Source of the DNA: Clostridiales bacterium GWF2_38_85
GTDB lineage: Bacteria > Bacillota > Clostridia > Oscillospirales > CAG-382
Length of the DNA: 61,203 bases
NCBI GenBank assembly: GCA_001797275.1
Contig: MGOY01000008.1
Span: 78,083-139,285 of the forward strand
Reading direction: 5' to 3'
The notes under the pieces are model-generated. The model was not told the origin of the DNA. It made no database searches and saw only the letters and a list, made by a program, of their open reading frames with translations. Position numbers and translations under genes: made by a program. Below are positions 1 to 61,203 of this stretch, piece by piece. How positions within the stretch are numbered: the first letter of the stretch is position 1; every line of letters starts with the position of its first letter.

Positions 1-1217
1 AGACCATGCTCATGAATATCAAGACCTTCAAGCTCTTCATTCGGTTTCACGCGTAGTCCGATTATAATTTTTATGGTTAAAAATATTATCGTCATTGTTA
101 CAGCAACCCAAGCCATTACAGTTATAGCACCTATTGCCTGTACACCCAGAAGCTTGAATCCACCGCCATAAATGAGACCGGCTTTTTCTGCAGTATCACC
201 AAATGGATTATAAGCAAATATACCGACGAGAAGTGTACCGAGTAATCCGCTCAAGCCATGCACACCGATTGCACCGACCGGATCATCGATTTTTAAAACC
301 TTATCAATAAACTCTATACCGAATACTATAACAACCCCGGCAATTAACCCAATTACTGCAGCGCCGAACGGAGTAACAGTATCACATCCTGCTGTGATTG
401 CAACTAAACCTGCAAGTGCACCGTTTAAGCTCATAGATACATCAGGCTTTTTGTATCTAATCCATGTTAATCCGCAAGCTACGCATGTAGATACTGCTGC
501 AGAAAGATTAGTGGTAAAAAATATTCTTGCGACATCATATGCAGCACCACCTGTCATTGCTATTGTTGAACCACCATTGAATCCGAACCAACCAAACCAT
601 AATATAAATACACCAAGTGCAGCGAGTGTCATACTATGCCCCTGGATTGCCCGTGGTTTGCCATCCTTCGCATATTTTCCAATACGCGGACCAAGTATAA
701 TTGCACCGACAAGTGCTGCTACACCGCCAACCATATGAACTGCAGTGGAACCTGCAAAATCATGAAATCCCATTTCAGAAAGGAACCCTCCGCCCCAAAT
801 CCAATGCCCCGAGACAGGATAAACAACGAGGCTTATTATAATACTGTAAATACAATATGATGAAAATTTTGTACGTTCAGCCATAGCACCTGATACTATT
901 GTTGCTGAGGTTGCACAGAATACTGTTTGAAATATCAATGTTGTATAATCGTCAGTCGACATTGAGAAGATATCAAAGCCTCCAAAAAATAAACTTGTCG
1001 TTCCGAACATAATTCCAAAACCAATAAACCAATAAGCAACTGTACCTAATGCGAAATCCATCAGGTTTTTCATTATTATATTTCCTGCATTTTTCGCTCT
1101 TGTCAAGCCTGACTCAACCATTGCAAAACCTGCCTGCATAAAAAAAACTAATGCTGCTGCAATTAATATCCAGGTCATGTCCAATGATTTTGAGAGTGTT
1201 TCAATAGTTTCGATCAT
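1..1217 (-). CDS. amt: Ammonium transporter (Amt/MEP/Rh), 3' end cut by window edge
   Basis: The minus strand is open from an ATG at 1217 to the window edge, about 405 codons, so the C-terminus is missing. The translation is a polytopic membrane protein with the Amt hallmarks: an N-terminal segment reading FFMQAGFAMVESG, then VVYPVSGHWIWGGGFL, DFAGSTAVHMVGG and a later VGAIGVHGLSG. The two pore histidines of the family fall in the HMVGG and GVHGLSG segments. The protein conducts ammonium/ammonia across the cytoplasmic membrane. The start is preceded by GAAAGGGG about 7 nt upstream. The visible C-terminal end (RVKPNEELEGLDIHEHG) is the cytoplasmic tail, so only a short piece should be absent. 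A PII gene (glnK) would be expected beyond the edge but cannot be seen. Confidence 0.93.
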   Translation of the reverse strand, partial: MIETIETLSKSLDMTWILIAAALVFFMQAGFAMVESGLTRAKNAGNIIMKNLMDFALGTVAYWFIGFGIMFGTTSLFFGGFDIFSMSTDDYTTLIFQTVFCATSATIVSGAMAERTKFSSYCIYSIIISLVVYPVSGHWIWGGGFLSEMGFHDFAGSTAVHMVGGVAALVGAIILGPRIGKYAKDGKPRAIQGHSMTLAALGVFILWFGWFGFNGGSTIAMTGGAAYDVARIFFTTNLSAAVSTCVACGLTWIRYKKPDVSMSLNGALAGLVAITAGCDTVTPFGAAVIGLIAGVVIVFGIEFIDKVLKIDDPVGAIGVHGLSGLLGTLLVGIFAYNPFGDTAEKAGLIYGGGFKLLGVQAIGAITVMAWVAVTMTIIFLTIKIIIGLRVKPNEELEGLDIHEHG

Positions 1218-1240
1218 TACTAATCCCCTTTCAATTGAAG

Positions 1241-1333
1241 AAGGCGTATGCTCTGAAAATTCAGAACACACGCCTTTGTGTGTATTTATTCTATACAAAG
1301 AAAAGTGCTGTGAGAGAACTTCTCCCACAGCAC
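1241..1333 (-). promoter_or_regulatory. Structured 5' leader of amt: two tandem hairpins, the first terminator-like
   Basis: Upstream of amt, reading on the minus strand, a hairpin at 1305-1333 (arms GTGCTGTG/CACAGCAC extended by GAGAA/TTCTC) is followed by TTTTCTTT, like an intrinsic terminator inside the leader. A second, longer imperfect hairpin at 1241-1276 (outer arms AAGGCGT/ACGCCTT, inner TCTGA/TCAGA) sits about 24 nt before the start codon. This arrangement suggests control by attenuation or antitermination. The regulator is not visible. ANTAR-type control of nitrogen genes is one possibility, but I did not see an unambiguous hexaloop pair. Confidence 0.5.
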
Positions 1334-1459
1334 CATTGCTGTATCTTGCTTATATTATATTATACAAATAATATTTTGTCAATGATAAATATTAAAAATT
1401 TAAATTTTCATCATTATAAACAATTCTAAAGAAAAATTATCTATAATATTCATCATGTT

Positions 1460-2062
1460 TTAAAATTTTTTATCAACTAATTTTATAAGAGGCTTTGCTA
1501 CTGATGGACTAATAAGTAATGATACAATAATCTCGATTAAGCCATTTATACCGACAAAAACTACTATTGTATAATACCATACATTAAATCCGGATTCATT
1601 AGCTAATCCCATTAATTGATTGTTAAATAATAATGCAAATGTACCTACAAAAAAAATAGTGTTGAATAGAGGAGTACAAATACTTGCAATAATATAAGGT
1701 ATTATCTTCTCACGTCCATTCTTCGTTAATGACTTGAAAATTACTGCTGAAAGCCAACCCATTAAAATTCTCGGTATTACACATAATATGAAAGTGTAAA
1801 AAGGATTAATACCTAATAACCATACACCAAAAAAACTTGTTCCCATTATGCATTGAAGAAAGCTTGAAATCCCGAAAACTCCGCCGAGTAATGCTCCGCT
1901 TTTTGGTCCAAATAACATCCCGCCTATTGCAACCGGCACAATAATGAAGGTTATTTCAACCAGCCCAATTTTGATAGATCCGAACACAAGTGTTAAAAGC
2001 AGGATTAACGCTGCAAATAATGCCTGTGATGCAATGAAAAAATTATTCTTGTTTGTTTTCAT
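1460..2062 (-). CDS. ECF transporter S component, probably pantothenate-specific
   Basis: A 200-residue hydrophobic protein with about six membrane segments and the ECF S-component layout: an N-terminal LFAALILLLTLVFG helix, an EITFIIVPVAIGGMLFGPKSGALLGGVFG loop/helix pair and a C-terminal helix ending in short basic residues. S components bind a vitamin and work with a shared EcfAA'T energy module, which is not in the window. The ATG at 2062 (MKTNKNN) has AAGGAA just upstream and gives the usual family length; an upstream in-frame ATG at 2098 would add 12 atypical residues. It lies immediately downstream of coaX in the same direction, 79 bp away. That context points to pantothenate as the substrate (PanT-like); the specificity is inference. 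Confidence 0.75.
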   Translation of the reverse strand: MKTNKNNFFIASQALFAALILLLTLVFGSIKIGLVEITFIIVPVAIGGMLFGPKSGALLGGVFGISSFLQCIMGTSFFGVWLLGINPFYTFILCVIPRILMGWLSAVIFKSLTKNGREKIIPYIIASICTPLFNTIFFVGTFALLFNNQLMGLANESGFNVWYYTIVVFVGINGLIEIIVSLLISPSVAKPLIKLVDKKF

Positions 2063-2141
2063 GAGTTTCCTTACTGTCGCCCTGCTTTGCAGGTGCAACG
2101 TAAAATTTATTTATAAAAAATTACAACATTGTTGTAATTTA

Positions 2142-2939
2142 TTATAGCAATTTTTTATGCTTCTGATTCAGATTGTAAATTTGATGTAAGCCATCAAGAG
2201 TTAAAAATTGATTTACAATTATATTGTTGTTACAAAACGGAATAACTTTATCAGCCAATCCTCCGCAGGCTACAACACTCAGCTCATCTGTTTTCATTTC
2301 CGATTTTAAACGCTCAATAATGCCATCAATCATAGCTGCAGTTCCATAAACGCAACCGCTGAGCATAGAATCCTCTGTGTTCTTCCCAAGCAATGATTTT
2401 GGAGTCACAAGTGATATGTATGGTAATTCTGCGGCTGTTTCCGAAAGAGCATCCAGTGAAAGTCTGACACCGGGAACAATTATAACTCCGATAAGTTCGC
2501 CTGTGTTGTTTACCGCTGCAATTGTTGTCGCAGTTCCTAAATCAACTACCGCAAAGGGTTTATTCAACATTGAAGCAGCAGCAACAGTGTTTGCTACAAT
2601 GTCCGAACCAAGCTCTGTGTGATTGTCAATACGGATATTAAGTCCTGTTTTTACACCGTGTGCGATAATCAAAGGCTTTACCGTGAATACATTCTCAACA
2701 GATTGTCTGACCTGTTCTGTCAAAGGCGGTACAACAGATGATATTATACATCCGTCGATATAGGAAGTATCAATTCCCTTCCGGATACAAATGTTTTGTA
2801 GCAACATCGAATATTCGTCGATGCTTCTGTGGGGTTTTGTGAATATACTCATATGATGAAACATAGCTTCATTTTTGTAAAATCCGAAAGCAGTTCCGGT
2901 ATTTCCAATGTCAATAGCCAGTATCATATATATATCCAT
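2142..2939 (-). CDS. coaX: Type III pantothenate kinase
   Basis: CoaX phosphorylates pantothenate in the first step of coenzyme A synthesis. The protein has the ASKHA-fold signatures of the type III family: the N-terminal phosphate loop ILAIDIGNTGTAFG, a central NHTELGSDIVANTVAA, and the catalytic VVDLGTATT segment. It ends with VVACGGLADKVIPFC, typical of the C-terminal helix region. Length (265 residues) is normal. The ATG at 2939 has GAGG 6 nt upstream. A second ATG at 2927 (MILAIDIGNT) matches the usual family N-terminus, so the start is uncertain by four residues. Its partner downstream is the likely pantothenate transporter S component, forming a small CoA-precursor operon. Confidence 0.93.
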   Translation of the reverse strand: MDIYMILAIDIGNTGTAFGFYKNEAMFHHMSIFTKPHRSIDEYSMLLQNICIRKGIDTSYIDGCIISSVVPPLTEQVRQSVENVFTVKPLIIAHGVKTGLNIRIDNHTELGSDIVANTVAAASMLNKPFAVVDLGTATTIAAVNNTGELIGVIIVPGVRLSLDALSETAAELPYISLVTPKSLLGKNTEDSMLSGCVYGTAAMIDGIIERLKSEMKTDELSVVACGGLADKVIPFCNNNIIVNQFLTLDGLHQIYNLNQKHKKLL

Positions 2940-3092
2940 ACCTTTCCTCGGCAATAGCACCGAATATGGGAATTGTGCCGTTCCTGCGAAGGAAGATTTA
3001 CTATCTTATAAAGTCAAAGGTATAAAGCTTTGGCTGAAAGACAGATCATTTCGGATTTTCTCCTCATCAAACCGGGATTTCTTCAGTCTGTC

Positions 3093-4220
3093 TTACTTTT
3101 TCCATTCAATTATTGTCTTTTTTATGAAATCACATAATTCCTTTGATGAGTTAGGTTTTCTGATTAAATCAATATTACTTTTCATATTTACTGCTCGTTT
3201 TTCATAATAGAAATATTGGAATATAAGCTCGTCAAGCTGTACTGATTCAGATGTTGCCATTGCAACACCGTTATTCAGCAAAAATTCAATATTCCGTTCT
3301 TCATGACCCGGTATCGGATCGCACAGAATCATTGGCAGTTGCTTTGCAAGAGCTTCTGATGTTGTCAATCCGCCTGGTTTGGTTACAATTATATCGGACG
3401 CATCCATCAGGTTATGAACATTATTAACAAAGCTCAAAATCATTACATTCTTTTTGAACGGAATTGATTTTAACTTTTCATACATAATTTTATTATTACC
3501 GCATACAACAATCACTTGCATGTCCAGCTTCATTCTGTCAAGCAGGATAACCGAATCTTCCATCTTTCCGAACCCCATCGAGCCGCCCATAATAAGTATA
3601 GTGAACTTATTCAAATCAAGTCCCAGTCGTTTTCTAACAGTTTGTTTCGGTTCTTTCTGGGCGAAAACGGATTTAACCGGAATACCGAAAGGTAACACTT
3701 GTTCCTTCTTAAAGCCCTTTCTGAATGCCTGCATATTAAGAAGCGGGCTGGCGGTTACAAGATATTCGTTACGCAAGCTTTCCTCAAGGAATGGATGAAC
3801 CAAAAAATCTGTTGCAATCGCAAAGATAGGTACATTTAATAACCCTCTTTGTTTCAAAGTATCAAGCATCATCGGCGGATATATATGTGTGCTGATAATT
3901 GCATCTGGTTTATATATTTTAATATATTTTAAAAGCTTATGCCCCATCATATAATTGAGTGTACGGGTTAATGATAGAATATCCTTGCTTTTCTTCCGGT
4001 TTTCGGCAGCTGTATAAATACTTGCGTATGGTGATCCAATCTCCTTTTTTATTCCTAACATATACACATTTTCATTTGTCGTAGCAAGAGTTTTACTTAT
4101 GTAATCAAGGGTATCTAAAATTGTGTATTCAATACCCATTGTTTCAAGTTGCTCACCTATAGCCTGTGCTGTTTTATTATGACCTTCACCGACTGTAACT
4201 GACAAAAGCAGTACCTTCAT
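3093..4220 (-). CDS. Processive diacylglycerol glycosyltransferase-like (MGDG synthase family, GT28)
   Basis: A GT-B glycosyltransferase. The N-terminus MKVLLLSVTVGEGHNKTAQA is the acceptor-domain glycine-rich loop of MGDG synthase/UgtP proteins, and the C-terminal donor domain has GGSMGFGKME, VVCGNN, FVNNVHNLMDASDIIVTKPGGLTTSEAL and PGHEERNIEFLLNNGVA. These enzymes transfer sugar from a UDP-sugar to diacylglycerol at the inner leaflet, making glycolipids and lipoteichoic-acid anchors. The start at 4220 aligns with the family N-terminus. An AAAGGG lies about 12 nt upstream, and an in-frame ATG at 4232 is the alternative. The gene follows spoVG in the same direction with a 212-bp gap containing a strong palindrome, so it may have its own transcript. 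Confidence 0.85.
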   Translation of the reverse strand: MKVLLLSVTVGEGHNKTAQAIGEQLETMGIEYTILDTLDYISKTLATTNENVYMLGIKKEIGSPYASIYTAAENRKKSKDILSLTRTLNYMMGHKLLKYIKIYKPDAIISTHIYPPMMLDTLKQRGLLNVPIFAIATDFLVHPFLEESLRNEYLVTASPLLNMQAFRKGFKKEQVLPFGIPVKSVFAQKEPKQTVRKRLGLDLNKFTILIMGGSMGFGKMEDSVILLDRMKLDMQVIVVCGNNKIMYEKLKSIPFKKNVMILSFVNNVHNLMDASDIIVTKPGGLTTSEALAKQLPMILCDPIPGHEERNIEFLLNNGVAMATSESVQLDELIFQYFYYEKRAVNMKSNIDLIRKPNSSKELCDFIKKTIIEWKK

Positions 4221-4316
4221 AAATAAGAACATCCCTTTCTTAATGGTTGGAAATTGTGCCGTGTTTTGTTTTACAAAACTTTCGCCATAATATACGGCGA
4301 AAAGGTACAAAACCAT

Positions 4317-4342
4317 AGTTTGAAAAATATATTTTTCAAACT
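4317..4342. repeat. 26-bp perfect palindrome between spoVG and the GT28 gene
   Basis: The bases from AGTTTGAAAAATA to its exact complement form a perfect 13+13 inverted repeat with no loop excess. It is AT-rich and lies just upstream of the glycosyltransferase. It lacks a clear T-run on either side, so it may be an operator or weak terminator rather than a standard intrinsic terminator. A smaller hairpin (TTCGCC/GGCGAA, 4281-4301) follows in the direction of transcription. Confidence 0.5.
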
Positions 4343-4432
4343 TCTCTTCTTATTAAAGCTATATTATACAATGCCCTTTCGGGCAGTTTGAATTCTTAAT
4401 TTCTAAATTACATTATACAATATAAAAAATAT

Positions 4433-4708
4433 TTAATCAATAGGTAATTTACCGAATTCAATCTGTGAATTATAATATTCTTTCACTGTTCGGTCAATTT
4501 TTTCTCTAAATTCAGAATTAATCGGATGAACAATATCGATAAAACCACTCGGTGTTTTACGATTCGGCATTGCGATGATGATTCTGTCATCGCTGGTTAT
4601 CAATTTAATGTCGTGTACAACTAACGAATCATCAAAGGTTATTGATATAATTGCTTTTAAATCACCTTCGGTAAACAATTTCCTTATTTTTATATTGGTA
4701 ATATCCAT
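4433..4708 (-). CDS. spoVG: SpoVG, septation/RNA-binding regulator
   Basis: A 91-residue protein with the full SpoVG signature: MDITNIKIRKL at the start, LKAIISITFDDSLVVHDIKLI, then RIIIAMPNRKTPSGFIDIVHPINSEFREKI. SpoVG is a small nucleic-acid-binding protein that affects septation, sporulation and other processes in Firmicutes. An AGGAAAGG element precedes the ATG. In many Firmicutes it stands alone or near glmU; here it is followed by a lipid glycosyltransferase gene and is divergent from murC. Confidence 0.96.
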   Translation of the reverse strand: MDITNIKIRKLFTEGDLKAIISITFDDSLVVHDIKLITSDDRIIIAMPNRKTPSGFIDIVHPINSEFREKIDRTVKEYYNSQIEFGKLPID

Positions 4709-5129
4709 TGCTATATTCAGCCTTTCCTGTCTATATTAAATAATAAATATATTTTGCACAGATTGTTATAAAAAAATGCATGATTTAATCTGTAGTTCGT
4801 GTTGTTTTAACTTGCAAAAATACCATCTTTCAAATGAAAGACACAAAATTGTATGTTGAATATATTAAGATATTATGCAATGTTCCATATGCTTCAAACC
4901 CTGCGCTGAGTGAATATATTTAATCAGTTAAAACAAATATTACGATTGTTATCTTGACTTTTTTAATGCTTCTGCATATAATAACTTTTGTTATAATACA
5001 ATTGTGCCATGAAATCTTTGCTTTTTTGAAGTATAAAGAAAATTTACAACCAGCAAATTTGTTTATCAATAATTATTACATCGATTTTACTTTAGTATAG
5101 TTTATTTTTCGTAAAGGACGGTCTGCTTG
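4709..5129 (+). promoter_or_regulatory. spoVG-murC divergent intergenic region with a clear murC promoter
   Basis: This 421-bp region holds no gene. A near-consensus promoter for the plus strand is at 4954-4982: TTGACT, 17-bp spacer, TATAAT. It would give murC a 5' UTR of about 140 nt. A RBS (AAAGGACGG) lies at 5113-5121. The spoVG promoter should lie in the left half; the sequence there is AT-rich and I cannot single out one -35/-10 pair. Confidence 0.7.
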
Positions 5130-6491
5130 ATGAAATCTCTTAATGAATATAAATCCATATACTTTATCGGGATAGGTGGCATAAGCATGTCCTCTCTCGC
5201 AATGATTCTGAAAAATCGTGGTTATAATATTGCAGGTTATGATCGTAGAAAAACTACCGCAACCGAAAAACTTGAAAATGACGGTATAACAATATTTTAT
5301 GATTTCAATGAAAGCAACTGCGCAGGAGCTGATCTTTGTGTATATACAGCTGCAATCGCTGCTGATAACCCAGAAATAGTCTCAGCAAGAAATAAGAATA
5401 TACCCTTGATAACCCGCGGTGAGCTTCTCGGAACAATAGCAAAGGATTACCGCTATTCTATCGGCATTTCGGGCACTCATGGAAAATCAACTACAAGCGG
5501 TATGCTTTCTCAGATTTTTCTTACTCATCCTGAATATGATCCAACCATACTTGTCGGGGCTGAATTACCCTCAATACATTCGGCATTCAAGACCGGCAGA
5601 AGTGAAAGCTTTATTTTTGAAGCTTGCGAATATAAGGATTCGTTTCTGAATTTTTTTCCAAAAATATGTGTTGTACTTAATGTTGAACTGGATCATACCG
5701 ATTATTTCAAGTCAATAGAAAATATGACCGAATCATTTTCAAAATTTATTACAAACTGCGGTGAAGATGGAATCGCTGTTATAAATGCATCATCTCCCAA
5801 TGCTCTTAAAGCTGTAAAAGGATATAAGGGCAGTGTTATATCCTTCTCATCAGAACCCGATGCTGATGCTGATTTTACTTGTAATAATGTTGAATTCACA
5901 GAAGGATTTGCTTCGTTTGATGTATTGATGCACCATGGGTTCCTCATGAGAGTAAAACTCTCGGTACCCGGCTCACATAATATATCAAATGCACTTGCAG
6001 CTATAGCTTGTGCAAAGCTATGTTCACTACCCAATGATGCGATTATAGAAGGCTTATCACAATTTTATGGAGTTTGCCGCCGCTTCGAATATAAGGGGCT
6101 CTGCAATGAAGCTGCTGTATATGATGATTATGCGCATCATCCGCAGGAAATTACCCCAACACTTGCTGCTGCAAAAAATATGAATCCAAAATCTATTATT
6201 GCCATTTTTGAACCTCATACTTATACAAGATTGCACGATTTTCTTAATGAGTTTGCAGAAGCCTTATCAGCAGCCGACAAGGTTATAATCGCTCCGATAT
6301 ACTCAGCTCGCGAACAGAATATTTATGGGATTACACAATATGATTTGTCGGAGAAAATTAATGGTTCAATTGCCTTTGATAGCTTTGAGGCAATAAATGA
6401 ATATATAAGACAAATTGCCAAAAAGGGTGATATTATACTGACACTTGGTGCCGGTGATGTAACTGAGCTTGCAAATATGCTAGTAATATAA
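5130..6491 (+). CDS. murC: UDP-N-acetylmuramate-L-alanine ligase
   Basis: MurC adds L-alanine to UDP-MurNAc, the first amino acid of the peptidoglycan stem, in the cytoplasm. The N-terminal domain starts IYFIGIGGISMSSLA (UDP-MurNAc-binding Rossmann-like domain). The ATP loop GISGTHGKSTTSG is near residue 112. The central domain has FEACEYKDSFLNFFPKICVVLNVELDHTDYF, and the C-terminal domain has YDDYAHHPQEI and FEPHTYTRL. Length (453) is normal. The ATG at 5130 has AAAGGACGG 9 nt upstream; a TTG directly before it is less likely. Confidence 0.97.
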   Translation: MKSLNEYKSIYFIGIGGISMSSLAMILKNRGYNIAGYDRRKTTATEKLENDGITIFYDFNESNCAGADLCVYTAAIAADNPEIVSARNKNIPLITRGELLGTIAKDYRYSIGISGTHGKSTTSGMLSQIFLTHPEYDPTILVGAELPSIHSAFKTGRSESFIFEACEYKDSFLNFFPKICVVLNVELDHTDYFKSIENMTESFSKFITNCGEDGIAVINASSPNALKAVKGYKGSVISFSSEPDADADFTCNNVEFTEGFASFDVLMHHGFLMRVKLSVPGSHNISNALAAIACAKLCSLPNDAIIEGLSQFYGVCRRFEYKGLCNEAAVYDDYAHHPQEITPTLAAAKNMNPKSIIAIFEPHTYTRLHDFLNEFAEALSAADKVIIAPIYSAREQNIYGITQYDLSEKINGSIAFDSFEAINEYIRQIAKKGDIILTLGAGDVTELANMLVI

Positions 6492-6520
6492 AATGTTTTA
6501 TGTATTTTCTAAAATCGGTA

Positions 6521-6549
6521 TTGACAAACATAATAAAATATAGTAGAAT
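6521..6549 (+). promoter_or_regulatory. Promoter of rpmB
   Basis: TTGACA at 6521-6526, a 17-bp spacer and TAGAAT at 6544-6549, about 80 nt before the rpmB start. Confidence 0.8.
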
Positions 6550-6627
6550 GAGATGTTGCATAATTTCTATAACTATGGAACTATGGTATATTATTTTATT
6601 TTGATAATTATAATGGAGGTGTTATAT

Positions 6628-6816
6628 ATGGCTAAGTGCGAATTTTGCGGAAAAGGTTTAGTCTTTGGAAACAATGTTTCTCACTCACACAGAAAGACAA
6701 ACAGAACCTGGAAGCCCAACATAAGAAAAGTTAAAGCTGATATCGGTGGTACACACAAAACCGTCAGTATTTGCAGCCGTTGCCTTCGTTCAGGTAAGGT
6801 TTCAAGAGCTGTCTAA
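6628..6816 (+). CDS. rpmB: Large-subunit ribosomal protein L28 (zinc-binding form)
   Basis: A 62-residue L28: it begins MAKCEFCGKG and contains NNVSHSHRKTNRTWKPNIRKV and a C-terminal CSRCLRSGKVSRA. The two CxxC pairs make this the zinc-binding (C+) form. The ATG at 6628 has TGGAGGTG 7 nt upstream; longer in-frame openings upstream are not credible. It has its own promoter and a strong terminator, so it is a single-gene transcript. Confidence 0.97.
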   Translation: MAKCEFCGKGLVFGNNVSHSHRKTNRTWKPNIRKVKADIGGTHKTVSICSRCLRSGKVSRAV

Positions 6817-6856
6817 TTATACGCAGGTTTTCCGCCTGCTGTAATTTAATAAGTAT

Positions 6857-6912
6857 AACAACACCCCTGATTTTACTCAGCTTAAATGCTGTATTAAATC
6901 AGGGGTGTTGTT
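6857..6912. terminator. Bidirectional intrinsic terminator between rpmB and the rubrerythrin-like gene
   Basis: A long stem (AACACCCCTGATTT pairing with AAATCAGGGGTGTT) encloses a second small hairpin and is followed by TTT-rich sequence. It lies between convergent genes and can serve both. Confidence 0.8.
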
Positions 6913-7415
6913 TAATTATTGTCAATGTATCTTCTTTTATAAATTTTAAAATACCCCTGATGGCACCCGCAAAGCGGACAATACAACGGGCATCGTTTCC
7001 CTTTTGCAATAAACCCGCAATTTGTACAATACCATTCTGATGATTTTGGAGTGATAAACATTGTTTCGGTATCCATCTGATTTAAAGATTCCTGAAGATC
7101 CTCAAGCTGTGCTTCTTTTACCTGAATTATAGCTTTTAGCTGGGGAGAATCATCCTCTTGCTGCCAGTCAGTGTAGAACTCGATTTCCTCTTTATGTGAG
7201 TCAATACTGTTCTGTAGATTTTCTTCGGTAGTTGATGACTTACCCAGCTCGTTCAACCAAATTTTTGCATGTGCCATGTTATTATGTGCTATCTCATTCA
7301 ATTTATCTCCTATAGCATTAAAGCCTTCTTCCTTCGCTTTTTCGCTATATAACATCATATTTACATTTGATATTGCTTCATCATCAAATGCTTTTTGCAT
7401 TTTTTCCGTGTCCAA
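6912..7415 (-). CDS. Rubrerythrin-like ferritin-fold protein with C-terminal rubredoxin-type zinc/iron site
   Basis: 167 residues. The N-terminal two-thirds form a four-helix ferritin-like domain: KAFDDEAISNVNMMLYSEKAKEEG and EIAHNNMAHAKIWLNELG carry the E and ExxH diiron ligands. The C-terminal part has WYCTNCGF and CPLYCPLCG, a rubredoxin-like Cys4 site. Rubrerythrins reduce peroxide in anaerobes. The start is a TTG at 7415 with GGAG upstream; an ATG five codons in is the alternative. The family assignment is solid; the electron donor is not known from the sequence. Confidence 0.85.
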   Translation of the reverse strand: MDTEKMQKAFDDEAISNVNMMLYSEKAKEEGFNAIGDKLNEIAHNNMAHAKIWLNELGKSSTTEENLQNSIDSHKEEIEFYTDWQQEDDSPQLKAIIQVKEAQLEDLQESLNQMDTETMFITPKSSEWYCTNCGFIAKGKRCPLYCPLCGCHQGYFKIYKRRYIDNN

Positions 7416-7496
7416 AGTATAAGCATCTCCTTTATAATGTACGTTTCATTAATACATTATATTCGGAGATGCTTCGTTTGTCACATATTGTCGGAA

Positions 7497-8066
7497 TTAA
7501 TTGTATTCACTTTTTAAAAGTGAATAGATACAGATGTTTTCAGGTTTACCTTTGACTATCATATAGTCTCGCAAACAACCTTCAAATTTAAAGCCCAGAT
7601 GTTCTGCCAGCTTCATCGAATTTGCATTGCCCTGCATAATTTTCAGTTCAAGTCTATTGAAACCACATTCATAAAAGGCGAATTCAATAACTCTTTTTAC
7701 TGCTTCGCTCATCAATCCCATATGCCAGTATGCAGGTGACAGCACATATCCAAGCTCTGCTTTTTCATGGTCAGGATCAATTGTTGTGAAGCCGATAGTT
7801 CCGATAAATTTGTTATCGGCTTTATAGTTGACTCCCCAATCAAAAAACTCGCCGCAACGGTATTTGCGCTGAACAAATTCAATATAACCTTTTGTTTCAT
7901 ACAGATTGATATGCGGCTCCCATAACAAATATTTTGTTACCTCACTACGCGAAGCATACTCATACATATCATCTGTATTTTTTACGGTTATTTTTGAAAG
8001 AGTCAGCTGATCCGTCTCAAGCATAGGCAGCGACTTCAATAATTTATTCAAGTGCTTAATATCCAT
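7497..8066 (-). CDS. GNAT N-acetyltransferase (RimJ/RimL type)
   Basis: 189 residues. The acetyl-CoA fold is recognisable: LETDQLTLSKIT strand 1, then FIGTIGFTTIDPDHEKAELGYVLSPAYWHMGLMSEAVKRVIEFAF (motif A/acetyl-CoA loop) and LELKIMQGNANSMKLAEHLGFKFEG (motif B). This subfamily acetylates protein N-termini or small molecules; the substrate cannot be told. It abuts hflC with no gap (hflC ends at 8067), so it is probably the third gene of an hflK-hflC-GNAT transcript. Confidence 0.85.
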   Translation of the reverse strand: MDIKHLNKLLKSLPMLETDQLTLSKITVKNTDDMYEYASRSEVTKYLLWEPHINLYETKGYIEFVQRKYRCGEFFDWGVNYKADNKFIGTIGFTTIDPDHEKAELGYVLSPAYWHMGLMSEAVKRVIEFAFYECGFNRLELKIMQGNANSMKLAEHLGFKFEGCLRDYMIVKGKPENICIYSLLKSEYN

Positions 8067-8951
8067 TTAATCCAGTCCTATAAGTAATTTAGCAAGTTCA
8101 GAATCTTTACTTAGAATAACTGTTTTATCATTACCGTTAAGCGATGCTTTAAGTACCTCGAGTGAGCGGATAAACTGATAGAAATCCTGCTTTTCCTGAG
8201 TATCGAAAGTTTGGGCAAGAATGCTCATATATTCCTGTTCGCCTTCAGCTATTGTTAACTTCGCTGTCAATTCTGCATCAGAAATCATTACATTATATGC
8301 TCTGTCTGCCTCTGTTTTTATCTTTGTTGCATCCTTTTCAGCTTCAGCAATTATTGTCGCTGCAAGTTTATTTCTTTCGGATATCATTCTTTCATAAACA
8401 GAATTTTCATTTTCTGTTGGTAAATCAAACCTTTTTATTTTAACATCCTTTATTGTTATACCATAAACTTGAGATGCCTTTGCAACATTATCTGTTATCT
8501 GCTTATATATTTCATTTCTCAAAGACGGATCATCTTCGTTTATAATATCATTTTGATTTAATGTACCCATTAGGTTCTTTACATTATTATAAGTAATGCT
8601 ATCTAATCTCGATTTTGCGTTTTCGATACTTCCAATTGTGCTATAAAAAGTAAGTGGATCTGCAATTTCCCATGCGATATAAAAATCAACAGTCATAGCC
8701 ATTTTGTCTTTTGTAAATACACTTGATGGCTCTATGTCATATATTAAAACTTTTTTTGAATAATACTTAACATTATCAATAAAAGGTGTCTTAAACTGAA
8801 GTCCTGCTTCAGAAACAACCTTCTCTATTTTAGAAAATCTTAAAACACAGGCATATTGATCTTCCCGTACAATATATATTGAACTAAAAAAAACAATGAT
8901 TGAAAACAGCAATATAACTCCAATTATAATAAGAAATATAAATTTTTTCAT
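8067..8951 (-). CDS. hflC: SPFH-domain membrane protein HflC
   Basis: 294 residues: one N-terminal membrane helix (FIFLIIIGVILLFSIIVFF), then a prohibitin/SPFH domain starting IVREDQYACVLRF, and a coiled-coil region rich in Ala/Glu (AATIIAEAEKDATKIKTEADRAY). HflC with HflK forms a large membrane cage; in E. coli it modulates FtsH protease. Its start overlaps the hflK stop by one base, as expected for translational coupling. Confidence 0.9.
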   Translation of the reverse strand: MKKFIFLIIIGVILLFSIIVFFSSIYIVREDQYACVLRFSKIEKVVSEAGLQFKTPFIDNVKYYSKKVLIYDIEPSSVFTKDKMAMTVDFYIAWEIADPLTFYSTIGSIENAKSRLDSITYNNVKNLMGTLNQNDIINEDDPSLRNEIYKQITDNVAKASQVYGITIKDVKIKRFDLPTENENSVYERMISERNKLAATIIAEAEKDATKIKTEADRAYNVMISDAELTAKLTIAEGEQEYMSILAQTFDTQEKQDFYQFIRSLEVLKASLNGNDKTVILSKDSELAKLLIGLD

Positions 8952-9937
8952 TAATTATTACTCCCATCAACAAAAGTGTCTATCGGTAACAATTTCTGCA
9001 ATGTCCCGTCACCTGTATCAATATATAATGTTACTCCATCTAAAGCATCTTCAAGTGCTTCATAATACATTCGAGTTTTTGTTATATCACGATTTAGTAT
9101 ATATTGTCCATACATTGCATTAAACATCGCAACTTGTTTGTTTGCTTCATTAATTCGGCTGACTTTTTCATATTCAGCTTGTTTTATTAATTTATCTGTT
9201 TCAGCGTCAATCAACTTCTGCTTTTCCGCTTCATATTGGCTTGCCTGGTTCAAAAGTGTTTGACGTTTTTGCCCTGCATTTATTACAGCAGCAAACGCTT
9301 CTTTAACATCATCTGTTGGTGGTTCGCTATCTTGAATTCGGATAGCGTTAAGTTTTAACCCAATGTCATATGTTGAAAGTTCAGCTATCGATAATTCATA
9401 TACCGATGTCTCAAGCTGTGCCTTGCCATCAGTAATTACATTATCCACCTTCAAAGAACCAACAACACTTCTGATTTGACTTTGTATAAGCAGCTTAAGT
9501 AATTCTTCAGGATCTTCGGAAGCATATAAATACTTTTCCGGATCGCTTATTTGGTATTCTACATAAAAATCGATATTGACTATATTATAATCACCGGTAA
9601 TCATTTTACTTTCAATCTCAATTGCTGTAGTATTACCACTTTTATCAGTTCTATAACCGATGTCAATTGATCTTATAACGTTCACATCAACTAAAGTTGC
9701 ATGTTGAACACCAGGGATCTTCAAATGCAGTCCTGCACCTTCAACCGATGTTACCTTACCGAATGTTGTAACAACTGCTTTCTGTTGATCATTGACTGTA
9801 TACCACATTGAGCTGACAATTAAAATCACTAAGAAAATAATTATTCCCAGTATAATATATCTGGTAATTTTCTTTGAATCTTTCTTATACTTCTTTGCGT
9901 CATTTCTTATTTTTTCCCAGTTATTCGTATTGTTCAA
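8951..9937 (-). CDS. hflK: SPFH-domain membrane protein HflK
   Basis: 328 residues: a short charged N-terminus, one membrane helix (YIILGIIIFLVILIVSSMW), then VNDQQKAVVTTFGKVTSVEGAGLHLKIPGVQ, a canonical HflK SPFH start, and a coiled-coil segment (NQASQYEAEKQKLIDAETDKL). The start codon is TTG at 9937 with GGAGTGAGG just upstream. It is first of the hflK-hflC-GNAT group. Confidence 0.9.
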   Translation of the reverse strand: MNNTNNWEKIRNDAKKYKKDSKKITRYIILGIIIFLVILIVSSMWYTVNDQQKAVVTTFGKVTSVEGAGLHLKIPGVQHATLVDVNVIRSIDIGYRTDKSGNTTAIEIESKMITGDYNIVNIDFYVEYQISDPEKYLYASEDPEELLKLLIQSQIRSVVGSLKVDNVITDGKAQLETSVYELSIAELSTYDIGLKLNAIRIQDSEPPTDDVKEAFAAVINAGQKRQTLLNQASQYEAEKQKLIDAETDKLIKQAEYEKVSRINEANKQVAMFNAMYGQYILNRDITKTRMYYEALEDALDGVTLYIDTGDGTLQKLLPIDTFVDGSNN

Positions 9938-10099
9938 TTACCTCACTCCTTTTCACATTAAAATTTATGCTCAATTAAGCATATTTATATTATCAGTTAT
10001 TATAACATGCTATATTGCCCGACGCAAGATATTTTTACAATTTATATAAAATCCGATGTTTTAAATTCCTTCTATAATGCTTATTTCACAAAAACACTA

Positions 10100-10128
10100 T
10101 TGACATTTGAGGGTCTGTGGTGTAGAAT
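10100..10128 (+). promoter_or_regulatory. Promoter of the solute-binding lipoprotein gene
   Basis: TTGACA at 10100-10105, 17-bp spacer, TAGAAT at 10123-10128; the ATG is 36 nt downstream of the -10 element, with AGGAGG at 10148-10153. Confidence 0.85.
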
Positions 10129-10163
10129 AACACTGTTATAAACTATTAGGAGGATGTTCCCAA

Positions 10164-12008
10164 ATGAAGAAACGCTTAATCGCTGTTTTGTTGGTTCTGA
10201 TGATGCTAAGCACCACGCTCTTATCGTCGTGTGATAAAACAACACCACCAGAAGATATAGTAATACCTGTTTACACTCTTTACGGTATTACAGGTGATAC
10301 GACAACACCTGAAGCTATTTTACAGGTAGAGCTTGCATTAAACAGAATTTTAATAACTAATTTTGATGTAGCAGTAAAATTAATGCTCTTCACAGAAGAT
10401 GAATATGACGATGCTCTTGCACAAGCATTCCAGGATGTTGAGGATTACAAAGTGCAAAAAGCTGCTGAAATTTCTGCTTCCAAAGCCGCTGCAGCTTCTA
10501 ATAAAAAAGCCGGTTTAACCATATCCGATGGATCTGAAATTGAAAGTGGTTACACTGCTGATAATATTATTGACACCTTAGAATCCGGTCAAGAAATTGT
10601 TCTTCCCGAACCTAGAGTTGATATATTTCTCGTTTGCGGTAAAGATGATTATTATCAATTTGCCGAGGATAAAATGTTTACGGATAAAGGCATTGCAGAC
10701 AAATTAAACAGTGAAGCAAAAGCTTTACTCAAATATATACATCCATATTTTATCGCTGGAAATGCTTCAGAAATAAGTGCTGCAAGAGTTGATAAATATA
10801 TTTACGGTGTTCCCAACAACGGTCCTATCGGTGAATATGAATACTTTGTATTTGACAAAGAACTTCTCAATAAATATAAATTTGATGCTCCTTCCCTGAA
10901 AACATTATACGATGTTGAGTTATTTCTTGAAGTTATAAAAGAAAACGAACCTGATATTATACCGATCACCGGTACAACAACTCCTAATAATGTATCCTTC
11001 CTATTCCAGGATGGTTTCCCTGTTGCAGTTGACGAAAATGGATACACCTTTGGAACCTATCTTTCTGAAGATATGAAATCATACTTTGAAATGATAAATC
11101 GCTTCCGCCAGAAAGGTTATCTACCTAACGGAGAATTAAGTAAAGACGATCGTTTTGCAGTAACTATTATAAAAGGCAATCTTGGTGATATCGAAACTCT
11201 TGCAGAAGAAACCGGCAGAGAATATGAGTATGTAATTTATAAAAACCCTGTCGGAACAGCAGAAAATATGCTTGAAAACGTATTCTGCTTCGGTAAAGAC
11301 TGTGTTTCTGATGATCTCAGCGGTGCTCTAAAGATTGTCCGATTGATCAATACTGATATCTCTGCAAGAAACATATTCCAATATGGTATTCTGAATCAAA
11401 ATTATGAATTTGATGATAACGGTCAGGTCGTCCTTTTAGATAGTGAAAAATACGATTACAAAATGAACAAAGCGCAGACAGGCAACCAATTCCTTTGCTA
11501 TACTTTAGCTGGCGAGGATTCTAAAATCTGGGATAATGCAAAAACACAGAACCTTGATGCAACTATATCACCGTTTATCTCCCTTGTTTACAAGCGCCTT
11601 GAAGTTGAAGTTAAAGCTCCTGAAACATCGGATGAATCAATTGATGTTGTATCTACTGATGCTGAGTCCACAGACACAAGTGAAACCTCGGGTTTTGAAG
11701 CTCCCACTGAAGAATCCGAAGCTGAAGTAATTTTGGAACCGGATTACAAAACATTATATACAAATATAACAAACAAATATTATGATGATCTGATAAACGG
11801 AACCGGTAATTTTGAAGAAATCTGGGCTAATATACTAAAAGAACTTGAAGAAGCCGGTGATGGATACGAAATAGCTTTAAGAACCAGCTTCGAACCACAG
11901 ATTAAGTCTTCAGTCTCCTCTTATCCCACTGAGGATAGCCCTTATGATTACATGATAGATCCTGATTCTGAAACCTCAGAAACTTCTTCAGTAGAAGCAT
12001 CACAATAA
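10164..12008 (+). CDS. Solute-binding-type lipoprotein
   Basis: 614 residues. The N-terminus MKKRLIAVLLVLMMLS ends in the lipobox LLSSC (Cys 23), so it is a secreted lipoprotein. The body resembles extracellular carbohydrate-binding proteins of ABC importers: segments such as DKYIYGVPNNGPIGEYEYFVFDKELL, LYDVELFLEVIKENEPDIIPI and RFRQKGYLPNGEL. Two features are unusual: an Ala/Lys-rich insertion near residues 95-120 and Ser/Glu/Thr-rich linkers near 480-520 and at the very C-terminus. No permease or ATPase gene is adjacent and the gene has its own promoter and terminator. It may serve a distant transporter or act as a sensor partner; the ligand is unknown. Confidence 0.7.
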   Translation: MKKRLIAVLLVLMMLSTTLLSSCDKTTPPEDIVIPVYTLYGITGDTTTPEAILQVELALNRILITNFDVAVKLMLFTEDEYDDALAQAFQDVEDYKVQKAAEISASKAAAASNKKAGLTISDGSEIESGYTADNIIDTLESGQEIVLPEPRVDIFLVCGKDDYYQFAEDKMFTDKGIADKLNSEAKALLKYIHPYFIAGNASEISAARVDKYIYGVPNNGPIGEYEYFVFDKELLNKYKFDAPSLKTLYDVELFLEVIKENEPDIIPITGTTTPNNVSFLFQDGFPVAVDENGYTFGTYLSEDMKSYFEMINRFRQKGYLPNGELSKDDRFAVTIIKGNLGDIETLAEETGREYEYVIYKNPVGTAENMLENVFCFGKDCVSDDLSGALKIVRLINTDISARNIFQYGILNQNYEFDDNGQVVLLDSEKYDYKMNKAQTGNQFLCYTLAGEDSKIWDNAKTQNLDATISPFISLVYKRLEVEVKAPETSDESIDVVSTDAESTDTSETSGFEAPTEESEAEVILEPDYKTLYTNITNKYYDDLINGTGNFEEIWANILKELEEAGDGYEIALRTSFEPQIKSSVSSYPTEDSPYDYMIDPDSETSETSSVEASQ

Positions 12009-12020
12009 AAATAGCTGACG

Positions 12021-12054
12021 AACCGAGGTGCCTGATGGTACCCCGGTTTATTTT
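12021..12054 (+). terminator. Intrinsic terminator after the lipoprotein gene
   Basis: Stem AACCGaGGTgCC / GGtACCcCGGTT with a TGAT loop, followed by TATTTTAT. It overlaps the 3' end of the convergent glycosylase gene. Confidence 0.75.
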
Positions 12055-12527
12055 ATATAGTCAAGTATAATCTTATAATGTCTGATTAATATGTCTAAAT
12101 TCATTGCAGCATTTGCCGGGCTTGGGGATGGTAAAGCTATGCTATCCTTTCCTGTGAGCTTATTATACAAATTTGTTGCGGTAATCCCCGTTGTAAATAC
12201 TGTTTTAATTTTTGCAACATCAAAAATTATATCAAAATCATTAACAATAGGATTTTTTATACTTGCATCAGCTGCACCTTTTATCTCGCAGCTGTATATA
12301 ACATCCCACATTGCAATGTAATTCAGCAATAGAATCTCTCTTTTTTCATCTATATTTTCCGGAACTTTCTTTTCAAGCACAGCTGCAAGTACCTTCCAGA
12401 ACCTATTTTGCGGGTGTCCGTAAAAGAAACCTTGATCACGTGATTTTGGCGATGGGAATGAACCGAGTATCAGTATTTTTGATTCTTGATTATACACCGG
12501 CTGAATATTATGAATTATTGTATTCAT
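12048..12527 (-). CDS. DNA-deoxyinosine (hypoxanthine) glycosylase, UDG superfamily family 6
   Basis: 159 residues. ILILGSFPSPKSRDQGFFYGHPQNRFWKVLA is the diagnostic N-terminal signature, and LPSPSPANAAMN is the second active-site motif. Members excise deaminated bases, chiefly hypoxanthine, from DNA. Single gene, convergent with the upstream lipoprotein gene. Confidence 0.88.
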   Translation of the reverse strand: MNTIIHNIQPVYNQESKILILGSFPSPKSRDQGFFYGHPQNRFWKVLAAVLEKKVPENIDEKREILLLNYIAMWDVIYSCEIKGAADASIKNPIVNDFDIIFDVAKIKTVFTTGITATNLYNKLTGKDSIALPSPSPANAAMNLDILIRHYKIILDYIK

Positions 12528-12564
12528 TACAACTCCAAATCTTAATAGATTTTTATAAAAACAA

Positions 12565-12593
12565 TTGACAAACTCGCTTTCTTGTTATATTAT
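12565..12593 (+). promoter_or_regulatory. Promoter of tRNA-Gly
   Basis: TTGACA at 12565-12570, 17-bp spacer, TATTAT at 12588-12593 (overlapping a TATAAT shifted by 3), about 75 nt before the tRNA. Confidence 0.7.
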
Positions 12594-12670
12594 AATATAA
12601 GAATTTCAACATGTAAAGACAATAGTTAAAAAGCCTCTGCTCTTCTGTTGATTTATTGTATATAAAATGT

Positions 12671-12744
12671 GCAGGCATAGTTTAGTGGTAAAACGACCGC
12701 TTCCCAAGCTGTAGATGCGGGTTCGATTCCCGTTGCCTGCTCCA
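12671..12744 (+). tRNA. tRNA-Gly (anticodon CCC)
   Basis: 74 nt with encoded CCA. Acceptor arms GCAGGCA/TGCCTGC, D-arm GTTTAGTGGTAAAAC, anticodon loop TTCCCAA (CCC), T-arm CGGGTTCGATTCCCG. The anticodon stem has one C-T mismatch. It reads GGG codons. Its 3' end is partly duplicated at 14005-14031. Confidence 0.93.
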
Positions 12745-12774
12745 AATAGCAAGGTTGTAAAATGCCTTGCTATT
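12745..12774 (+). terminator. Hairpin directly after tRNA-Gly
   Basis: AATAGCAAGG pairs with CCTTGCTATT across a 10-nt loop, starting at the first base after the CCA. It has only a weak T-run after it, so it may also assist 3' processing. Confidence 0.6.
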
Positions 12775-12898
12775 ACTTATTATATAGGTATGTCAATAAC
12801 AATACTGCGATTTTAGTATTGTAAAAAGTTACAATGCATAGTAATAAATTACAACTGTGTTGCACTTTTTACAATGCCATACAACACGATATGCAACA

Positions 12899-12927
12899 CA
12901 AAAAGCCCACAGGTTTGTGGACTTTTT
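12899..12927 (-). terminator. Intrinsic terminator downstream of the conserved hypothetical gene
   Basis: AAAAAGcCCACA / TGTGGaCTTTTT hairpin. On the minus strand it is followed by CTTTTTGTGT; on the plus strand by a T-run as well, so it can act both ways. The 12775-12990 stretch otherwise holds only short AT-rich direct and inverted repeats. Confidence 0.7.
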
Positions 12928-12990
12928 TATATTACTTCCCTTCTACGAACCACTTCGGTGGTGAATAAAAGAATAGAAGCATTTTATAAA

Positions 12991-13545
12991 TCAAGATTCA
13001 AACTGCTTTATTATTCCTTCAGCTATATAATCAGCCATAGTAAGAGCTTCATTTTCTATCATTTCATATTCCGCAATATCTTCAGCAAATTTCCCTGTAA
13101 GTCTCTTTGCAGCTTCATTTTCAGTCATTTTTAAGTGACTGTAAAACATTTTCTGCCATTCTTTCTTGCTCCAATTCGGATTAATTTTAGATAGATATTC
13201 AGAAATATCATCGGCATTTTTATACCATAATACCCTATCTGCATCTACAGCTGCTTGATCTCCTGTTTTTGCATGATTGACCAGATCGGCTGCTATGACA
13301 AGATGATCGGTAAACAACGTTTCAAAGCCTTTTGCTTTTTCAAGTCCATAAAACCGTTGAAGTACTGTTGCAAAATCTCCCGGATTTTTCAAAAGCCGTT
13401 CTGTAACTACCTGAAGATCACCTAAGTCCGATGCAGTACTAATAATGAATGATCTCGTCCACATAACATGTTGCTCCCAAAGTTGACGAAATTTGTTTAT
13501 TAAGTATTGTTGATCATAAGATGTGTGATTATTTTTTCTATACAT
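12991..13545 (-). CDS. Conserved hypothetical alpha-helical protein
   Basis: 184 residues, predicted all-helical, no signal peptide or membrane segment. Recognisable blocks are FRQLWEQHVMWTRSFIIS near the start, HLVIAADLVNHAKTGD in the middle and INPNWSKKEWQKMFYSHLKMT. I know similar proteins from Bacilli and Clostridia, where they are sometimes labelled acetylglutamate kinase without an amino-acid-kinase motif; none is visible here. No function is assigned. It lies between tRNA-Gly and the lasso-precursor-like gene, on the same strand as the latter but separated by that gene's terminator. Confidence 0.75.
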   Translation of the reverse strand: MYRKNNHTSYDQQYLINKFRQLWEQHVMWTRSFIISTASDLGDLQVVTERLLKNPGDFATVLQRFYGLEKAKGFETLFTDHLVIAADLVNHAKTGDQAAVDADRVLWYKNADDISEYLSKINPNWSKKEWQKMFYSHLKMTENEAAKRLTGKFAEDIAEYEMIENEALTMADYIAEGIIKQFES

Positions 13546-13671
13546 ATATAGTCTCCTCTTATTTGTTATATTTATATAATATGATTTTAGTTTTTTAATG
13601 ATACTATTATAAATATAATCTTTAAATATATAGGTATATACAATACATTATATAGATATTGTCAATGTTTA

Positions 13672-13700
13672 TAAAAAATAAGCTCACCCGAAGGTGAACT
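13672..13700 (-). terminator. Intrinsic terminator of the small peptide gene
   Basis: On the minus strand AGTTCACC, TTCG tetraloop, GGTGAGCT, then TATTTTTTAT. The stable UUCG loop and T-run make this a good terminator. It begins 23 nt after the peptide stop codon. Confidence 0.85.
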
Positions 13701-13722
13701 CTGCCATTACTATTATGTATGC

Positions 13723-13842
13723 TTAATTATGCGTCGAATAATAGCCATCTTCGATTATCGAAGGCAAAATACCGCTCTCAGTATTCATTAAAAGTAATTC
13801 CTCCAATTTAGGAGCTTCCCATGTTTGTTTTAATTCTTGCAT
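13723..13842 (-). CDS. Small peptide, probable orphan lasso-peptide (paeninodin-type) precursor
   Basis: A 39-codon gene with ATG at 13842, AAAGGA 9 nt upstream and TAA at 13723. The N-terminal half reads as a RiPP leader: TWEAPKLEELLLMNTE. It has an aromatic-x-x-P-x-L element (W8, P11, L13) and a Thr at 21, eight residues after the Leu. This is the layout of Firmicute lasso leaders, where YxxPxL is bound by the RRE protein and Thr is at position -2. Cleavage after E22 would leave SGILPSIIEDGYYSTHN, with Ser1 and Glu9, suitable for a nine-residue macrolactam ring and an eight-residue tail. No cyclase, protease or RRE gene is in the window, so maturation would need enzymes elsewhere. Motif and gene structure are seen; the class assignment is inference. 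It is too short for standard gene callers to favour. Confidence 0.65.
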   Translation of the reverse strand: MQELKQTWEAPKLEELLLMNTESGILPSIIEDGYYSTHN

Positions 13843-13878
13843 TTTATTTTTCCTTTCGATTATTAAAATTTATAATAT

Positions 13879-13907
13879 ATTATAAATTTTCTAAATTATG
13901 ATGTCAA
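13879..13907 (-). promoter_or_regulatory. Consensus promoter of the small peptide gene
   Basis: On the minus strand TTGACA (13902-13907), 17-bp spacer, TATAAT (13879-13884). Both hexamers match the sigma-A consensus exactly. The start codon is 36 nt downstream of the -10. With the terminator this defines a monocistronic transcript of about 200 nt. Confidence 0.88.
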
Positions 13908-14004
13908 TACAATTTACTAAAAAGTGTGACAAAATCAGCACAATGTATAAATACACTCCAAGTCGGATATGAACATATACCAATACTATTTATAAAATTG
14001 TAAT

Positions 14005-14031
14005 CGGGTTTTATTTTCATTACCTGCTCCA
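14005..14031 (+). repeat. Decayed copy of the tRNA-Gly 3' end (possible attachment-site scar)
   Basis: 27 nt aligning without gaps to the last 27 nt of tRNA-Gly (12718-12744), with 21 matches. Five of the six differences are C-to-T or G-to-A. The last nine bases (CCTGCTCCA) are identical. Same orientation as the tRNA. It encloses 1.26 kb holding the hypothetical and lasso-like genes. The rest of 13908-14168 shows nothing I recognise. Confidence 0.45.
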
Positions 14032-14189
14032 AAAAATCATAACATAATTATCCTCGATTTGTTATATAATGTCATCTTAACAATTTACGAATCCGCATAA
14101 TTGCTGACTTTTTTGATGATTTATGGTATAATAAATGTATAGAAAAGCACCAAAAACCTCAGAAAAGTGTGCACAAGGGTGATGCGGAA

Positions 14190-15596
14190 ATGTATAAATT
14201 TAAGAATAATCAGATAAAATCCAGCGACTTCGGACAACCTGTCGGTATGAAGATGAATCCAAACAATCGATGGGTGAAAAAAGCTGAAATTATCCCATGG
14301 GAAGAAATTGAAAAACAATATGCAAAGCTTTTCACTAATCAAAAAGGAAATGTGCCAAAACCTTTACGTCTTGCACTTGGTGCTTGCATTATTCAGGCAT
14401 AATATGGATTTTCAGATGAAGAAACCACAGCAATGATACAGGAGCCTCCATATCTGCAATTCTTCTGTGGGTTTTCTGAATACAAGTATGAACCACCTTT
14501 TGATCCATCTCTGATGGTGTATTTCCGTAAGAGACTGACACCCGAAATACTTGGAGAACTCAATGAACTCATCATTCAAAAGTTGCAGAAAAAATCGGAG
14601 AAAGATGATGACAATGATAAGCATGAGCCACCTCACAACAAAGGAACACTGATTGTGGACGCCACCTGTGCACCATCTCAAATAAAGTATCTCCGCAGGA
14701 TACCGAGCTACTCAACAAAGCAAGAGAGAATACAGAACAGATTATCACTGAACTGCACAACCCAGCCGATGGGAAAAACCACGCATTCATCCCGAACGCG
14801 CACATAAGGATTACTTACGAATTGCCCGTAAAAAGAAGAAATCGGGAACAGAGATTCGTAAATCAGTAGGTAAACAACTGCGATATCTTCGGCGTAATCT
14901 GGGCATTATTGATACCATGCTGGCAAACGGAAAAGAGTTAAGCCCCAAGCAGACAAAATGCCTGGAAACAATTAAAGCTGCGTATGGACAACAGAAGTAT
15001 ATGTTTGACAGCCATACCCATACGGTGGAAAGTCGCATTGTCAGTCTATCACAGCCATATATCCGTCCAATTGTTCGGGGAAAGGCAAAGTCTCCAGTAG
15101 AATTCGGTGCCAAGCTGGATATAAGTGTTGTGTATGGATTTGTACGTTTGGAAAAGCTGTCCTTTGATGCATATAACGAGGTTACCATTCTCAAAGAAGT
15201 AATCGAACGATACAAAACGAGAACCGGCAGCTATCCGGAACGGGTGCTTGCGAATAAAATATATCGGAATCGCGATAATCTTGTATCGGTCAAAGAAAAG
15301 GGAATTCGACTCTCCGGTCCGGCACTTGGCAGACCAAAGAAGGATGTAGAAACGGATAGAAAGTTGGAATACAGGACAATTGTGATCGTATTAAGGTTGA
15401 ACGAGAATTCAGTCTGGCTAAACGCAAATGCGGATCAGGGCAGATTTATACCCGTTTGCAAGAAACCTCACAGAGTGTGATCGCTTTATCCATAGTTGTA
15501 CTGAACCTAAGGAAGGTTCTCCATGCTTTTTTGTGGCACATTTTTGATTTGTTTCTTGAATCTGTGCCATATTTGAAAATTGGGTTTGTTCAGTAG
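14190..15596 (+). pseudogene. IS5-type DDE transposase, multiply inactivated
   Basis: The reading starts MYKFKNNQIKSSDFGQP at 14190 and follows an IS5-type (DUF772 N-terminal, DDE_Tnp_1) transposase. EPPFDPSLMVYFRKRL and TLIVDATCAPSQIKY are in the first half; DYLRIARKKK, VEFGAKLDISVVYGFVRLEKLSFDAYNE and NKIYRNRDNLVSVKEKGIRLSGPALGRPKKD follow; SLAKRKCGSGQIYTRL and a C-terminal ALSIVVLNLRKVLHAF close it, with TAG at 15594. It is broken by an in-frame TAA at 14400-14402 and by at least three frameshifts (near 14690, 14770 and 15375). I could not define terminal inverted repeats. It is an immobile relic in the tRNA-Gly/tRNA-Pro interval. Confidence 0.88.
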
Positions 15597-15644
15597 ACAT
15601 TATATACATTTCGAGGCTTTATCTTTCTAATTTGTAATTTATGC

Positions 15645-15673
15645 TTGACTTTTATGTGGCATTGTATTATAAT
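15645..15673 (+). promoter_or_regulatory. Promoter of tRNA-Pro
   Basis: TTGACT (15645-15650), 17-bp spacer, TATAAT (15668-15673), 24 nt before the tRNA. Confidence 0.85.
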
Positions 15674-15697
15674 ATCCCTTGCTGTTCATGTTTATAT

Positions 15698-15774
15698 CGG
15701 GGTGTGGCTCAGTTTGGTAGAGCGCTTGGTTCGGGACCAAGAGGCCGTGGGTTCAACTCCCGCCACTCCGACCA
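15698..15774 (+). tRNA. tRNA-Pro (anticodon CGG)
   Basis: 77 nt with encoded CCA. Acceptor CGGGGTG/CACTCCG, D-arm GGCTCAGTTTGGTAGAGC, anticodon stem CTTGG/CCAAG around TTCGGGA (CGG), T-arm GTGGGTTCAACTCCCGC. A degraded integrase lies just beyond its 3' end, in the position usual for elements inserted at tRNA genes. Confidence 0.95.
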
Positions 15775-15973
15775 AGAATCGTCCGAAAACCGCTTATTTA
15801 GGCGTTTTTCTGGCGATTTTTCTATTTCACGGCATTTCAAAAACTTATTGACCACATTTTTGACCATATACAAAGGATACCCCCAAATTCTATTCTGCCG
15901 TTCCAAGGTTGCTGTGAACGGCGTATTCTTTGCTTACAGCGGATCAAATTTTAACCACACTTTGGTCCAAATT

Positions 15974-16009
15974 GCATAGAAGCCCCGACCAAAATCGGGG
16001 CTTCTATGC
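15974..16009. repeat. Perfect 15-bp inverted repeat at the end of the integrase remnant
   Basis: GCATAGAAGCCCCGA and its exact complement around a 6-nt loop. No T-run follows on either strand. It lies 9 bp beyond the end of the integrase-associated remnant and 200 bp from tRNA-Pro; it could be a terminator-like stem or an element-end structure. The 15775-15973 stretch holds no gene; it contains two TTGACCA motifs about 15 bp apart. Confidence 0.6.
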
Positions 16010-16017
16010 ACCTGTGA

Positions 16018-17013
16018 TCAAGCTGTTACCGCTTTTCTTGCTTCCTTTTCTGCAGCAATCTCGGCTTTCATCTGCACGATCAGCTCAGCAAACTTTTTCT
16101 CACATTCCTCTTAGTTGTGAGCGTATACATTCTTTGAGATGCGCTTGCTGTCAGCGTTGCGTGGAGTAAACGACCTTCGTACAGGTGATCATTGATCATC
16201 GAGATGCAACCGGTGCCAGGCTTGCGTATCTTGCCCGTGTGTGGCTTGAAATCGCCTAAACGGAGTTTTTCTTTTGTCGAGGGGTGTTATCCTGCTCCGG
16301 TGAGGATGCCTCGTTCTTGCCGATGTGACGGTCAATCTTTGTCGCCGCCTGCTGTTGCATGGTGTCGGTGATGTGGCTGTAAATATCAAGCGTAGTTGCT
16401 ACCGACACATGACCGATGATGGACGAGAGTGTCTTGACATCCATGCCGTGTTCCAGTGCCATAGTTGCGAAGGTGTGGCAAAGGTCATGAAAACGCACTT
16501 TCTTGCAGCCTGCTCGCTCAAGAATCAGCTGCAACCGTTTTCTGACGGTTCCGGGATAACGCGGAGAATCCTCCTTGACAGGCGACGGAAACATCCATCG
16601 AGGGCCCACCGTCGTTCTGTATTCCTTAAGCACCTCGACAAGTGACAGTGGCAGTACCACGTACGCACCGAAGATTTGGTTTTGGGTGTGGATATAAGTA
16701 GCTCACCTTTTACTGTATACACCTGCCTGCTTATGTGCAATTCTCCGGTTTTGAAGTCCAGGTCACCCCAATGTAAAGCCAATATCTCGCCGCGGCGCAT
16801 CCCAGTTCCAAGCTCCAGCAGGAACAATTCGTAATAGCCTTCCTCTTTGGCTTGTATCAGAAACCGCTGCATTTCATCAGAATTAAGTACCTCCATTTCC
16901 TTTGCCTTTTTTGGTGGCAGCTTACAGCCAAGCGAAGGGTTGACACGGATCAGTCCTTCTGTAGCCGCCTTTTCAAGCACCGTACGACAGGAATCATGAC
17001 ATGCGCGCACCAT
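16018..17013 (-). pseudogene. Tyrosine-family integrase remnant, with its downstream partner segment
   Basis: The minus strand reads a tyrosine recombinase lacking its N-terminal arm-binding part: RMVRACHDSCRTVLEKAA, LLELGTGMRRGEILALHW (first catalytic Arg), a frameshift near 16640, then FHDLCHTFATMALEHGMD, SSIIGHVSVATTLDIYSH (His and Tyr). The second catalytic arginine of the HxxR motif has become Cys (HDLC). After its stop at 16256 a further degraded segment reads RLGDFKPHTGKIRKPGTGC, MINDHLYEGR, a frameshift, then KNVYAHN, TAA, EECEKKFAELIVQMKAEI. That is a sequence often found with integrative-element integrases. The remnant reads toward tRNA-Pro, the expected insertion site of the lost element. 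Confidence 0.82.
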
Positions 17014-17024
17014 ACGGTCGGAAA

Positions 17025-17632
17025 GACCTTTAAGAGATCATATCCGCCCGAACTTATCGCTCTTGCAGCAAGTATGCCCCTTGGACCTGTTAACTGTAAT
17101 AAATATACAAAACCAAATACAAACGCTCCAGAAATTGCACCAGCTGCTCCTTTCCAAAAATCTTGACCGGACATTTGTGCTGAAATTCCACCGTTTAGAG
17201 CCGCAAATATAATAGTAAATGCAAGTGCAATAATTAAAGCAGTTGTTATTACAAATTCTCTATATGGATCAACAAATATAACCGGATTATTATTACAATA
17301 TGCGAATAGGTTGCATCCTAAAATCCCGCTGTTCAACTGCCCGTCCGCGTTGATGAACCTGTATGTTGTGGGGTCATAATAGCGTGACTGCAGGTAGTAA
17401 AAAACCAGTTTCGGTGTCATAGTAATAGCTGCGGTAACGGAAGGGGTTTGACATAGCTATATTGTAATCTGTTCCGTTGAAAAGAACGTTGCCTTAACCA
17501 AGTTGCCCCGCGTATCGTAATAATATTCGGCAATCAATGTGCCTGTCAGTGTATATGTACTTGACATCGTCCTGTATGTTCTTGCCAAAGTAGTAATCAT
17601 ATGTTGTAGGTGAAGTCTGTTGTTGAAATGGA
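17025..17632 (-). pseudogene. RHS-repeat protein C-terminal remnant
   Basis: Minus-strand segments read LIAEYYYDTRGNLVKA, NPFRYRSYYYDTETGF, YYLQSRYYDPTTYRFINADGQL and NLFAYCNNNPVIFVDP, the RHS-associated core. A hydrophobic toxin-region start (ALIIALAFTIIFAALNGG, GAAGAISGAFVFGF) follows. Frameshifts separate the segments (one at the T6 run near 17395), and the gene is cut off at about 17025 where integrase sequence begins. RHS proteins carry polymorphic C-terminal toxins; the toxin domain here is lost. The remaining 17633-17818 is AT-rich and empty. Confidence 0.8.
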
Positions 17633-17818
17633 TTCATCTATACACTATTTCCCGATTATGTCAATAAATTATTCTATCAAAAATATCGGTTACTAAATTA
17701 GTGCTTATTAATTTCTATTCTAATGTTTCAAAATAAATACATCTCAGTAGAATTCATAAATTAAATCCAAAAAACTAAATAATTTTTACAAGATACATAA
17801 AACTGTGACAGCAAATTA

Positions 17819-17847
17819 TTTACATTCTACAATTCATATGATATAAT
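17819..17847 (+). promoter_or_regulatory. Promoter of the WYL-cas operon
   Basis: TTTACA (17819-17824), 17-bp spacer, TATAAT (17842-17847), 48 nt before the WYL gene start. Confidence 0.8.
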
Positions 17848-17895
17848 TTCTTTAGTATAATGATGCATAATTATGTAGTCAGATGGAGGTGTAAT

Positions 17896-18888
17896 ATGCC
17901 AAAAGCAAATTATCAAAAAATCAAGCTACTAAAGTTGATGGAGCTTTTCCGTCATGAAACAGATGAGGAGCATCCACTGAAAACAAGCGAAGTTTGCGTG
18001 TGCTTAAATAAGCAGAATATATCCTGTGATCGAAGAACTCTTGGTAAGGATATCGCCTTTCTTAACGAACAAGGCTTTGAAGTAATGTCAGTCATGAGAG
18101 GACATGAAAAAGCATATTATATTGAAGACCGCAGCTTCAGTGTGCCTGAGCTGAAGATACTTATTGATGCAGTACAGGCAGCAAGCTTTATCACAAAGAA
18201 GAAAACTGTAGAGCTGATTGATAAAATAGCAAATTTAGGCGGTAGTTATCGGGCTGAAATACTCAAGGGTAACATGGTGTGCTTCAATACACGCAAACAC
18301 AGCAATGAGTCAATATACTATAATGTCGGCTTTCTTGAGGTAGCTATTCAGGAAAAGAAGACAGCGTCATTTTATTACTACGATCTCAACGAGCAGGGTG
18401 AAAAGGTTTATCGGAAGAAAAAGGAGCGGTACATTGTTGAACCGATGGCGCTTGTGTTCAATGAGGACAATTATTATCTGATGTGCTACAGCTCAAAATA
18501 TAATGGTGTTTGTAATTATCGTGTTGACCGGATGGAATCGGTCAGCATAGAGGATATGTCAATAAGCAGCGACGCTATAATGCAAGAAGCAGGCATTGCA
18601 AATTACACCGAACAGGTCTTTAAAATGTACGGTGGGCATCGTGTGGATGTAACGCTGCAATTCGACTATTCGCTCATTGGTGTTGTCTATGACAAGTTCG
18701 GTGAAAACACAAAGATGGTAAAGATCAACGAAAATACCTGTGTTGCAACAGTCGGGGTGCAAATAAGCCCGACCTTCTGGGGTTGGTTGTTCCAGTTTGC
18801 CGGCAAGATGAAAATTCTGTCGCCCGAATCAATTGTTATGCAGTATAAAAGTCAGGTTAATATAATGATAAATGAGGTGTCGGAATGA
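17896..18888 (+). CDS. WYL-domain transcriptional regulator leading the cas operon
   Basis: 330 residues. An N-terminal winged-HTH (IKLLKLMELFRHETDEEHPLKTSEVC, CDRRTLGKDIAFLNEQGF) is followed by a WYL domain (KKTASFYYYDLNEQGEKV, RYIVEPMALVFNEDNYYLMCYS, NYRVDRMESVSI) and a C-terminal WCX-like region. WYL domains are ligand/nucleic-acid-sensing modules common beside CRISPR-Cas genes. The ATG at 17896 has GGAGGTG 5 nt upstream. Its stop overlaps the cas3 start by 4 bp (ATGA), so it is cotranscribed and coupled. It probably controls this operon; direction of control is not evident. Confidence 0.88.
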   Translation: MPKANYQKIKLLKLMELFRHETDEEHPLKTSEVCVCLNKQNISCDRRTLGKDIAFLNEQGFEVMSVMRGHEKAYYIEDRSFSVPELKILIDAVQAASFITKKKTVELIDKIANLGGSYRAEILKGNMVCFNTRKHSNESIYYNVGFLEVAIQEKKTASFYYYDLNEQGEKVYRKKKERYIVEPMALVFNEDNYYLMCYSSKYNGVCNYRVDRMESVSIEDMSISSDAIMQEAGIANYTEQVFKMYGGHRVDVTLQFDYSLIGVVYDKFGENTKMVKINENTCVATVGVQISPTFWGWLFQFAGKMKILSPESIVMQYKSQVNIMINEVSE

Positions 18889-21260
18889 ATAAATCAGAAA
18901 GTAAAGAAACCTATCTTGCGCATATATCAGAAGATGGCAGAAAACAATCAATAGAGGAGCATTGTATTGAAACAGAAGCTGTATGTAGACAATTCGGTTC
19001 TAAAATAGGTTTAGAGAAAACTTCTGCACTTTGTGGTTTGTTACATGATATGGGTAAAGCAACTGAAATATTTCAAGAATACTTATTGAAGCTCAACGAT
19101 TTAAAAAGAGGGGATGTAAATCACTCTTCAACTGGTGGAAAATTTGTCGAAACACTTAAAACAGAAGGAGAACCTTTTTCTGAAATCACTTCCCTGTTAA
19201 TATGTGAAGCAATAATATCACATCATAACAACGGGCTTCTTGACATATATACACCTGATGGTATAAATGTACTGAATCGACGCATCAATCCTAAAAAAGA
19301 AATATTTTACGATGAAGCACTGCAAAATTTTCCGATTAAATTTGATAACATATCAAAAGAATTTAATTGTGCGGTGACAGAAATAAAAGATATTTACGAA
19401 AGACTTATACTGTCTTTTGGTAATGATAAAGCAGAATTAACTTTTTTATTAGGTTTAATTGTTAGGTATTTATATAGTTGTTTGATTGATGCTGACAGAT
19501 ATGGTACATATTTATTTGAGATAAATTCGGACGATAATGACAAGAATATTGAAGGTTTTTGGGACATTCTATCAAAATCGCTTGAAAGTTATATCATAAA
19601 ACTTGATCATTCAAGTGCTATCAATAAAGAACGCCAAAAAATATCTGATTCATGCTTGTTGTTTTCATCAAACAATAATGGAATTTTTCAACTTCATGTA
19701 CCTACCGGTGGCGGTAAAACAATCAGTAGTATGAGATATGCAATAAACTGTGCAAAAAAATTCAATAAGGACAGGATATTTTATATTGCACCTTATAAAA
19801 CAATTCTTGAGCAAAATGCAGATAAAATTCGTGAAATTTTTGGTGATGACTGTAATGATATTCTTGAACATCATAGTGACTTTATCAGCAGCGATGAAAA
19901 ATACAAATTACTAACCGAGCGTTGGCAATCAAAGATAATTTTAACCACGATGGTACAGTTTCTTGATACTTTGTTTGCCGGGAAATCATCTTCTGCAAGA
20001 AGATTTCATTCATTAGCGAATTCTGTGATTATAATTGATGAGGTTCAATCTTTACCGTTGAAATGTATTTATATGTTCAATACAACAATGAATTTTCTTT
20101 CTGAATATTGCAATTGTTCGATTGTTTTATGTACTGCAACACAACCACAGCTGCACAAGACCAAAAATCATAAAATAAAGCTTTCACAGCCTTCCTGTAT
20201 GATTGAAGATTTAACTAATGTGTTTAAATCATTCAAGAGAACAATGATACACGATATAACTAACAGTAGCTTTTCATCAGAAACATTGTCTGACTTTGTC
20301 ATAGAAAAGCATATAGAAAATAAAAGAACACTTGTTATAATGAACACAAAAGCCACAGCATTAAACTTATATCAAAAGCTAAAAGAAAAAGATCCGGATA
20401 CACTCATTTGCTACCTAAGTACAGGATTATGTCCGGCACATAGAAAAAAGATAATTGACATAATTTCAAAAGCAGATGATGTTATCTGTATAAGCACTCA
20501 AATGATCGAGGCGGGTGTAGATATTTCTTTCTCATGTGTTATTAGATCATTAGCCGGTCTTGATAGTATCGCACAAGCAGCCGGGAGATGTAATAGAAAC
20601 AAAGAGAAAGATACTGGGGATGTATATGTAGTAAGAAGCTCTGAAGAAAATCTTGAAAGACTACCAGATATAAAAGAGGGACAAAAAGCGACAATCTATG
20701 TTCTTGAAGCTTTTAAATTAAATCCTTTACGGTTTAATAATGATTTATTGTCAGTTCAAGCGATGGAAAGCTTCTACTATTATTATTATACTGCAAGAGA
20801 ACAGAAAAATGAGATGTCTTATTTGCTATTCAAAAATAGAACCGGATTTTATAAAGACACTAATCTCTATGATTTACTCTCTTTTAATAGCATAGGCAGA
20901 AATCAAGCAAAACAAAATAACGAAAAGCTTTATTTTATAAATCAAGCATTCGAATCTGCTGGAAGAAATTTTAATTCTATTGACAACGAAGGTATTGGTG
21001 TAATAGTCCCATATGAAAACTGTCTGTCTTTATTACATGAAGCAGAAAAAAATAAAAATATAAAAGACAAGGTAATGCTTATGCGAAAACTCCAAAGCTT
21101 TAGTATAAATTTGTTTCCATATGAAAAGAAGCTATTAGATGATGAAAATGCATTAACTCTAATTGAAGAGCTTGGTGTTTTTATAGTTGATAAAAACTAT
21201 TATGATAATGAATATGGAATAAAATTTAAGAAAACTATTATGGAAGTTTTAATTCAATAG
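18885..21260 (+). CDS. cas3: CRISPR-associated nuclease/helicase Cas3 (type I-C)
   Basis: 791 residues. The N-terminal HD nuclease domain has CGLLHDMGKATEIFQEY (His54-Asp55) and a later SHHNNG. The SF2 helicase core has VPTGGGKT (about residue 274), IIDEVQSLPLK (DExH variant, about 385), VLCTATQP and AQAAGRCNRN (motif VI, about 567). Cas3 is recruited by target-bound Cascade and unwinds and degrades the non-target strand. All key motifs are intact, so interference is likely functional. Confidence 0.96.
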   Translation: MNKSESKETYLAHISEDGRKQSIEEHCIETEAVCRQFGSKIGLEKTSALCGLLHDMGKATEIFQEYLLKLNDLKRGDVNHSSTGGKFVETLKTEGEPFSEITSLLICEAIISHHNNGLLDIYTPDGINVLNRRINPKKEIFYDEALQNFPIKFDNISKEFNCAVTEIKDIYERLILSFGNDKAELTFLLGLIVRYLYSCLIDADRYGTYLFEINSDDNDKNIEGFWDILSKSLESYIIKLDHSSAINKERQKISDSCLLFSSNNNGIFQLHVPTGGGKTISSMRYAINCAKKFNKDRIFYIAPYKTILEQNADKIREIFGDDCNDILEHHSDFISSDEKYKLLTERWQSKIILTTMVQFLDTLFAGKSSSARRFHSLANSVIIIDEVQSLPLKCIYMFNTTMNFLSEYCNCSIVLCTATQPQLHKTKNHKIKLSQPSCMIEDLTNVFKSFKRTMIHDITNSSFSSETLSDFVIEKHIENKRTLVIMNTKATALNLYQKLKEKDPDTLICYLSTGLCPAHRKKIIDIISKADDVICISTQMIEAGVDISFSCVIRSLAGLDSIAQAAGRCNRNKEKDTGDVYVVRSSEENLERLPDIKEGQKATIYVLEAFKLNPLRFNNDLLSVQAMESFYYYYYTAREQKNEMSYLLFKNRTGFYKDTNLYDLLSFNSIGRNQAKQNNEKLYFINQAFESAGRNFNSIDNEGIGVIVPYENCLSLLHEAEKNKNIKDKVMLMRKLQSFSINLFPYEKKLLDDENALTLIEELGVFIVDKNYYDNEYGIKFKKTIMEVLIQ

Positions 21261-21275
21261 AAAGGTGGGTGTCCG

Positions 21276-21995
21276 ATGCAAAAAGAAAACAAGCTTAATT
21301 TAAAGGTATTCGGAAGGCTGGCTCTTTTCAGCGATCCGGTTACCAGAGTAGGAGGTGAGAAGTGTTCATATCAAATACCTACTTATCAGGCATTGAAGGG
21401 AATATTTGAGAGCTGCTATTGGAAGCCGAGTTTTATATGGGTTATCGACAGAGTAAGAGTGATGAAACAAATTAAGACGCAATCAAAAGGAATACGGCCT
21501 ATCAAGTATGGTGGCGGTAATGATTTGTCAATCTATACTTATTTATCCGATGTCGAATATCAAGTTGAAGCCCATATTGAATGGAATGAAAATAGACCGG
21601 ATCTCGAAAATGATTGGAATGAAAACAAACATTATTTTATTGCTAAAAGAATGATTGAAAAAGGTGGCAGACGCGATATTTTCTTGGGAACGAGAGAATG
21701 CCAGGCTTATGTTGAATATTGTTCATTTGGTGAAGGCGATGGTTTCTATGATAATCTATCTGAAATGTCGTTTGGATTAATGTATCATGGAATGACATAT
21801 CCAGATGAAAATCAGGAAAATGAATTAAGGGTTCGTTTTTGGCTTCCAAAAATGAAGAACGGAATTATTGAATTCTGTAAACCTACTGAATGTAATTTCA
21901 GCAGGATAATTAAGAAGAATGCTCCAAAGGGTTTCTCATATGGGACAAACTTCGAAGATTGTAATGTTTTGGCAAGAGAGGAGGGATATGAATGA
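21276..21995 (+). CDS. cas5c: Cas5 of type I-C (Cas5c/d), pre-crRNA processing
   Basis: 239 residues, beginning LNLKVFGRLALFSDPVTRVGGEKCSYQIPTYQALKGIFESCYWKP, the standard Cas5d start. In type I-C this protein replaces Cas6: it cleaves the repeat RNA and stays bound at the crRNA 5' handle. GTRECQAYVEYC and YHGMTYPDE are further family blocks. It has AAAGGTGGGTG upstream and overlaps cas8c by 4 bp. Confidence 0.94.
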   Translation: MQKENKLNLKVFGRLALFSDPVTRVGGEKCSYQIPTYQALKGIFESCYWKPSFIWVIDRVRVMKQIKTQSKGIRPIKYGGGNDLSIYTYLSDVEYQVEAHIEWNENRPDLENDWNENKHYFIAKRMIEKGGRRDIFLGTRECQAYVEYCSFGEGDGFYDNLSEMSFGLMYHGMTYPDENQENELRVRFWLPKMKNGIIEFCKPTECNFSRIIKKNAPKGFSYGTNFEDCNVLAREEGYE

Positions 21996-23935
21996 GTTGG
22001 GTACAAAAACTGTCCCAGACTTATGACAACTGTCAATCAGAGGTTGGTGTGTTTTATGGAAACAAAACTCCTTTGTTGCCAATATATCATTCTACTCAAC
22101 AAGCACATATTGAAGTTGTGATTGATACCGATAGTAATTACAGACGTGCATCGGTAATCAATGATAAAAATGAAGCAACCACTATAATACCTTGTACAGA
22201 GAGTTCCGCATGGGTAGCAAATGGACGAGATCCACATCTCCTCTTTGATAAATTGAAATATATAGCTGGAGATTATGAGCAATATACTATTGAAAAGAGC
22301 GAATTTGATAAATATATTAAGAATCTTGAGGATTGGAGTAATTCAGAATTTGGTCATCCGATAGTTAAGATAATATTAAAGTATTTACAGAGAAAAAGTT
22401 TGATAGCTAATTTAATCCATGATGGTTTATTGTTTGTGGACGAAAACAATTTGCTTATAAATGAATGGAAAAGCAAAGATATTGAAACTCCATTGATATT
22501 TAAAGTTACGCCAAAGCAAACAGATGCATTTGTTAGATTTTCAATAATATCATCTGAAGGTGCAGATAGTTTAAATATTCCATGGAGAGACCACAGTATA
22601 TGGGAAAGCCATATAAAATATCAGGATAGCATAAAAGGTAATAATGATTATTGTTATATTACTGGTGATTATGTTCCGGTTTCTCGATTAAGTCCTAAAA
22701 AAATCAGGAATACCGGTGATGGTGCTAAGCTAATTTCGGGAAATGATTCATCTAATTTCACGTTTAGAGGAAGATTTTCAACACCAAATGAAGCTTTTAA
22801 TATTGGAAGAGAGACAACCGAAAAAGCACATGATGCTTTAAGATGGCTAATAGCAAAACAAGGCACACACAATGATTCTCAGGCTATTGTTGCATGGGGG
22901 ACGAATAACGAAAAGCTGCCTTCTATATGTGCAGATTCATTAACTGTTGCAAGCTCACTTGAACCTGATCAAGACATAGCTTTCACAAATGAATTCTTTG
23001 CAGAACAGTTCAATAGAGCTATAAATGGTTATAAATCCAATCTTAAGGATTATAACCAAGCAATCATTATGGGTGTCGATTCAGCAACAACGGGTCGATT
23101 ATCAATCTTTTATTATCGTGAAATGTTTGCATTAGATTTAATTTCACGGATTGAAAAATGGCATAAGAAGTGTACATGGAAATTAGAATATCGAAAAGTG
23201 AAAAACGGAGTTGATGATAAAGGCAAAGATAAATATGATAGAGTCACTTTCATAGGAGCTCCTTCACCAAAAGATATTGCCGAAGCAGCATTTGGTATAA
23301 ATGCAAAAGATAGCTTGAAAAAAAGCATTATCGAAAGGCTTTTACCTTGCATTGTTGACGGTGTTCATATACCTGTTGACATAATGAAGAACGCAGCACG
23401 AAGAGCAAGCAATCCATTAAGTATGGATGATTGGGAATATAACAAAACGCTGAGTATTGCATGCGCTTTAGTGAGAAAATACTATAACGATAAAATTAAC
23501 AAGGAGGAATGGAAATTGGCACTTGACTTTGAAAACAATGACCGAAATTATCTTTTCGGAAGGATTTTGGCATATATGCGTGATATTGAAGAGTCAGCAT
23601 TATATCAAGCTAATGAATCCAGATACACCAATGCTGAAAAGCTCCAAAATGCGTTTAGTCAATATCCGGCTAAGTATTGCAATATTTTATACAAACAACT
23701 TCGACCTTATTTGAACAGGTTAGGTAGGAAAGCAGATTTTCGCGAAAGTGAAATGATGTCGTTGATATCAAAATTAGAAAATAATGGTTTCAATAATACC
23801 TCACTCAATGAAACATTCTTATTGGGTTATTCATCTCAAATGAATTATTTCAGAGAGCAAAGAATGAATAATAAAAAAGAGAGTATAGTTAACAAAACAA
23901 ATATAAATGATGAAGGAGATAATGATAATGAGTAG
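21992..23935 (+). CDS. cas8c: Cas8c (Csd1), large subunit of type I-C Cascade
   Basis: 647 residues. Blocks match Csd1: MSWVQKLSQTYDNC, YCYITGDYVPVSRLSPKKIRNTGDGAKLISGNDSSNFTFRGRF, TEKAHDALRWLIAKQG and RRASNPLSMDDWEYNKTLSIACALVRKY. This subunit recognises the PAM and starts R-loop formation. An internal start within Csd1 is known to give the Cas11 small subunit; a GGAGG at about 23503 precedes in-frame codons but I cannot fix the site. Length and order are normal for type I-C. Confidence 0.94.
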   Translation: MSWVQKLSQTYDNCQSEVGVFYGNKTPLLPIYHSTQQAHIEVVIDTDSNYRRASVINDKNEATTIIPCTESSAWVANGRDPHLLFDKLKYIAGDYEQYTIEKSEFDKYIKNLEDWSNSEFGHPIVKIILKYLQRKSLIANLIHDGLLFVDENNLLINEWKSKDIETPLIFKVTPKQTDAFVRFSIISSEGADSLNIPWRDHSIWESHIKYQDSIKGNNDYCYITGDYVPVSRLSPKKIRNTGDGAKLISGNDSSNFTFRGRFSTPNEAFNIGRETTEKAHDALRWLIAKQGTHNDSQAIVAWGTNNEKLPSICADSLTVASSLEPDQDIAFTNEFFAEQFNRAINGYKSNLKDYNQAIIMGVDSATTGRLSIFYYREMFALDLISRIEKWHKKCTWKLEYRKVKNGVDDKGKDKYDRVTFIGAPSPKDIAEAAFGINAKDSLKKSIIERLLPCIVDGVHIPVDIMKNAARRASNPLSMDDWEYNKTLSIACALVRKYYNDKINKEEWKLALDFENNDRNYLFGRILAYMRDIEESALYQANESRYTNAEKLQNAFSQYPAKYCNILYKQLRPYLNRLGRKADFRESEMMSLISKLENNGFNNTSLNETFLLGYSSQMNYFREQRMNNKKESIVNKTNINDEGDNDNE

Positions 23936-24788
23936 TTTACAAAACAAAATTGATTTCGCTGTAATTTTTTCCGTGAAGAATGCCAACCCAAACGGTAATC
24001 CGTTAAACGGTAATCGTCCAAGAGAAGATTATGATGGATATGGTGAGATGTCGGATGTCTGTATTAAAAGGAAAATCCGTAATAGATTTATTGACCTAAG
24101 CAAAGAAGACGAATCTTTAAAGGTTTTCGTGCAATCTGATGATAGAAATATTGATGGATTTAAAAGTTTACGCGACAGAGCAGATGCATGTGAAGCATTG
24201 AAAAAAGCTGAAAAGAACAAAGATAACACAGCTTTTGCGAAAGCTGCATGTGAGCAATGGATGGATGTCAGAAGTTTTGGACAAGTATTCGCATTTAAAG
24301 GTAGTGAAGTATCAGTCGGTGTTAGAGGGCCTGTTTCAATTCATCCGGCTTTTAGCGTATCACCTATTGAAATACAAAGTATACAAATTACAAAGAGTGT
24401 TAACAGTGTTACGGGAGATAAAAAATCCTCTGATACTATGGGAACAAAACATCGAGTTCCTTTCGGGCTTTATGTTTTTTATGGCAGCATTAACTGTCAA
24501 CTTGCGGAATTGACAGGATTCAATGATGAAGATGCTGATAAAATCCTTTGGGCACTGAGATCATTGTTTGAGAATGATACTTCATCAGCTCGTCCTGACG
24601 GTTCTATGGAGGTTTGCAAAGTCTGCTGGTGGAAGCATAATAACAAAAATGGTCAATACTCCTCAGCAAAGGTTCACCGTTCATTGAAGATTGAACCAAA
24701 AGCAGAAAATCCACACAGTATTGATGACTATGAAATTGAATTGGACAAGCTTGAAGAACTAGAACCTCAGGTATACGATGAACTCTGA
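23928..24788 (+). CDS. cas7: Cas7 (Csd2), Cascade backbone subunit
   Basis: 286 residues. KIDFAVIFSVKNANPNGNP and EDYDGYGEMSDVCIKRKIRNR are the Csd2 signature; later VDVRSFGQVF-like DVRSFGQVFAFKG and MGTKHRVPFGLYVFYG. Several copies coat the crRNA spacer. The ATG at 23928 has GAAGGAG 9 nt upstream and overlaps the cas8c end by 8 bp; upstream in-frame starts lack that spacing. Confidence 0.95.
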   Translation: MSSLQNKIDFAVIFSVKNANPNGNPLNGNRPREDYDGYGEMSDVCIKRKIRNRFIDLSKEDESLKVFVQSDDRNIDGFKSLRDRADACEALKKAEKNKDNTAFAKAACEQWMDVRSFGQVFAFKGSEVSVGVRGPVSIHPAFSVSPIEIQSIQITKSVNSVTGDKKSSDTMGTKHRVPFGLYVFYGSINCQLAELTGFNDEDADKILWALRSLFENDTSSARPDGSMEVCKVCWWKHNNKNGQYSSAKVHRSLKIEPKAENPHSIDDYEIELDKLEELEPQVYDEL

Positions 24789-25440
24789 TGATAATTATCA
24801 GCAATTATCAAGCATCCAGCATTTTGCGTTTTGCCGCAGGCAGTGGGCATTGATACATATCGAGCAGCAGTGGGCTGAGAATCTTCGCACTGTCGAGGGT
24901 GAGCTATTGCATGAAAAGGTGCATGATGTTTTCGCAGATGATAAGCGTAGAGGTGTTATCACTGTAAGAGCAATGGCTATTTCGTCAAAAGCGCTCAGAG
25001 TTTCCGGTCAGTGCGATGTTGTCGAATTCATTCCTGACGAAGACGGAATTACTCTCAATGGTCATAAAGGAAAATTTAAGGTTTATCCGGTCGAATACAA
25101 GCATGGTGAGCCGAAGGAAGACCAGGTTGATATACTTCAGCTTGTGGCACAAGCGATCTGCCTTGAAGAAATGCTGTGTTGCAAAATCGATGAAGGTGCG
25201 ATCTTTTACGAAAAAATTCGGCGGAGACAAAGAGTTGAAATCACCGATTTGCTCCGCAAACAGGTCAGCGATATGTTTGCCGAGATGAACGAGCTGATGA
25301 ACAGGCACTACACGCCCCGCGTAAAGCCTTCAAAGTGCTGTAATGCCTGTTCGCTGAAAAATTTGTGTCTACCAAAGCTGCTCAGAAATAAAAGTGTCAG
25401 CGCTTATATTTCGCAATATATAGCAGACGAAGGAGGATGA
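24778..25440 (+). CDS. cas4: Cas4 exonuclease, spacer-acquisition factor
   Basis: 220 residues. IQHFAFCRRQWALIHIEQQW carries the first Fe-S cysteine; CCNACSLKNLCLPK carries the remaining three. The RecB-type nuclease core has EGELLHEKVHD, SGQCDVVEF and VYPVEYKHGEPK. Cas4 trims prespacers and selects PAM-containing ends together with Cas1-Cas2. Overlaps cas7 by 11 bp. Confidence 0.94.
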   Translation: MNSDDNYQQLSSIQHFAFCRRQWALIHIEQQWAENLRTVEGELLHEKVHDVFADDKRRGVITVRAMAISSKALRVSGQCDVVEFIPDEDGITLNGHKGKFKVYPVEYKHGEPKEDQVDILQLVAQAICLEEMLCCKIDEGAIFYEKIRRRQRVEITDLLRKQVSDMFAEMNELMNRHYTPRVKPSKCCNACSLKNLCLPKLLRNKSVSAYISQYIADEGG

Positions 25441-25444
25441 TATA

Positions 25445-26479
25445 TTGAGAAAACTGTTGAACACGCTATATATCACCACTCCCGACAAATACCTCTCTCT
25501 TGAGGGTGAAAACATTGTCATTTTGCAAAACGAACAGGAGCTTGCAAGGTATCCGATGCATGGTCTTGAAGCTGTCATCACTTGCGGTTACACCGGAGCA
25601 AGTCCGGCTCTTATGGGTGCTTGTGCAAAGCGCGGCATATCGATATGCTTCATGACGCAATATGGGAAGTTTCTTGCGAGAGTTACCGGTGAAGTATGCG
25701 GCAATGTTATACTGCGAAAAATGCAGTACAGATATTCTGACGATGAAAACGCAAGCAATCAAATTGCTAAAAATTTTCTTACCGGAAAGCTATACAACTC
25801 AAAGTGGGTGCTTGAGAGGGTGACAAGAGATTATCCATTAAGGCTTGATGTTGAAAAGCTGAAGATCAAGTCAAAACTGATAAGCGATTGTATGGTTCAG
25901 GTGCAGTATGCTGAAAACCTTGAACAGCTGCGTGGAATTGAAGGTGAAGCAGCAAAAACATATTTTTCAGTTTTTGATGATTTGATTCTACAACAAAAAG
26001 ATGATTTTTTCTTTAAGGATAGAAACAGACGACCGCCTCTCGACAACGTTAATGCAATGCTCTCATTTATTTATTCATTGCTCACAAGTGCTTGTGCATC
26101 AGCACTGGAAGCAGTTGGGCTTGATCCTTATGTGGGATTTCTGCATAGGGATCGCCCCGGCAGGGTATCACTTGCGCTTGATCTGATGGAGGAATTAAGG
26201 CCAGCTCTTGCGGATAGATTTGTTCTGTCGATGATAAACAGGAAAGAAATCAATAAAGACGGCTTTTTTACAAAAGAAAACGGTGCTGTAGAGATGACAG
26301 ACAGCACAAGAAAATCAATAATAACAGCATGGCAAAATAAAAAGATGGAGGAAATCAGACACCCTTACCTTGACGAAAAGCTTGAATGGGGAGTTGTTCC
26401 ATATGTCCAGGCACTTCTGCTTGCGCGGTACATCAGGGGCGACATTGATGGATACCCACCATTCCTTTGGAAAGCATAA
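25445..26479 (+). CDS. cas1: CRISPR integrase Cas1 (type I-C)
   Basis: 344 residues from a TTG start with GAAGGAGG upstream. It has the N-terminal beta-rich region (LYITTPDKYLSLEGENIVILQ) and the helical catalytic domain: LRGIEGEAAKTYFSVFDDLI (Glu ligand), VGLDPYVGFLHRDRPGRVSLALDLMEELRP (His and Asp ligands). With Cas2 it inserts new spacers at the leader end. Confidence 0.96.
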   Translation: MRKLLNTLYITTPDKYLSLEGENIVILQNEQELARYPMHGLEAVITCGYTGASPALMGACAKRGISICFMTQYGKFLARVTGEVCGNVILRKMQYRYSDDENASNQIAKNFLTGKLYNSKWVLERVTRDYPLRLDVEKLKIKSKLISDCMVQVQYAENLEQLRGIEGEAAKTYFSVFDDLILQQKDDFFFKDRNRRPPLDNVNAMLSFIYSLLTSACASALEAVGLDPYVGFLHRDRPGRVSLALDLMEELRPALADRFVLSMINRKEINKDGFFTKENGAVEMTDSTRKSIITAWQNKKMEEIRHPYLDEKLEWGVVPYVQALLLARYIRGDIDGYPPFLWKA

Positions 26480-26491
26480 GGAGGATGCTGT

Positions 26492-26782
26492 ATGTTTGTT
26501 CTAATAACTTACGATGTAAACACTGAAACTGCGGCTGGTCGAAAGCGACTCAGACATGTTGCAAAGCAATGCGTAAATTACGGTCAGAGAGTACAGAATT
26601 CTGTTTTTGAGTGCGTAATTGACCCAGCTAAATTCAGGTTAGTCAAGGCTTCTCTTGAAAAAATAATAGATGCTAAGTACGACAGCCTGAGGTTTTATTA
26701 TCTTGGTAATAACTATAAAGAAAAAGTCGAACACATTGGTGTTAAACCCAGTTATGATGCCGAAGCACCGATTGTGCTTTAG
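26492..26782 (+). CDS. cas2: CRISPR adaptation protein Cas2
   Basis: 96 residues: MFVLITYDVNTETAAGRKRLRHVAKQC with the ferredoxin-fold catalytic-type Asp (YDV), and VQNSVFECVIDPAKF. It bridges two Cas1 dimers during integration. AGGAGG precedes the ATG. Last gene of the cas operon. Confidence 0.96.
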   Translation: MFVLITYDVNTETAAGRKRLRHVAKQCVNYGQRVQNSVFECVIDPAKFRLVKASLEKIIDAKYDSLRFYYLGNNYKEKVEHIGVKPSYDAEAPIVL

Positions 26783-26951
26783 CGCGAACCAGAAGCTGAC
26801 ATAAAATACTGGGTGTATTCGCACCGGAAAATGGATTAATTAACAACATATTTAATTCAGAAATATGCGAAAAACAAATATTTTCCTTAAGTTTTTGTAA
26901 CAATTACATAAAGCAAAATTTTGTTATATAAATTTTTAGGACATATTTGCT
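26783..26951 (+). promoter_or_regulatory. CRISPR leader
   Basis: 169 bp, AT-rich, no reading frame, between cas2 and the first repeat. By position it should hold the array promoter and integration signals. An inverted pair TTTTGTAAC...GTTATATAAA lies near 26895-26930. Confidence 0.75.
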
Positions 26952-28466
26952 GTCGCTCTCCACACGGAGAGCGTGGATTGAAATTATGATAATTCCCACA
27001 AAACTTCACATAAATCTAGTCGCTCTCCACACGGAGAGCGTGGATTGAAATAAAAAAGATAAACAAAAAGAATTATATGAGTATGCGGTCGCTCTCCACA
27101 CGGAGAGCGTGGATTGAAATGACTCTGTAATATTTGGTTGTCACAACGCTGTCTGTCGCTCTCCACACGGAGAGCGTGGATTGAAATGCCGTCAACTTGA
27201 AGCTTCGGACCTATCGTATATGTCGCTCTCCACACGGAGAGCGTGGATTGAAATTACCATCAACACCAACACCATAGTTGGAAGATGCGTCGCTCTCCAC
27301 ACGGAGAGCGTGGATTGAAATTTGCCCTGACAACCAATTACATGTGCAATGAATGGGTCGCTCTCCACACGGAGAGCGTGGATTGAAATTGGTATTGGTG
27401 ACCTGACCATTGAACAGGTTGTTGGTCGCTCTCCACACGGAGAGCGTGGATTGAAATTAATCTGTCAGATATATCAGCCATTGGTAAACACGTCGCTCTC
27501 CACACGGAGAGCGTGGATTGAAATGAAAATATCACCCTTTTCATCAGATGTGGTGACAGTCGCTCTCCACACGGAGAGCGTGGATTGAAATACCTTTGAT
27601 GCATACATGTCAGCGGTATGTGTAAGTCGCTCTCCACACGGAGAGCGTGGATTGAAATTGCACCAATGTTTTCATAGTCAAATGCACCATTTGTCGCTCT
27701 CCACACGGAGAGCGTGGATTGAAATATCAACAAACCGCTGCTGCTTTTTGGTCAAAGCCGTCGCTCTCCACACGGAGAGCGTGGATTGAAATAGGACAGC
27801 GAAACCATGTCATTGACACCATAACCGTCGCTCTCCACACGGAGAGCGTGGATTGAAATAGGTCAATCATTCCACACCATAGTGCAGAAGGGTGTCGCTC
27901 TCCACACGGAGAGCGTGGATTGAAATTTGTTTGTTCACCCTGTCAGCATAGATGCCTTCAAGTCGCTCTCCACACGGAGAGCGTGGATTGAAATATAAAA
28001 AGCTCCACGATACAGAAGCAGCGGCTATGTCGCTCTCCACACGGAGAGCGTGGATTGAAATGTACTGTATGGATGAGACAAGCCTAAAGGCTGAGTCGCT
28101 CTCCACACGGAGAGCGTGGATTGAAATACAAACAGGATATTCTGAGGGGAATTACAACTTATGTCGCTCTCCACACGGAGAGCGTGGATTGAAATTATAT
28201 GACTATGATTTATTTGAGATGGATTATAGGTCGCTCTCCACACGGAGAGCGTGGATTGAAATATCCGACGGTTTTTGACAAAAATCAGATGTATACAGGT
28301 CGCTCTCCACACGGAGAGCGTGGATTGAAATGTTGGTATTTTAGGCGATGTAACAGCAACATCAGGTCGCTCTCCACACGGAGAGCGTGGATTGAAATAC
28401 AACCGTATGCCGTTAATTATATGTAAAGTGAATGTCGCTCTCCACACGGAGAGCGTGGATTGAAAT
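26952..28466 (+). CRISPR. Type I-C CRISPR array, 23 repeats and 22 spacers
   Basis: Repeats are 33 bp, beginning GTCGCTCTCC and ending CGTGGATTGAAAT, with the internal palindrome CGCTCTCC/GGAGAGCG around an ACAC loop. Repeat starts are 26952, 27019, 27088, 27155, 27222, 27289, 27357, 27425, 27492, 27559, 27626, 27693, 27760, 27827, 27894, 27962, 28029, 28095, 28163, 28230, 28299, 28366 and 28434. All copies look identical, including the last. Spacers are 33-36 bp, mostly 34. The repeat end ATTGAAAT is the type I-C 5' handle. I saw no spacer repeated and none obviously copied from this window. The small open frames inside the array on both strands are repeat artefacts. Confidence 0.99.
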
Positions 28467-28648
28467 TATGCTATCGGTCTTCGTTGCCGCTATATATGTA
28501 TCTGTCCGACAGAGCAAATAAGGATGGACAATGCTATCCCGTCATATCGATGATTGCCAGAGAACTCAAGATGTCGGAGTCTACGGTAAAGCGCGCACTC
28601 GGTGACTTATTAAAGGCGGGATACATCAAAAAGGAGCCTACCATAAAT
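28467..28648 (+). pseudogene. Fragment of an HTH replication/regulatory protein fused to the array end
   Basis: Directly after the last repeat the frame reads LPLYMYLSDRANKDGQCYP, then ISMIARELKMSESTVKRALGDLLKAGYIKKEP, a winged-HTH module seen in phage and integrative-element replication proteins. Both ends are missing: the 5' side is replaced by the CRISPR repeat and the 3' side runs into lipB. It has no start of its own. Confidence 0.8.
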
Positions 28649-29109
28649 TTGAATATCGTTAATTTTGGTATTATACCTTATAGTATAGCATTGGAAATAC
28701 AATATAAATTACTTGAAAAGCGGCAAAATGGTGAAATTGATAACACGCTGCTACTGCTTGAGCACCCTCCTGTATTAACTTTAGGCACAAGAGGTGAATA
28801 TAAAAATATTTATTTACCTTCTGACGAATTTAAAAAAGCAGGGAATAGAGGTTTTCGAAGTTAGCAGAGGCGGTGATGTCACCTATCATGGATCGGGACA
28901 GATTGTAGGTTACCCCATATTTAATTTAAGAGATATAAGAAAGGATATAAAGATTGTTTATTCAAAAGATAGCATAAAGCATAATTGAGCTGTTGAAAGA
29001 AGAATATAAAATCGATGCATATAGACAGCAAGATAAATATACGGGTGTTTGGGTTGATGATAAAAAAATAGCTGCACACGCTTATAAATACCATACTCAA
29101 TATAATTAA
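28649..29109 (+). pseudogene. lipB: Lipoyl(octanoyl) transferase LipB, inactivated
   Basis: Reads LNIVNFGIIPYSIALEIQ, EKRQNGEIDNTLLLLEHPP and VLTLGTRGEYKNIYL. A one-base insertion follows in the GGG near 28844, then EVSRGGDVTYHGSGQIVGYP (active-site region), then a second frameshift near 28985 and KYTGVWVDDKKIAAHAYK. LipB moves octanoate from acyl carrier protein to lipoyl domains. The C-terminus is lost and runs into a lipA piece. Confidence 0.85.
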
Positions 29110-29502
29110 TCATAATATAGAAACTATACCGCGACTCTATCCCTCTGTTCGTCCTTTGGCAATATATAGCAGATCTTTGAAGCTCATAAAAAGAGTACGG
29201 AAAACTGCTCCTGATATTATTTCAATATCAGGAATAATGGTAGGGTTAGGGGGAATCATTGAAGAAGTTTAGAGGTTTTTCGTGATTTACGTGACAACGA
29301 TTGTGATATATTGACCATTGGTCAGTACCTAGCCCCCTCAAAATTACATCATCAAGTATTTGAATATATTCATCCTGAAACGTTTGATGAATATAGAAAA
29401 AAGGGTAAAGCACTTGGCTTTAAATATGTTGCTTCTGGTCCACTCGTTCGCAGCTCCTACATGGCAGATAAGGCATATAACGTTGCTGCAAAAATTTTAT
29501 AG
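29102..29502 (+). pseudogene. lipA: Lipoyl synthase LipA, C-terminal fragment
   Basis: The fragment reads IINHNIETIPRLYPSVRPLA, IYSRSLKLIKRVRKTAPDII, a frameshift/stop near 29268-29275, then [20 protein letters not shown] and [18 protein letters not shown]. The N-terminal radical-SAM CxxxCxxC and auxiliary cluster cysteines are absent, so it cannot work. With lipB it marks a dead lipoate biosynthesis operon. Confidence 0.85.
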
Positions 29503-29585
29503 TGATCGTTATGTCTGATTTTTAATCATATAACACAAGTTAAAATTTTTACTTTATAGAACATATTAAATTATAAAATTAAGTA

Positions 29586-29614
29586 TTGACAAAATTTAAA
29601 TTATAACATATAAT
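29586..29614 (+). promoter_or_regulatory. Promoter of the trp operon
   Basis: TTGACA (29586-29591), 17-bp spacer, TATAAT (29609-29614): exact consensus, just before the T-box leader. Confidence 0.9.
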
Positions 29615-29629
29615 ATTAGCAATTAAATA

Positions 29630-29925
29630 TCCGCTTAAACCGTTGAAGTGGAGATAACGGTGTTTCGTGCAGTTACAGAGAGTGGGGATCGCTGAGAGCC
29701 TCGCACAACGCAGTACATCAAATGGACCACTGAGGGCGCAGTCAAAAGGAAGTCACATTGTTTCCTGAGTATTCTGCGACGTCACGCGCACGTCAGGCTG
29801 CGAGGGATATGGATAGTATTCTGCTAAGTGTGTAAGGTGTAATGCCTTGCAAATCAGGGTGGTACCACGGGTGAATTAACGCACTCGTCCTTGACAATTT
29901 TTTTGTCGTGGGCGAGTGTTTTTTT
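29630..29925 (+). promoter_or_regulatory. Tryptophan T-box riboswitch with terminator
   Basis: The leader starts with a long stem I region (GGAGATAACGG, AGAGAGTGGGG) and contains the T-box sequence AGGGTGGTACCACGG at 29856-29870, which pairs with the acceptor end of uncharged tRNA. A TGG at 29723-29725 followed by A is the best specifier codon, matching Trp and the trp genes downstream. The terminator (CACTCGTCC / GGGCGAGTG, then T7) is at 29882-29925. Uncharged tRNA-Trp binding should favour readthrough into trpE. Confidence 0.93.
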
Positions 29926-29953
29926 GTTTTGTAAAATTTAGGAGGTAACTGCT

Positions 29954-31414
29954 ATGATTAGACCAACAATTGAAGAGGCAAGAGCATTATGTGAACACAA
30001 CACGATTATCCCAATCAGCATTGAACTCTTTTCTGACATGAAGACACCGATTGAGGTTCTAAAATGTTTAAAAGAGAAAAGTGATAAATGCTATCTGCTG
30101 GAAAGTGTTGAAGGCGGTGAAAAATGGGGAAGATATTCTTTTTTGGGTTACAATCCCAAACTCGCTTTAAAATGCACGAACGGCAAAGTTGAAATATTAA
30201 ATGGGGTTTTAAAAACTTATTATACCAATCCGAAAGAATTGCTGAGGAGAATTTTATCAGAATACAAAAGCCCAAAAATTGATTTTCTTCCACCATTCAC
30301 AGGAGGATTTGTAGGATATATTTCTTATGAATTTATTAAATATTCCGAAAAGTCTATAAAACTCGAAAATATTGATTCCGATGATTTTGATGACTTAAAT
30401 TTAATGTTGTTTGATAAAATAATCGCATTTGATTACTTAAGGCAGAAGATTATTATTATAGTCAATATTCAAACAGATGATTTTGAAAGCAATTATATTA
30501 ACGCTGTTGTAACTTTAAAAGAAATTGAAAACATGATTGAAAGTGAAAAAACCGTTGCAAAATATAACTCCAATCTTTTATCGGAATTTACTCCGCTGTT
30601 TTCGAAAGATGAATATTGTCATATGGTAGAGAAAGTCAAGCATCATATCTTTGAAGGCAACATTTTTCAGGCAGTAATATCAAATCGGATGGAGGCACAA
30701 TTTGAAGGAGATCTGCTTTCAACATATCGTGCGCTCAGAACAATAAATCCATCTCCTTATATGTTCTATATGAGTTTGGGTGACACTCAGATTGCAGGCG
30801 CTTCTCCCGAAACGCTATTATCGTTGAAAAATAACAAGCTTTCAACATTCCCGATTGCAGGCACATGCCCTCGAGGAAAGTCCGAGGAAGAAGACGAGAA
30901 TTTAATGTCTGAATTATTAAAAAACGAAAAAGAATTATCGGAGCATAATATGCTGGTTGATTTGGGGCGAAATGATTTAGGAAAAATAAGCGAATTTGGT
31001 TCGGTTAAAGTAGAAGATTATCAAAAGATATTGAAATTTTCTCATGTATCCCATATCGCTTCAACGGTAACCGGAACAATAAAACAAGGTCTTGACCAGA
31101 TTGATGCTATATCGGCTGTGTTGCCTGCCGGAACACTTTCCGGCGCACCTAAAATCAGAGCATGTGAAATTATAAATGAACTCGAAGGTCATAAGCGCGG
31201 AATTTACGGTGGTGCAATAGGATATATTGACTTTGCCGGCAACATGGATATGTGTATTGCGATCAGAATGGCAGTCAGTAAAAATAAAAAAATTTATGTT
31301 CAAGCAGGTGCGGGTATTGTGGCAGACAGTATCCCGGAAAATGAATATAACGAATGTATTAACAAAGCAGAAGCAATGATTAAGGCAATTAAATTTTCAA
31401 GGGAGGTAGAATAA
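29954..31414 (+). CDS. trpE: Anthranilate synthase component I
   Basis: 486 residues. TrpE makes anthranilate from chorismate using ammonia from TrpG. CYLLESVEGGEKWGRYSFLG contains the LLES element of the Trp feedback site. The chorismate-binding C-terminal domain has FEGNIFQAVISNRME, AGASPETLL, FPIAGTCPRGKSEEED, VDLGRNDLG and LPAGTLSGAPKIRACEII. AGGAGG lies 9 nt before the ATG. Stop and trpG start overlap (TAATG). Confidence 0.97.
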   Translation: MIRPTIEEARALCEHNTIIPISIELFSDMKTPIEVLKCLKEKSDKCYLLESVEGGEKWGRYSFLGYNPKLALKCTNGKVEILNGVLKTYYTNPKELLRRILSEYKSPKIDFLPPFTGGFVGYISYEFIKYSEKSIKLENIDSDDFDDLNLMLFDKIIAFDYLRQKIIIIVNIQTDDFESNYINAVVTLKEIENMIESEKTVAKYNSNLLSEFTPLFSKDEYCHMVEKVKHHIFEGNIFQAVISNRMEAQFEGDLLSTYRALRTINPSPYMFYMSLGDTQIAGASPETLLSLKNNKLSTFPIAGTCPRGKSEEEDENLMSELLKNEKELSEHNMLVDLGRNDLGKISEFGSVKVEDYQKILKFSHVSHIASTVTGTIKQGLDQIDAISAVLPAGTLSGAPKIRACEIINELEGHKRGIYGGAIGYIDFAGNMDMCIAIRMAVSKNKKIYVQAGAGIVADSIPENEYNECINKAEAMIKAIKFSREVE

Positions 31415-31998
31415 TGATACTTTTAATTGATAATTATGACAGCTTTTCATATAATCTTTATCAATTTGTAGGTATGGTCAACCCGAATATACGTGTTATA
31501 AAAAATAATGAGCTGACGATAAAGAAAATTGAAAGCTTAGATTTAACCCATATATTGATTTCTCCTGGACCGGGACGGCCAAAGAATGCAGGAATCTGTG
31601 AAGAAGTAATATTACATTTTAAAGATAAATTACCGATTTTGGGCGTGTGTTTAGGTCATCAGGCAATATGTGAAGCGCTTGGCGGGGAAATAACCTATGC
31701 AAAAGTTCTGATGCACGGCAAGAAAAGTACGATTCATATTGCAAACGGAAGTCCAATATTCGAGGGGTTGCCGCCGATCATTGAGGGCGCACGATATCAT
31801 TCCCTTTGCGCTAAAAGAGAAACGCTGCCGGATGAACTGCTGGTTATTGCGGAAGACGATAACGGTGAAGTAATGGGTGTGAAGCATAAGGATTATAATA
31901 TTTTCGGTGTGCAGTTTCATCCGGAATCAATCTTAACACAGAATGGAATTAAAATTATTGAAAACTTTTTAAAAATCGGCGGTGAAAGCAATGATTAA
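31414..31998 (+). CDS. trpG: Anthranilate synthase component II (glutamine amidotransferase)
   Basis: 194 residues. Class I amidotransferase triad: Cys in LGVCLGHQAICEALGG, His and Glu in VQFHPESILT. N-terminus MILLIDNYDSFSYNLYQF is typical. It is a stand-alone TrpG rather than a TrpG-TrpD fusion. Confidence 0.97.
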   Translation: MILLIDNYDSFSYNLYQFVGMVNPNIRVIKNNELTIKKIESLDLTHILISPGPGRPKNAGICEEVILHFKDKLPILGVCLGHQAICEALGGEITYAKVLMHGKKSTIHIANGSPIFEGLPPIIEGARYHSLCAKRETLPDELLVIAEDDNGEVMGVKHKDYNIFGVQFHPESILTQNGIKIIENFLKIGGESND

Positions 31999-33007
31999 AA
32001 CAGCTATTTATGATATGTTAAACGGAAAAAATTTATCTCTTGATACAACAAGACAGGTTATGAATCAAATTATGGAGGGCAACGCCACTAATGCACAAAT
32101 CGGTTCTTTTTTAACTGCAATGAGGTTAAAAGGTGAAACGATTGATGAAATTACTGCTTGTACAATGGTAATGAGAGATAAATGCACAAAGCTTTCTCCT
32201 CAAACAGACGTGCTTGACATTGTCGGAACAGGCGGAGATGAAGTGGCAACATTTAATATTTCAACTGTTTCAGCCTTTGTAATTGCCGCAGGCGGCGTGC
32301 CTGTTGCAAAGCATGGCAACAGAAGTGTTTCCAGCAAATGCGGAAGTGCAGATTTATTGGAAGCATTGGGTGTAAAAATTGACATATCGGCTGCTCAAAG
32401 CGAAAAAATACTGAACGAAATCGGTATATGCTTTATGTTTGCACCGACCTATCACGCTTCAATGAAATATGCCGCTCCTGTAAGACGGGAGCTTGGTGTC
32501 AGAACGATTTTTAATATATTGGGTCCTCTTGCAAATCCCGCAGGAGCCAACATGCAGCTTCTGGGAGTTTATGATGAAAACTTAGTGGAGCCTCTTGCAA
32601 GGGTGCTTGCTAATTTAGGGGTGAAACGGGCAATGGTGGTGCATGGACATGATGGGCTTGATGAGATAACTCTCTGTGATACCACAACAATTTGCGAAGT
32701 TACAGACGGAAAGTTGAACAGCTTTTTTATTACACCGGAACAGCTGGGCTTTAAACGCTGCGAGCTGAAAGATTTAATTGGAGGAGCTCCGGCAGAGAAT
32801 GCGGAAATCGCTATTAAAATTTTAAACGGGGAAAAAGGTCCAAAACGTGATATTGTGGTGCTTAATTCTGCTATTTGTTTATATATGACCCACAATAACA
32901 TTACGCTTAAGGAGTGCGTAAAACTTGCAGAGGATATCATTGACAGCAAAAAAGCCAAAAATCTGCTTGACCGCTTTATTGCATTGTCGAATAAGGCGAT
33001 GTCATGA
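31991..33007 (+). CDS. trpD: Anthranilate phosphoribosyltransferase
   Basis: 338 residues. DIVGTGGDEVATFNISTVSA is the PRPP-binding loop; AKHGNRSVSSKCGSADLLEALG and LGPLANPAG are further signatures. Catalyses anthranilate + PRPP to phosphoribosylanthranilate. The ATG at 31991 overlaps trpG by 8 bp. Confidence 0.97.
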   Translation: MIKTAIYDMLNGKNLSLDTTRQVMNQIMEGNATNAQIGSFLTAMRLKGETIDEITACTMVMRDKCTKLSPQTDVLDIVGTGGDEVATFNISTVSAFVIAAGGVPVAKHGNRSVSSKCGSADLLEALGVKIDISAAQSEKILNEIGICFMFAPTYHASMKYAAPVRRELGVRTIFNILGPLANPAGANMQLLGVYDENLVEPLARVLANLGVKRAMVVHGHDGLDEITLCDTTTICEVTDGKLNSFFITPEQLGFKRCELKDLIGGAPAENAEIAIKILNGEKGPKRDIVVLNSAICLYMTHNNITLKECVKLAEDIIDSKKAKNLLDRFIALSNKAMS

Positions 33008-33786
33008 TACTTGACAGAATTGTTGTTGCAACCAAAATCAGAGTTGAAAAAGTAAAAGAGAAGATATCTTTACAGCAGATGATGACGCTTGCAAAGAAAA
33101 GCAATACCCCTTTTGCTTTTGAAAAAGCGTTAAGACAAAAGGATGTTTCCTTTATCTGTGAAGTGAAAAAAGCCTCCCCCTCAAAAGGAATTATTACAGA
33201 TGATTTCCCATATATACAAATCGCAAAAGAATATGAAAGCGCAGGAGCCGCTGCAATATCGGTTTTAACCGAGCCGGATTTTTTCATGGGGAAAACAGAT
33301 TACTTAAAAAGCATAAAACAAAATGTAACCATTCCTGTTCTTCAAAAGGATTTTATAATTGATGAATATCAAATATATGAAGCAAGTTCAATAGGTGCAG
33401 ATGCCGTTTTGCTTATTTGCTCTGTTTTAAGCAAAAATAAAGTAATTAAATTCATTGAAATAGCTGATGGTTTGGGACTATCCTGCCTTGTTGAAACTCA
33501 TGATGAACAGGAAATAATAACAGCAATAAATGCAGGGGCAAGAATAATCGGAGTTAATAACCGGAATCTGAAAACCTTTGATGTTGATCTAAATAACAGT
33601 GTCAGACTAAGAAAATTTGTTCCTCAAAATATAATTTTCGTTTCTGAAAGCGGGATTAAAACAGCAGAAGATGTAAAACGTCTTCATGAGAACGGCACGG
33701 ATGCTGTTTTAATCGGCGAAACATTAATGAAAAGTAAAAATAAGAAAGGAGTTCTAAGCAATTTGCGAGGTGAGCATAATGGCTAG
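33004..33786 (+). CDS. trpC: Indole-3-glycerol-phosphate synthase
   Basis: 260 residues, TIM barrel. FICEVKKASPSKGII (catalytic Lys), LQKDFIIDEYQIYEA, AGARIIGVNNRNLKTFDVD and FVSESGIKTAEDV match the family. The ATG overlaps the trpD stop (ATGA). Confidence 0.97.
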   Translation: MILDRIVVATKIRVEKVKEKISLQQMMTLAKKSNTPFAFEKALRQKDVSFICEVKKASPSKGIITDDFPYIQIAKEYESAGAAAISVLTEPDFFMGKTDYLKSIKQNVTIPVLQKDFIIDEYQIYEASSIGADAVLLICSVLSKNKVIKFIEIADGLGLSCLVETHDEQEIITAINAGARIIGVNNRNLKTFDVDLNNSVRLRKFVPQNIIFVSESGIKTAEDVKRLHENGTDAVLIGETLMKSKNKKGVLSNLRGEHNG

Positions 33787-34390
33787 AATAAAGATTTGCG
33801 GCATTAAAAGCTTTAAGGAAATAGAATATGTGAACGAGACAAAGCCGGATTATATTGGCTTTGTGTTTGCAAAAAGCAGAAGATACGTGGATTTTAACAT
33901 GGCATATCTTTTAAAAGCAGAGCTGAATCCTTATATCAAGGCGGTCGGCGTTTTTGTGAACGAGGACATTGATTTTATCAAAAAGTTATGTGATCTTCAT
34001 GTAATAGACGTTGTTCAGTTACATGGTGACGAGAATGATGCATATATCGATGCACTTAAAAATGTAATAAGCAAACCCATTATAAAGGCTATTAGAGTAA
34101 AAGAAAAAATAGACACGATTTACAACAAAATCAGCTATCCGTTATTTGACACATATAATAAAGAAAAGTATGGCGGAACAGGAGAAAGCTTTGATTGGAA
34201 CATGATCAGAATCAGAGAATATAAAAAGCCGTTTTTTTTAGCGGGAGGCTTACACATCGGAAACATAGCGGATGCCATTAATTTGATACATCCTTATTGT
34301 GTTGATGTCAGCAGCGGTGTTGAAATAAATGGCGCCAAAGACGGACAAAAAATAACTGATATTGTTAATTTAGTAAGGAGCATAAATTAA
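33779..34390 (+). CDS. trpF: Phosphoribosylanthranilate isomerase
   Basis: 203 residues. Begins ARIKICGIKSFKEIEYV (catalytic Cys in KICGI), with YIGFVFAKSRRYVDF, VVQLHGDENDAYI, FFLAGGLHIGNIADAI and VDVSSGVEINGAKD. Catalytic Asp expected near LFDTYNKEKYGGTG. Start at the ATG 33779, overlapping trpC by 8 bp; a GTG nine bases earlier is less likely. Confidence 0.97.
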   Translation: MARIKICGIKSFKEIEYVNETKPDYIGFVFAKSRRYVDFNMAYLLKAELNPYIKAVGVFVNEDIDFIKKLCDLHVIDVVQLHGDENDAYIDALKNVISKPIIKAIRVKEKIDTIYNKISYPLFDTYNKEKYGGTGESFDWNMIRIREYKKPFFLAGGLHIGNIADAINLIHPYCVDVSSGVEINGAKDGQKITDIVNLVRSIN

Positions 34391-35575
34391 ATGAGTAAAG
34401 GAAGATATGGTATTCACGGCGGTCAATACATTCCGGAAATACTGATGAATGCCGTGATTGAGCTTGAAAAGGCTTATGATTTTTATAAAAACGATAAAGC
34501 TTTCAATGATGAATTGACGGAACTTTTAAATGAATATGCCGGACGACCTTCAAGACTTTATCATGCAAAAAATATGACGAAAGATTTAGGCGGAGCAAAA
34601 ATTTATTTAAAACGGGAGGATTTAAATCATACGGGCTCTCATAAAATAAATAATGTTTTAGGTCAAGTATTACTGGCAAAGAAAATGGGGAAAGTACGTG
34701 TCATTGCCGAAACAGGTGCAGGTCAACATGGTGTTGCAACAGCTACGGCAGCAACGTTAATGGGACTTGAATGTGAAATCTTTATGGGAAAAGAGGATAC
34801 CGACAGGCAAGCGCTTAATGTTTATCGAATGCGTCTTTTGGGGGCAAATGTGAATGTTGTGACAAGCGGAACAATGACGCTGAAAGATGCGGTTAATGAA
34901 ACTATGAGGGAATGGACAAGAAGAGTGTCAGATACGCATTATGTGATTGGGTCTGTTATGGGTCCGCATCCTTTCCCTGAAATTGTGCGAGATTTTCAGA
35001 GCGTTATCAGCCGTGAAATAAGAGAACAAATCCTTCAAGCAGAAGGTAAACTTCCCAACGCTGTTGTTGCTTGTGTGGGTGGCGGAAGTAATGCCATGGG
35101 TGCTTTTTATCATTTTTTGAAAGATGAAAATGTCAGATTAATTGGCTGTGAGGCAGCAGGAAAAGGTATTGAAACAAAACTGCATGCTGCCACAATTGCA
35201 AAAGGCGAAGTGGGTATTTTTCATGGCATGAAGTCATATTTCTGCCAAAATGAATATGGACAGATAACCCCTGTGTATTCAATATCAGCAGGACTGGACT
35301 ATCCCGGAATTGGTCCGGAACACGCATATTTATATGATTCAAAAAGAGCGGAATATATGCCTGTGACTGATGAAGAAGCAATTCATGCTTTTGAATATTT
35401 GTCAAAAACAGAAGGAATAATACCTGCAATCGAGTCTGCGCATGCAGTAGCATATACAATGAAGCTTGCGAAAGAGATGAGCAGGGATGAAATTATAATT
35501 GTGAATTTATCAGGACGCGGAGATAAGGATGTTACCGCAATTGCAAGATATAAGGGGGAGAATATCGTTGAATAA
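34391..35575 (+). CDS. trpB: Tryptophan synthase beta chain
   Basis: 394 residues, PLP enzyme. [21 protein letters not shown] contains the Schiff-base lysine; [33 protein letters not shown] (phosphate loop) and [16 protein letters not shown] are diagnostic. Condenses indole with serine. Starts directly after trpF. Confidence 0.98.
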
Positions 35576-36326
35576 AATAGCAAAGGCATTTGAAAATAAA
35601 AAAGCATTTATTGGTTTTTTAACCGCTGGTGACCCTTCACTTGAAAAAACCGAGGAATTTATTTTGGCAATGTCAAAAGCAGGTGCGGATTTAATTGAAA
35701 TCGGCATACCGTTTTCCGACCCTATTGCAGAGGGAGAAGTGATAGAACGAGCTAATATTAGAGCGTTAAAAGTAGGAACAACAACCGATAATATATTTGA
35801 TATGGTGAAAAGCGTCAGGGAGAAAACAGATATTCCCTTTGTGTTTTTAACCTACATCAACCCGGTGTTTATCTATGGATATGACCGTTTTTTTAACAAC
35901 TGTAAAATATGCGGAATTGACGGAATAATAATTCCTGACTTGCCGTTTGAGGAAAGATCGGAAGTTCTTTGCATTGCGGAGAAATATGAAATTGATGTCA
36001 TTACACTGATTGCTCCCACATCAAATGACAGAATACAAACTTTAGTCAAAAATTCATCAGGGTTTATCTATCTTGTTTCATCGTTGGGAGTCACAGGAGT
36101 CAGAAATGAGATAAACACAGACTTGAATTCAATTATAGCAAATATCAGGCAGGTCACAGATACAAAAATCGCCGTCGGGTTCGGCATATCAACACCGGAA
36201 CAGGCAAAAAAAATATTAACTTATGCAGACGGTGTTATTGTTGGCAGTGCTATTGTAAAAATCATTGAAGAATTTGGGGATGATGCTTCAGAAAAGCTTT
36301 CTGAATATATGAGAAAAATGAAATAA
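35568..36326 (+). CDS. trpA: Tryptophan synthase alpha chain
   Basis: 252 residues from a TTG at 35568 ([23 protein letters not shown]) with GGGGGAG upstream; overlaps trpB by 8 bp. [16 protein letters not shown] contains the catalytic Glu region; [11 protein letters not shown] the catalytic Asp. [10 protein letters not shown] and [14 protein letters not shown] follow. Last gene of the trp operon; a hairpin (TTTCTAAAATG/CATTTTAGAAA, 36331-36367) comes next, without a T-run. Confidence 0.97.
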
Positions 36327-36406
36327 GATATTTCTAAAATGTAAAGAACTCCTTCACATTTTAGAAAGGCTCTATTTAATAGTTGGAGTCTATATTAAAC
36401 TAACAG

Positions 36407-37045
36407 ATGAATTGTGATTTTATTAATTTGAAGAAAGCCAAAAAGTATAGGCATTTTTCAAATTGCTTTAGTAGCAATATTGAAGTAGTAAAAGAACTAC
36501 TGGACTCAGGAATGAAGATTATTCAATACCGTGAAAAAGATAAGAAGATAATTGAAAAGCACAAGGAATGTGAAATAATCCGAAGGCTTACAAAGGAGTA
36601 TGGAGCGGATTTCATAATAAATGACGATATTGATATAGCAATAATCGTTAATGCAGACGGTGTTCATATAGGCCAAGACGATTTGCCCATTGAAAAAGTG
36701 AGGAAGTTAGTTGGAGATGAAATTATCATTGGACTTTCTACCCATTCGCCCGAGCAGGCAATAGATGCCGCTAAACGTAGTGCGGATCATATTGGCGTTG
36801 GACCGATATTTAGGACATCTACAAAAAAAGATGTATGTGAGCCAGTACGACTTAAATATCTTGAATATGTTATAAAGAATATAGATATTCCGTTCGTTGC
36901 AATAGGAGGTATAAAAGAGCATAATATTGATGAAGTTGCAGCATGCGGTGCAAAATGTATTGCACTTGTAACCGAGATTGTGGGAGCGGATAATATAACA
37001 CAAAAGATTATAGATATAAGGAGAAAGATGGGCATTTTTTCGTAA
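36407..37045 (+). CDS. Thiamine-phosphate synthase family protein (ThiE/TenI-like)
   Basis: 212 residues. The barrel from residue 36 matches ThiE: IIQYREKDKKI, FIINDDIDIAIIVNADGVHIGQDDLP, IIGLSTHSPEQAIDAA, DHIGVGPIFRTSTKK and FVAIGGIKEHNI. ThiE joins the pyrimidine and thiazole parts of thiamine. The N-terminus is odd: the usual first strand (LYAITD-like) is replaced by KKYRHFSNCFSSNIEV, and no good ribosome site precedes the ATG at 36407. It may be a diverged paralogue or have a damaged start. It follows the trp operon by 80 bp. Confidence 0.75.
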   Translation: MNCDFINLKKAKKYRHFSNCFSSNIEVVKELLDSGMKIIQYREKDKKIIEKHKECEIIRRLTKEYGADFIINDDIDIAIIVNADGVHIGQDDLPIEKVRKLVGDEIIIGLSTHSPEQAIDAAKRSADHIGVGPIFRTSTKKDVCEPVRLKYLEYVIKNIDIPFVAIGGIKEHNIDEVAACGAKCIALVTEIVGADNITQKIIDIRRKMGIFS

Positions 37046-37116
37046 TACTTTTTAATCTTGATTATACGGAAAACTATAATTTAGGCAGAATTATATAAAT
37101 CATAGCCTCCTCGTTC

Positions 37117-37692
37117 CTATGATTTATGCTCCATAACAATTTTTAAAAAATGCTCATGAACTGAAGTGTTATTTGTCAATTCCGGATGAAATGCAGTTAC
37201 CAGCTGATTCCCCTGCTTAGCTGCCACAATATTCCTATCAACTTTAGATAATATCTGCGTATTATCTAAGACCTCTTCAATATATGGTGCACGAATAAAG
37301 ATCATCGGAACATTTCCAACATCTTTAAACTCTGCATTAGCCTCAAAGCTGCCTAATTGCCGTCCATAAGCGTTGCGCTTTGCCGTTAATGCCATGCTCC
37401 CAAAATATGTTCTGTCATCATTGGATATTTTTTGTGCCAATAATAACAGTCCTGCACAGGTGCCAAACACAGGGAACCCTTTTTTTATCAAGAGATTAAG
37501 TGGTTCAAATAGATCTAACTCTCGTAGTAATTTGCCCATTACAGTACTTTCTCCGCCGGGAAGAATTAAACCGTCAAAGGGTACATTTAAATCTTTTTTC
37601 TGCCTAATTTGAAAGTGCTCTGCACCGAGTGACTCAAGCATTTGTTCATGTTCAGCAAAAGCACCCTGAACAGCAAGAATACCTATTCTCAT
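37117..37692 (-). CDS. pdxT: Pyridoxal 5'-phosphate synthase glutaminase subunit
   Basis: 191 residues. RIGILAVQGAFAEHEQML, LILPGGESTVMGKLL, FGTCAGLLLLAQ (nucleophile Cys) and AFHPELTNNTSVHEHFL (His/Glu) are the PdxT motifs. Supplies ammonia to PdxS. A 9-bp inverted repeat (37097-37125) spans the stop codon and may end the transcript. Confidence 0.97.
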   Translation of the reverse strand: MRIGILAVQGAFAEHEQMLESLGAEHFQIRQKKDLNVPFDGLILPGGESTVMGKLLRELDLFEPLNLLIKKGFPVFGTCAGLLLLAQKISNDDRTYFGSMALTAKRNAYGRQLGSFEANAEFKDVGNVPMIFIRAPYIEEVLDNTQILSKVDRNIVAAKQGNQLVTAFHPELTNNTSVHEHFLKIVMEHKS

Positions 37693-37697
37693 CGTTA

Positions 37698-38573
37698 TTA
37701 TTTACCTCTTTCAGCCATTAACAGCTCGATTTCCTGTTCATTTATTCCAACCATTGCCTCACCCAGATCCTCCGATAATTTTGCAAGTAACACAGCATCA
37801 TTGAAATTTGTGACAGCTTTTACAATAGCAGCTGCGCGTTTTGCAGGGTTTCCCGATTTGAAAATACCGGAACCCACAAACACGCCCTCGGCTCCTAATA
37901 GCATCATTAGTGCGGCATCGGCAGGAGTAGCAATACCGCCTGCAGCAAAATTAACTACAGGAAGCTTGCCGTTTTCATGAACAAACTTAATAAGGTCAAA
38001 TGACACCATCAATTCCTTTGTGGTCTGATACAATTCGTCTTGGCGCATAGACTGGATACGGCGTATCTCGTTTGTCATCATACGCATATGACGTACAGCC
38101 TGTACAATATCTCCTGTACCCGGTTCGCCTTTGGTGCGAATCATGGATGCCCCTTCGCTTATGCGTCTTAATGCTTCACCTAAGTCTTTCGCACCGCATA
38201 CAAAGGGAACATTAAATTGTGTTTTATCAATATGGTATTTGTCATCGGCAGGAGAAAGCACTTCGCTTTCATCAATATAATCAATTTCAAGCGCTTGTAA
38301 GATTTGAGCTTCTGTAAAGTGCCCGATCCGTACTTTAGCCATAACAGGAATAGAAACAGAACTTTGAATTCCTTTGACCATGCTCGGGTCACTCATACGG
38401 GATACACCACCAACAGTACGGATATCAGCCGGAATACGCTCCAAGGCCATAACGGCACAAGCTCCTGCTTCTTCAGCAATTTTTGCCTGTTCTGGAGTCG
38501 TAACATCCATTATTACCCCACCCTTTAGCATTTGTGCCAGTTCCTTATTTAATGTATATCGATTATTTCCCAT
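37698..38573 (-). CDS. pdxS: Pyridoxal 5'-phosphate synthase lyase subunit
   Basis: 291 residues. [50 protein letters not shown] (catalytic Lys), [15 protein letters not shown] and [22 protein letters not shown] are family-defining. Makes PLP from ribose 5-phosphate, glyceraldehyde 3-phosphate and ammonia. AGGAGG before the ATG; 5 bp upstream of pdxT. Confidence 0.98.
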
Positions 38574-38693
38574 GTGTTTACCTCCTAAAATATGTTGACT
38601 TTTACTTTATTACTGATTATTATTATAGTGCAATCTGATATTAAATAAATATTCAGTTTGTAATAATTTTATAATACCAGACTATGAGGATAT
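38574..38693. promoter_or_regulatory. pdxS-pdxR divergent control region
   Basis: 120 bp, AT-rich, between divergent pdxST and the MocR regulator gene. A TATAAT on the minus strand lies near 38625. MocR regulators usually bind direct repeats in such gaps; I see no unambiguous pair. Confidence 0.5.
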
Positions 38694-40100
38694 ATGATTA
38701 CATTTATTTTTGATAATAATATTAAAATGCCTATGTATGAGCAGCTTTATAGGTTTATACGAGTAGAAATAGAGAATGGCAGGCTACATTCCGATGAAAA
38801 AATGCCATCGAAGAGAAAGCTTGCCATTCATTTAAAAATTAGCACCATTACTGTAGAAACTGCTTATGCTCAATTAGTAGCCGAAGGATACCTAAGAGCA
38901 GTTCAAAAAAGCGGTTATTTTGTTCAATCTTATGAGAGCAATTTATTAAACGTGGAACCTTTCATCCCAGAAACGCCTGTTATTTACAACGAATCACAAG
39001 AAAAATACGATTACGATTTCAAGACCAATGTTGTTGGCACCAATCTCTTCCCTTTTACAACATGGGCGAAGCTGGCCCGAGAAGTGTTGTCTGAAAGTAG
39101 AAATGAATTGTTGAATATTACTCATCCCCAAGGCTCCTTTTTACTTAGAAAAGAAATAGCTGATTATCTCTATAACTTTCGAGGAGTAAAAGCAAATACC
39201 GAGCAAATTGTAGTGGGAGCAGGTTCGGAATACCTGATGGGATTGATTATTCAGCTATTGGGGAGAAAAAATATTTATGCTGTAGAAAACCCGGGCTATA
39301 GTAAGATTTATAAAATATTTCAGAGTAATGATGTAACAACTGTCCCTGTTTCTCTTGATGAGCAGGGGCTTAGTGTAAATAAGCTAAGGAAAACAAAGGC
39401 AAATGTTGTTCATGTCACTCCTTCTCATCAGTTCCCGTTAGGTATTATAATGCCGATAAGTCGTCGGATATCACTATTAAACTGGGCAAGCGAAAGCAGT
39501 GATAGATATATTTTAGAGGACGATTATGATAGTGAATTTCGTTTTGCAGGACATCCGATTCCAGCTTTACAAGGGCTTGATTTTTTGGGAAAAGTCATTT
39601 ATATTAATGCTTTTACAAAAAGTCTGGCTCCTTCATTAAGAATTAGCTACATTGTTTTACCTCCACAATTACTTGAAGTATATCAGAAAAGATTTATGTT
39701 CTATTCCTGCACAGTACCGAATTTTGAGCAGTATATACTCAGCAAATTCATGTGCAAAGGCTATTTTGAACGCCATTTAAACCGTATGCGCAATGCTTAT
39801 AAAGAACGTAGAGATTTGTTTATTAACGCAATATCTCGTAGCAACTTAGCTGATAGCATCGATATTATTGGACAAGATGCAGGGTTGCATCTTCTAATGC
39901 AGATAAAGAATGGTCTAAATGAAACGCAGCTTGTTAATAGAGCTAAAGACGCAAGTGTTCGGGTTTATGGTTTGTCGGAGTATTATAATTCTGTTATTCA
40001 GAATTTTCCCAAAAGCACGGTAGTAATAGGTTACTCTGGCTTACAACCATCTCAAATCGATGAAGCAGTAAAGCGATTAGAAAAAGCTTGGAAGATATGA
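38694..40100 (+). CDS. pdxR: MocR/GntR-family regulator of PLP synthesis
   Basis: 468 residues. N-terminal GntR winged helix (YEQLYRFIRVEIENGRL, KMPSKRKLAIHLKISTITVETAYAQLVAEGYL) joined to an aminotransferase-fold domain: VGAGSEYLMGLIIQLLG, VENPGYSKIYKIFQ, VTPSHQFPLGIIMP, ILEDDYDSEFRF and YINAFTKSLAPSLRISY, which carries the PLP lysine. It is divergent from pdxS, as expected for PdxR, an activator that senses PLP. Confidence 0.92.
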   Translation: MITFIFDNNIKMPMYEQLYRFIRVEIENGRLHSDEKMPSKRKLAIHLKISTITVETAYAQLVAEGYLRAVQKSGYFVQSYESNLLNVEPFIPETPVIYNESQEKYDYDFKTNVVGTNLFPFTTWAKLAREVLSESRNELLNITHPQGSFLLRKEIADYLYNFRGVKANTEQIVVGAGSEYLMGLIIQLLGRKNIYAVENPGYSKIYKIFQSNDVTTVPVSLDEQGLSVNKLRKTKANVVHVTPSHQFPLGIIMPISRRISLLNWASESSDRYILEDDYDSEFRFAGHPIPALQGLDFLGKVIYINAFTKSLAPSLRISYIVLPPQLLEVYQKRFMFYSCTVPNFEQYILSKFMCKGYFERHLNRMRNAYKERRDLFINAISRSNLADSIDIIGQDAGLHLLMQIKNGLNETQLVNRAKDASVRVYGLSEYYNSVIQNFPKSTVVIGYSGLQPSQIDEAVKRLEKAWKI

Positions 40101-40184
40101 GTGAATTCAGAAGATAAAAAAACTCATATTCTATATATAACTAACTATTGATTTAGGACACAATATATGATATAATAGTGTTGG

Positions 40185-40685
40185 GTGATGAAGATGAAGA
40201 AAGCGGAAATAACCAACACACATGGAGAAACAAAAGCAAGCTTGAAAAGAGCAATCAGCAAGTATTCAGAAGTAAAGAAAGCTGAGATAAAAATAACAGT
40301 AGTCATGCTGTGCATGGAAGGCTACGGCTCAAACGAAATTGCACAGATGCTTTGCATCCACAAAGATACTGCAAGTAAGTATGTTAAGCTGTTTAATGAA
40401 GGTGGACTTGATAAACTTTTGGATTACAAAACAAGCCCGGGAAGAAAACCTCGCTTGACTGAACAGGAAAAAGAAATGCTTCACGAAGCATTGTTATCCA
40501 CACCTTTGGATATGAACTGCGGCGAAAGCGTGAACCGGACAACTACAGAATTGCAGACATTCATAAAGAATGAGTTCAATAAGGAATTGTGTACAGCAGC
40601 GATCCTGAAAATGCTGAAAAATATGGGATATTCCTTTACCAGACCAACTTATGTGCTTGCGAAAGCCTCTAAAAAAAATAGCTGA
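40185..40685 (+). CDS. IS630 transposase, N-terminal frame (HTH)
   Basis: 166 residues. Helix-turn-helix region YGSNEIAQMLCIHKDTASKYVKLFNEGGLDKLLDYKTSPGRKP is typical of IS630 orfA. A stop follows an A8 run at about 40667-40674; the second frame continues the protein, shifted by one. ATG at 40185 or 40191/40197. Confidence 0.88.
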   Translation: MMKMKKAEITNTHGETKASLKRAISKYSEVKKAEIKITVVMLCMEGYGSNEIAQMLCIHKDTASKYVKLFNEGGLDKLLDYKTSPGRKPRLTEQEKEMLHEALLSTPLDMNCGESVNRTTTELQTFIKNEFNKELCTAAILKMLKNMGYSFTRPTYVLAKASKKNS

Positions 40686-41244
40686 ATTCGAAAACGACTT
40701 CCATAATATGATTAATGATATAGATAATGACACAGTTGTTCTTTTCGAAGATGAAAGCTATATAAGAGACTATCAGGCATTATGTGCAACATGGTGTCTT
40801 AAAGGAAAACAGAGAAAAATCAAAACATATGGTCAGCATAAGGGCGTGGGTTTATTTGGGGTTCTTGATTACATAAACGGAAACATAATCGTTGAAGCAG
40901 CAGAGCAACTGAACGCACAAAGCTTTCAGGACTTTCTTGAACACAAGGTACTGCCGGCATTTAAGAATAAAAAGATAATAATGATTCTTGACAACGGAAA
41001 GATTCATCATGCAAAATGCTTAGCTGAATTCAAAGAGTTGCACAAAGATCAACTGATATTCATGTTCTTGCCGCCTTACGCACCGGCGATAAATCGCATT
41101 GAAGGCTTATGGAAATGGCTGAAGCATAATGCTATCCACAATCGTTTCCTGAAAGGGATTAACGAGATTCGTGATGCTGTTCATTGCTTCATCTCAGCTA
41201 TCAGACTCAAGCGTAACATCATCCGCAAACGCTTGTGCTGGTGA
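40651..41244 (+). CDS. IS630 transposase, C-terminal DDE frame
   Basis: About 197 codons. VVLFEDESYIRDY (first Asp), MILDNGKIHHAK (second Asp) and FLPPYAPAINRIEGLWKWLK (Glu) give the DDE catalytic triad. The frame has no ribosome site of its own and overlaps the first frame by 35 bp at the A8 run, so it is probably expressed as a fusion by slippage, or the element is split by a mutation. Confidence 0.88.
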   Translation: MCLRKPLKKIAEFENDFHNMINDIDNDTVVLFEDESYIRDYQALCATWCLKGKQRKIKTYGQHKGVGLFGVLDYINGNIIVEAAEQLNAQSFQDFLEHKVLPAFKNKKIIMILDNGKIHHAKCLAEFKELHKDQLIFMFLPPYAPAINRIEGLWKWLKHNAIHNRFLKGINEIRDAVHCFISAIRLKRNIIRKRLCW

Positions 41245-41273
41245 CCTAATTATTTTGTTAGTTATATATAGGT

Positions 41274-41303
41274 GGAACGCAGTTAATTGACTGCGTTCTT
41301 TTA
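41274..41303 (+). terminator. Intrinsic terminator beside the IS
   Basis: GAACGCAG / CTGCGTTC hairpin followed by TTTTATTG, immediately after the IS right end. Confidence 0.75.
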
Positions 41304-41330
41304 TTGTTTTAACAATAACCCCAATGATTA

Positions 41331-41365
41331 AAAAAGCTTAGCGGGATTTAACGCTAAGCTTTTTA
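41331..41365. terminator. Terminator downstream of the solute-binding protein gene
   Basis: AAAAAGCTTAGCG / CGCTAAGCTTTTT hairpin with T-runs on both strands; 9 bp beyond the 3' end of the minus-strand gene. Confidence 0.85.
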
Positions 41366-41373
41366 AAGTAATA

Positions 41374-42882
41374 TTAATCGTTATTATAATTTTCTATAAT
41401 TTCATCAATTTTCGTTTGCATTATATCTTTTATTGAATCAAGTGATGAGACAATATCTGTGCTTCTTGATGACATTAAACTATCAAGAACTCCCTTTACT
41501 CCACCGAAATTATATACTTCTCCTGTATCATATATTATATTATTGAATATTATATCGAGCATTTCAAGACTTTCGCTATCTCTTGCATCCTTGCGTTTGA
41601 GATTAACTTCATAATATGCCGGAGTAATTGTATTCTTTGCTTCAGCAGAAAGCATCTCAATTATATATGCAGAGTATTCGGGATCGTCACAGACCATTGG
41701 AATTGCAATTCCTGCAACTTCCCCGCTGCCGCAATATGAACAATATTCATCTTGTTCCTCACTCCATAATGGAGATGGTATAATTCCAAAATTCAAGTCT
41801 GACTGTTGTCTTGCTTTAGTTGTTGCTGAGAATGCAGACGGTCTGAACAATGCTCTGCCCTCAAGGAATGTTGCAAATGATGTTGTCCATATCGGTTCCG
41901 GGAACTCCTGAGCATATACATACCAGTTACCTTCCTGGAAGGTTTCGAGTATCTTTTGTAAAATATTTATTGATTCTGCTGAGGTTATGTTTAAATAAGG
42001 AAGATCATCCTGATCCTTACCACATATCTTTTGATTTGCAGCGCCGTATATTCCAAGTGCATCATTATATGATGTTAAAAGGCCATATATATTTTCGTTT
42101 GAAATCAAGTCGTCCGGCGAATTTATACTTGTTACGGTTTTTGCCATTTCGATCATTTTATCGAATGTCCATTGATGATCTCTTACCAACTGATATGGAT
42201 CATCAAGGCTGTACTCTTCAATCATATCTTTATTAAATAAAATTGAAGGTGTACAGACTTTATTTAAAATTGTAATATCACCGGTTGTGAAATACGCTTT
42301 ATTTGCAACAGAAAACGCTTCAGTTGCATTTCGATCAAACCAAGGAGCTGATAAATCCAACTCTTCTATAGTTGAAAGATCGTACAATAAACCTTCCTGA
42401 GCAATAAGCGCAAGATATGAGAGAGCAGGCATTACAGCATCGTATTCACCTGTACCTGCTGTATAATCATTTCTGATGTCCGTATTTATAGTATCACTTT
42501 TAATTACATTTAATTTAATATTGTAATTCTCTTAAACACGGTCATTTCTTTTTGTTACAGCATCATCAAGCAACTCACCGTATAAAACGCTTCCGGTTGT
42601 AAAATCGTCCGATTGATAAGTAACAAAAGCTTCACCTCTGACTAAAATGGTGAATTCTCTTTCTTCCCAGTCAACGACTTCTCTTTTTGACACATAGTTA
42701 CCACTCGCATCTTTGTATTCATCGGTGCTTGTTTCTGCAGATTCTGCTTGACTGTTCAATATCGATTCTTCTGATATAATATCTGAAGTATCATTCGATG
42801 AATTACATGATGAAATTAATACAATTGTAATAACTACCATTAAAAGAATGCTGATTATTTTTCTACTATTAAGATGACTCAT
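41374..42882 (-). pseudogene. Solute-binding lipoprotein split by one in-frame nonsense codon
   Basis: A lipoprotein signal (IISILLMVVITIVLISSC) starts at 42882. The frame runs through DWEEREFTILVRGEAFVTYQ to TKRNDRV, hits TAA at 42532-42534, then continues in the same frame as ENYNIKLNVIKSDTINTDIR into a long solute-binding domain. That domain contains FNKDMIEEYSLDDPYQLVRDHQWTFDKMIEMA and ends at 41374. Everything except the one stop (probably GAA to TAA) is intact, about 502 codons. It resembles extracellular sugar-binding proteins of ABC systems and the lipoprotein at 10164-12008 in general style. No permease genes adjoin it. Either a recent pseudogene or a sequencing error. Confidence 0.85.
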
Positions 42883-43243
42883 GTTAAACTCCTTTCAACT
42901 ATTGAATATAAATATTTATATCATGTTTTTAAATTTTTGTCAATAATTAATGATATTAATTGTAATATATTTTATATTTATTATGTATTTTAATTAAACG
43001 ATTCTTGTTTTAATATTGAGTTTTATAAGTAACCATTATATAACATATATATTTGTTTTTATATTACTGATTTATGGTTTATATTATACAATAATTACTC
43101 TTTTTATTTGTCTGTTATTTATAATATTAACATTTTGTATCCATTTCATGTTGACAAATCTATGTAATTATATTAAAATAAATTTGCCACAAATAATATC
43201 TATAATTCAACTTGTGTGGCGTATATATGAAAGGAGTATTAAC

Positions 43244-45769
43244 ATGCAAACAACAAACAAAAAAATCCTTGCAATTTTTCTATCCCTTTGCATGTTAATG
43301 TCGATTAGTTCAGTCAGCATATCGGCATTAACATTGTATGTTGGCGGTTCATTGGGAAGCGGAACAATCACAACGGCTGCAAATCGAACTCTTGCGACAG
43401 GTGTAACTTACTCAACAGCTGTTTATACAGACAGCAGTGGTGATTCACAACAAGTATATGCACTTGCTTTCAATCCAAAAACAAGCAATTATATGCCTTA
43501 TGTTTATTCAAAGTATTCAGGATACGGTGCAACCACTCTTGTTTCAGCTCAAAGTGCTGAATCTAAATACGGATTGAATGTACTCGGTGGTGTTAACGGC
43601 TCGTTCTTCTCTTATGTTGGCACTTGCTGTAACACATATGGTGGAGTTAATATATCTGACGGAAAAATAATTCAAGGCTGTAACAGCAACGGAGCAACCT
43701 ATATGCTCGTATTTGACAGTACCGGAAACAGCGACCTTGTATATTCAAGGGTTGCATATTCTCTTGCTGTAAACGATTCAACATGGTCTGGTGCTCTTCA
43801 AAATATAAACATGTTCCCATATACAACCGGAGCAGGCATTTATTACTACGACACAAGCTGCGGAACATCAACCGATACAAACACAGCAGGCGTTGAGATT
43901 GTATTTAACAAGACAAATAATACAGAAATTACTGTTGGCGGTGCATTGCAAGGTACAGTTGCTGAAATAAGAAGTTACGTTAGCGATGGTGGTTCAATTG
44001 GATTCAATCAATTTGTTCTATATGCAAGTGATGCAAGCTCCTGGGCATCAAGTCTTCGTGCTTTGTCTATAGGAGATACGGTTGAAATAAATGCATACGA
44101 AACATTAACTGCCGCACAGGAAAAAATGGAGAACGCATCAAGCGCACTTGTAACCTATGGTTATCACATCGTTGCCAACGGTGTTAATATAACTGACAGC
44201 GACGGACTTGGATATGATTTCAATATCGCAAGTGCTCAAAGAACAGCAATAGGTGTTAAGGCTGACGGTACTTTGATTATCGTAGCAACAAACGGAAGAA
44301 CAACCACATATCCCGGCCTTACAGTTTACGAGCTTGCTGATATGTTAATCGGACTTGGCTGTGTAACAGCTGTAAACCTTGATGGTGGCGGTTCAACTCA
44401 AATGACAGTTGAAAATACGTCCGGTGTTCTTGAAGCTGTTTATGCAAGCACAAGAAGAGTAGCAAACAGTCTTCTGATTATCCAGAGGCCGACTATTTCA
44501 TCTACCGCTTCAACCACATTATCAAATCTCGTTACATCAGCCGGAACATATCTCTCAAATTATGTTTTATCAAATCAGACAGCAATGCAGGACGCTTATG
44601 ATTACGGTTATAATGTTCTCCATACATCAACATCAATGCCGGGTGATTATACAAAAGCAATTATGAAGCTTCAGGAAGCTATTGCTGATGTTCAGATTCT
44701 CGGTTATACTACCGGTATATATCAAACCTCATCATCTCTCACAATGCGTGCAAGTGCTTCTGACACCGCTGCAGTTGTAACAACATTACCGGATGGCGCG
44801 AGTTTCTCAGTAACCAGTGTTTCAGGGGATTTCGGCTACACAAAATATCTCACCTATACCGGTTGGGTCAGAATCAATGCGGCAACAAGAATAGGTGATC
44901 TTTCTACTGCCGGTGCAACAATAAACTGTGTTGATGAACGTACAGCAGGATCCAACTTTACCGTTTCATGGGCAAGTGTTCCGGGTACTGCAAGCTATAC
45001 TTACAAAGTAATCGAGCTTGCCGGAGAACCCGACCCAGGAAATCCAAATGAGTCATTAAATTCGGTAGAACTTGCATATGTTCAAAACACCCTCTCAACC
45101 AGTGTAACAATTCCGGCAGCAAATATGACCGACGGTAAATATCTCAAGGTCGCTGTTGCTGTAAACTATCCATCCTCAAGCACATGGGCTATAAAATATG
45201 TTACAGGCTCTGAACTGCCGTTTACTGATGTTTTAACAACATCATGGTATTATGAACCCGTTAAGTTTGTTTATTTCAATGGACTGTTCAGCGGTACTAC
45301 ATCAACAACCTTCAGTCCTGAAAATAATATGACACGTGCGATGATGGTTACTGTACTTTACAGAATGGCAGGTGAACCCACTGTATCAGGTACATTACCG
45401 TTTACTGATGTTCCTGTAGGTTCATATTATTATAATGCTGTACTTTGGGCAACCCAAAACGGTATTACAAGCGGAACCAGTTCGACAACATTCAGTCCTG
45501 ATGATAATGTTACCCGTCAACAGGCTGCTGTATTCATTTACAGATATGCAAATCTTGAAAATTGTGATATGACAATCTCAAGCGGATTTGACCTCACGAG
45601 CTATTCTGACTACAGCAGTATCGCAAGTTATGCTTTAACTCAAATGACATGGGCGGTTGATAAAGGTGTAATGTCCGGAAGTAACAATATGCTATATCCG
45701 ACTGCAAATGCTACAAGAGCTGAAATAGCTGCTATGCTTCGCAATTTTGATATTAATGTACTTCAATAA
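43244..45769 (+). CDS. Secreted SLH-anchored phosphodiester glycosidase (NAGPA domain)
   Basis: 841 residues. Signal peptide KKILAIFLSLCMLMSISSVSISA. A NAGPA/DUF2233 domain covers about residues 60-420, with GGVNGSFFSYVGTC, RTAIGVKADGTLIIVATNG and AVNLDGGGSTQM, the family's catalytic-region motif. An SH3-like module (SLTMRASASDTAAVVTTL, then GWVRINAATRIG) and an Fn3-like segment follow. Three SLH repeats end the protein (LPFTDVLTTSWYYEPVKF, LPFTDVPVGSYYYNAVLW, then LTQMTWAVDKGVMSG), which bind the cell-wall polymer. Such enzymes remove sugars linked by phosphodiesters, for example N-acetylglucosamine-1-phosphodiesters. AAAGGAG precedes the ATG at 43244; the longer upstream frame is non-coding-like. 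Confidence 0.9.
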   Translation: MQTTNKKILAIFLSLCMLMSISSVSISALTLYVGGSLGSGTITTAANRTLATGVTYSTAVYTDSSGDSQQVYALAFNPKTSNYMPYVYSKYSGYGATTLVSAQSAESKYGLNVLGGVNGSFFSYVGTCCNTYGGVNISDGKIIQGCNSNGATYMLVFDSTGNSDLVYSRVAYSLAVNDSTWSGALQNINMFPYTTGAGIYYYDTSCGTSTDTNTAGVEIVFNKTNNTEITVGGALQGTVAEIRSYVSDGGSIGFNQFVLYASDASSWASSLRALSIGDTVEINAYETLTAAQEKMENASSALVTYGYHIVANGVNITDSDGLGYDFNIASAQRTAIGVKADGTLIIVATNGRTTTYPGLTVYELADMLIGLGCVTAVNLDGGGSTQMTVENTSGVLEAVYASTRRVANSLLIIQRPTISSTASTTLSNLVTSAGTYLSNYVLSNQTAMQDAYDYGYNVLHTSTSMPGDYTKAIMKLQEAIADVQILGYTTGIYQTSSSLTMRASASDTAAVVTTLPDGASFSVTSVSGDFGYTKYLTYTGWVRINAATRIGDLSTAGATINCVDERTAGSNFTVSWASVPGTASYTYKVIELAGEPDPGNPNESLNSVELAYVQNTLSTSVTIPAANMTDGKYLKVAVAVNYPSSSTWAIKYVTGSELPFTDVLTTSWYYEPVKFVYFNGLFSGTTSTTFSPENNMTRAMMVTVLYRMAGEPTVSGTLPFTDVPVGSYYYNAVLWATQNGITSGTSSTTFSPDDNVTRQQAAVFIYRYANLENCDMTISSGFDLTSYSDYSSIASYALTQMTWAVDKGVMSGSNNMLYPTANATRAEIAAMLRNFDINVLQ

Positions 45770-45782
45770 TTAAAATAAATAC

Positions 45783-45806
45783 GGGGTGTGCGATTTGCAC
45801 ACCCCT
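45783..45806 (+). terminator. Terminator after the SLH protein gene
   Basis: GGGGTGTGC / GCACACCCC around GATTT, then TCTGTTATAT. Confidence 0.75.
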
Positions 45807-45912
45807 CTGTTATATCTATAAATTAGAAAGAAAACGAACCGGTTTTGATTTTTTCTATAAACTCAAGCAGATTCTTACCGGACTTGTTCAATGCTTCCTG
45901 CTCCTTTATATT

Positions 45913-47811
45913 TTATTGTTTGTTTGTTGAATCACTATGTGTATAACTTACAATGAAGTTTTTGACGGCATCCATGTTTTTGCCTGCAATTTCCCTGAGT
46001 TTGATTTTATTTTTCTCAAGCATGCTTTTAATCGAATCAATCTCCATTGTACGTTTTATTTTCTGGGTTGTGGTCTTAATCATATCATTCTCACCGAAGG
46101 TGAAATATCTGATTGCTTTAAAAGAAGTTAGCTTTTTGTTAACCTCATGAATTGCAGTATCGAGTTTTTCCTTGATCCATGTTTCATCTTCGATATTTGC
46201 TCCGTGGGCTTCCAAAGCTTCTTTGTTTATAATACATTTTGCCCATACTGCAACCTCACCGTCTTCATCAGTCTCACCCCAGACAAGTGACTCTTTGATA
46301 AACTCAGACTTGCCAAGCAGATTTTCAATTTCCTCGGGGAAAATCTTTTTACCGCTTTTAAGAACAATCATTGATTTCAATCTACCTGTAATATACAGGC
46401 AGTTGTCCTTGGGATCAATCCTGCCGATGTCTCCCGTATGAAACCAACCTTGCTTGTCAATGGCTTCTTTTGTTGCCTCTTCATTTTTATAGTAACCTAA
46501 CATAACCATATCGCCGCGGACAAGAATTTCGTTCTCAGCTCCGGGTTGATCGGTATCGATTGCTATCTCAACACCTGTAAGCGGATGACCTACACTTCCG
46601 GGAACAAAAACCTTAACATTACAGCCTGCGATAACAGGTGAGGTTTCAGTCAGACCATATCCCTGAAGAATTCTGACACCGATAGCATCGAAGAACCTAA
46701 TAATTTCAGGATCAATCGGCGCAGCACCGCAGATGCCGATTTTAAACTCACCGCCGAATTTTGATGTTATTTCTTTGAATAGCACCTTGCGTAAATCGAT
46801 TCCGGTTTTTCTGAGAGCATTTGAAGCGATAATTGCTTTCTTAATTGTTGCTTCTTTACCCTGCTTTTTGACCTCATTCATAATACGATTATAAAAGCTC
46901 TCAAACAACAGCGGTACACCGATCAGACAATTAATTTTGTATTCTTCCATGTTTTTCTGAACATGACGAAGCCCATCGCAATCGAATACTGTAAAGCCAA
47001 AATAAAAACCTGCAACAAAGCCGCATGTATTTTCAAAGGTATGATGCAGTGGCAGAACCGATAATACCCTTGTGTGCAGGTCAAAATGCTCTACACCCAC
47101 CAAAGCTTTAATATCTGCGCAGATATTCCTGTGGCAAAGCATGACTGCTTTTGATTTACTGGTTGTGCCAGAGGTAAACAGCAAATATGCCATTTCCTCG
47201 GGATTGATTTTTGCATTTCTATATGAATAATCACCGGCATCAAGCAGTTGCCTTCCAAACGGCAGCAGCGATTCAATGGTTGTAAAATTGCCTTTTATAC
47301 CTTGTATGTCTGTCTTGTTATTTATTATAATAAAGGGAAATTTATTTTCTTTTATTTTAAAGGAATTCATACAAATAAATGTAGTTATGTCAGAAAATTT
47401 TTCTGCTGCTTTTATCATTGTCTCATGGAATGCACCGTCATACACAACAGCATCAACTTCACCTTCCTGAAGTAAAGCGAGAATTTCATCTTCCTTCAAA
47501 AGGCGATCGAGCGGAACTGATACTCCTACACCGCAAATTGTTGCAAAATGCGCCAGACGCCAATGATAAGAGTTCTCGCCAATAATCGCAATACGTTTAT
47601 TCTTTAATCCGCAAGCTATAAGCGCAGTACCTAACATCAGAGTTTCTTCGTAAAATTCCTGATAAGTACGGCTCTCCGGAGTATCTTTGGGAGTCTTCCT
47701 GAAAACAAAAGCTTTATCTTTCCCATAAAGCAACAGACTTTGCTGGTACATTTCTTTTAGATCATGAAACTCCCTGATTTTAAAATATTGCTTGCCCTTT
47801 ACAATTTGCAT
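45913..47811 (-). CDS. Long-chain acyl-CoA synthetase-like AMP-forming ligase
   Basis: 632 residues. ATP loop LLFTSGTTSKSKAVMLCHRN, ILQGYGLTETSPVIAG, GWFHTGDIGRIDPKDNCLYITGRLK and the C-terminal swivel (ITGRLKSMIVLKSGKKIFPEEIE) define the ANL superfamily, long-chain fatty-acid branch. Activates a carboxylate, probably a fatty acid, as adenylate and then CoA thioester. Single gene. Beyond its TAA the same frame stays open for about 27 codons (KEQEALNKSGKNLLEFIEKI) to a stop near 45825, so the ancestral protein may have been longer. Confidence 0.88.
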   Translation of the reverse strand: MQIVKGKQYFKIREFHDLKEMYQQSLLLYGKDKAFVFRKTPKDTPESRTYQEFYEETLMLGTALIACGLKNKRIAIIGENSYHWRLAHFATICGVGVSVPLDRLLKEDEILALLQEGEVDAVVYDGAFHETMIKAAEKFSDITTFICMNSFKIKENKFPFIIINNKTDIQGIKGNFTTIESLLPFGRQLLDAGDYSYRNAKINPEEMAYLLFTSGTTSKSKAVMLCHRNICADIKALVGVEHFDLHTRVLSVLPLHHTFENTCGFVAGFYFGFTVFDCDGLRHVQKNMEEYKINCLIGVPLLFESFYNRIMNEVKKQGKEATIKKAIIASNALRKTGIDLRKVLFKEITSKFGGEFKIGICGAAPIDPEIIRFFDAIGVRILQGYGLTETSPVIAGCNVKVFVPGSVGHPLTGVEIAIDTDQPGAENEILVRGDMVMLGYYKNEEATKEAIDKQGWFHTGDIGRIDPKDNCLYITGRLKSMIVLKSGKKIFPEEIENLLGKSEFIKESLVWGETDEDGEVAVWAKCIINKEALEAHGANIEDETWIKEKLDTAIHEVNKKLTSFKAIRYFTFGENDMIKTTTQKIKRTMEIDSIKSMLEKNKIKLREIAGKNMDAVKNFIVSYTHSDSTNKQ

Positions 47812-48017
47812 CTTTTGAATCCTTTCGATTATATCTCATTACATTATTTCATCGTGAATCCGACTTAAGGTATTATATAACCAATATGTGTAACTGTTGG
47901 CTCTTAATAATGCTTATTATAATTAATTATATCATCTTATAAACATCATACAACAATAATTTATGAATAATATTTTAAATTCTTAATTATATTTTGTATA
48001 TAAGGAAAGTCCTATGT

Positions 48018-49229
48018 TTAAATCTTGCCTCGTCTGTCACGATATTTTTTTGGTGATACATCGGTTATGTTTTTGAATACCTTTGAAAAATAACTCTGAT
48101 CCTCAAAACCGCAAAGACTTCCGACATCGGCAAGCGAAACCGCCTCATTTAAAATCAAGGTCTTGCTTTTCTCAACACGAACACGATTTATATATGAAAA
48201 TAAGGTTTCGCCCATTTCTTCCTTAAAAACTCTGCATATATACGAACGGCTCAGATATATATTTGAAGCTATATCCTCAAGTGTTATTTTCGCCTGATAA
48301 TTCGCTTTAATGTATTGCATGGTTTTATATAGTATATCTGAATGCTTTACTTTGGCAAAATCGAATGAATGTAATATAAAGCGTTGCATTATACCGGTTA
48401 TCCAGACGCTCAGTTCTTCAATCGATGTGATTTTTTCGATTCGTTTTATATTGTTTTCATTAAAAACCAAGATTTCCTGACCTTCAGCCCCCGCATCAAT
48501 TGCTGCCCTTGAAAGCTGAACGAGCAATTCAAGCAACCTGGCTTTGATTATCGAAATATCTGATTCACCTGTGAAATAAATATATCCCAACAGTTCATTC
48601 AACAGCTTCTGAGCACCTTCTTTATCCTGTGCCATTATCAGGTTGTACAGATTCTTCTCGCTGCGTATAAGAAAATCGCAGTCCACCGCTGTTGTCTGCC
48701 ATTCATCCTTCATCCTGTAAAGTTCTGATAGCATTTTTTCCTGCTCGAATACAAATGAACCGTACATACTGTGTGATGTGCCGGCGATAGACTTTGTTAT
48801 AGCAGCAAGCACCTCTTCGGCATGTCTGACCTTTACTGTGTCCCAGACAGGCAGCTTTCGTATATTATAATGCAGCTCCTCATTCGATATATTTGATAAT
48901 GTATCTTCTATGTCTCCCATTACAATCGGCCCAAGTAATATTCCGCCGAGCAGACTCCCATTTTCATTCGCAAGCGGTGAAGCAATGAAAGTCAGCCCCT
49001 GAGGACAATAAAAAACATATTTCCCATTCCAGCGATAAGCTTCGCTGCAGCCATACAACAATGTATTTTTCTTTTTGCAGGTTTCATTCATACACTTATT
49101 GCAATACCATTCCATGTTATCCTGCATCAAAGTTAGAGAGGGTTCTGTTTTGAGAAATGTACAGCAAGCATTACACATTGCTGATATATGCTCGCACAAT
49201 TTTGTTGCATTCTCTTCAATCAATTCCAT
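48018..49229 (-). CDS. AraC-family regulator with PocR-type sensory domain
   Basis: 403 residues. The N-terminal 170 residues hold a cysteine-rich PocR-like domain: CNACCTFL, WYCNKCMNETC, YGCSEAYRWNGKYVFYCPQGLTFIASPL and GILLGPI. The C-terminal 100 residues are an AraC double HTH: IKANYQAKITLEDIASNIYLSRSYICRVFKEEMGETL and EAVSLADVGSLCGFEDQSYFSKVFK. PocR domains sense small molecules and often regulate cobalamin-linked genes. It lies beside, and divergent from, a corrinoid-protein/methyltransferase operon, its likely target. Confidence 0.88.
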   Translation of the reverse strand: MELIEENATKLCEHISAMCNACCTFLKTEPSLTLMQDNMEWYCNKCMNETCKKKNTLLYGCSEAYRWNGKYVFYCPQGLTFIASPLANENGSLLGGILLGPIVMGDIEDTLSNISNEELHYNIRKLPVWDTVKVRHAEEVLAAITKSIAGTSHSMYGSFVFEQEKMLSELYRMKDEWQTTAVDCDFLIRSEKNLYNLIMAQDKEGAQKLLNELLGYIYFTGESDISIIKARLLELLVQLSRAAIDAGAEGQEILVFNENNIKRIEKITSIEELSVWITGIMQRFILHSFDFAKVKHSDILYKTMQYIKANYQAKITLEDIASNIYLSRSYICRVFKEEMGETLFSYINRVRVEKSKTLILNEAVSLADVGSLCGFEDQSYFSKVFKNITDVSPKKYRDRRGKI

Positions 49230-49245
49230 TGTTATCCCTCCCTTT

Positions 49246-49779
49246 TTATTTTAAAAACAGCGTTCCGAAATAAGTAACAATATTTAAACCATTGATATAG
49301 TTTAAATTACATACTCCAGCAAGCTGCGATACATCGATGCAATATGACTCAAGTGATGAAACAGCTTTTTGAGGATATCTGCAAGGCATACTTTTTTGAA
49401 CTGCACAACTACTGCAGAGCTTGCACCCACCTACACCTAATATAAAAGAATCGTCAAACCTTATCTCGGCTTTTTCTTTTATTTTCTGTACAATTTCTTT
49501 GAATTGCTTCTGCCCATCCATCATACCATCATAATCATAACTATCTTCTAACTGATATACCTTCTGAAACACAATAGCGTTATTATATTGTTTTATTTTT
49601 GCTATATTGGATTCGGTCTCACCAATAAACGGAGGACACATATAGTTCCTGCCGTAATTACCGCAGCTGTTCATTTCACAATATTTTATCAGTTCTCTGT
49701 TGAATACAATCAGATTGACACTGATACTTCCATAGTTCACATCATAACATTCAATTATTTCATTAATGAATTGATTCAT
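49246..49779 (-). CDS. DUF2284 cysteine-rich metal-binding protein
   Basis: 177 residues. CEMNSCGNYGRNYMCPPFIG and GGCKLCSSCAVQKSMPCRYPQKAVSSLES are the DUF2284 signatures, with at least eight conserved cysteines. Members are often found beside corrinoid methyltransferase genes; the biochemical role is not established. It is 16 bp upstream of the AraC/PocR gene and probably cotranscribed with it. Confidence 0.85.
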   Translation of the reverse strand: MNQFINEIIECYDVNYGSISVNLIVFNRELIKYCEMNSCGNYGRNYMCPPFIGETESNIAKIKQYNNAIVFQKVYQLEDSYDYDGMMDGQKQFKEIVQKIKEKAEIRFDDSFILGVGGCKLCSSCAVQKSMPCRYPQKAVSSLESYCIDVSQLAGVCNLNYINGLNIVTYFGTLFLK

Positions 49780-50097
49780 AATTTTATTCCGATTATCAGT
49801 TATTTATCAGTATATTAATAATAGCATATAAATTCAAATGTGTAAATTCTTTTTATAAATTATTTGCGCCTACCCGTCAGAGTGTAACATATATACTCTG
49901 ATTTAAGATTGTAACGGATTATTTCTTTTTGTAATATATTTTCCACTTTCTATTTTTTGACCTTGATAAATTATAAACTATACGATATAATTTATATAAA
50001 ACTAATATTGTGCAAAAAAGAAAAAAATCCTTATATAATATTGCTGTTTGTTTTGTTATCATAATTTAGAACAATTATATGAAAGAGGAGTTTTTAT
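49780..50097 (+). promoter_or_regulatory. Divergent control region of the corrinoid cluster
   Basis: 318 bp. A plus-strand promoter is TTGATA (49963-49968), 17-bp spacer, TATAAT (49986-49991), about 105 nt before the corrinoid gene. An inverted repeat TCAGAGT/ACTCTGA (49877-49901) and two TTGTAA motifs (near 49908 and 49929) upstream of the promoter are candidate AraC/PocR sites. GAGGAG at 50085-50090 is the ribosome site. Confidence 0.65.
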
Positions 50098-50721
50098 ATG
50101 AGTATATTAAATGAAATCAGCGAAATGATGCAACGCGGAAGAGTTGCAATGGTCAAAGAATTAATCGGAAAAGCACTTGAAGAAGGTATCAGTGCAAAAA
50201 GTATATTGCAGGATGCATTATTACCCGGTATGGATATTATCGGTGAAAAGTTTAAAAACAACCAGGTATATGTACCCGAGGTGCTTATTGCTGCAAGAGC
50301 AATGAATGCAGGTGCTGAGATATTGAAACCTTATCTTATTGAAGAAGGTGTCAAAGATAAGGGAACCGTTGTCATCGGAACTGTAAAAGGTGATCTTCAT
50401 GACATCGGCAAAAATTTAGTAAAGATGATGATGGAAGGTAAAGGATTAAAGGTTGTTGACCTTGGTGTTGATGTTTCAGCTGACAGGTTCGTTGAAGCTG
50501 CGAGAGAAAATAATGCAAATGTTATCGCTTGTTCTGCTCTGCTCACAACAACAATGGGTGAGATGAAGAATGTTGTTCAAAAAGTAAAAGAAAATAAACT
50601 AAATTTAAAAGTTATTATCGGGGGAGCGCCAATAACAAAAAGCTATTGCGATTCAATCGGTGCTGATGGTTTTTCGTCTGATGCCGCAACTGCCGCAGAG
50701 CTTGCAATGTCATTTTGCTAA
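50098..50721 (+). CDS. Corrinoid (B12-binding) methyltransferase protein, MtxC-type
   Basis: 207 residues. An N-terminal helical cap (VYVPEVLIAARAMNAGAEIL) is followed by a B12-binding domain with GDLHDIGKNLVKMMMEGKG, whose His is the lower cobalt ligand (DxHxxG), then ACSALLTTTMGEMKNVV and IIGGAPITKSYCDSIGADGFSSDA. It shuttles methyl groups between a substrate methyltransferase and a tetrahydrofolate- or thiol-specific one. Confidence 0.95.
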   Translation: MSILNEISEMMQRGRVAMVKELIGKALEEGISAKSILQDALLPGMDIIGEKFKNNQVYVPEVLIAARAMNAGAEILKPYLIEEGVKDKGTVVIGTVKGDLHDIGKNLVKMMMEGKGLKVVDLGVDVSADRFVEAARENNANVIACSALLTTTMGEMKNVVQKVKENKLNLKVIIGGAPITKSYCDSIGADGFSSDAATAAELAMSFC

Positions 50722-50737
50722 AGAGGAGTCTTGATAT

Positions 50738-51976
50738 ATGTTTTGTAAAAACGACGAGCAGCTTCTGAGAAGCCTTGCAAGAGAAGTTAAGGAAGCATCA
50801 CTTGATCCTATAAACAACGTAAAACGTGAATTCTGGTACCGCCATACTTCATTAAAGGGTGAAAGGCCGGCTGTTTTTGTTCATCCCGATGGCTCATGGA
50901 ATGAATTTCTGCCTTACAGCAATCTCGAATGTGAAGACTGGTATGCAAAATCTATTGAATATATACTAAGACAGCGTATATTCAGGCATAAATACATTCA
51001 CGACGATGTACCGATCGAAGGTTCATTCCATGTTCAAAAGGTATACTACAATTCAATGTGGGGAGTGCAGCCAAAATTTAAACCCAGGAACTCTGATTCG
51101 GGTTCATGGCATCATGAGCCTATAATTGAAAAAGCATCTGACTGGAAGCAGCTGAAGATGCCTAAGGTCGAATACGATGATGCAGCAACAAAACAAAGAT
51201 TTGAAGATGTTGGTAATCTTCTCGGTGATATACTCGAACTTGATTATGTAGGTGTTCAATTATTTAACTTCCACATGATACATTGGTATTGCGACTACCG
51301 AGGCCTTGAAAACATGTATATGGACCTTGTGCTTGAGCCTGAGATGGTGCATGAAACGATCAGGTTCTTTACCGATGGTGTTATATCGATGTTTAAACAA
51401 TACGAGCAACTCGGCCTTGTATCACTCAACAATGATGATACCTTCCATTACACCGGCGGTATCGGATATAACAGTGAGCTGCCATCCGAAGGCTTCAACC
51501 CTGATCATGTTCGCCTGATCGATGTCTGGGGCGCTGCAGAAGCACAGGAATTCTCATCGGTTTCACCTGAGATGCATGAGGAGTTCATACTTCAATACGA
51601 GCGTGAGGTTCTTGAATTATTCGGTCTTAACGGATACGGTTGCTGTGATGACCTCTCACAGAAGCTTAACGGCGTTTTAAAGATAAAAAATCTTCGCAGG
51701 GTTGCTGTCTGTCCTTGGGCTGATATTTCGAAATTTACGCCTGTGCTTGGCGACAAGCACATAATGACATGGAAACCCCAGCCGGCATATCTTGCTTATG
51801 ATAAGCTTAGCACTGAAGAAATAACAAAAGAACTGAATGAAGGCGTAAAAAAAGCAAACGGCGGAAAACTTGAATTAATCCTACGTGATACGCATACGGT
51901 AAAGAAAGAACCTGAGCGCTTTAACGAATGGATAAAGATTGCACGCGAAGCTATAAAAAACAACTGGGAAGGTTGA
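50738..51976 (+). CDS. UROD-superfamily protein, candidate substrate:corrinoid methyltransferase
   Basis: 412 residues. The C-terminal two-thirds follow the uroporphyrinogen-decarboxylase/MtaA barrel (VLEPEMVHETIRFFTDGVISMFKQYEQLGL, FSSVSPEMHEEFILQYEREVLELFGLNGYGCCDDLSQ, RRVAVCPWADISKFTPVLGDKHIMTWKPQP). The first 130 residues are an uncommon extension (KREFWYRHTSLKGERPAVF). GYGCCDD puts two cysteines where methyltransferase relatives hold zinc ligands. It follows the corrinoid gene by 16 bp in one operon. I infer methyl transfer between a substrate and the corrinoid protein; substrate unknown. Confidence 0.78.
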   Translation: MFCKNDEQLLRSLAREVKEASLDPINNVKREFWYRHTSLKGERPAVFVHPDGSWNEFLPYSNLECEDWYAKSIEYILRQRIFRHKYIHDDVPIEGSFHVQKVYYNSMWGVQPKFKPRNSDSGSWHHEPIIEKASDWKQLKMPKVEYDDAATKQRFEDVGNLLGDILELDYVGVQLFNFHMIHWYCDYRGLENMYMDLVLEPEMVHETIRFFTDGVISMFKQYEQLGLVSLNNDDTFHYTGGIGYNSELPSEGFNPDHVRLIDVWGAAEAQEFSSVSPEMHEEFILQYEREVLELFGLNGYGCCDDLSQKLNGVLKIKNLRRVAVCPWADISKFTPVLGDKHIMTWKPQPAYLAYDKLSTEEITKELNEGVKKANGGKLELILRDTHTVKKEPERFNEWIKIAREAIKNNWEG

Positions 51977-52005
51977 TCCATTTCAATACGAAAGGTTGAG
52001 TTGCT

Positions 52006-54459
52006 ATGAAAAAGATCGCTTTATTACTGGCAATAGTATTAATTATGGTTTCGCTGTTCTCCTGCAAACAACCCGACTCGCAGGAAAGCAATGTATCATA
52101 TAATGAAACAAGCTCTGATGTTTCTCAACAGTCTGATAATTCAACAGCATCGGAAGTTTCTGAGGAATCTGTTTTAACCGAGGTTTCAGATATTTCTGAA
52201 ACTTCAGAGGTCTCTGAAGTATCTGAGGTGTCGCAAATACTTGATCCGCAAATTACTTTACCGGTCAACACATTGACACTTGAGATTGGTAAAACATATA
52301 CTGTTGTCCCGGAAACAAAAGATATAAGCGATTCTCAAATTACTTACGAGTCATCTTCTACTGTTGTTGCCATAGTTGATAATAATGGTCTTATAACAGC
52401 CAAAGCTGTCGGAAGTACAATAATTACAGTATCTGCAGGTAATATAAAAGCAGAAATTACCGTTACTGTCAAACAGAATGTTGTTGCTGTTACCTCAGTA
52501 ACACTAAACAAAGGCAACTCCACAATTTATATCGGTGATACTCTGACGCTGATTGCAACTGTTTTGCCGAGTAATGCCACAGATAAAAATATCGGCTTTT
52601 CATCTAACAATAAAGCTGTTTCTACTGTATCGGTAAGCGGTGTTGTAACTGCTGTTGCAAAAGGTTCAGCTGTTATTACGGCAACTGCATCAAATGGAAA
52701 GAAGGCGAGTATAACGATAACAGTTGAAGAAAAACCAAGAGCATATCCGACAATCAACGGTTCATTTATACAATACGGTCCGTTCCTTAATTATACTGAT
52801 GCTCAGCTTGAAAAGCATTTCGACTATCTTGAAGAAGCCGGCATTGAGTATCTTGTTCTGTTCACATCGGCATCTCAAAACAAGGATGGCAGCTTCGGAA
52901 CAGTATATTATCCATCCGAGCTTGCCAAGAAAAACAAGGGAAGCAATTACAACGATACATATAAAAACATGACAGAACGGATGCTTAAAGAATGCCAAAA
53001 ACACAGTATTAAAGCATATATTTCACCGAACTATTCCGACGAAGGCTGGAGCAGTAATGGAATATCAGATTCCAGCTGGTATAAAAGTTTTTCGCAAAGC
53101 AGTGTTTCCATTGCAACTGAGATATATAATCTGTATAAAGACAAATACAGCGATACATTTTATGGTTGGTATTTTGTGCCCGAATTTTCAAACTATTTTA
53201 TCAATAGCTTTCCCTATGACCGCGCATCAGATATACTTAATATTTATATTGACGGTTTAAACGCTCTTGATTCTTCAATGCCTTTCCTGATGTCACCATA
53301 TTTTGCAGATTTCTCGCCCTACTCAAATGCAGTTGATACCGCAAAGGCATGGGACAAGATATTTGCAAAGGTTCATTTCAGAAAAGGCGATATTTTCTGT
53401 CCTCAGGATTGTGTCGGAAGCGGACTGGCATCACCGCAGATCTTCATTAATTATTACAGCGAATTCAAAAAGGTTATTGATAAATACGATAATCTTGCCT
53501 TCTGGGGTAATCCGGAAAGCTTCAAGCAGGCTAACTGGACTTCAGCACCGATAACACGATTTGTTTATCAGCTTGAGAAAGCTGAGCCGTATGTTGAAGG
53601 CTTTATTTCCTTTGCATATTCACATTATTATGCACCGGATGTAACAAAAATCGACATCTTTCACAATGCTTATAAAAAGTATTATGAAACCGGTGTTATT
53701 GATTATTACTCTACTAACACAAAGGCTACCCCGCTGTCGCTGACCGCGGAACAGACAGCAACAGGCGTTACACTGACTGCACAGTTTAGTAATTGTAAAT
53801 ACGGTATTTCATATATTGAAATTTACCGTGGTTCAACCTTAATCGGTACAGTTCACACCCCGGAAGAAAATTATGCTGATGCAAAGCTTACATTCGTCTT
53901 TAGCGATAAAGGATTGACTGCAACAGGTTCGTATAAGTACACAATAAAAGCTGTTGATTTTATAAAGCAGAATACAGGCGAGACATCGAAGACTGTATCG
54001 GTTACGGTTGCAAACTGTGTCAGCATCGGTAAATCATACACAACCGACTACAACGGCAATCAAGGTTACCCCGATGATGGGAAAAAGCTGACTGATGGTA
54101 AGTATGCGACAACTGATACCTATTCCGATTCAGCAGCATCAGGTTTTGCCGATGTTTCGGATGTATCGTTTATTATCGATCTAAAATCAAGCTATAAAAT
54201 CGAGACTGTTGTTGCACGTACTTTATCAAGCGGCAGCGGTGGAGCAATAATAAGTTCAAATGTTGAGGTTTCATTCTCGACAGACGGAGTAACCTTCTCA
54301 AATGCAATCAATGTTGATGCGACTACATATCCTCTCGAAAACGGATACTCTGTAGTCGAAATACCTGTTACGAATGTTAATGCGCGATATGTAAAGATAT
54401 CATATATTGGCCTACGAAACTGGCTGTTCATAGACGAATTTTCAGTATATTCAGAATAA
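52006..54459 (+). CDS. Lipoprotein with Big2 repeats, DUF4434-type barrel and discoidin-like C-terminus
   Basis: 817 residues. Signal KKIALLLAIVLIMVSLFSC (lipobox), a Ser/Glu/Val linker (repeated SEVSE), then two bacterial Ig-like (Big2) domains (ITYESSSTVVAIVDNNGL; VLPSNATDKNIGFSSNN with GVVTAVAKGSAVITATA). A barrel domain from about residue 248 reads NGSFIQYGPFLNYTDAQLEKH, EEAGIEYLVLFTS, KAYISPNYSDEGW and YGWYFVPEFSNYF, like DUF4434 glycosidase-fold proteins. It ends with an Ig/Fn3-like segment and a discoidin-like domain (FADVSDVSFIIDLKSSYKIE, NARYVKISYIG). Probably binds or cleaves a glycan at the cell surface. Its place between two methyltransferase-like genes is notable. Confidence 0.78.
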   Translation: MKKIALLLAIVLIMVSLFSCKQPDSQESNVSYNETSSDVSQQSDNSTASEVSEESVLTEVSDISETSEVSEVSEVSQILDPQITLPVNTLTLEIGKTYTVVPETKDISDSQITYESSSTVVAIVDNNGLITAKAVGSTIITVSAGNIKAEITVTVKQNVVAVTSVTLNKGNSTIYIGDTLTLIATVLPSNATDKNIGFSSNNKAVSTVSVSGVVTAVAKGSAVITATASNGKKASITITVEEKPRAYPTINGSFIQYGPFLNYTDAQLEKHFDYLEEAGIEYLVLFTSASQNKDGSFGTVYYPSELAKKNKGSNYNDTYKNMTERMLKECQKHSIKAYISPNYSDEGWSSNGISDSSWYKSFSQSSVSIATEIYNLYKDKYSDTFYGWYFVPEFSNYFINSFPYDRASDILNIYIDGLNALDSSMPFLMSPYFADFSPYSNAVDTAKAWDKIFAKVHFRKGDIFCPQDCVGSGLASPQIFINYYSEFKKVIDKYDNLAFWGNPESFKQANWTSAPITRFVYQLEKAEPYVEGFISFAYSHYYAPDVTKIDIFHNAYKKYYETGVIDYYSTNTKATPLSLTAEQTATGVTLTAQFSNCKYGISYIEIYRGSTLIGTVHTPEENYADAKLTFVFSDKGLTATGSYKYTIKAVDFIKQNTGETSKTVSVTVANCVSIGKSYTTDYNGNQGYPDDGKKLTDGKYATTDTYSDSAASGFADVSDVSFIIDLKSSYKIETVVARTLSSGSGGAIISSNVEVSFSTDGVTFSNAINVDATTYPLENGYSVVEIPVTNVNARYVKISYIGLRNWLFIDEFSVYSE

Positions 54460-54465
54460 ATAAGT

Positions 54466-54497
54466 ACCGTCATCAGGTTATTTATCTGATGGCGGTT
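54466..54497 (+). terminator. Hairpin after the lipoprotein gene
   Basis: ACCGTCATCAG / CTGATGGCGGT stem, then TTATATT. It could end the first transcript or only attenuate it, since the next gene starts 17 bp later with GAGGGA as ribosome site. Confidence 0.65.
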
Positions 54498-54513
54498 TAT
54501 ATTCGAGGGAAAT

Positions 54514-55482
54514 ATGACATCATTCGAATTGGTTTCAAAAACAATAAAAGGCGAACCGACACCAAAAACTCCGTTGTATGGCTGGGTATCATTTAATATG
54601 TCGGATAAAATTTGTGCAAAATTCGGTTGTGTCGAAAATTTTGAAGATCATTATGAATTCGATCTTGCGCATATATTCGGCGGTCCGGCATATCACAATA
54701 CTGCAGCAATATCACAACTACATGAACAGCATATTGAAATAACACCAGAGGTATACCTTAATATTCCTCTGCCGCCTGTTGATAATATGGACGGTTATTC
54801 ATCGATAATAAATACTTTGGATTTCTATAAAAAGAGCAGAAAAAGATTTTGTTATCTCCAGACAAACGGTATATTTGAATGTCTGAATGAAGTTTTCGGT
54901 ATTGAAAATCATTTGATGTACTTACTTCTGTACCCCGAAGAACTGAAAATGGTTTACCAAAGGCAAGCAGAATGGAACAGAAAATTTGCATTGAATGCAA
55001 TTGAGCTTGGGGTTGATATGATTCATGTATCCGATGATTGGGGTGGTCAGAACAACCTTCTTTTCAGTAAAGAACTGTGGCATGATATGATATATCCATA
55101 TCATAAGATAACCTGCGATGCTGTCAGAAACAGCGGAGCTTTTCTGAGCCTTCATTCAGACGGACATATACTGCCGTTGATTGATGATATTATCAAGCTT
55201 GAATATCAATTGATTCATCCATGGCAGGAATCCGCTGCGATGCCTTACAAAGAATACCTGACAAAGTATAGTGAAAAAATTGCAATTATGGGTGGTATTA
55301 ATATTCAGTCAACCCTTGGATTCGGGAAATACGAATTTCTCAAAGCAGAAATCGAAAGAGTTTTTGCAACATTGAAAGGCAAACGTTGGATATGCTGTAC
55401 TTCTCATTTTGTTCAGGAGCATTGTTCAATAGATGAGCTTATATATGCTTACGACCTTGCATATAAGCTTGCCAAACAGTAA
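54514..55482 (+). CDS. UROD-superfamily methyltransferase-like protein (MtaA/MtbA type)
   Basis: 322 residues, normal length for the UROD/MtaA barrel. Blocks: TSFELVSKTIKGEPTPKTPLYGW, LLYPEELKMVYQRQAEWNRKFALNAIELGVDMIHVSDDWG, FLSLHSDGHILPLIDDII (His-containing HSDGH, a zinc-site-like motif), KIAIMGGINIQSTLGFG. It may move methyl from the corrinoid protein to a final acceptor, or act on the substrate itself. Same direction as the corrinoid operon. Confidence 0.8.
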   Translation: MTSFELVSKTIKGEPTPKTPLYGWVSFNMSDKICAKFGCVENFEDHYEFDLAHIFGGPAYHNTAAISQLHEQHIEITPEVYLNIPLPPVDNMDGYSSIINTLDFYKKSRKRFCYLQTNGIFECLNEVFGIENHLMYLLLYPEELKMVYQRQAEWNRKFALNAIELGVDMIHVSDDWGGQNNLLFSKELWHDMIYPYHKITCDAVRNSGAFLSLHSDGHILPLIDDIIKLEYQLIHPWQESAAMPYKEYLTKYSEKIAIMGGINIQSTLGFGKYEFLKAEIERVFATLKGKRWICCTSHFVQEHCSIDELIYAYDLAYKLAKQ

Positions 55483-55510
55483 AATTATGTTGATTTATAT
55501 CTGATTTTAT

Positions 55511-55606
55511 GTTAGTATAAAACTAACAAATGAATTTCATGAGCCATTCGAGAAAAGTCAATGCTTTTAAACTTTTTCGAATGATAAAATCCTGATTCAT
55601 TTGTTA
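55511..55606 (+). repeat. Nested inverted repeat upstream of the MNIO-like gene
   Basis: Outer arms TAACAAATGAAT / ATTCATTTGTTA (55524-55535, 55595-55606, perfect) enclose inner arms CATTCGAgAAAAGT / ACTTTTTCGAATG. A competing small hairpin GTTAG/CTAAC (55511-55527) shares the outer left arm. The layout suggests alternative RNA folds or a small mobile-repeat unit; it lies 45 bp before the start codon. Confidence 0.7.
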
Positions 55607-55650
55607 ATTTTATATATCGAATTAAGGGAATTATGAAAGGCGGAATGAAT

Positions 55651-56487
55651 ATGAAGCTTGCATGTAATTATTATCCCGAAGTTATTGAGCTGATACAAGA
55701 AGGTTTAATCAATATTGATTATTTAAAATATCCTGCTCTCGGTTATCAGATGAATGTATTTAACAGCGACGATTTGAGTGAGTACGAAAAATTCACTCAT
55801 AATATAAATAAAATTCGTCCTATAATGCTGCACGGTCTTGGAACTACTACGCTCAACCTTTGCTCTAAGAATTTTCAAGCACAGATCAATGTCGAAAGAA
55901 CAAGAGAATTGCTTAATATGAATGGAGTGAACGGTATTTCCGTGCATTTATCCGGCATTGATGAAAGTTTATCATTTGAAGTAAATAAGAGAATTTCTAT
56001 CGAAAATTTAAAATACATAAAAAATACTTTTCCAGGGAAAGAATTTTATTCTATTGAAAATGTCGATACATTAAGATTTGGAATCTGTGTATATCCCGAA
56101 TTTATTTCACAGGTTGTGCGGGAATCGGGTGCTGATTTTCTTCTTGATATCAGCCATGCATACTGTGCAGCAAAAGCACTCGGAATGTGCTTCTACAGCT
56201 ATATGGAAAAGCTTCCTCTCGAGAAGGTGTATGAGATACATATAAACGGCTGGATTGATGCCGGAGATAAAATGATGTGTCATATCAAAATTACCAACGA
56301 GGCTTATACAACACTGAAATGGGTACTTGAAAGATGCAGCCCCGAAATTGTAACCCTTGAATACGGTCGTGATAACGACAGAATAAATTCTGGAATACCA
56401 TTAATGTCCCCTGATAAAATAAACCCGAAGGCAAAAGAAGAAATCGTTGAACAGTTAAACAGGTTGAATGAGATATTGGGGCGGTAA
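55651..56487 (+). CDS. TIM-barrel protein resembling DUF692/MNIO iron enzymes
   Basis: 278 residues from ATG 55651 with AAAGGCGGA 7 nt upstream. The metal-ligand positions of DUF692 (multinuclear non-heme iron) enzymes can be traced: His in IMLHGLG, His in ISVHLSG, Glu in YSIENVD, Asp/His in LLDISHAYCAAKALGM, His in VYEIHINGWID, and Glu in VTLEYGRDND. Known members (MbnB, TglH) oxidatively modify cysteine-containing peptides, but many have no known role. No partner protein or peptide precursor is next to it. A xylose-isomerase-like barrel is the alternative. Confidence 0.6.
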   Translation: MKLACNYYPEVIELIQEGLINIDYLKYPALGYQMNVFNSDDLSEYEKFTHNINKIRPIMLHGLGTTTLNLCSKNFQAQINVERTRELLNMNGVNGISVHLSGIDESLSFEVNKRISIENLKYIKNTFPGKEFYSIENVDTLRFGICVYPEFISQVVRESGADFLLDISHAYCAAKALGMCFYSYMEKLPLEKVYEIHINGWIDAGDKMMCHIKITNEAYTTLKWVLERCSPEIVTLEYGRDNDRINSGIPLMSPDKINPKAKEEIVEQLNRLNEILGR

Positions 56488-56492
56488 AAAAG

Positions 56493-58163
56493 TTACTTCG
56501 CAAAGACGGTCATTATTATATCACTTTGTCTGAATTTAGATGATATATCAGTAAAATTATCTCCGTATAACTTTTTCATTTCTTTTTCGGTTTCGAAGAA
56601 TACTTTCTCATGAATATCCTGCGAAATAGTAGATTGATCTGAAAAACCTCTTCCCTTTAGACGGTTATAAAAATGAATGAACGGTTCACTTTTCTCATCT
56701 TTTGGCAGTTCAATACATACTTCTTGAACTGTTGTGAAAAGATTTCTATAAAACAGATTGCGATCAAATTTCCAGCTTAATCTTACACCTGTAATTCCAT
56801 ATTCATTTATTTTTTCAAAGTATATATGGTGCATACAATTCATTCTCTCATTGAATTCTGTATTATCGAATTCACTACCATCATATTTATCTGTTCCGGG
56901 AATGTCATCAAAGCAAATAAAGCTTCCGCCCGGTTTTAATACACGATGAATTTCTTTTATTATTAATTCGGGATTAGAGTTCAGGTGGAGCATACTGTTT
57001 GCAATGACAGCATCCATGCTGTTATCAGCTATTGGTATTTCATATGCATTCATTCTGCAAAGGTTGAGTTTTGATTCATCAAGGTTAAGATATTTCGCTT
57101 TTTCATTAATGATATTCATCATACTGTTTGATATATCACCACTGATAACAGCTATTTTCTGTGTTAATGCCAGGACGGTATAATGACCATCACCACAGCC
57201 TAAATCTAAAAGAATACCATCACCAATTACAGCTTTAAGCTTTTTTGCAATTTTAATATCTTTATCACTTAGTAATACTGTACTGTCGTAACCCGAGTAA
57301 TACTTTCCAATATGCTCATATCCAATATAATTTTTATCATCTGAGTCAAGATTGATATCAGGATGATCGGTCAGCTGCAATATATTATCTTCATATTCAA
57401 AACTATATCCGCAAAAGCATATATCCGGTTTTAACCCATTCAGTTTTCTATGACACTTCGGGCAAACATAATATTTTATTTTTTCTTCAATGCCATATTT
57501 ATCATAACTACATTCGTGCATCATTTTCAATGCTTCATCAGGCAACCCACCTTCCAACACAGCGGCTTCTATCTGACTGCTTATAAATTCAGCATATGGC
57601 CATAATGTCTTTAGCAAGTGCCAATCAAGATCGCCATCTAATATTCTCTCAAATACAGTTCCTTTTGATTTTTCATCGAGAAATGGGATGAGCTTTTCAA
57701 GCAGTTCATCATTAATATTTTCAAAGGTTGCGTTTTCCAATAGCTTCATTACACTTTCATCGTTTAGATACTCAGCTAATTCAACTATATTTGATATATC
57801 AATTCCCTGCTTTGAAAAATTGCTTGCTATCTTTGAAAGAATACTTGGCTTCAGATATGGTGCAAGACTTATTACATCTGATATACTATGTATTAAAACA
57901 TCATCACTGCCTTTTGCAATATTACTAAGAATACTCGATTCACCTTTTGTCGGTTCACCGGAATTAATAAGCTCATCAAACGACACCTGGAATATTTCTA
58001 CTATTAAAACAAGAATCGAGATATCAGGAAAGCTGTCACCCAACTCATATTTTGATATTGCCTGCCGAGTTAGATTTAGCCTGTCAGCAAGCTCCGACTG
58101 CGTCATATCAGCATTTTTGCGGAGCCTTGATAGATAACCACCGAACTTTTTTGTATCAAACAT
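56493..58163 (-). CDS. XRE HTH regulator fused to a zinc-ribbon SAM methyltransferase
   Basis: 556 residues. N-terminal XRE domain (GGYLSRLRKNADMTQSELADRLNLTRQAISKYELGDSFPDISILV). A central helical region (about 75-230) has repeated SILSKIA/LLEKLIPFL-like segments. A zinc ribbon follows (YVCPKCHRKLNG, ICFCGYSFEY), then a class I methyltransferase: ILLDLGCGDGHYTVLAL (SAM loop), NAYEIPIADNSMDAVIANSMLHL, EIHRVLKPGGSFICFDD. The zinc ribbon plus methyltransferase recalls RlmA-type rRNA methyltransferases. The ATG at 58163 has ATGGGG 6 nt upstream. Function unknown; it may be a regulator whose effector is a methylation reaction. Confidence 0.8.
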   Translation of the reverse strand: MFDTKKFGGYLSRLRKNADMTQSELADRLNLTRQAISKYELGDSFPDISILVLIVEIFQVSFDELINSGEPTKGESSILSNIAKGSDDVLIHSISDVISLAPYLKPSILSKIASNFSKQGIDISNIVELAEYLNDESVMKLLENATFENINDELLEKLIPFLDEKSKGTVFERILDGDLDWHLLKTLWPYAEFISSQIEAAVLEGGLPDEALKMMHECSYDKYGIEEKIKYYVCPKCHRKLNGLKPDICFCGYSFEYEDNILQLTDHPDINLDSDDKNYIGYEHIGKYYSGYDSTVLLSDKDIKIAKKLKAVIGDGILLDLGCGDGHYTVLALTQKIAVISGDISNSMMNIINEKAKYLNLDESKLNLCRMNAYEIPIADNSMDAVIANSMLHLNSNPELIIKEIHRVLKPGGSFICFDDIPGTDKYDGSEFDNTEFNERMNCMHHIYFEKINEYGITGVRLSWKFDRNLFYRNLFTTVQEVCIELPKDEKSEPFIHFYNRLKGRGFSDQSTISQDIHEKVFFETEKEMKKLYGDNFTDISSKFRQSDIIMTVFAK

Positions 58164-58371
58164 TTTAATCCCCATTCTGTTGTAAAGTATAAACATAAAT
58201 AATTTTAAAGATGCCATACCGCGTAGCGGTTTCCGGTTTCCCCTTACGACTGGTAAACGGTTTCCCAAACGTTAAAGAATTTTCATACTGTTACCTTTTA
58301 AAATTATTGTAAACTAAATAAATCAAAAAATCAAGCAACAAATGGTTGCTCAATATATTTGGAGTTACTAA

Positions 58372-59571
58372 ATGTCTGAAAAATAGCTTTATCAAAACAA
58401 CAGGCACGCCAATTTCTTTTACACAAACAAGGACTTATCGGGGAATATAAATTCATCGGGAAACTGAGTGTGCTTGATTTTATCAATCAGGTTGGCTGTG
58501 TTCAGTTTGATCCTATTGATATATGCGGTAAGAACGCTGAGCTTGTGTTACAGTCCTGCATAATAGGCTTTACAAAACAGATGCTTTACGAGCTGTTATA
58601 TGATGACCGTAAATTGATTGATTACTTTGATAAAAATCTTGCTATTATGGGTGCAAATGACTGGAAATATTTTTCTAGATTACGTAAAGCTCACAGCAAT
58701 GGCGGCAGAAGCTATGGTGAGGTTAACACTGTTTGTGATAAGATAAAGGATATTATCAGGGAAAGAGGTTCGGTCTGCTCTGCCGATCTTGATTTCAATG
58801 AAACTGTCAGTTGGTATTGGAGCAACACAAAGTTGTCGCGTGCCGCACTTGAAACAATGTATTTTCGCGGTGATTTAGTGGTACATCACAAAAAAGGAAC
58901 TATAAAATACTATGACCTTGCTGAAAATTGTTTGTCTGACAGTATTTTAAACGAACCTGATCCCCATCCTGAAAGCTACGACTACCATAAATGGCAAGTG
59001 TTACGCAGAATCGGTGCTGTCGGAATACTCTGGAATAAGGCATCTGATGCCTGGCTGAACATATACAGCCTGAAATCACCCGAAAGGACAAAAATTTTCA
59101 ACGAACTTTTGACCGAAAACAAAATCATCGACTTAAATGTTGAGGGTATAAAAGAAGCATTGTACTGCAAAAGCGAAGATATTGAGTTGATAAATTACAT
59201 ACAGCAAAATCCCATATTAAAACACCGCTGTGAGTTTCTTGCACCGCTTGATAATATGCTCTGGGACAGGAAGCTAATAAAAGCGATATTCGGTTTTGAT
59301 TACAAATGGGAGATATATACCCCAGCAGCACAAAGGAAATATGGATATTATGTTACACCCATCCTATACGGAGACAATATAATCGGTAGGATTGAAGCTG
59401 AAACAACCGTAAAGAAAAGCAGCTAATTATCAAAAGCATATGGTATGAACTCGGAATAAAAGATACAAAAAAACTACAAAAAGAAATCAATGAGTGCATT
59501 AAACGGTTTGCGAAGTTCAATGACTGTAAAAAAATTCTATTTATAGGAGATCATATTTATGGAATGGAATG
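58372..59571 (+). pseudogene. YcaQ-like winged-helix DNA glycosylase (HTH_42), two frameshifts
   Basis: The long frame (58470-59426) has the YcaQ/AlkX signatures: VLDFINQVGCVQFDPIDI with the catalytic QxD, CEFLAPLDNMLWDRKLIK and FDYKWEIYTPAAQRKYGYYV. These enzymes unhook interstrand crosslinks. It starts only at GTG 58470, but in-frame family sequence (ALSKQQARQFLLHKQGLIGE) precedes it. The natural ATG at 58372, with a good GGAG site, is out of frame by one base at an A5 run (58379-58383). At the 3' end, family sequence (IWYELGIKDTKKLQKEINEC) continues in another frame past the stop at 59426. Confidence 0.82.
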
Positions 59572-60008
59572 AGAAGTTTCCAAAAGAAAAACAACCGAAC
59601 TACACTGATATGGCTGATTATATCGGTGGCGAAAGTAAACAGCTGTGGCTTGAACTTTTTGATTATATGGATAAATCATATAAAGCAAAACCAAAAATGA
59701 CATATAGTTGTTGTTCTATGAAACCCGGTTGGAATGTGAAATTTCAGAAAAGCGGTCAGTCATTCGGCACACTTTATCCTGAGGAAGCTTCATTCTCAGT
59801 CCTTATTGTAATCAGTTATAAGTATGACTTTGTTATGGAAAACATTCTGGACAAGCTATCCCCGAAAATGCGGGTCCAATATAAAAATGCCGGAGATTAT
59901 ATGAAAATGGGCAGATGGTTGATGTTTACGATAATGAGTAAAGAAGACTTGGACGATTATAAAATCCTTATGTCAGTAAAACTGACGCCGAAGGGCAATA
60001 TTATTTAA
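59559..60008 (+). CDS. DUF3788 family protein
   Basis: 149 residues. WNEKFPKEKQPNYTDMADYI, YSCCSMKPGWNVKFQKSGQSFGTLYPEEASFSVLIVIS and GRWLMFTIMSKEDLDD match DUF3788, a small cytosolic family of unknown function. TAGGAG precedes the ATG. Followed directly by the next gene. Confidence 0.85.
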   Translation: MEWNEKFPKEKQPNYTDMADYIGGESKQLWLELFDYMDKSYKAKPKMTYSCCSMKPGWNVKFQKSGQSFGTLYPEEASFSVLIVISYKYDFVMENILDKLSPKMRVQYKNAGDYMKMGRWLMFTIMSKEDLDDYKILMSVKLTPKGNII

Positions 60009-60383
60009 GTGAATATTATTGAAATATTGAATTACTGCCTTAAAAAGAATAAAACATATGTTGACCACCCTTTTCATGATGAAACGATTTGTGTAAAAGT
60101 TGATACCGGGAAATACACTCCGATATTCGCACAGCTTTTTAAGCTGAAAGACGAAGACAAGCTGACACTGAAATGCGACATGTGGTTTGGATTGCATTAT
60201 CGTGAGCTGTACCCCGAAAGCATAAGGCGGGGTTATCACTGCCCTCCTGTTCAGCAGCCATACTGGAATACTATTGACCTTGACGGAAGCGTTCCCGATG
60301 ATGAAATTATAATGATGATTGATCACGCATATGATGTTATAATAAGCAAACTGCCTAAGTATATACAAAAGACATTTCAATGA
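60009..60383 (+). CDS. MmcQ/YjbR-family protein
   Basis: 124 residues from a GTG directly after the previous stop. DHPFHDETICVKV, KLTLKCDMWFGLHYRELY, GYHCPPVQQPYWNTIDLDGSVPDDEIIMMIDHAYDVI is the family pattern. Double-wing fold linked to DNA binding; role unknown. Confidence 0.85.
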   Translation: MNIIEILNYCLKKNKTYVDHPFHDETICVKVDTGKYTPIFAQLFKLKDEDKLTLKCDMWFGLHYRELYPESIRRGYHCPPVQQPYWNTIDLDGSVPDDEIIMMIDHAYDVIISKLPKYIQKTFQ

Positions 60384-60385
60384 AA

Positions 60386-60410
60386 AAAACCGCCGATTGG
60401 CGGATTTTTT
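60386..60410 (+). terminator. Intrinsic terminator after the MmcQ-like gene
   Basis: CCGCC, GATT, GGCGG, then ATTTTTT. Confidence 0.9.
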
Positions 60411-60527
60411 ATATATAATACTATTCTCTCATAAAACATTACGTTAAAATTCTGTAAAAAACCCATTAAGCAAAGGTTTTTTCTTGAATTTTATCTATGT
60501 TTTTAATCGAGATAAGTATAAGATATT

Positions 60528-60865
60528 TTATTCAAGCATATATTTCAAAATATCGGTAAACGCTTGCTTGTATTCATCGTCACCTGCATATTCTTTTGAG
60601 GCTTCGTATTCGTCATTTAGATTTGTGATTCTTTGGTATTATATCAAATCTAATCTTTGCTGATTTTTTTATGCGTTTTTTAGCTTCTACCGAAATGTAT
60701 AAATTATCCAGTATAAAACCGTGCTTATTCAATATGCTTTGCAGTGGACTAATACCGCTTCCTCTCATGATCTTAAAACATTCATTTGTTCCAATCACTA
60801 TGAGAATACTTCAAACATTTGAAGAAATTCTGTTTCATTTCATCGTTCCACTGTTTGAGCCATAA
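60528..60865 (-). pseudogene. Unidentified decayed coding remnant
   Basis: Minus-strand segments in different frames look protein-like (CFKIMRGSGISPLQSILNKH, FILDNLYISVEAKKRIKKSA; later NLNDEYEASKEYAGDDEYKQ, AFTDILKYMLE with a stop at 60528) but no single frame spans them. A DUF3368/PIN-type toxin tail is one loose resemblance for the first piece. I would not assign a function. The rest of 60866-61203 shows only short inverted repeats (GAAAATGC/GCATTTTC near 60966-60984) and no gene. Confidence 0.35.
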
Positions 60866-61203
60866 TTTCATGCAATTTCATGACAATCATCACCTATAAT
60901 TTATTATATCATAATGCCAACATCAGGTCTGATAGTGTCTTTTCGTCTGTTCAGTTGGCATTTGTGAAAATGCTTCGCATTTTCTGCAGGTCTGCTGAAA
61001 CTTATTATATCATATTTATGAATAATTTATTATTTTTAATTTATTTATCCAAGAATCATCTCCTCTGTTGCAAATGCAACAGACTTTATATAAGTATTAT
61101 AATATAATATGCATATCCCTTAGAACAGCAAGCGGGAGTCCGATATAACGGATAGAACAGGTGATATAATAAAGTCATAACAACGATAAGGGCGGAAAAC
61201 GGT

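Follow-up and report, generated by a model that had tools for sequence, protein, structure and literature searches.

A solitary lasso-precursor-like gene, probably stranded without its enzymes, in a Clostridiales genome

A 39-residue gene, here called orphan LasA, lies in the 61,203-nucleotide stretch of the Clostridiales bacterium GWF2_38_85 genome analysed here (the window), and is best read as a genuine WxxP (paeninodin-like) precursor of the Bacillota that was acquired horizontally and is now stranded without its enzymes. We put the probability of this reading at roughly 0.6; membership of the peptide in this precursor type is a stronger statement than what we say of the gene's fate. To judge from its letters, the locus has a predicted promoter, a Shine-Dalgarno-like site, a leader with the RRE-binding motif, Gly and Asp at putative ring positions 1 and 9, and a terminator. 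Since no enzymes to mature it were found in the genome, orphan LasA is probably a detached part of an already known type of system and not something new.

The transcription unit and its genomic setting

Read on the minus strand from 13907 to 13680, the promoter, Shine-Dalgarno-like site, 39-codon frame and terminator make up a complete small transcription unit (Table 1), and the frame translates as MQELKQTWEAPKLEELLLMNTESGILPSIIEDGYYSTHN. The original prediction of a 39-residue gene between an exact promoter and a UUCG-loop terminator was recovered in each of its parts (the open reading frame, the twelve promoter positions and the terminator stem). Its spacings are correct, with W8, P11 and L13 in the leader, T21 eight residues past L13, nine residues from S23 to E31, and a 17-residue core when counted from Ser23; it overlooked the palindrome and the ring pair Gly24-Asp32.

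Table 1. Features of the orphan LasA locus and its surroundings, in window positions.
Feature	Position	Strand	Remarks
39-aa lasso-precursor-like gene (orphan LasA)	13723-13842	-	ORF with ATG start
Sigma-70 promoter TTGACA-17-TATAAT	13879-13907	-	12/12 consensus
Shine-Dalgarno-like AAAGGA	13851-13856	-	8 nt upstream of ATG, read from sequence
Intrinsic terminator	13680-13701	-	9-bp stem, UUCG loop, then T tract
Perfect 26-bp palindrome	13865-13890	none	covers -10 box and expected start site
tRNA-Gly(ccc)	12671-12744	+	end of collinearity with contig C26 of genus mate G001
Transposase fragments, two frames (DUF772, DDE_Tnp_1_2)	14433-15477	+	
tRNA-Pro(cgg)	15698-15774	+	
Tyrosine integrase, two overlapping frames (broken)	16259-17013	-	

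The window contains three copies of the exact TTGACA-17-TATAAT pattern where 0.04 would be expected, a count reached in 0 of 100 shuffles; the other two instances are at 1354-1382 (minus strand) and 29586-29614 (plus strand). The terminator folds at -13.3 kcal/mol as a 36-nt fragment (z -4.5, equalled by 0 of 200 shuffles), and a 63-nt fragment gives a z of -2.8, with 1 of 200 shuffles equal. Simulation produced no palindrome as long as 26 bp, either in 30 windows or in 2,000 local stretches, and the one at the promoter may be an operator. A second perfect 26-bp palindrome is present at 4317-4342.

Gapped collinearity with the genus mate extends over 8092-12744 and stops at the tRNA-Gly gene, about 1 kb short of orphan LasA. 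Beyond the tRNA lie, in order, a 184-aa frame without a Pfam match, orphan LasA, the transposase fragments, tRNA-Pro, the integrase and a WYL regulator. The break in synteny together with the transposase and integrase fragments is consistent with acquisition in a variable segment. Downstream of the WYL regulator, at 18885-24788, are CRISPR-Cas-like frames (Cas3-, Cas5-, Cas8- and Cas7-like, by eye).

Resemblance to lasso-peptide precursors

For comparison we used 26 of the 35 predicted ruminal precursors in Table 3 of PMC7533575, a source on LasA peptides of ruminal Butyrivibrio and Lachnospira; six identical or near-identical rows were left out, as were three Ruminococcus rows whose leaders are of a different kind and unfit for alignment. 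Like the paeninodin-like precursors described in PMC7533575 and PMC13381572, orphan LasA is short and has a WxxPxL leader, a distance of 13 from the aromatic residue to the Thr (25 of the 26 published rows), a Gly three residues past the Thr (22 of 26) and an Asp at T+11, which is position 9 from that Gly (24 of 26). The RRE-binding motif [Y/W]xxPx[L/V/I] is present as W8-E-A-P11-K-L13, with the Trp typical of the paeninodin type in Bacillota, and a conserved Thr near the leader end (T21) is followed by an acid at ring position 7-9, in the pair Gly24-Asp32 or Ser23-Glu31. Unlike those precursors, orphan LasA has no B1, B2 or C adjoining it or found in the genome. Three things count against membership: the score on NF033524, the NCBIfam paeninodin model, is only 13.2 bits against a cut-off of 27, aligned relatives are at most 38% identical, and the C-terminal Ser common to all five aligned relatives is replaced by Asn.

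A profile built from the 26 rows places orphan LasA first among 7,260 frames (272 kb) at 18.0 bits, with the next natural frame at 10.9; loci holding copies of its own place (L001, L002, L014) were kept out of the targets. Of 20,000 shuffles none matched this score. The best two came fairly near, at 16.1 and 14.2 bits, so that composition contributes to the score, and the margin over the shuffles is genuine and not huge. We also searched 257 Gb of genomes with a DNA pattern of the spacing WxxPxLE..L....T..G.......DG, which was composed with the peptide in view, so that its own match is by construction. Twelve stretches in 11 genomes fit the pattern against roughly two expected by chance (a rough estimate); 11 are short precursors and one, a chance match, lies inside a long archaeal frame. 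Eight of the 11 genomes carry PF13471, the lasso B2 family, above cut-off; the archaeon has none, and the two remaining genomes (L074, L075) have a cyclase-like frame on the precursor's contig (by eye). Profile, motif scan and architecture thus all back the earlier reading of the peptide as lasso-like.

A search for homologous short peptides, proposed with the original prediction, did find relatives that hold the WxxPxL, Thr and acid positions, although none is close. Searches with tblastn against phages and plasmids gave no matches at E up to 10, and in viral contigs, with a 48-aa frame, 38 stretches fit a pattern and none was confirmed. In one viral contig (IMGVR_UViG_3300017963_004280, L106:720-950) a small WxxPxM...T..G...DG frame with phage-like neighbours (by eye) fits the precursor pattern. 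Among 59 related genomes (60 with its own), five had weak matches (E 0.29-0.75) in frames of 464-2009 aa, which we take as chance. Across 345 genomes of the order NF033524 matched 53 at E up to 1 and none above cut-off; among the matches read, two short YxxP peptides (L028, L049) were rejected because they lack the Thr/Gly/Asp spacing, and represent YxxPxLE peptides of another kind in the same order. Alignment A1, whose first row is orphan LasA and whose own-genome match is hence by construction, gave weak matches (E 0.0145-0.094) in 16 other genomes of this sample; nine of the 16 were read and yielded no short precursor, and the other seven (L055, L057, L058, L061, L062, L064, L066) lie in frames of 358-1169 aa. 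On this reading of nine of the 16, the order sample holds no second convincing lasso-precursor-like frame.

Across the class, A1 matched seven other genomes among 391, and precursor-like peptides were accepted in four (G527, G571, G580, G714). We dropped G470, a doubtful 36-residue frame, and G438 and G525, where the matches fall inside long frames; in G580 the peptide has neither the Pro nor the Gly, and it was retained because a cyclase-like frame adjoins it (by eye). That of G571 (L129), WxxPxI...TESG...DG, has no NF033524 match and lies on a 5.2-kb contig (C88) that also encodes an RRE and a radical SAM enzyme, both identified by Pfam, along with Wzz/Wzc-, HprK- and SpI-like frames (by eye).

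The nearest architecture is that of G714, a genome of another family of the class, which has three tandem precursors of 37-38 aa reading WNTPxLExLSVDKTASG followed by an acidic pair and a Tyr-containing tail (TASG...ED...Y, against TESG...ED...Y in orphan LasA); identity to orphan LasA is 38%, and the one tested on NF033524 just reaches 27.0 bits. Within about 13 kb of them are an Asn-synthase-type cyclase, an RRE, a sulfotransferase, an NTP transferase and a B2 protein, all above Pfam cut-offs, with the RRE and B2 also above the NCBIfam lasso cut-offs; the same contig carries an HprK-like kinase of weak score. This lasso cluster (L128:1-13837, contig C12) combines the sulfotransferase with CysD/CysN-like sulfate-activation frames (by eye), and its product is possibly a sulfated lasso peptide.

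These relatives bear on the predicted cleavage site, which would leave a leader of residues 1-23 (or 1-22) and a core starting at Gly24 (or Ser23). The usual rule places Thr at -2, according to PMC10368454, and applied to orphan LasA it gives Ser23-Glu31. In the precursors of PMC7533575 Thr stands at -3, matching a Gly24-Asp32 pairing, and an acid occupies position 9 in all three G714 precursors if Gly is residue 1 and in two of the three if Ser is. The G714 acids and the published rows therefore favour Gly24-Asp32 over Ser23-Glu31; the Ser1-Glu9 ring originally proposed is permitted by the Thr(-2) rule, but the relatives speak for Gly1-Asp9 with Thr at -3.

The frame could also be incidental, in which case the transcript would act as a small RNA or encode some unrelated small protein and the lasso pattern would be due to chance. 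No second copy of orphan LasA was found, it has no close homologue in the phages, plasmids, viral contigs or 59 relatives, and the order contains the YxxPxLE peptides of a different kind; nonetheless the profile rank and the failure of every shuffle to match it, a motif that found little but lasso precursors even though it was composed after the peptide, and the TxSG...ED...Y agreement with precursors of a lasso cluster in G714 all argue otherwise, and we give this reading the lowest probability of those considered.

Lasso enzymes in the genome and the C2 cluster

The genome (2.83 Mb, 47 contigs, 96% complete) has no match at E up to 0.001 to PF13471, the lasso B2 leader peptidase. PF00733 is found in two proteins, on contigs C46 and C32. 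As AsnB (cut-off 267) these reach 456 and 479 bits, and on the lasso-cyclase model (cut-off 525) 174 and 219; both thus exceed the AsnB cut-off and no protein of the genome scores best as lasso cyclase. This exclusion rests on relative scores, because the G714 cyclase also falls below the NF033535 cut-off, with 333 bits as lasso cyclase (cut-off 525) and 181 as AsnB. The sole PqqD-type recognition domain is on contig C2, and its 31.9 bits on the lasso_PqqD_Bac model fall short of the cut-off of 80; a discrete RRE (B1) is absent beside orphan LasA. We searched for enzyme relics by tblastn with 12 proteins from precursor loci, for which no hit in the window had an E below 0.13; over the window, C8:40-80 kb and all of C2, only the C2 RRE, kinase and NTP transferase gave E below 0.1, the remaining genome being covered by the PF13471, PF00733 and PqqD family searches. 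The earlier statement that the window holds no cyclase, protease or RRE gene is borne out, and the whole-genome search extends the orphan status to the assembly, of whose genome about 4% may be missing.

That gap is where the enzymes could lie, with the precursor matured normally from a distant cluster. The draft state of the assembly leaves room for this, and the class has lasso clusters elsewhere; in the order sample, 7 of the 345 genomes carry PF13471. The contig, however, extends about 92 kb to one side of orphan LasA and 47 kb to the other, PF13471 is absent from all genomes of its family in the order sample and from the genus mate (E up to 1e-5), and 7 of the 11 precursor stretches found by the pattern share a contig, judged by its length, with their genome's PF13471 match, while two further ones have a cyclase-like frame on theirs (by eye); we consider this explanation unlikely.

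The C2 RRE lies apart from orphan LasA in a cluster with a presumed precursor of its own (L009:9008-9169). This compact cluster (L009:9008-15843) encodes an HprK-like kinase, a SpI-like peptidase, an RRE, an NTP transferase, a radical SAM enzyme, a carrier protein and FkbH, and has relatives at L119 and L133-L140. It is similar to the set for linear polyphosphorylated peptides (LPP), given in PMC13381572 as SpI, RRE, HprK, NTP transferase and an MsbA-like transporter, with radical SAM, carrier and FkbH added; no MsbA-like transporter was seen within L009:5843-15846. Of 340 genomes of the order, 10 have HprK-like relatives, its own included, and the neighbourhoods of the other nine contain a short W[KR]xP...Arg peptide in five (G305, G008, G209, G073, G179) and none in four. 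Five relatives among those read have the SpI-like protein fused to the RRE.

Orphan LasA resembles the LPP precursors in that a discrete RRE reads their leader at a [Y/W]xxP motif (PMC13381572) and in that its genome holds an LPP-like enzyme set, on another contig. In the LPP leader of the same source, YxxPxVLxHQxIxFETxxS, Tyr and the cleavage Thr are 15 residues apart, whereas orphan LasA has Trp and a spacing of 13 (by eye), and no such cluster adjoins it. The C2-type precursors are likewise short, with a WxxP leader and a PqqD-type RRE in their cluster, but lack the T..G.......D pattern and end in Arg.

The C2 cluster might capture the peptide in trans, with the peptide serving as an additional substrate or competing with the cognate precursor. 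It contains the only PqqD-type RRE detected, its presumed precursor and those of relatives share a WxxPx[IV] leader, and in G571 the peptide adjoins an RRE and radical SAM enzyme alongside the HprK- and SpI-like frames, although on so short a contig a neighbouring lasso cluster may have been lost. Against capture, the six C2-type precursors (its own and five others) end in Arg, mostly with [ED]L...I, and orphan LasA has neither; moreover, the C2 RRE has Asp where the paeninodin RRE has Gln79 (by eye; PMC13381572). The latter objection is weakened by RREs of relatives with Trp precursors that also carry Asp: all seven C2-type RREs obtained have Asp four residues before the conserved Phe, the same as LppB, and Trp is present in the precursor of its own genome, G008, G073 and G179, all four of the seven for which one was seen. 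Because these Asp-bearing RREs occur with Trp precursors, the Trp/Tyr rule cannot settle C2 binding of the orphan LasA leader. We regard capture as quite improbable, and see only a slim chance that a stand-alone precursor, controlled by a promoter and palindromic operator of its own, serves this non-lasso RRE pathway (HprK, SpI-like, radical SAM) in trans, as an extra substrate or as a controlling leader decoy.

Fate of the gene and wider meaning

We favour the reading of orphan LasA as a stranded gene. It would have arrived in the variable segment adjoining tRNA-Gly, and would now persist as a self-contained transcription unit without its own B2, C or cognate RRE (B1). Its peptide is presumably translated, yet would remain a linear precursor in the host cell because B2 and C are lacking. 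If suitable enzymes were supplied, cleavage ahead of Gly24 (or Ser23) would remove the leader, and Gly24-Asp32 (or Ser23-Glu31) would be joined into a nine-residue ring with a short tail. Of the fates originally offered (maturation in trans, decoy or inactive relic), a stranded gene is the best supported, and maturation in trans is possible but found no support; it is a little surprising that a relic should still have a perfect promoter, a ribosome site and a terminator. Among the papers listed by our literature search no report of a solitary lasso precursor appeared, which is weak evidence, the subscription papers lying largely outside that search.

The more novel lead may lie in the HprK/SpI/RRE/radical-SAM/FkbH cluster, which has W[KR]xP precursors of its own. 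Mining for lasso precursors normally starts from the enzymes that adjoin them and so overlooks solitary ones; a specific short leader pattern finds precursors without enzymes, so that stranded ones can be counted. If these are common, they would form a reservoir of cores usable by incoming enzymes, and would be relevant to a question raised in PMC13381572, namely how RREs within a single cell keep their pathways separate.
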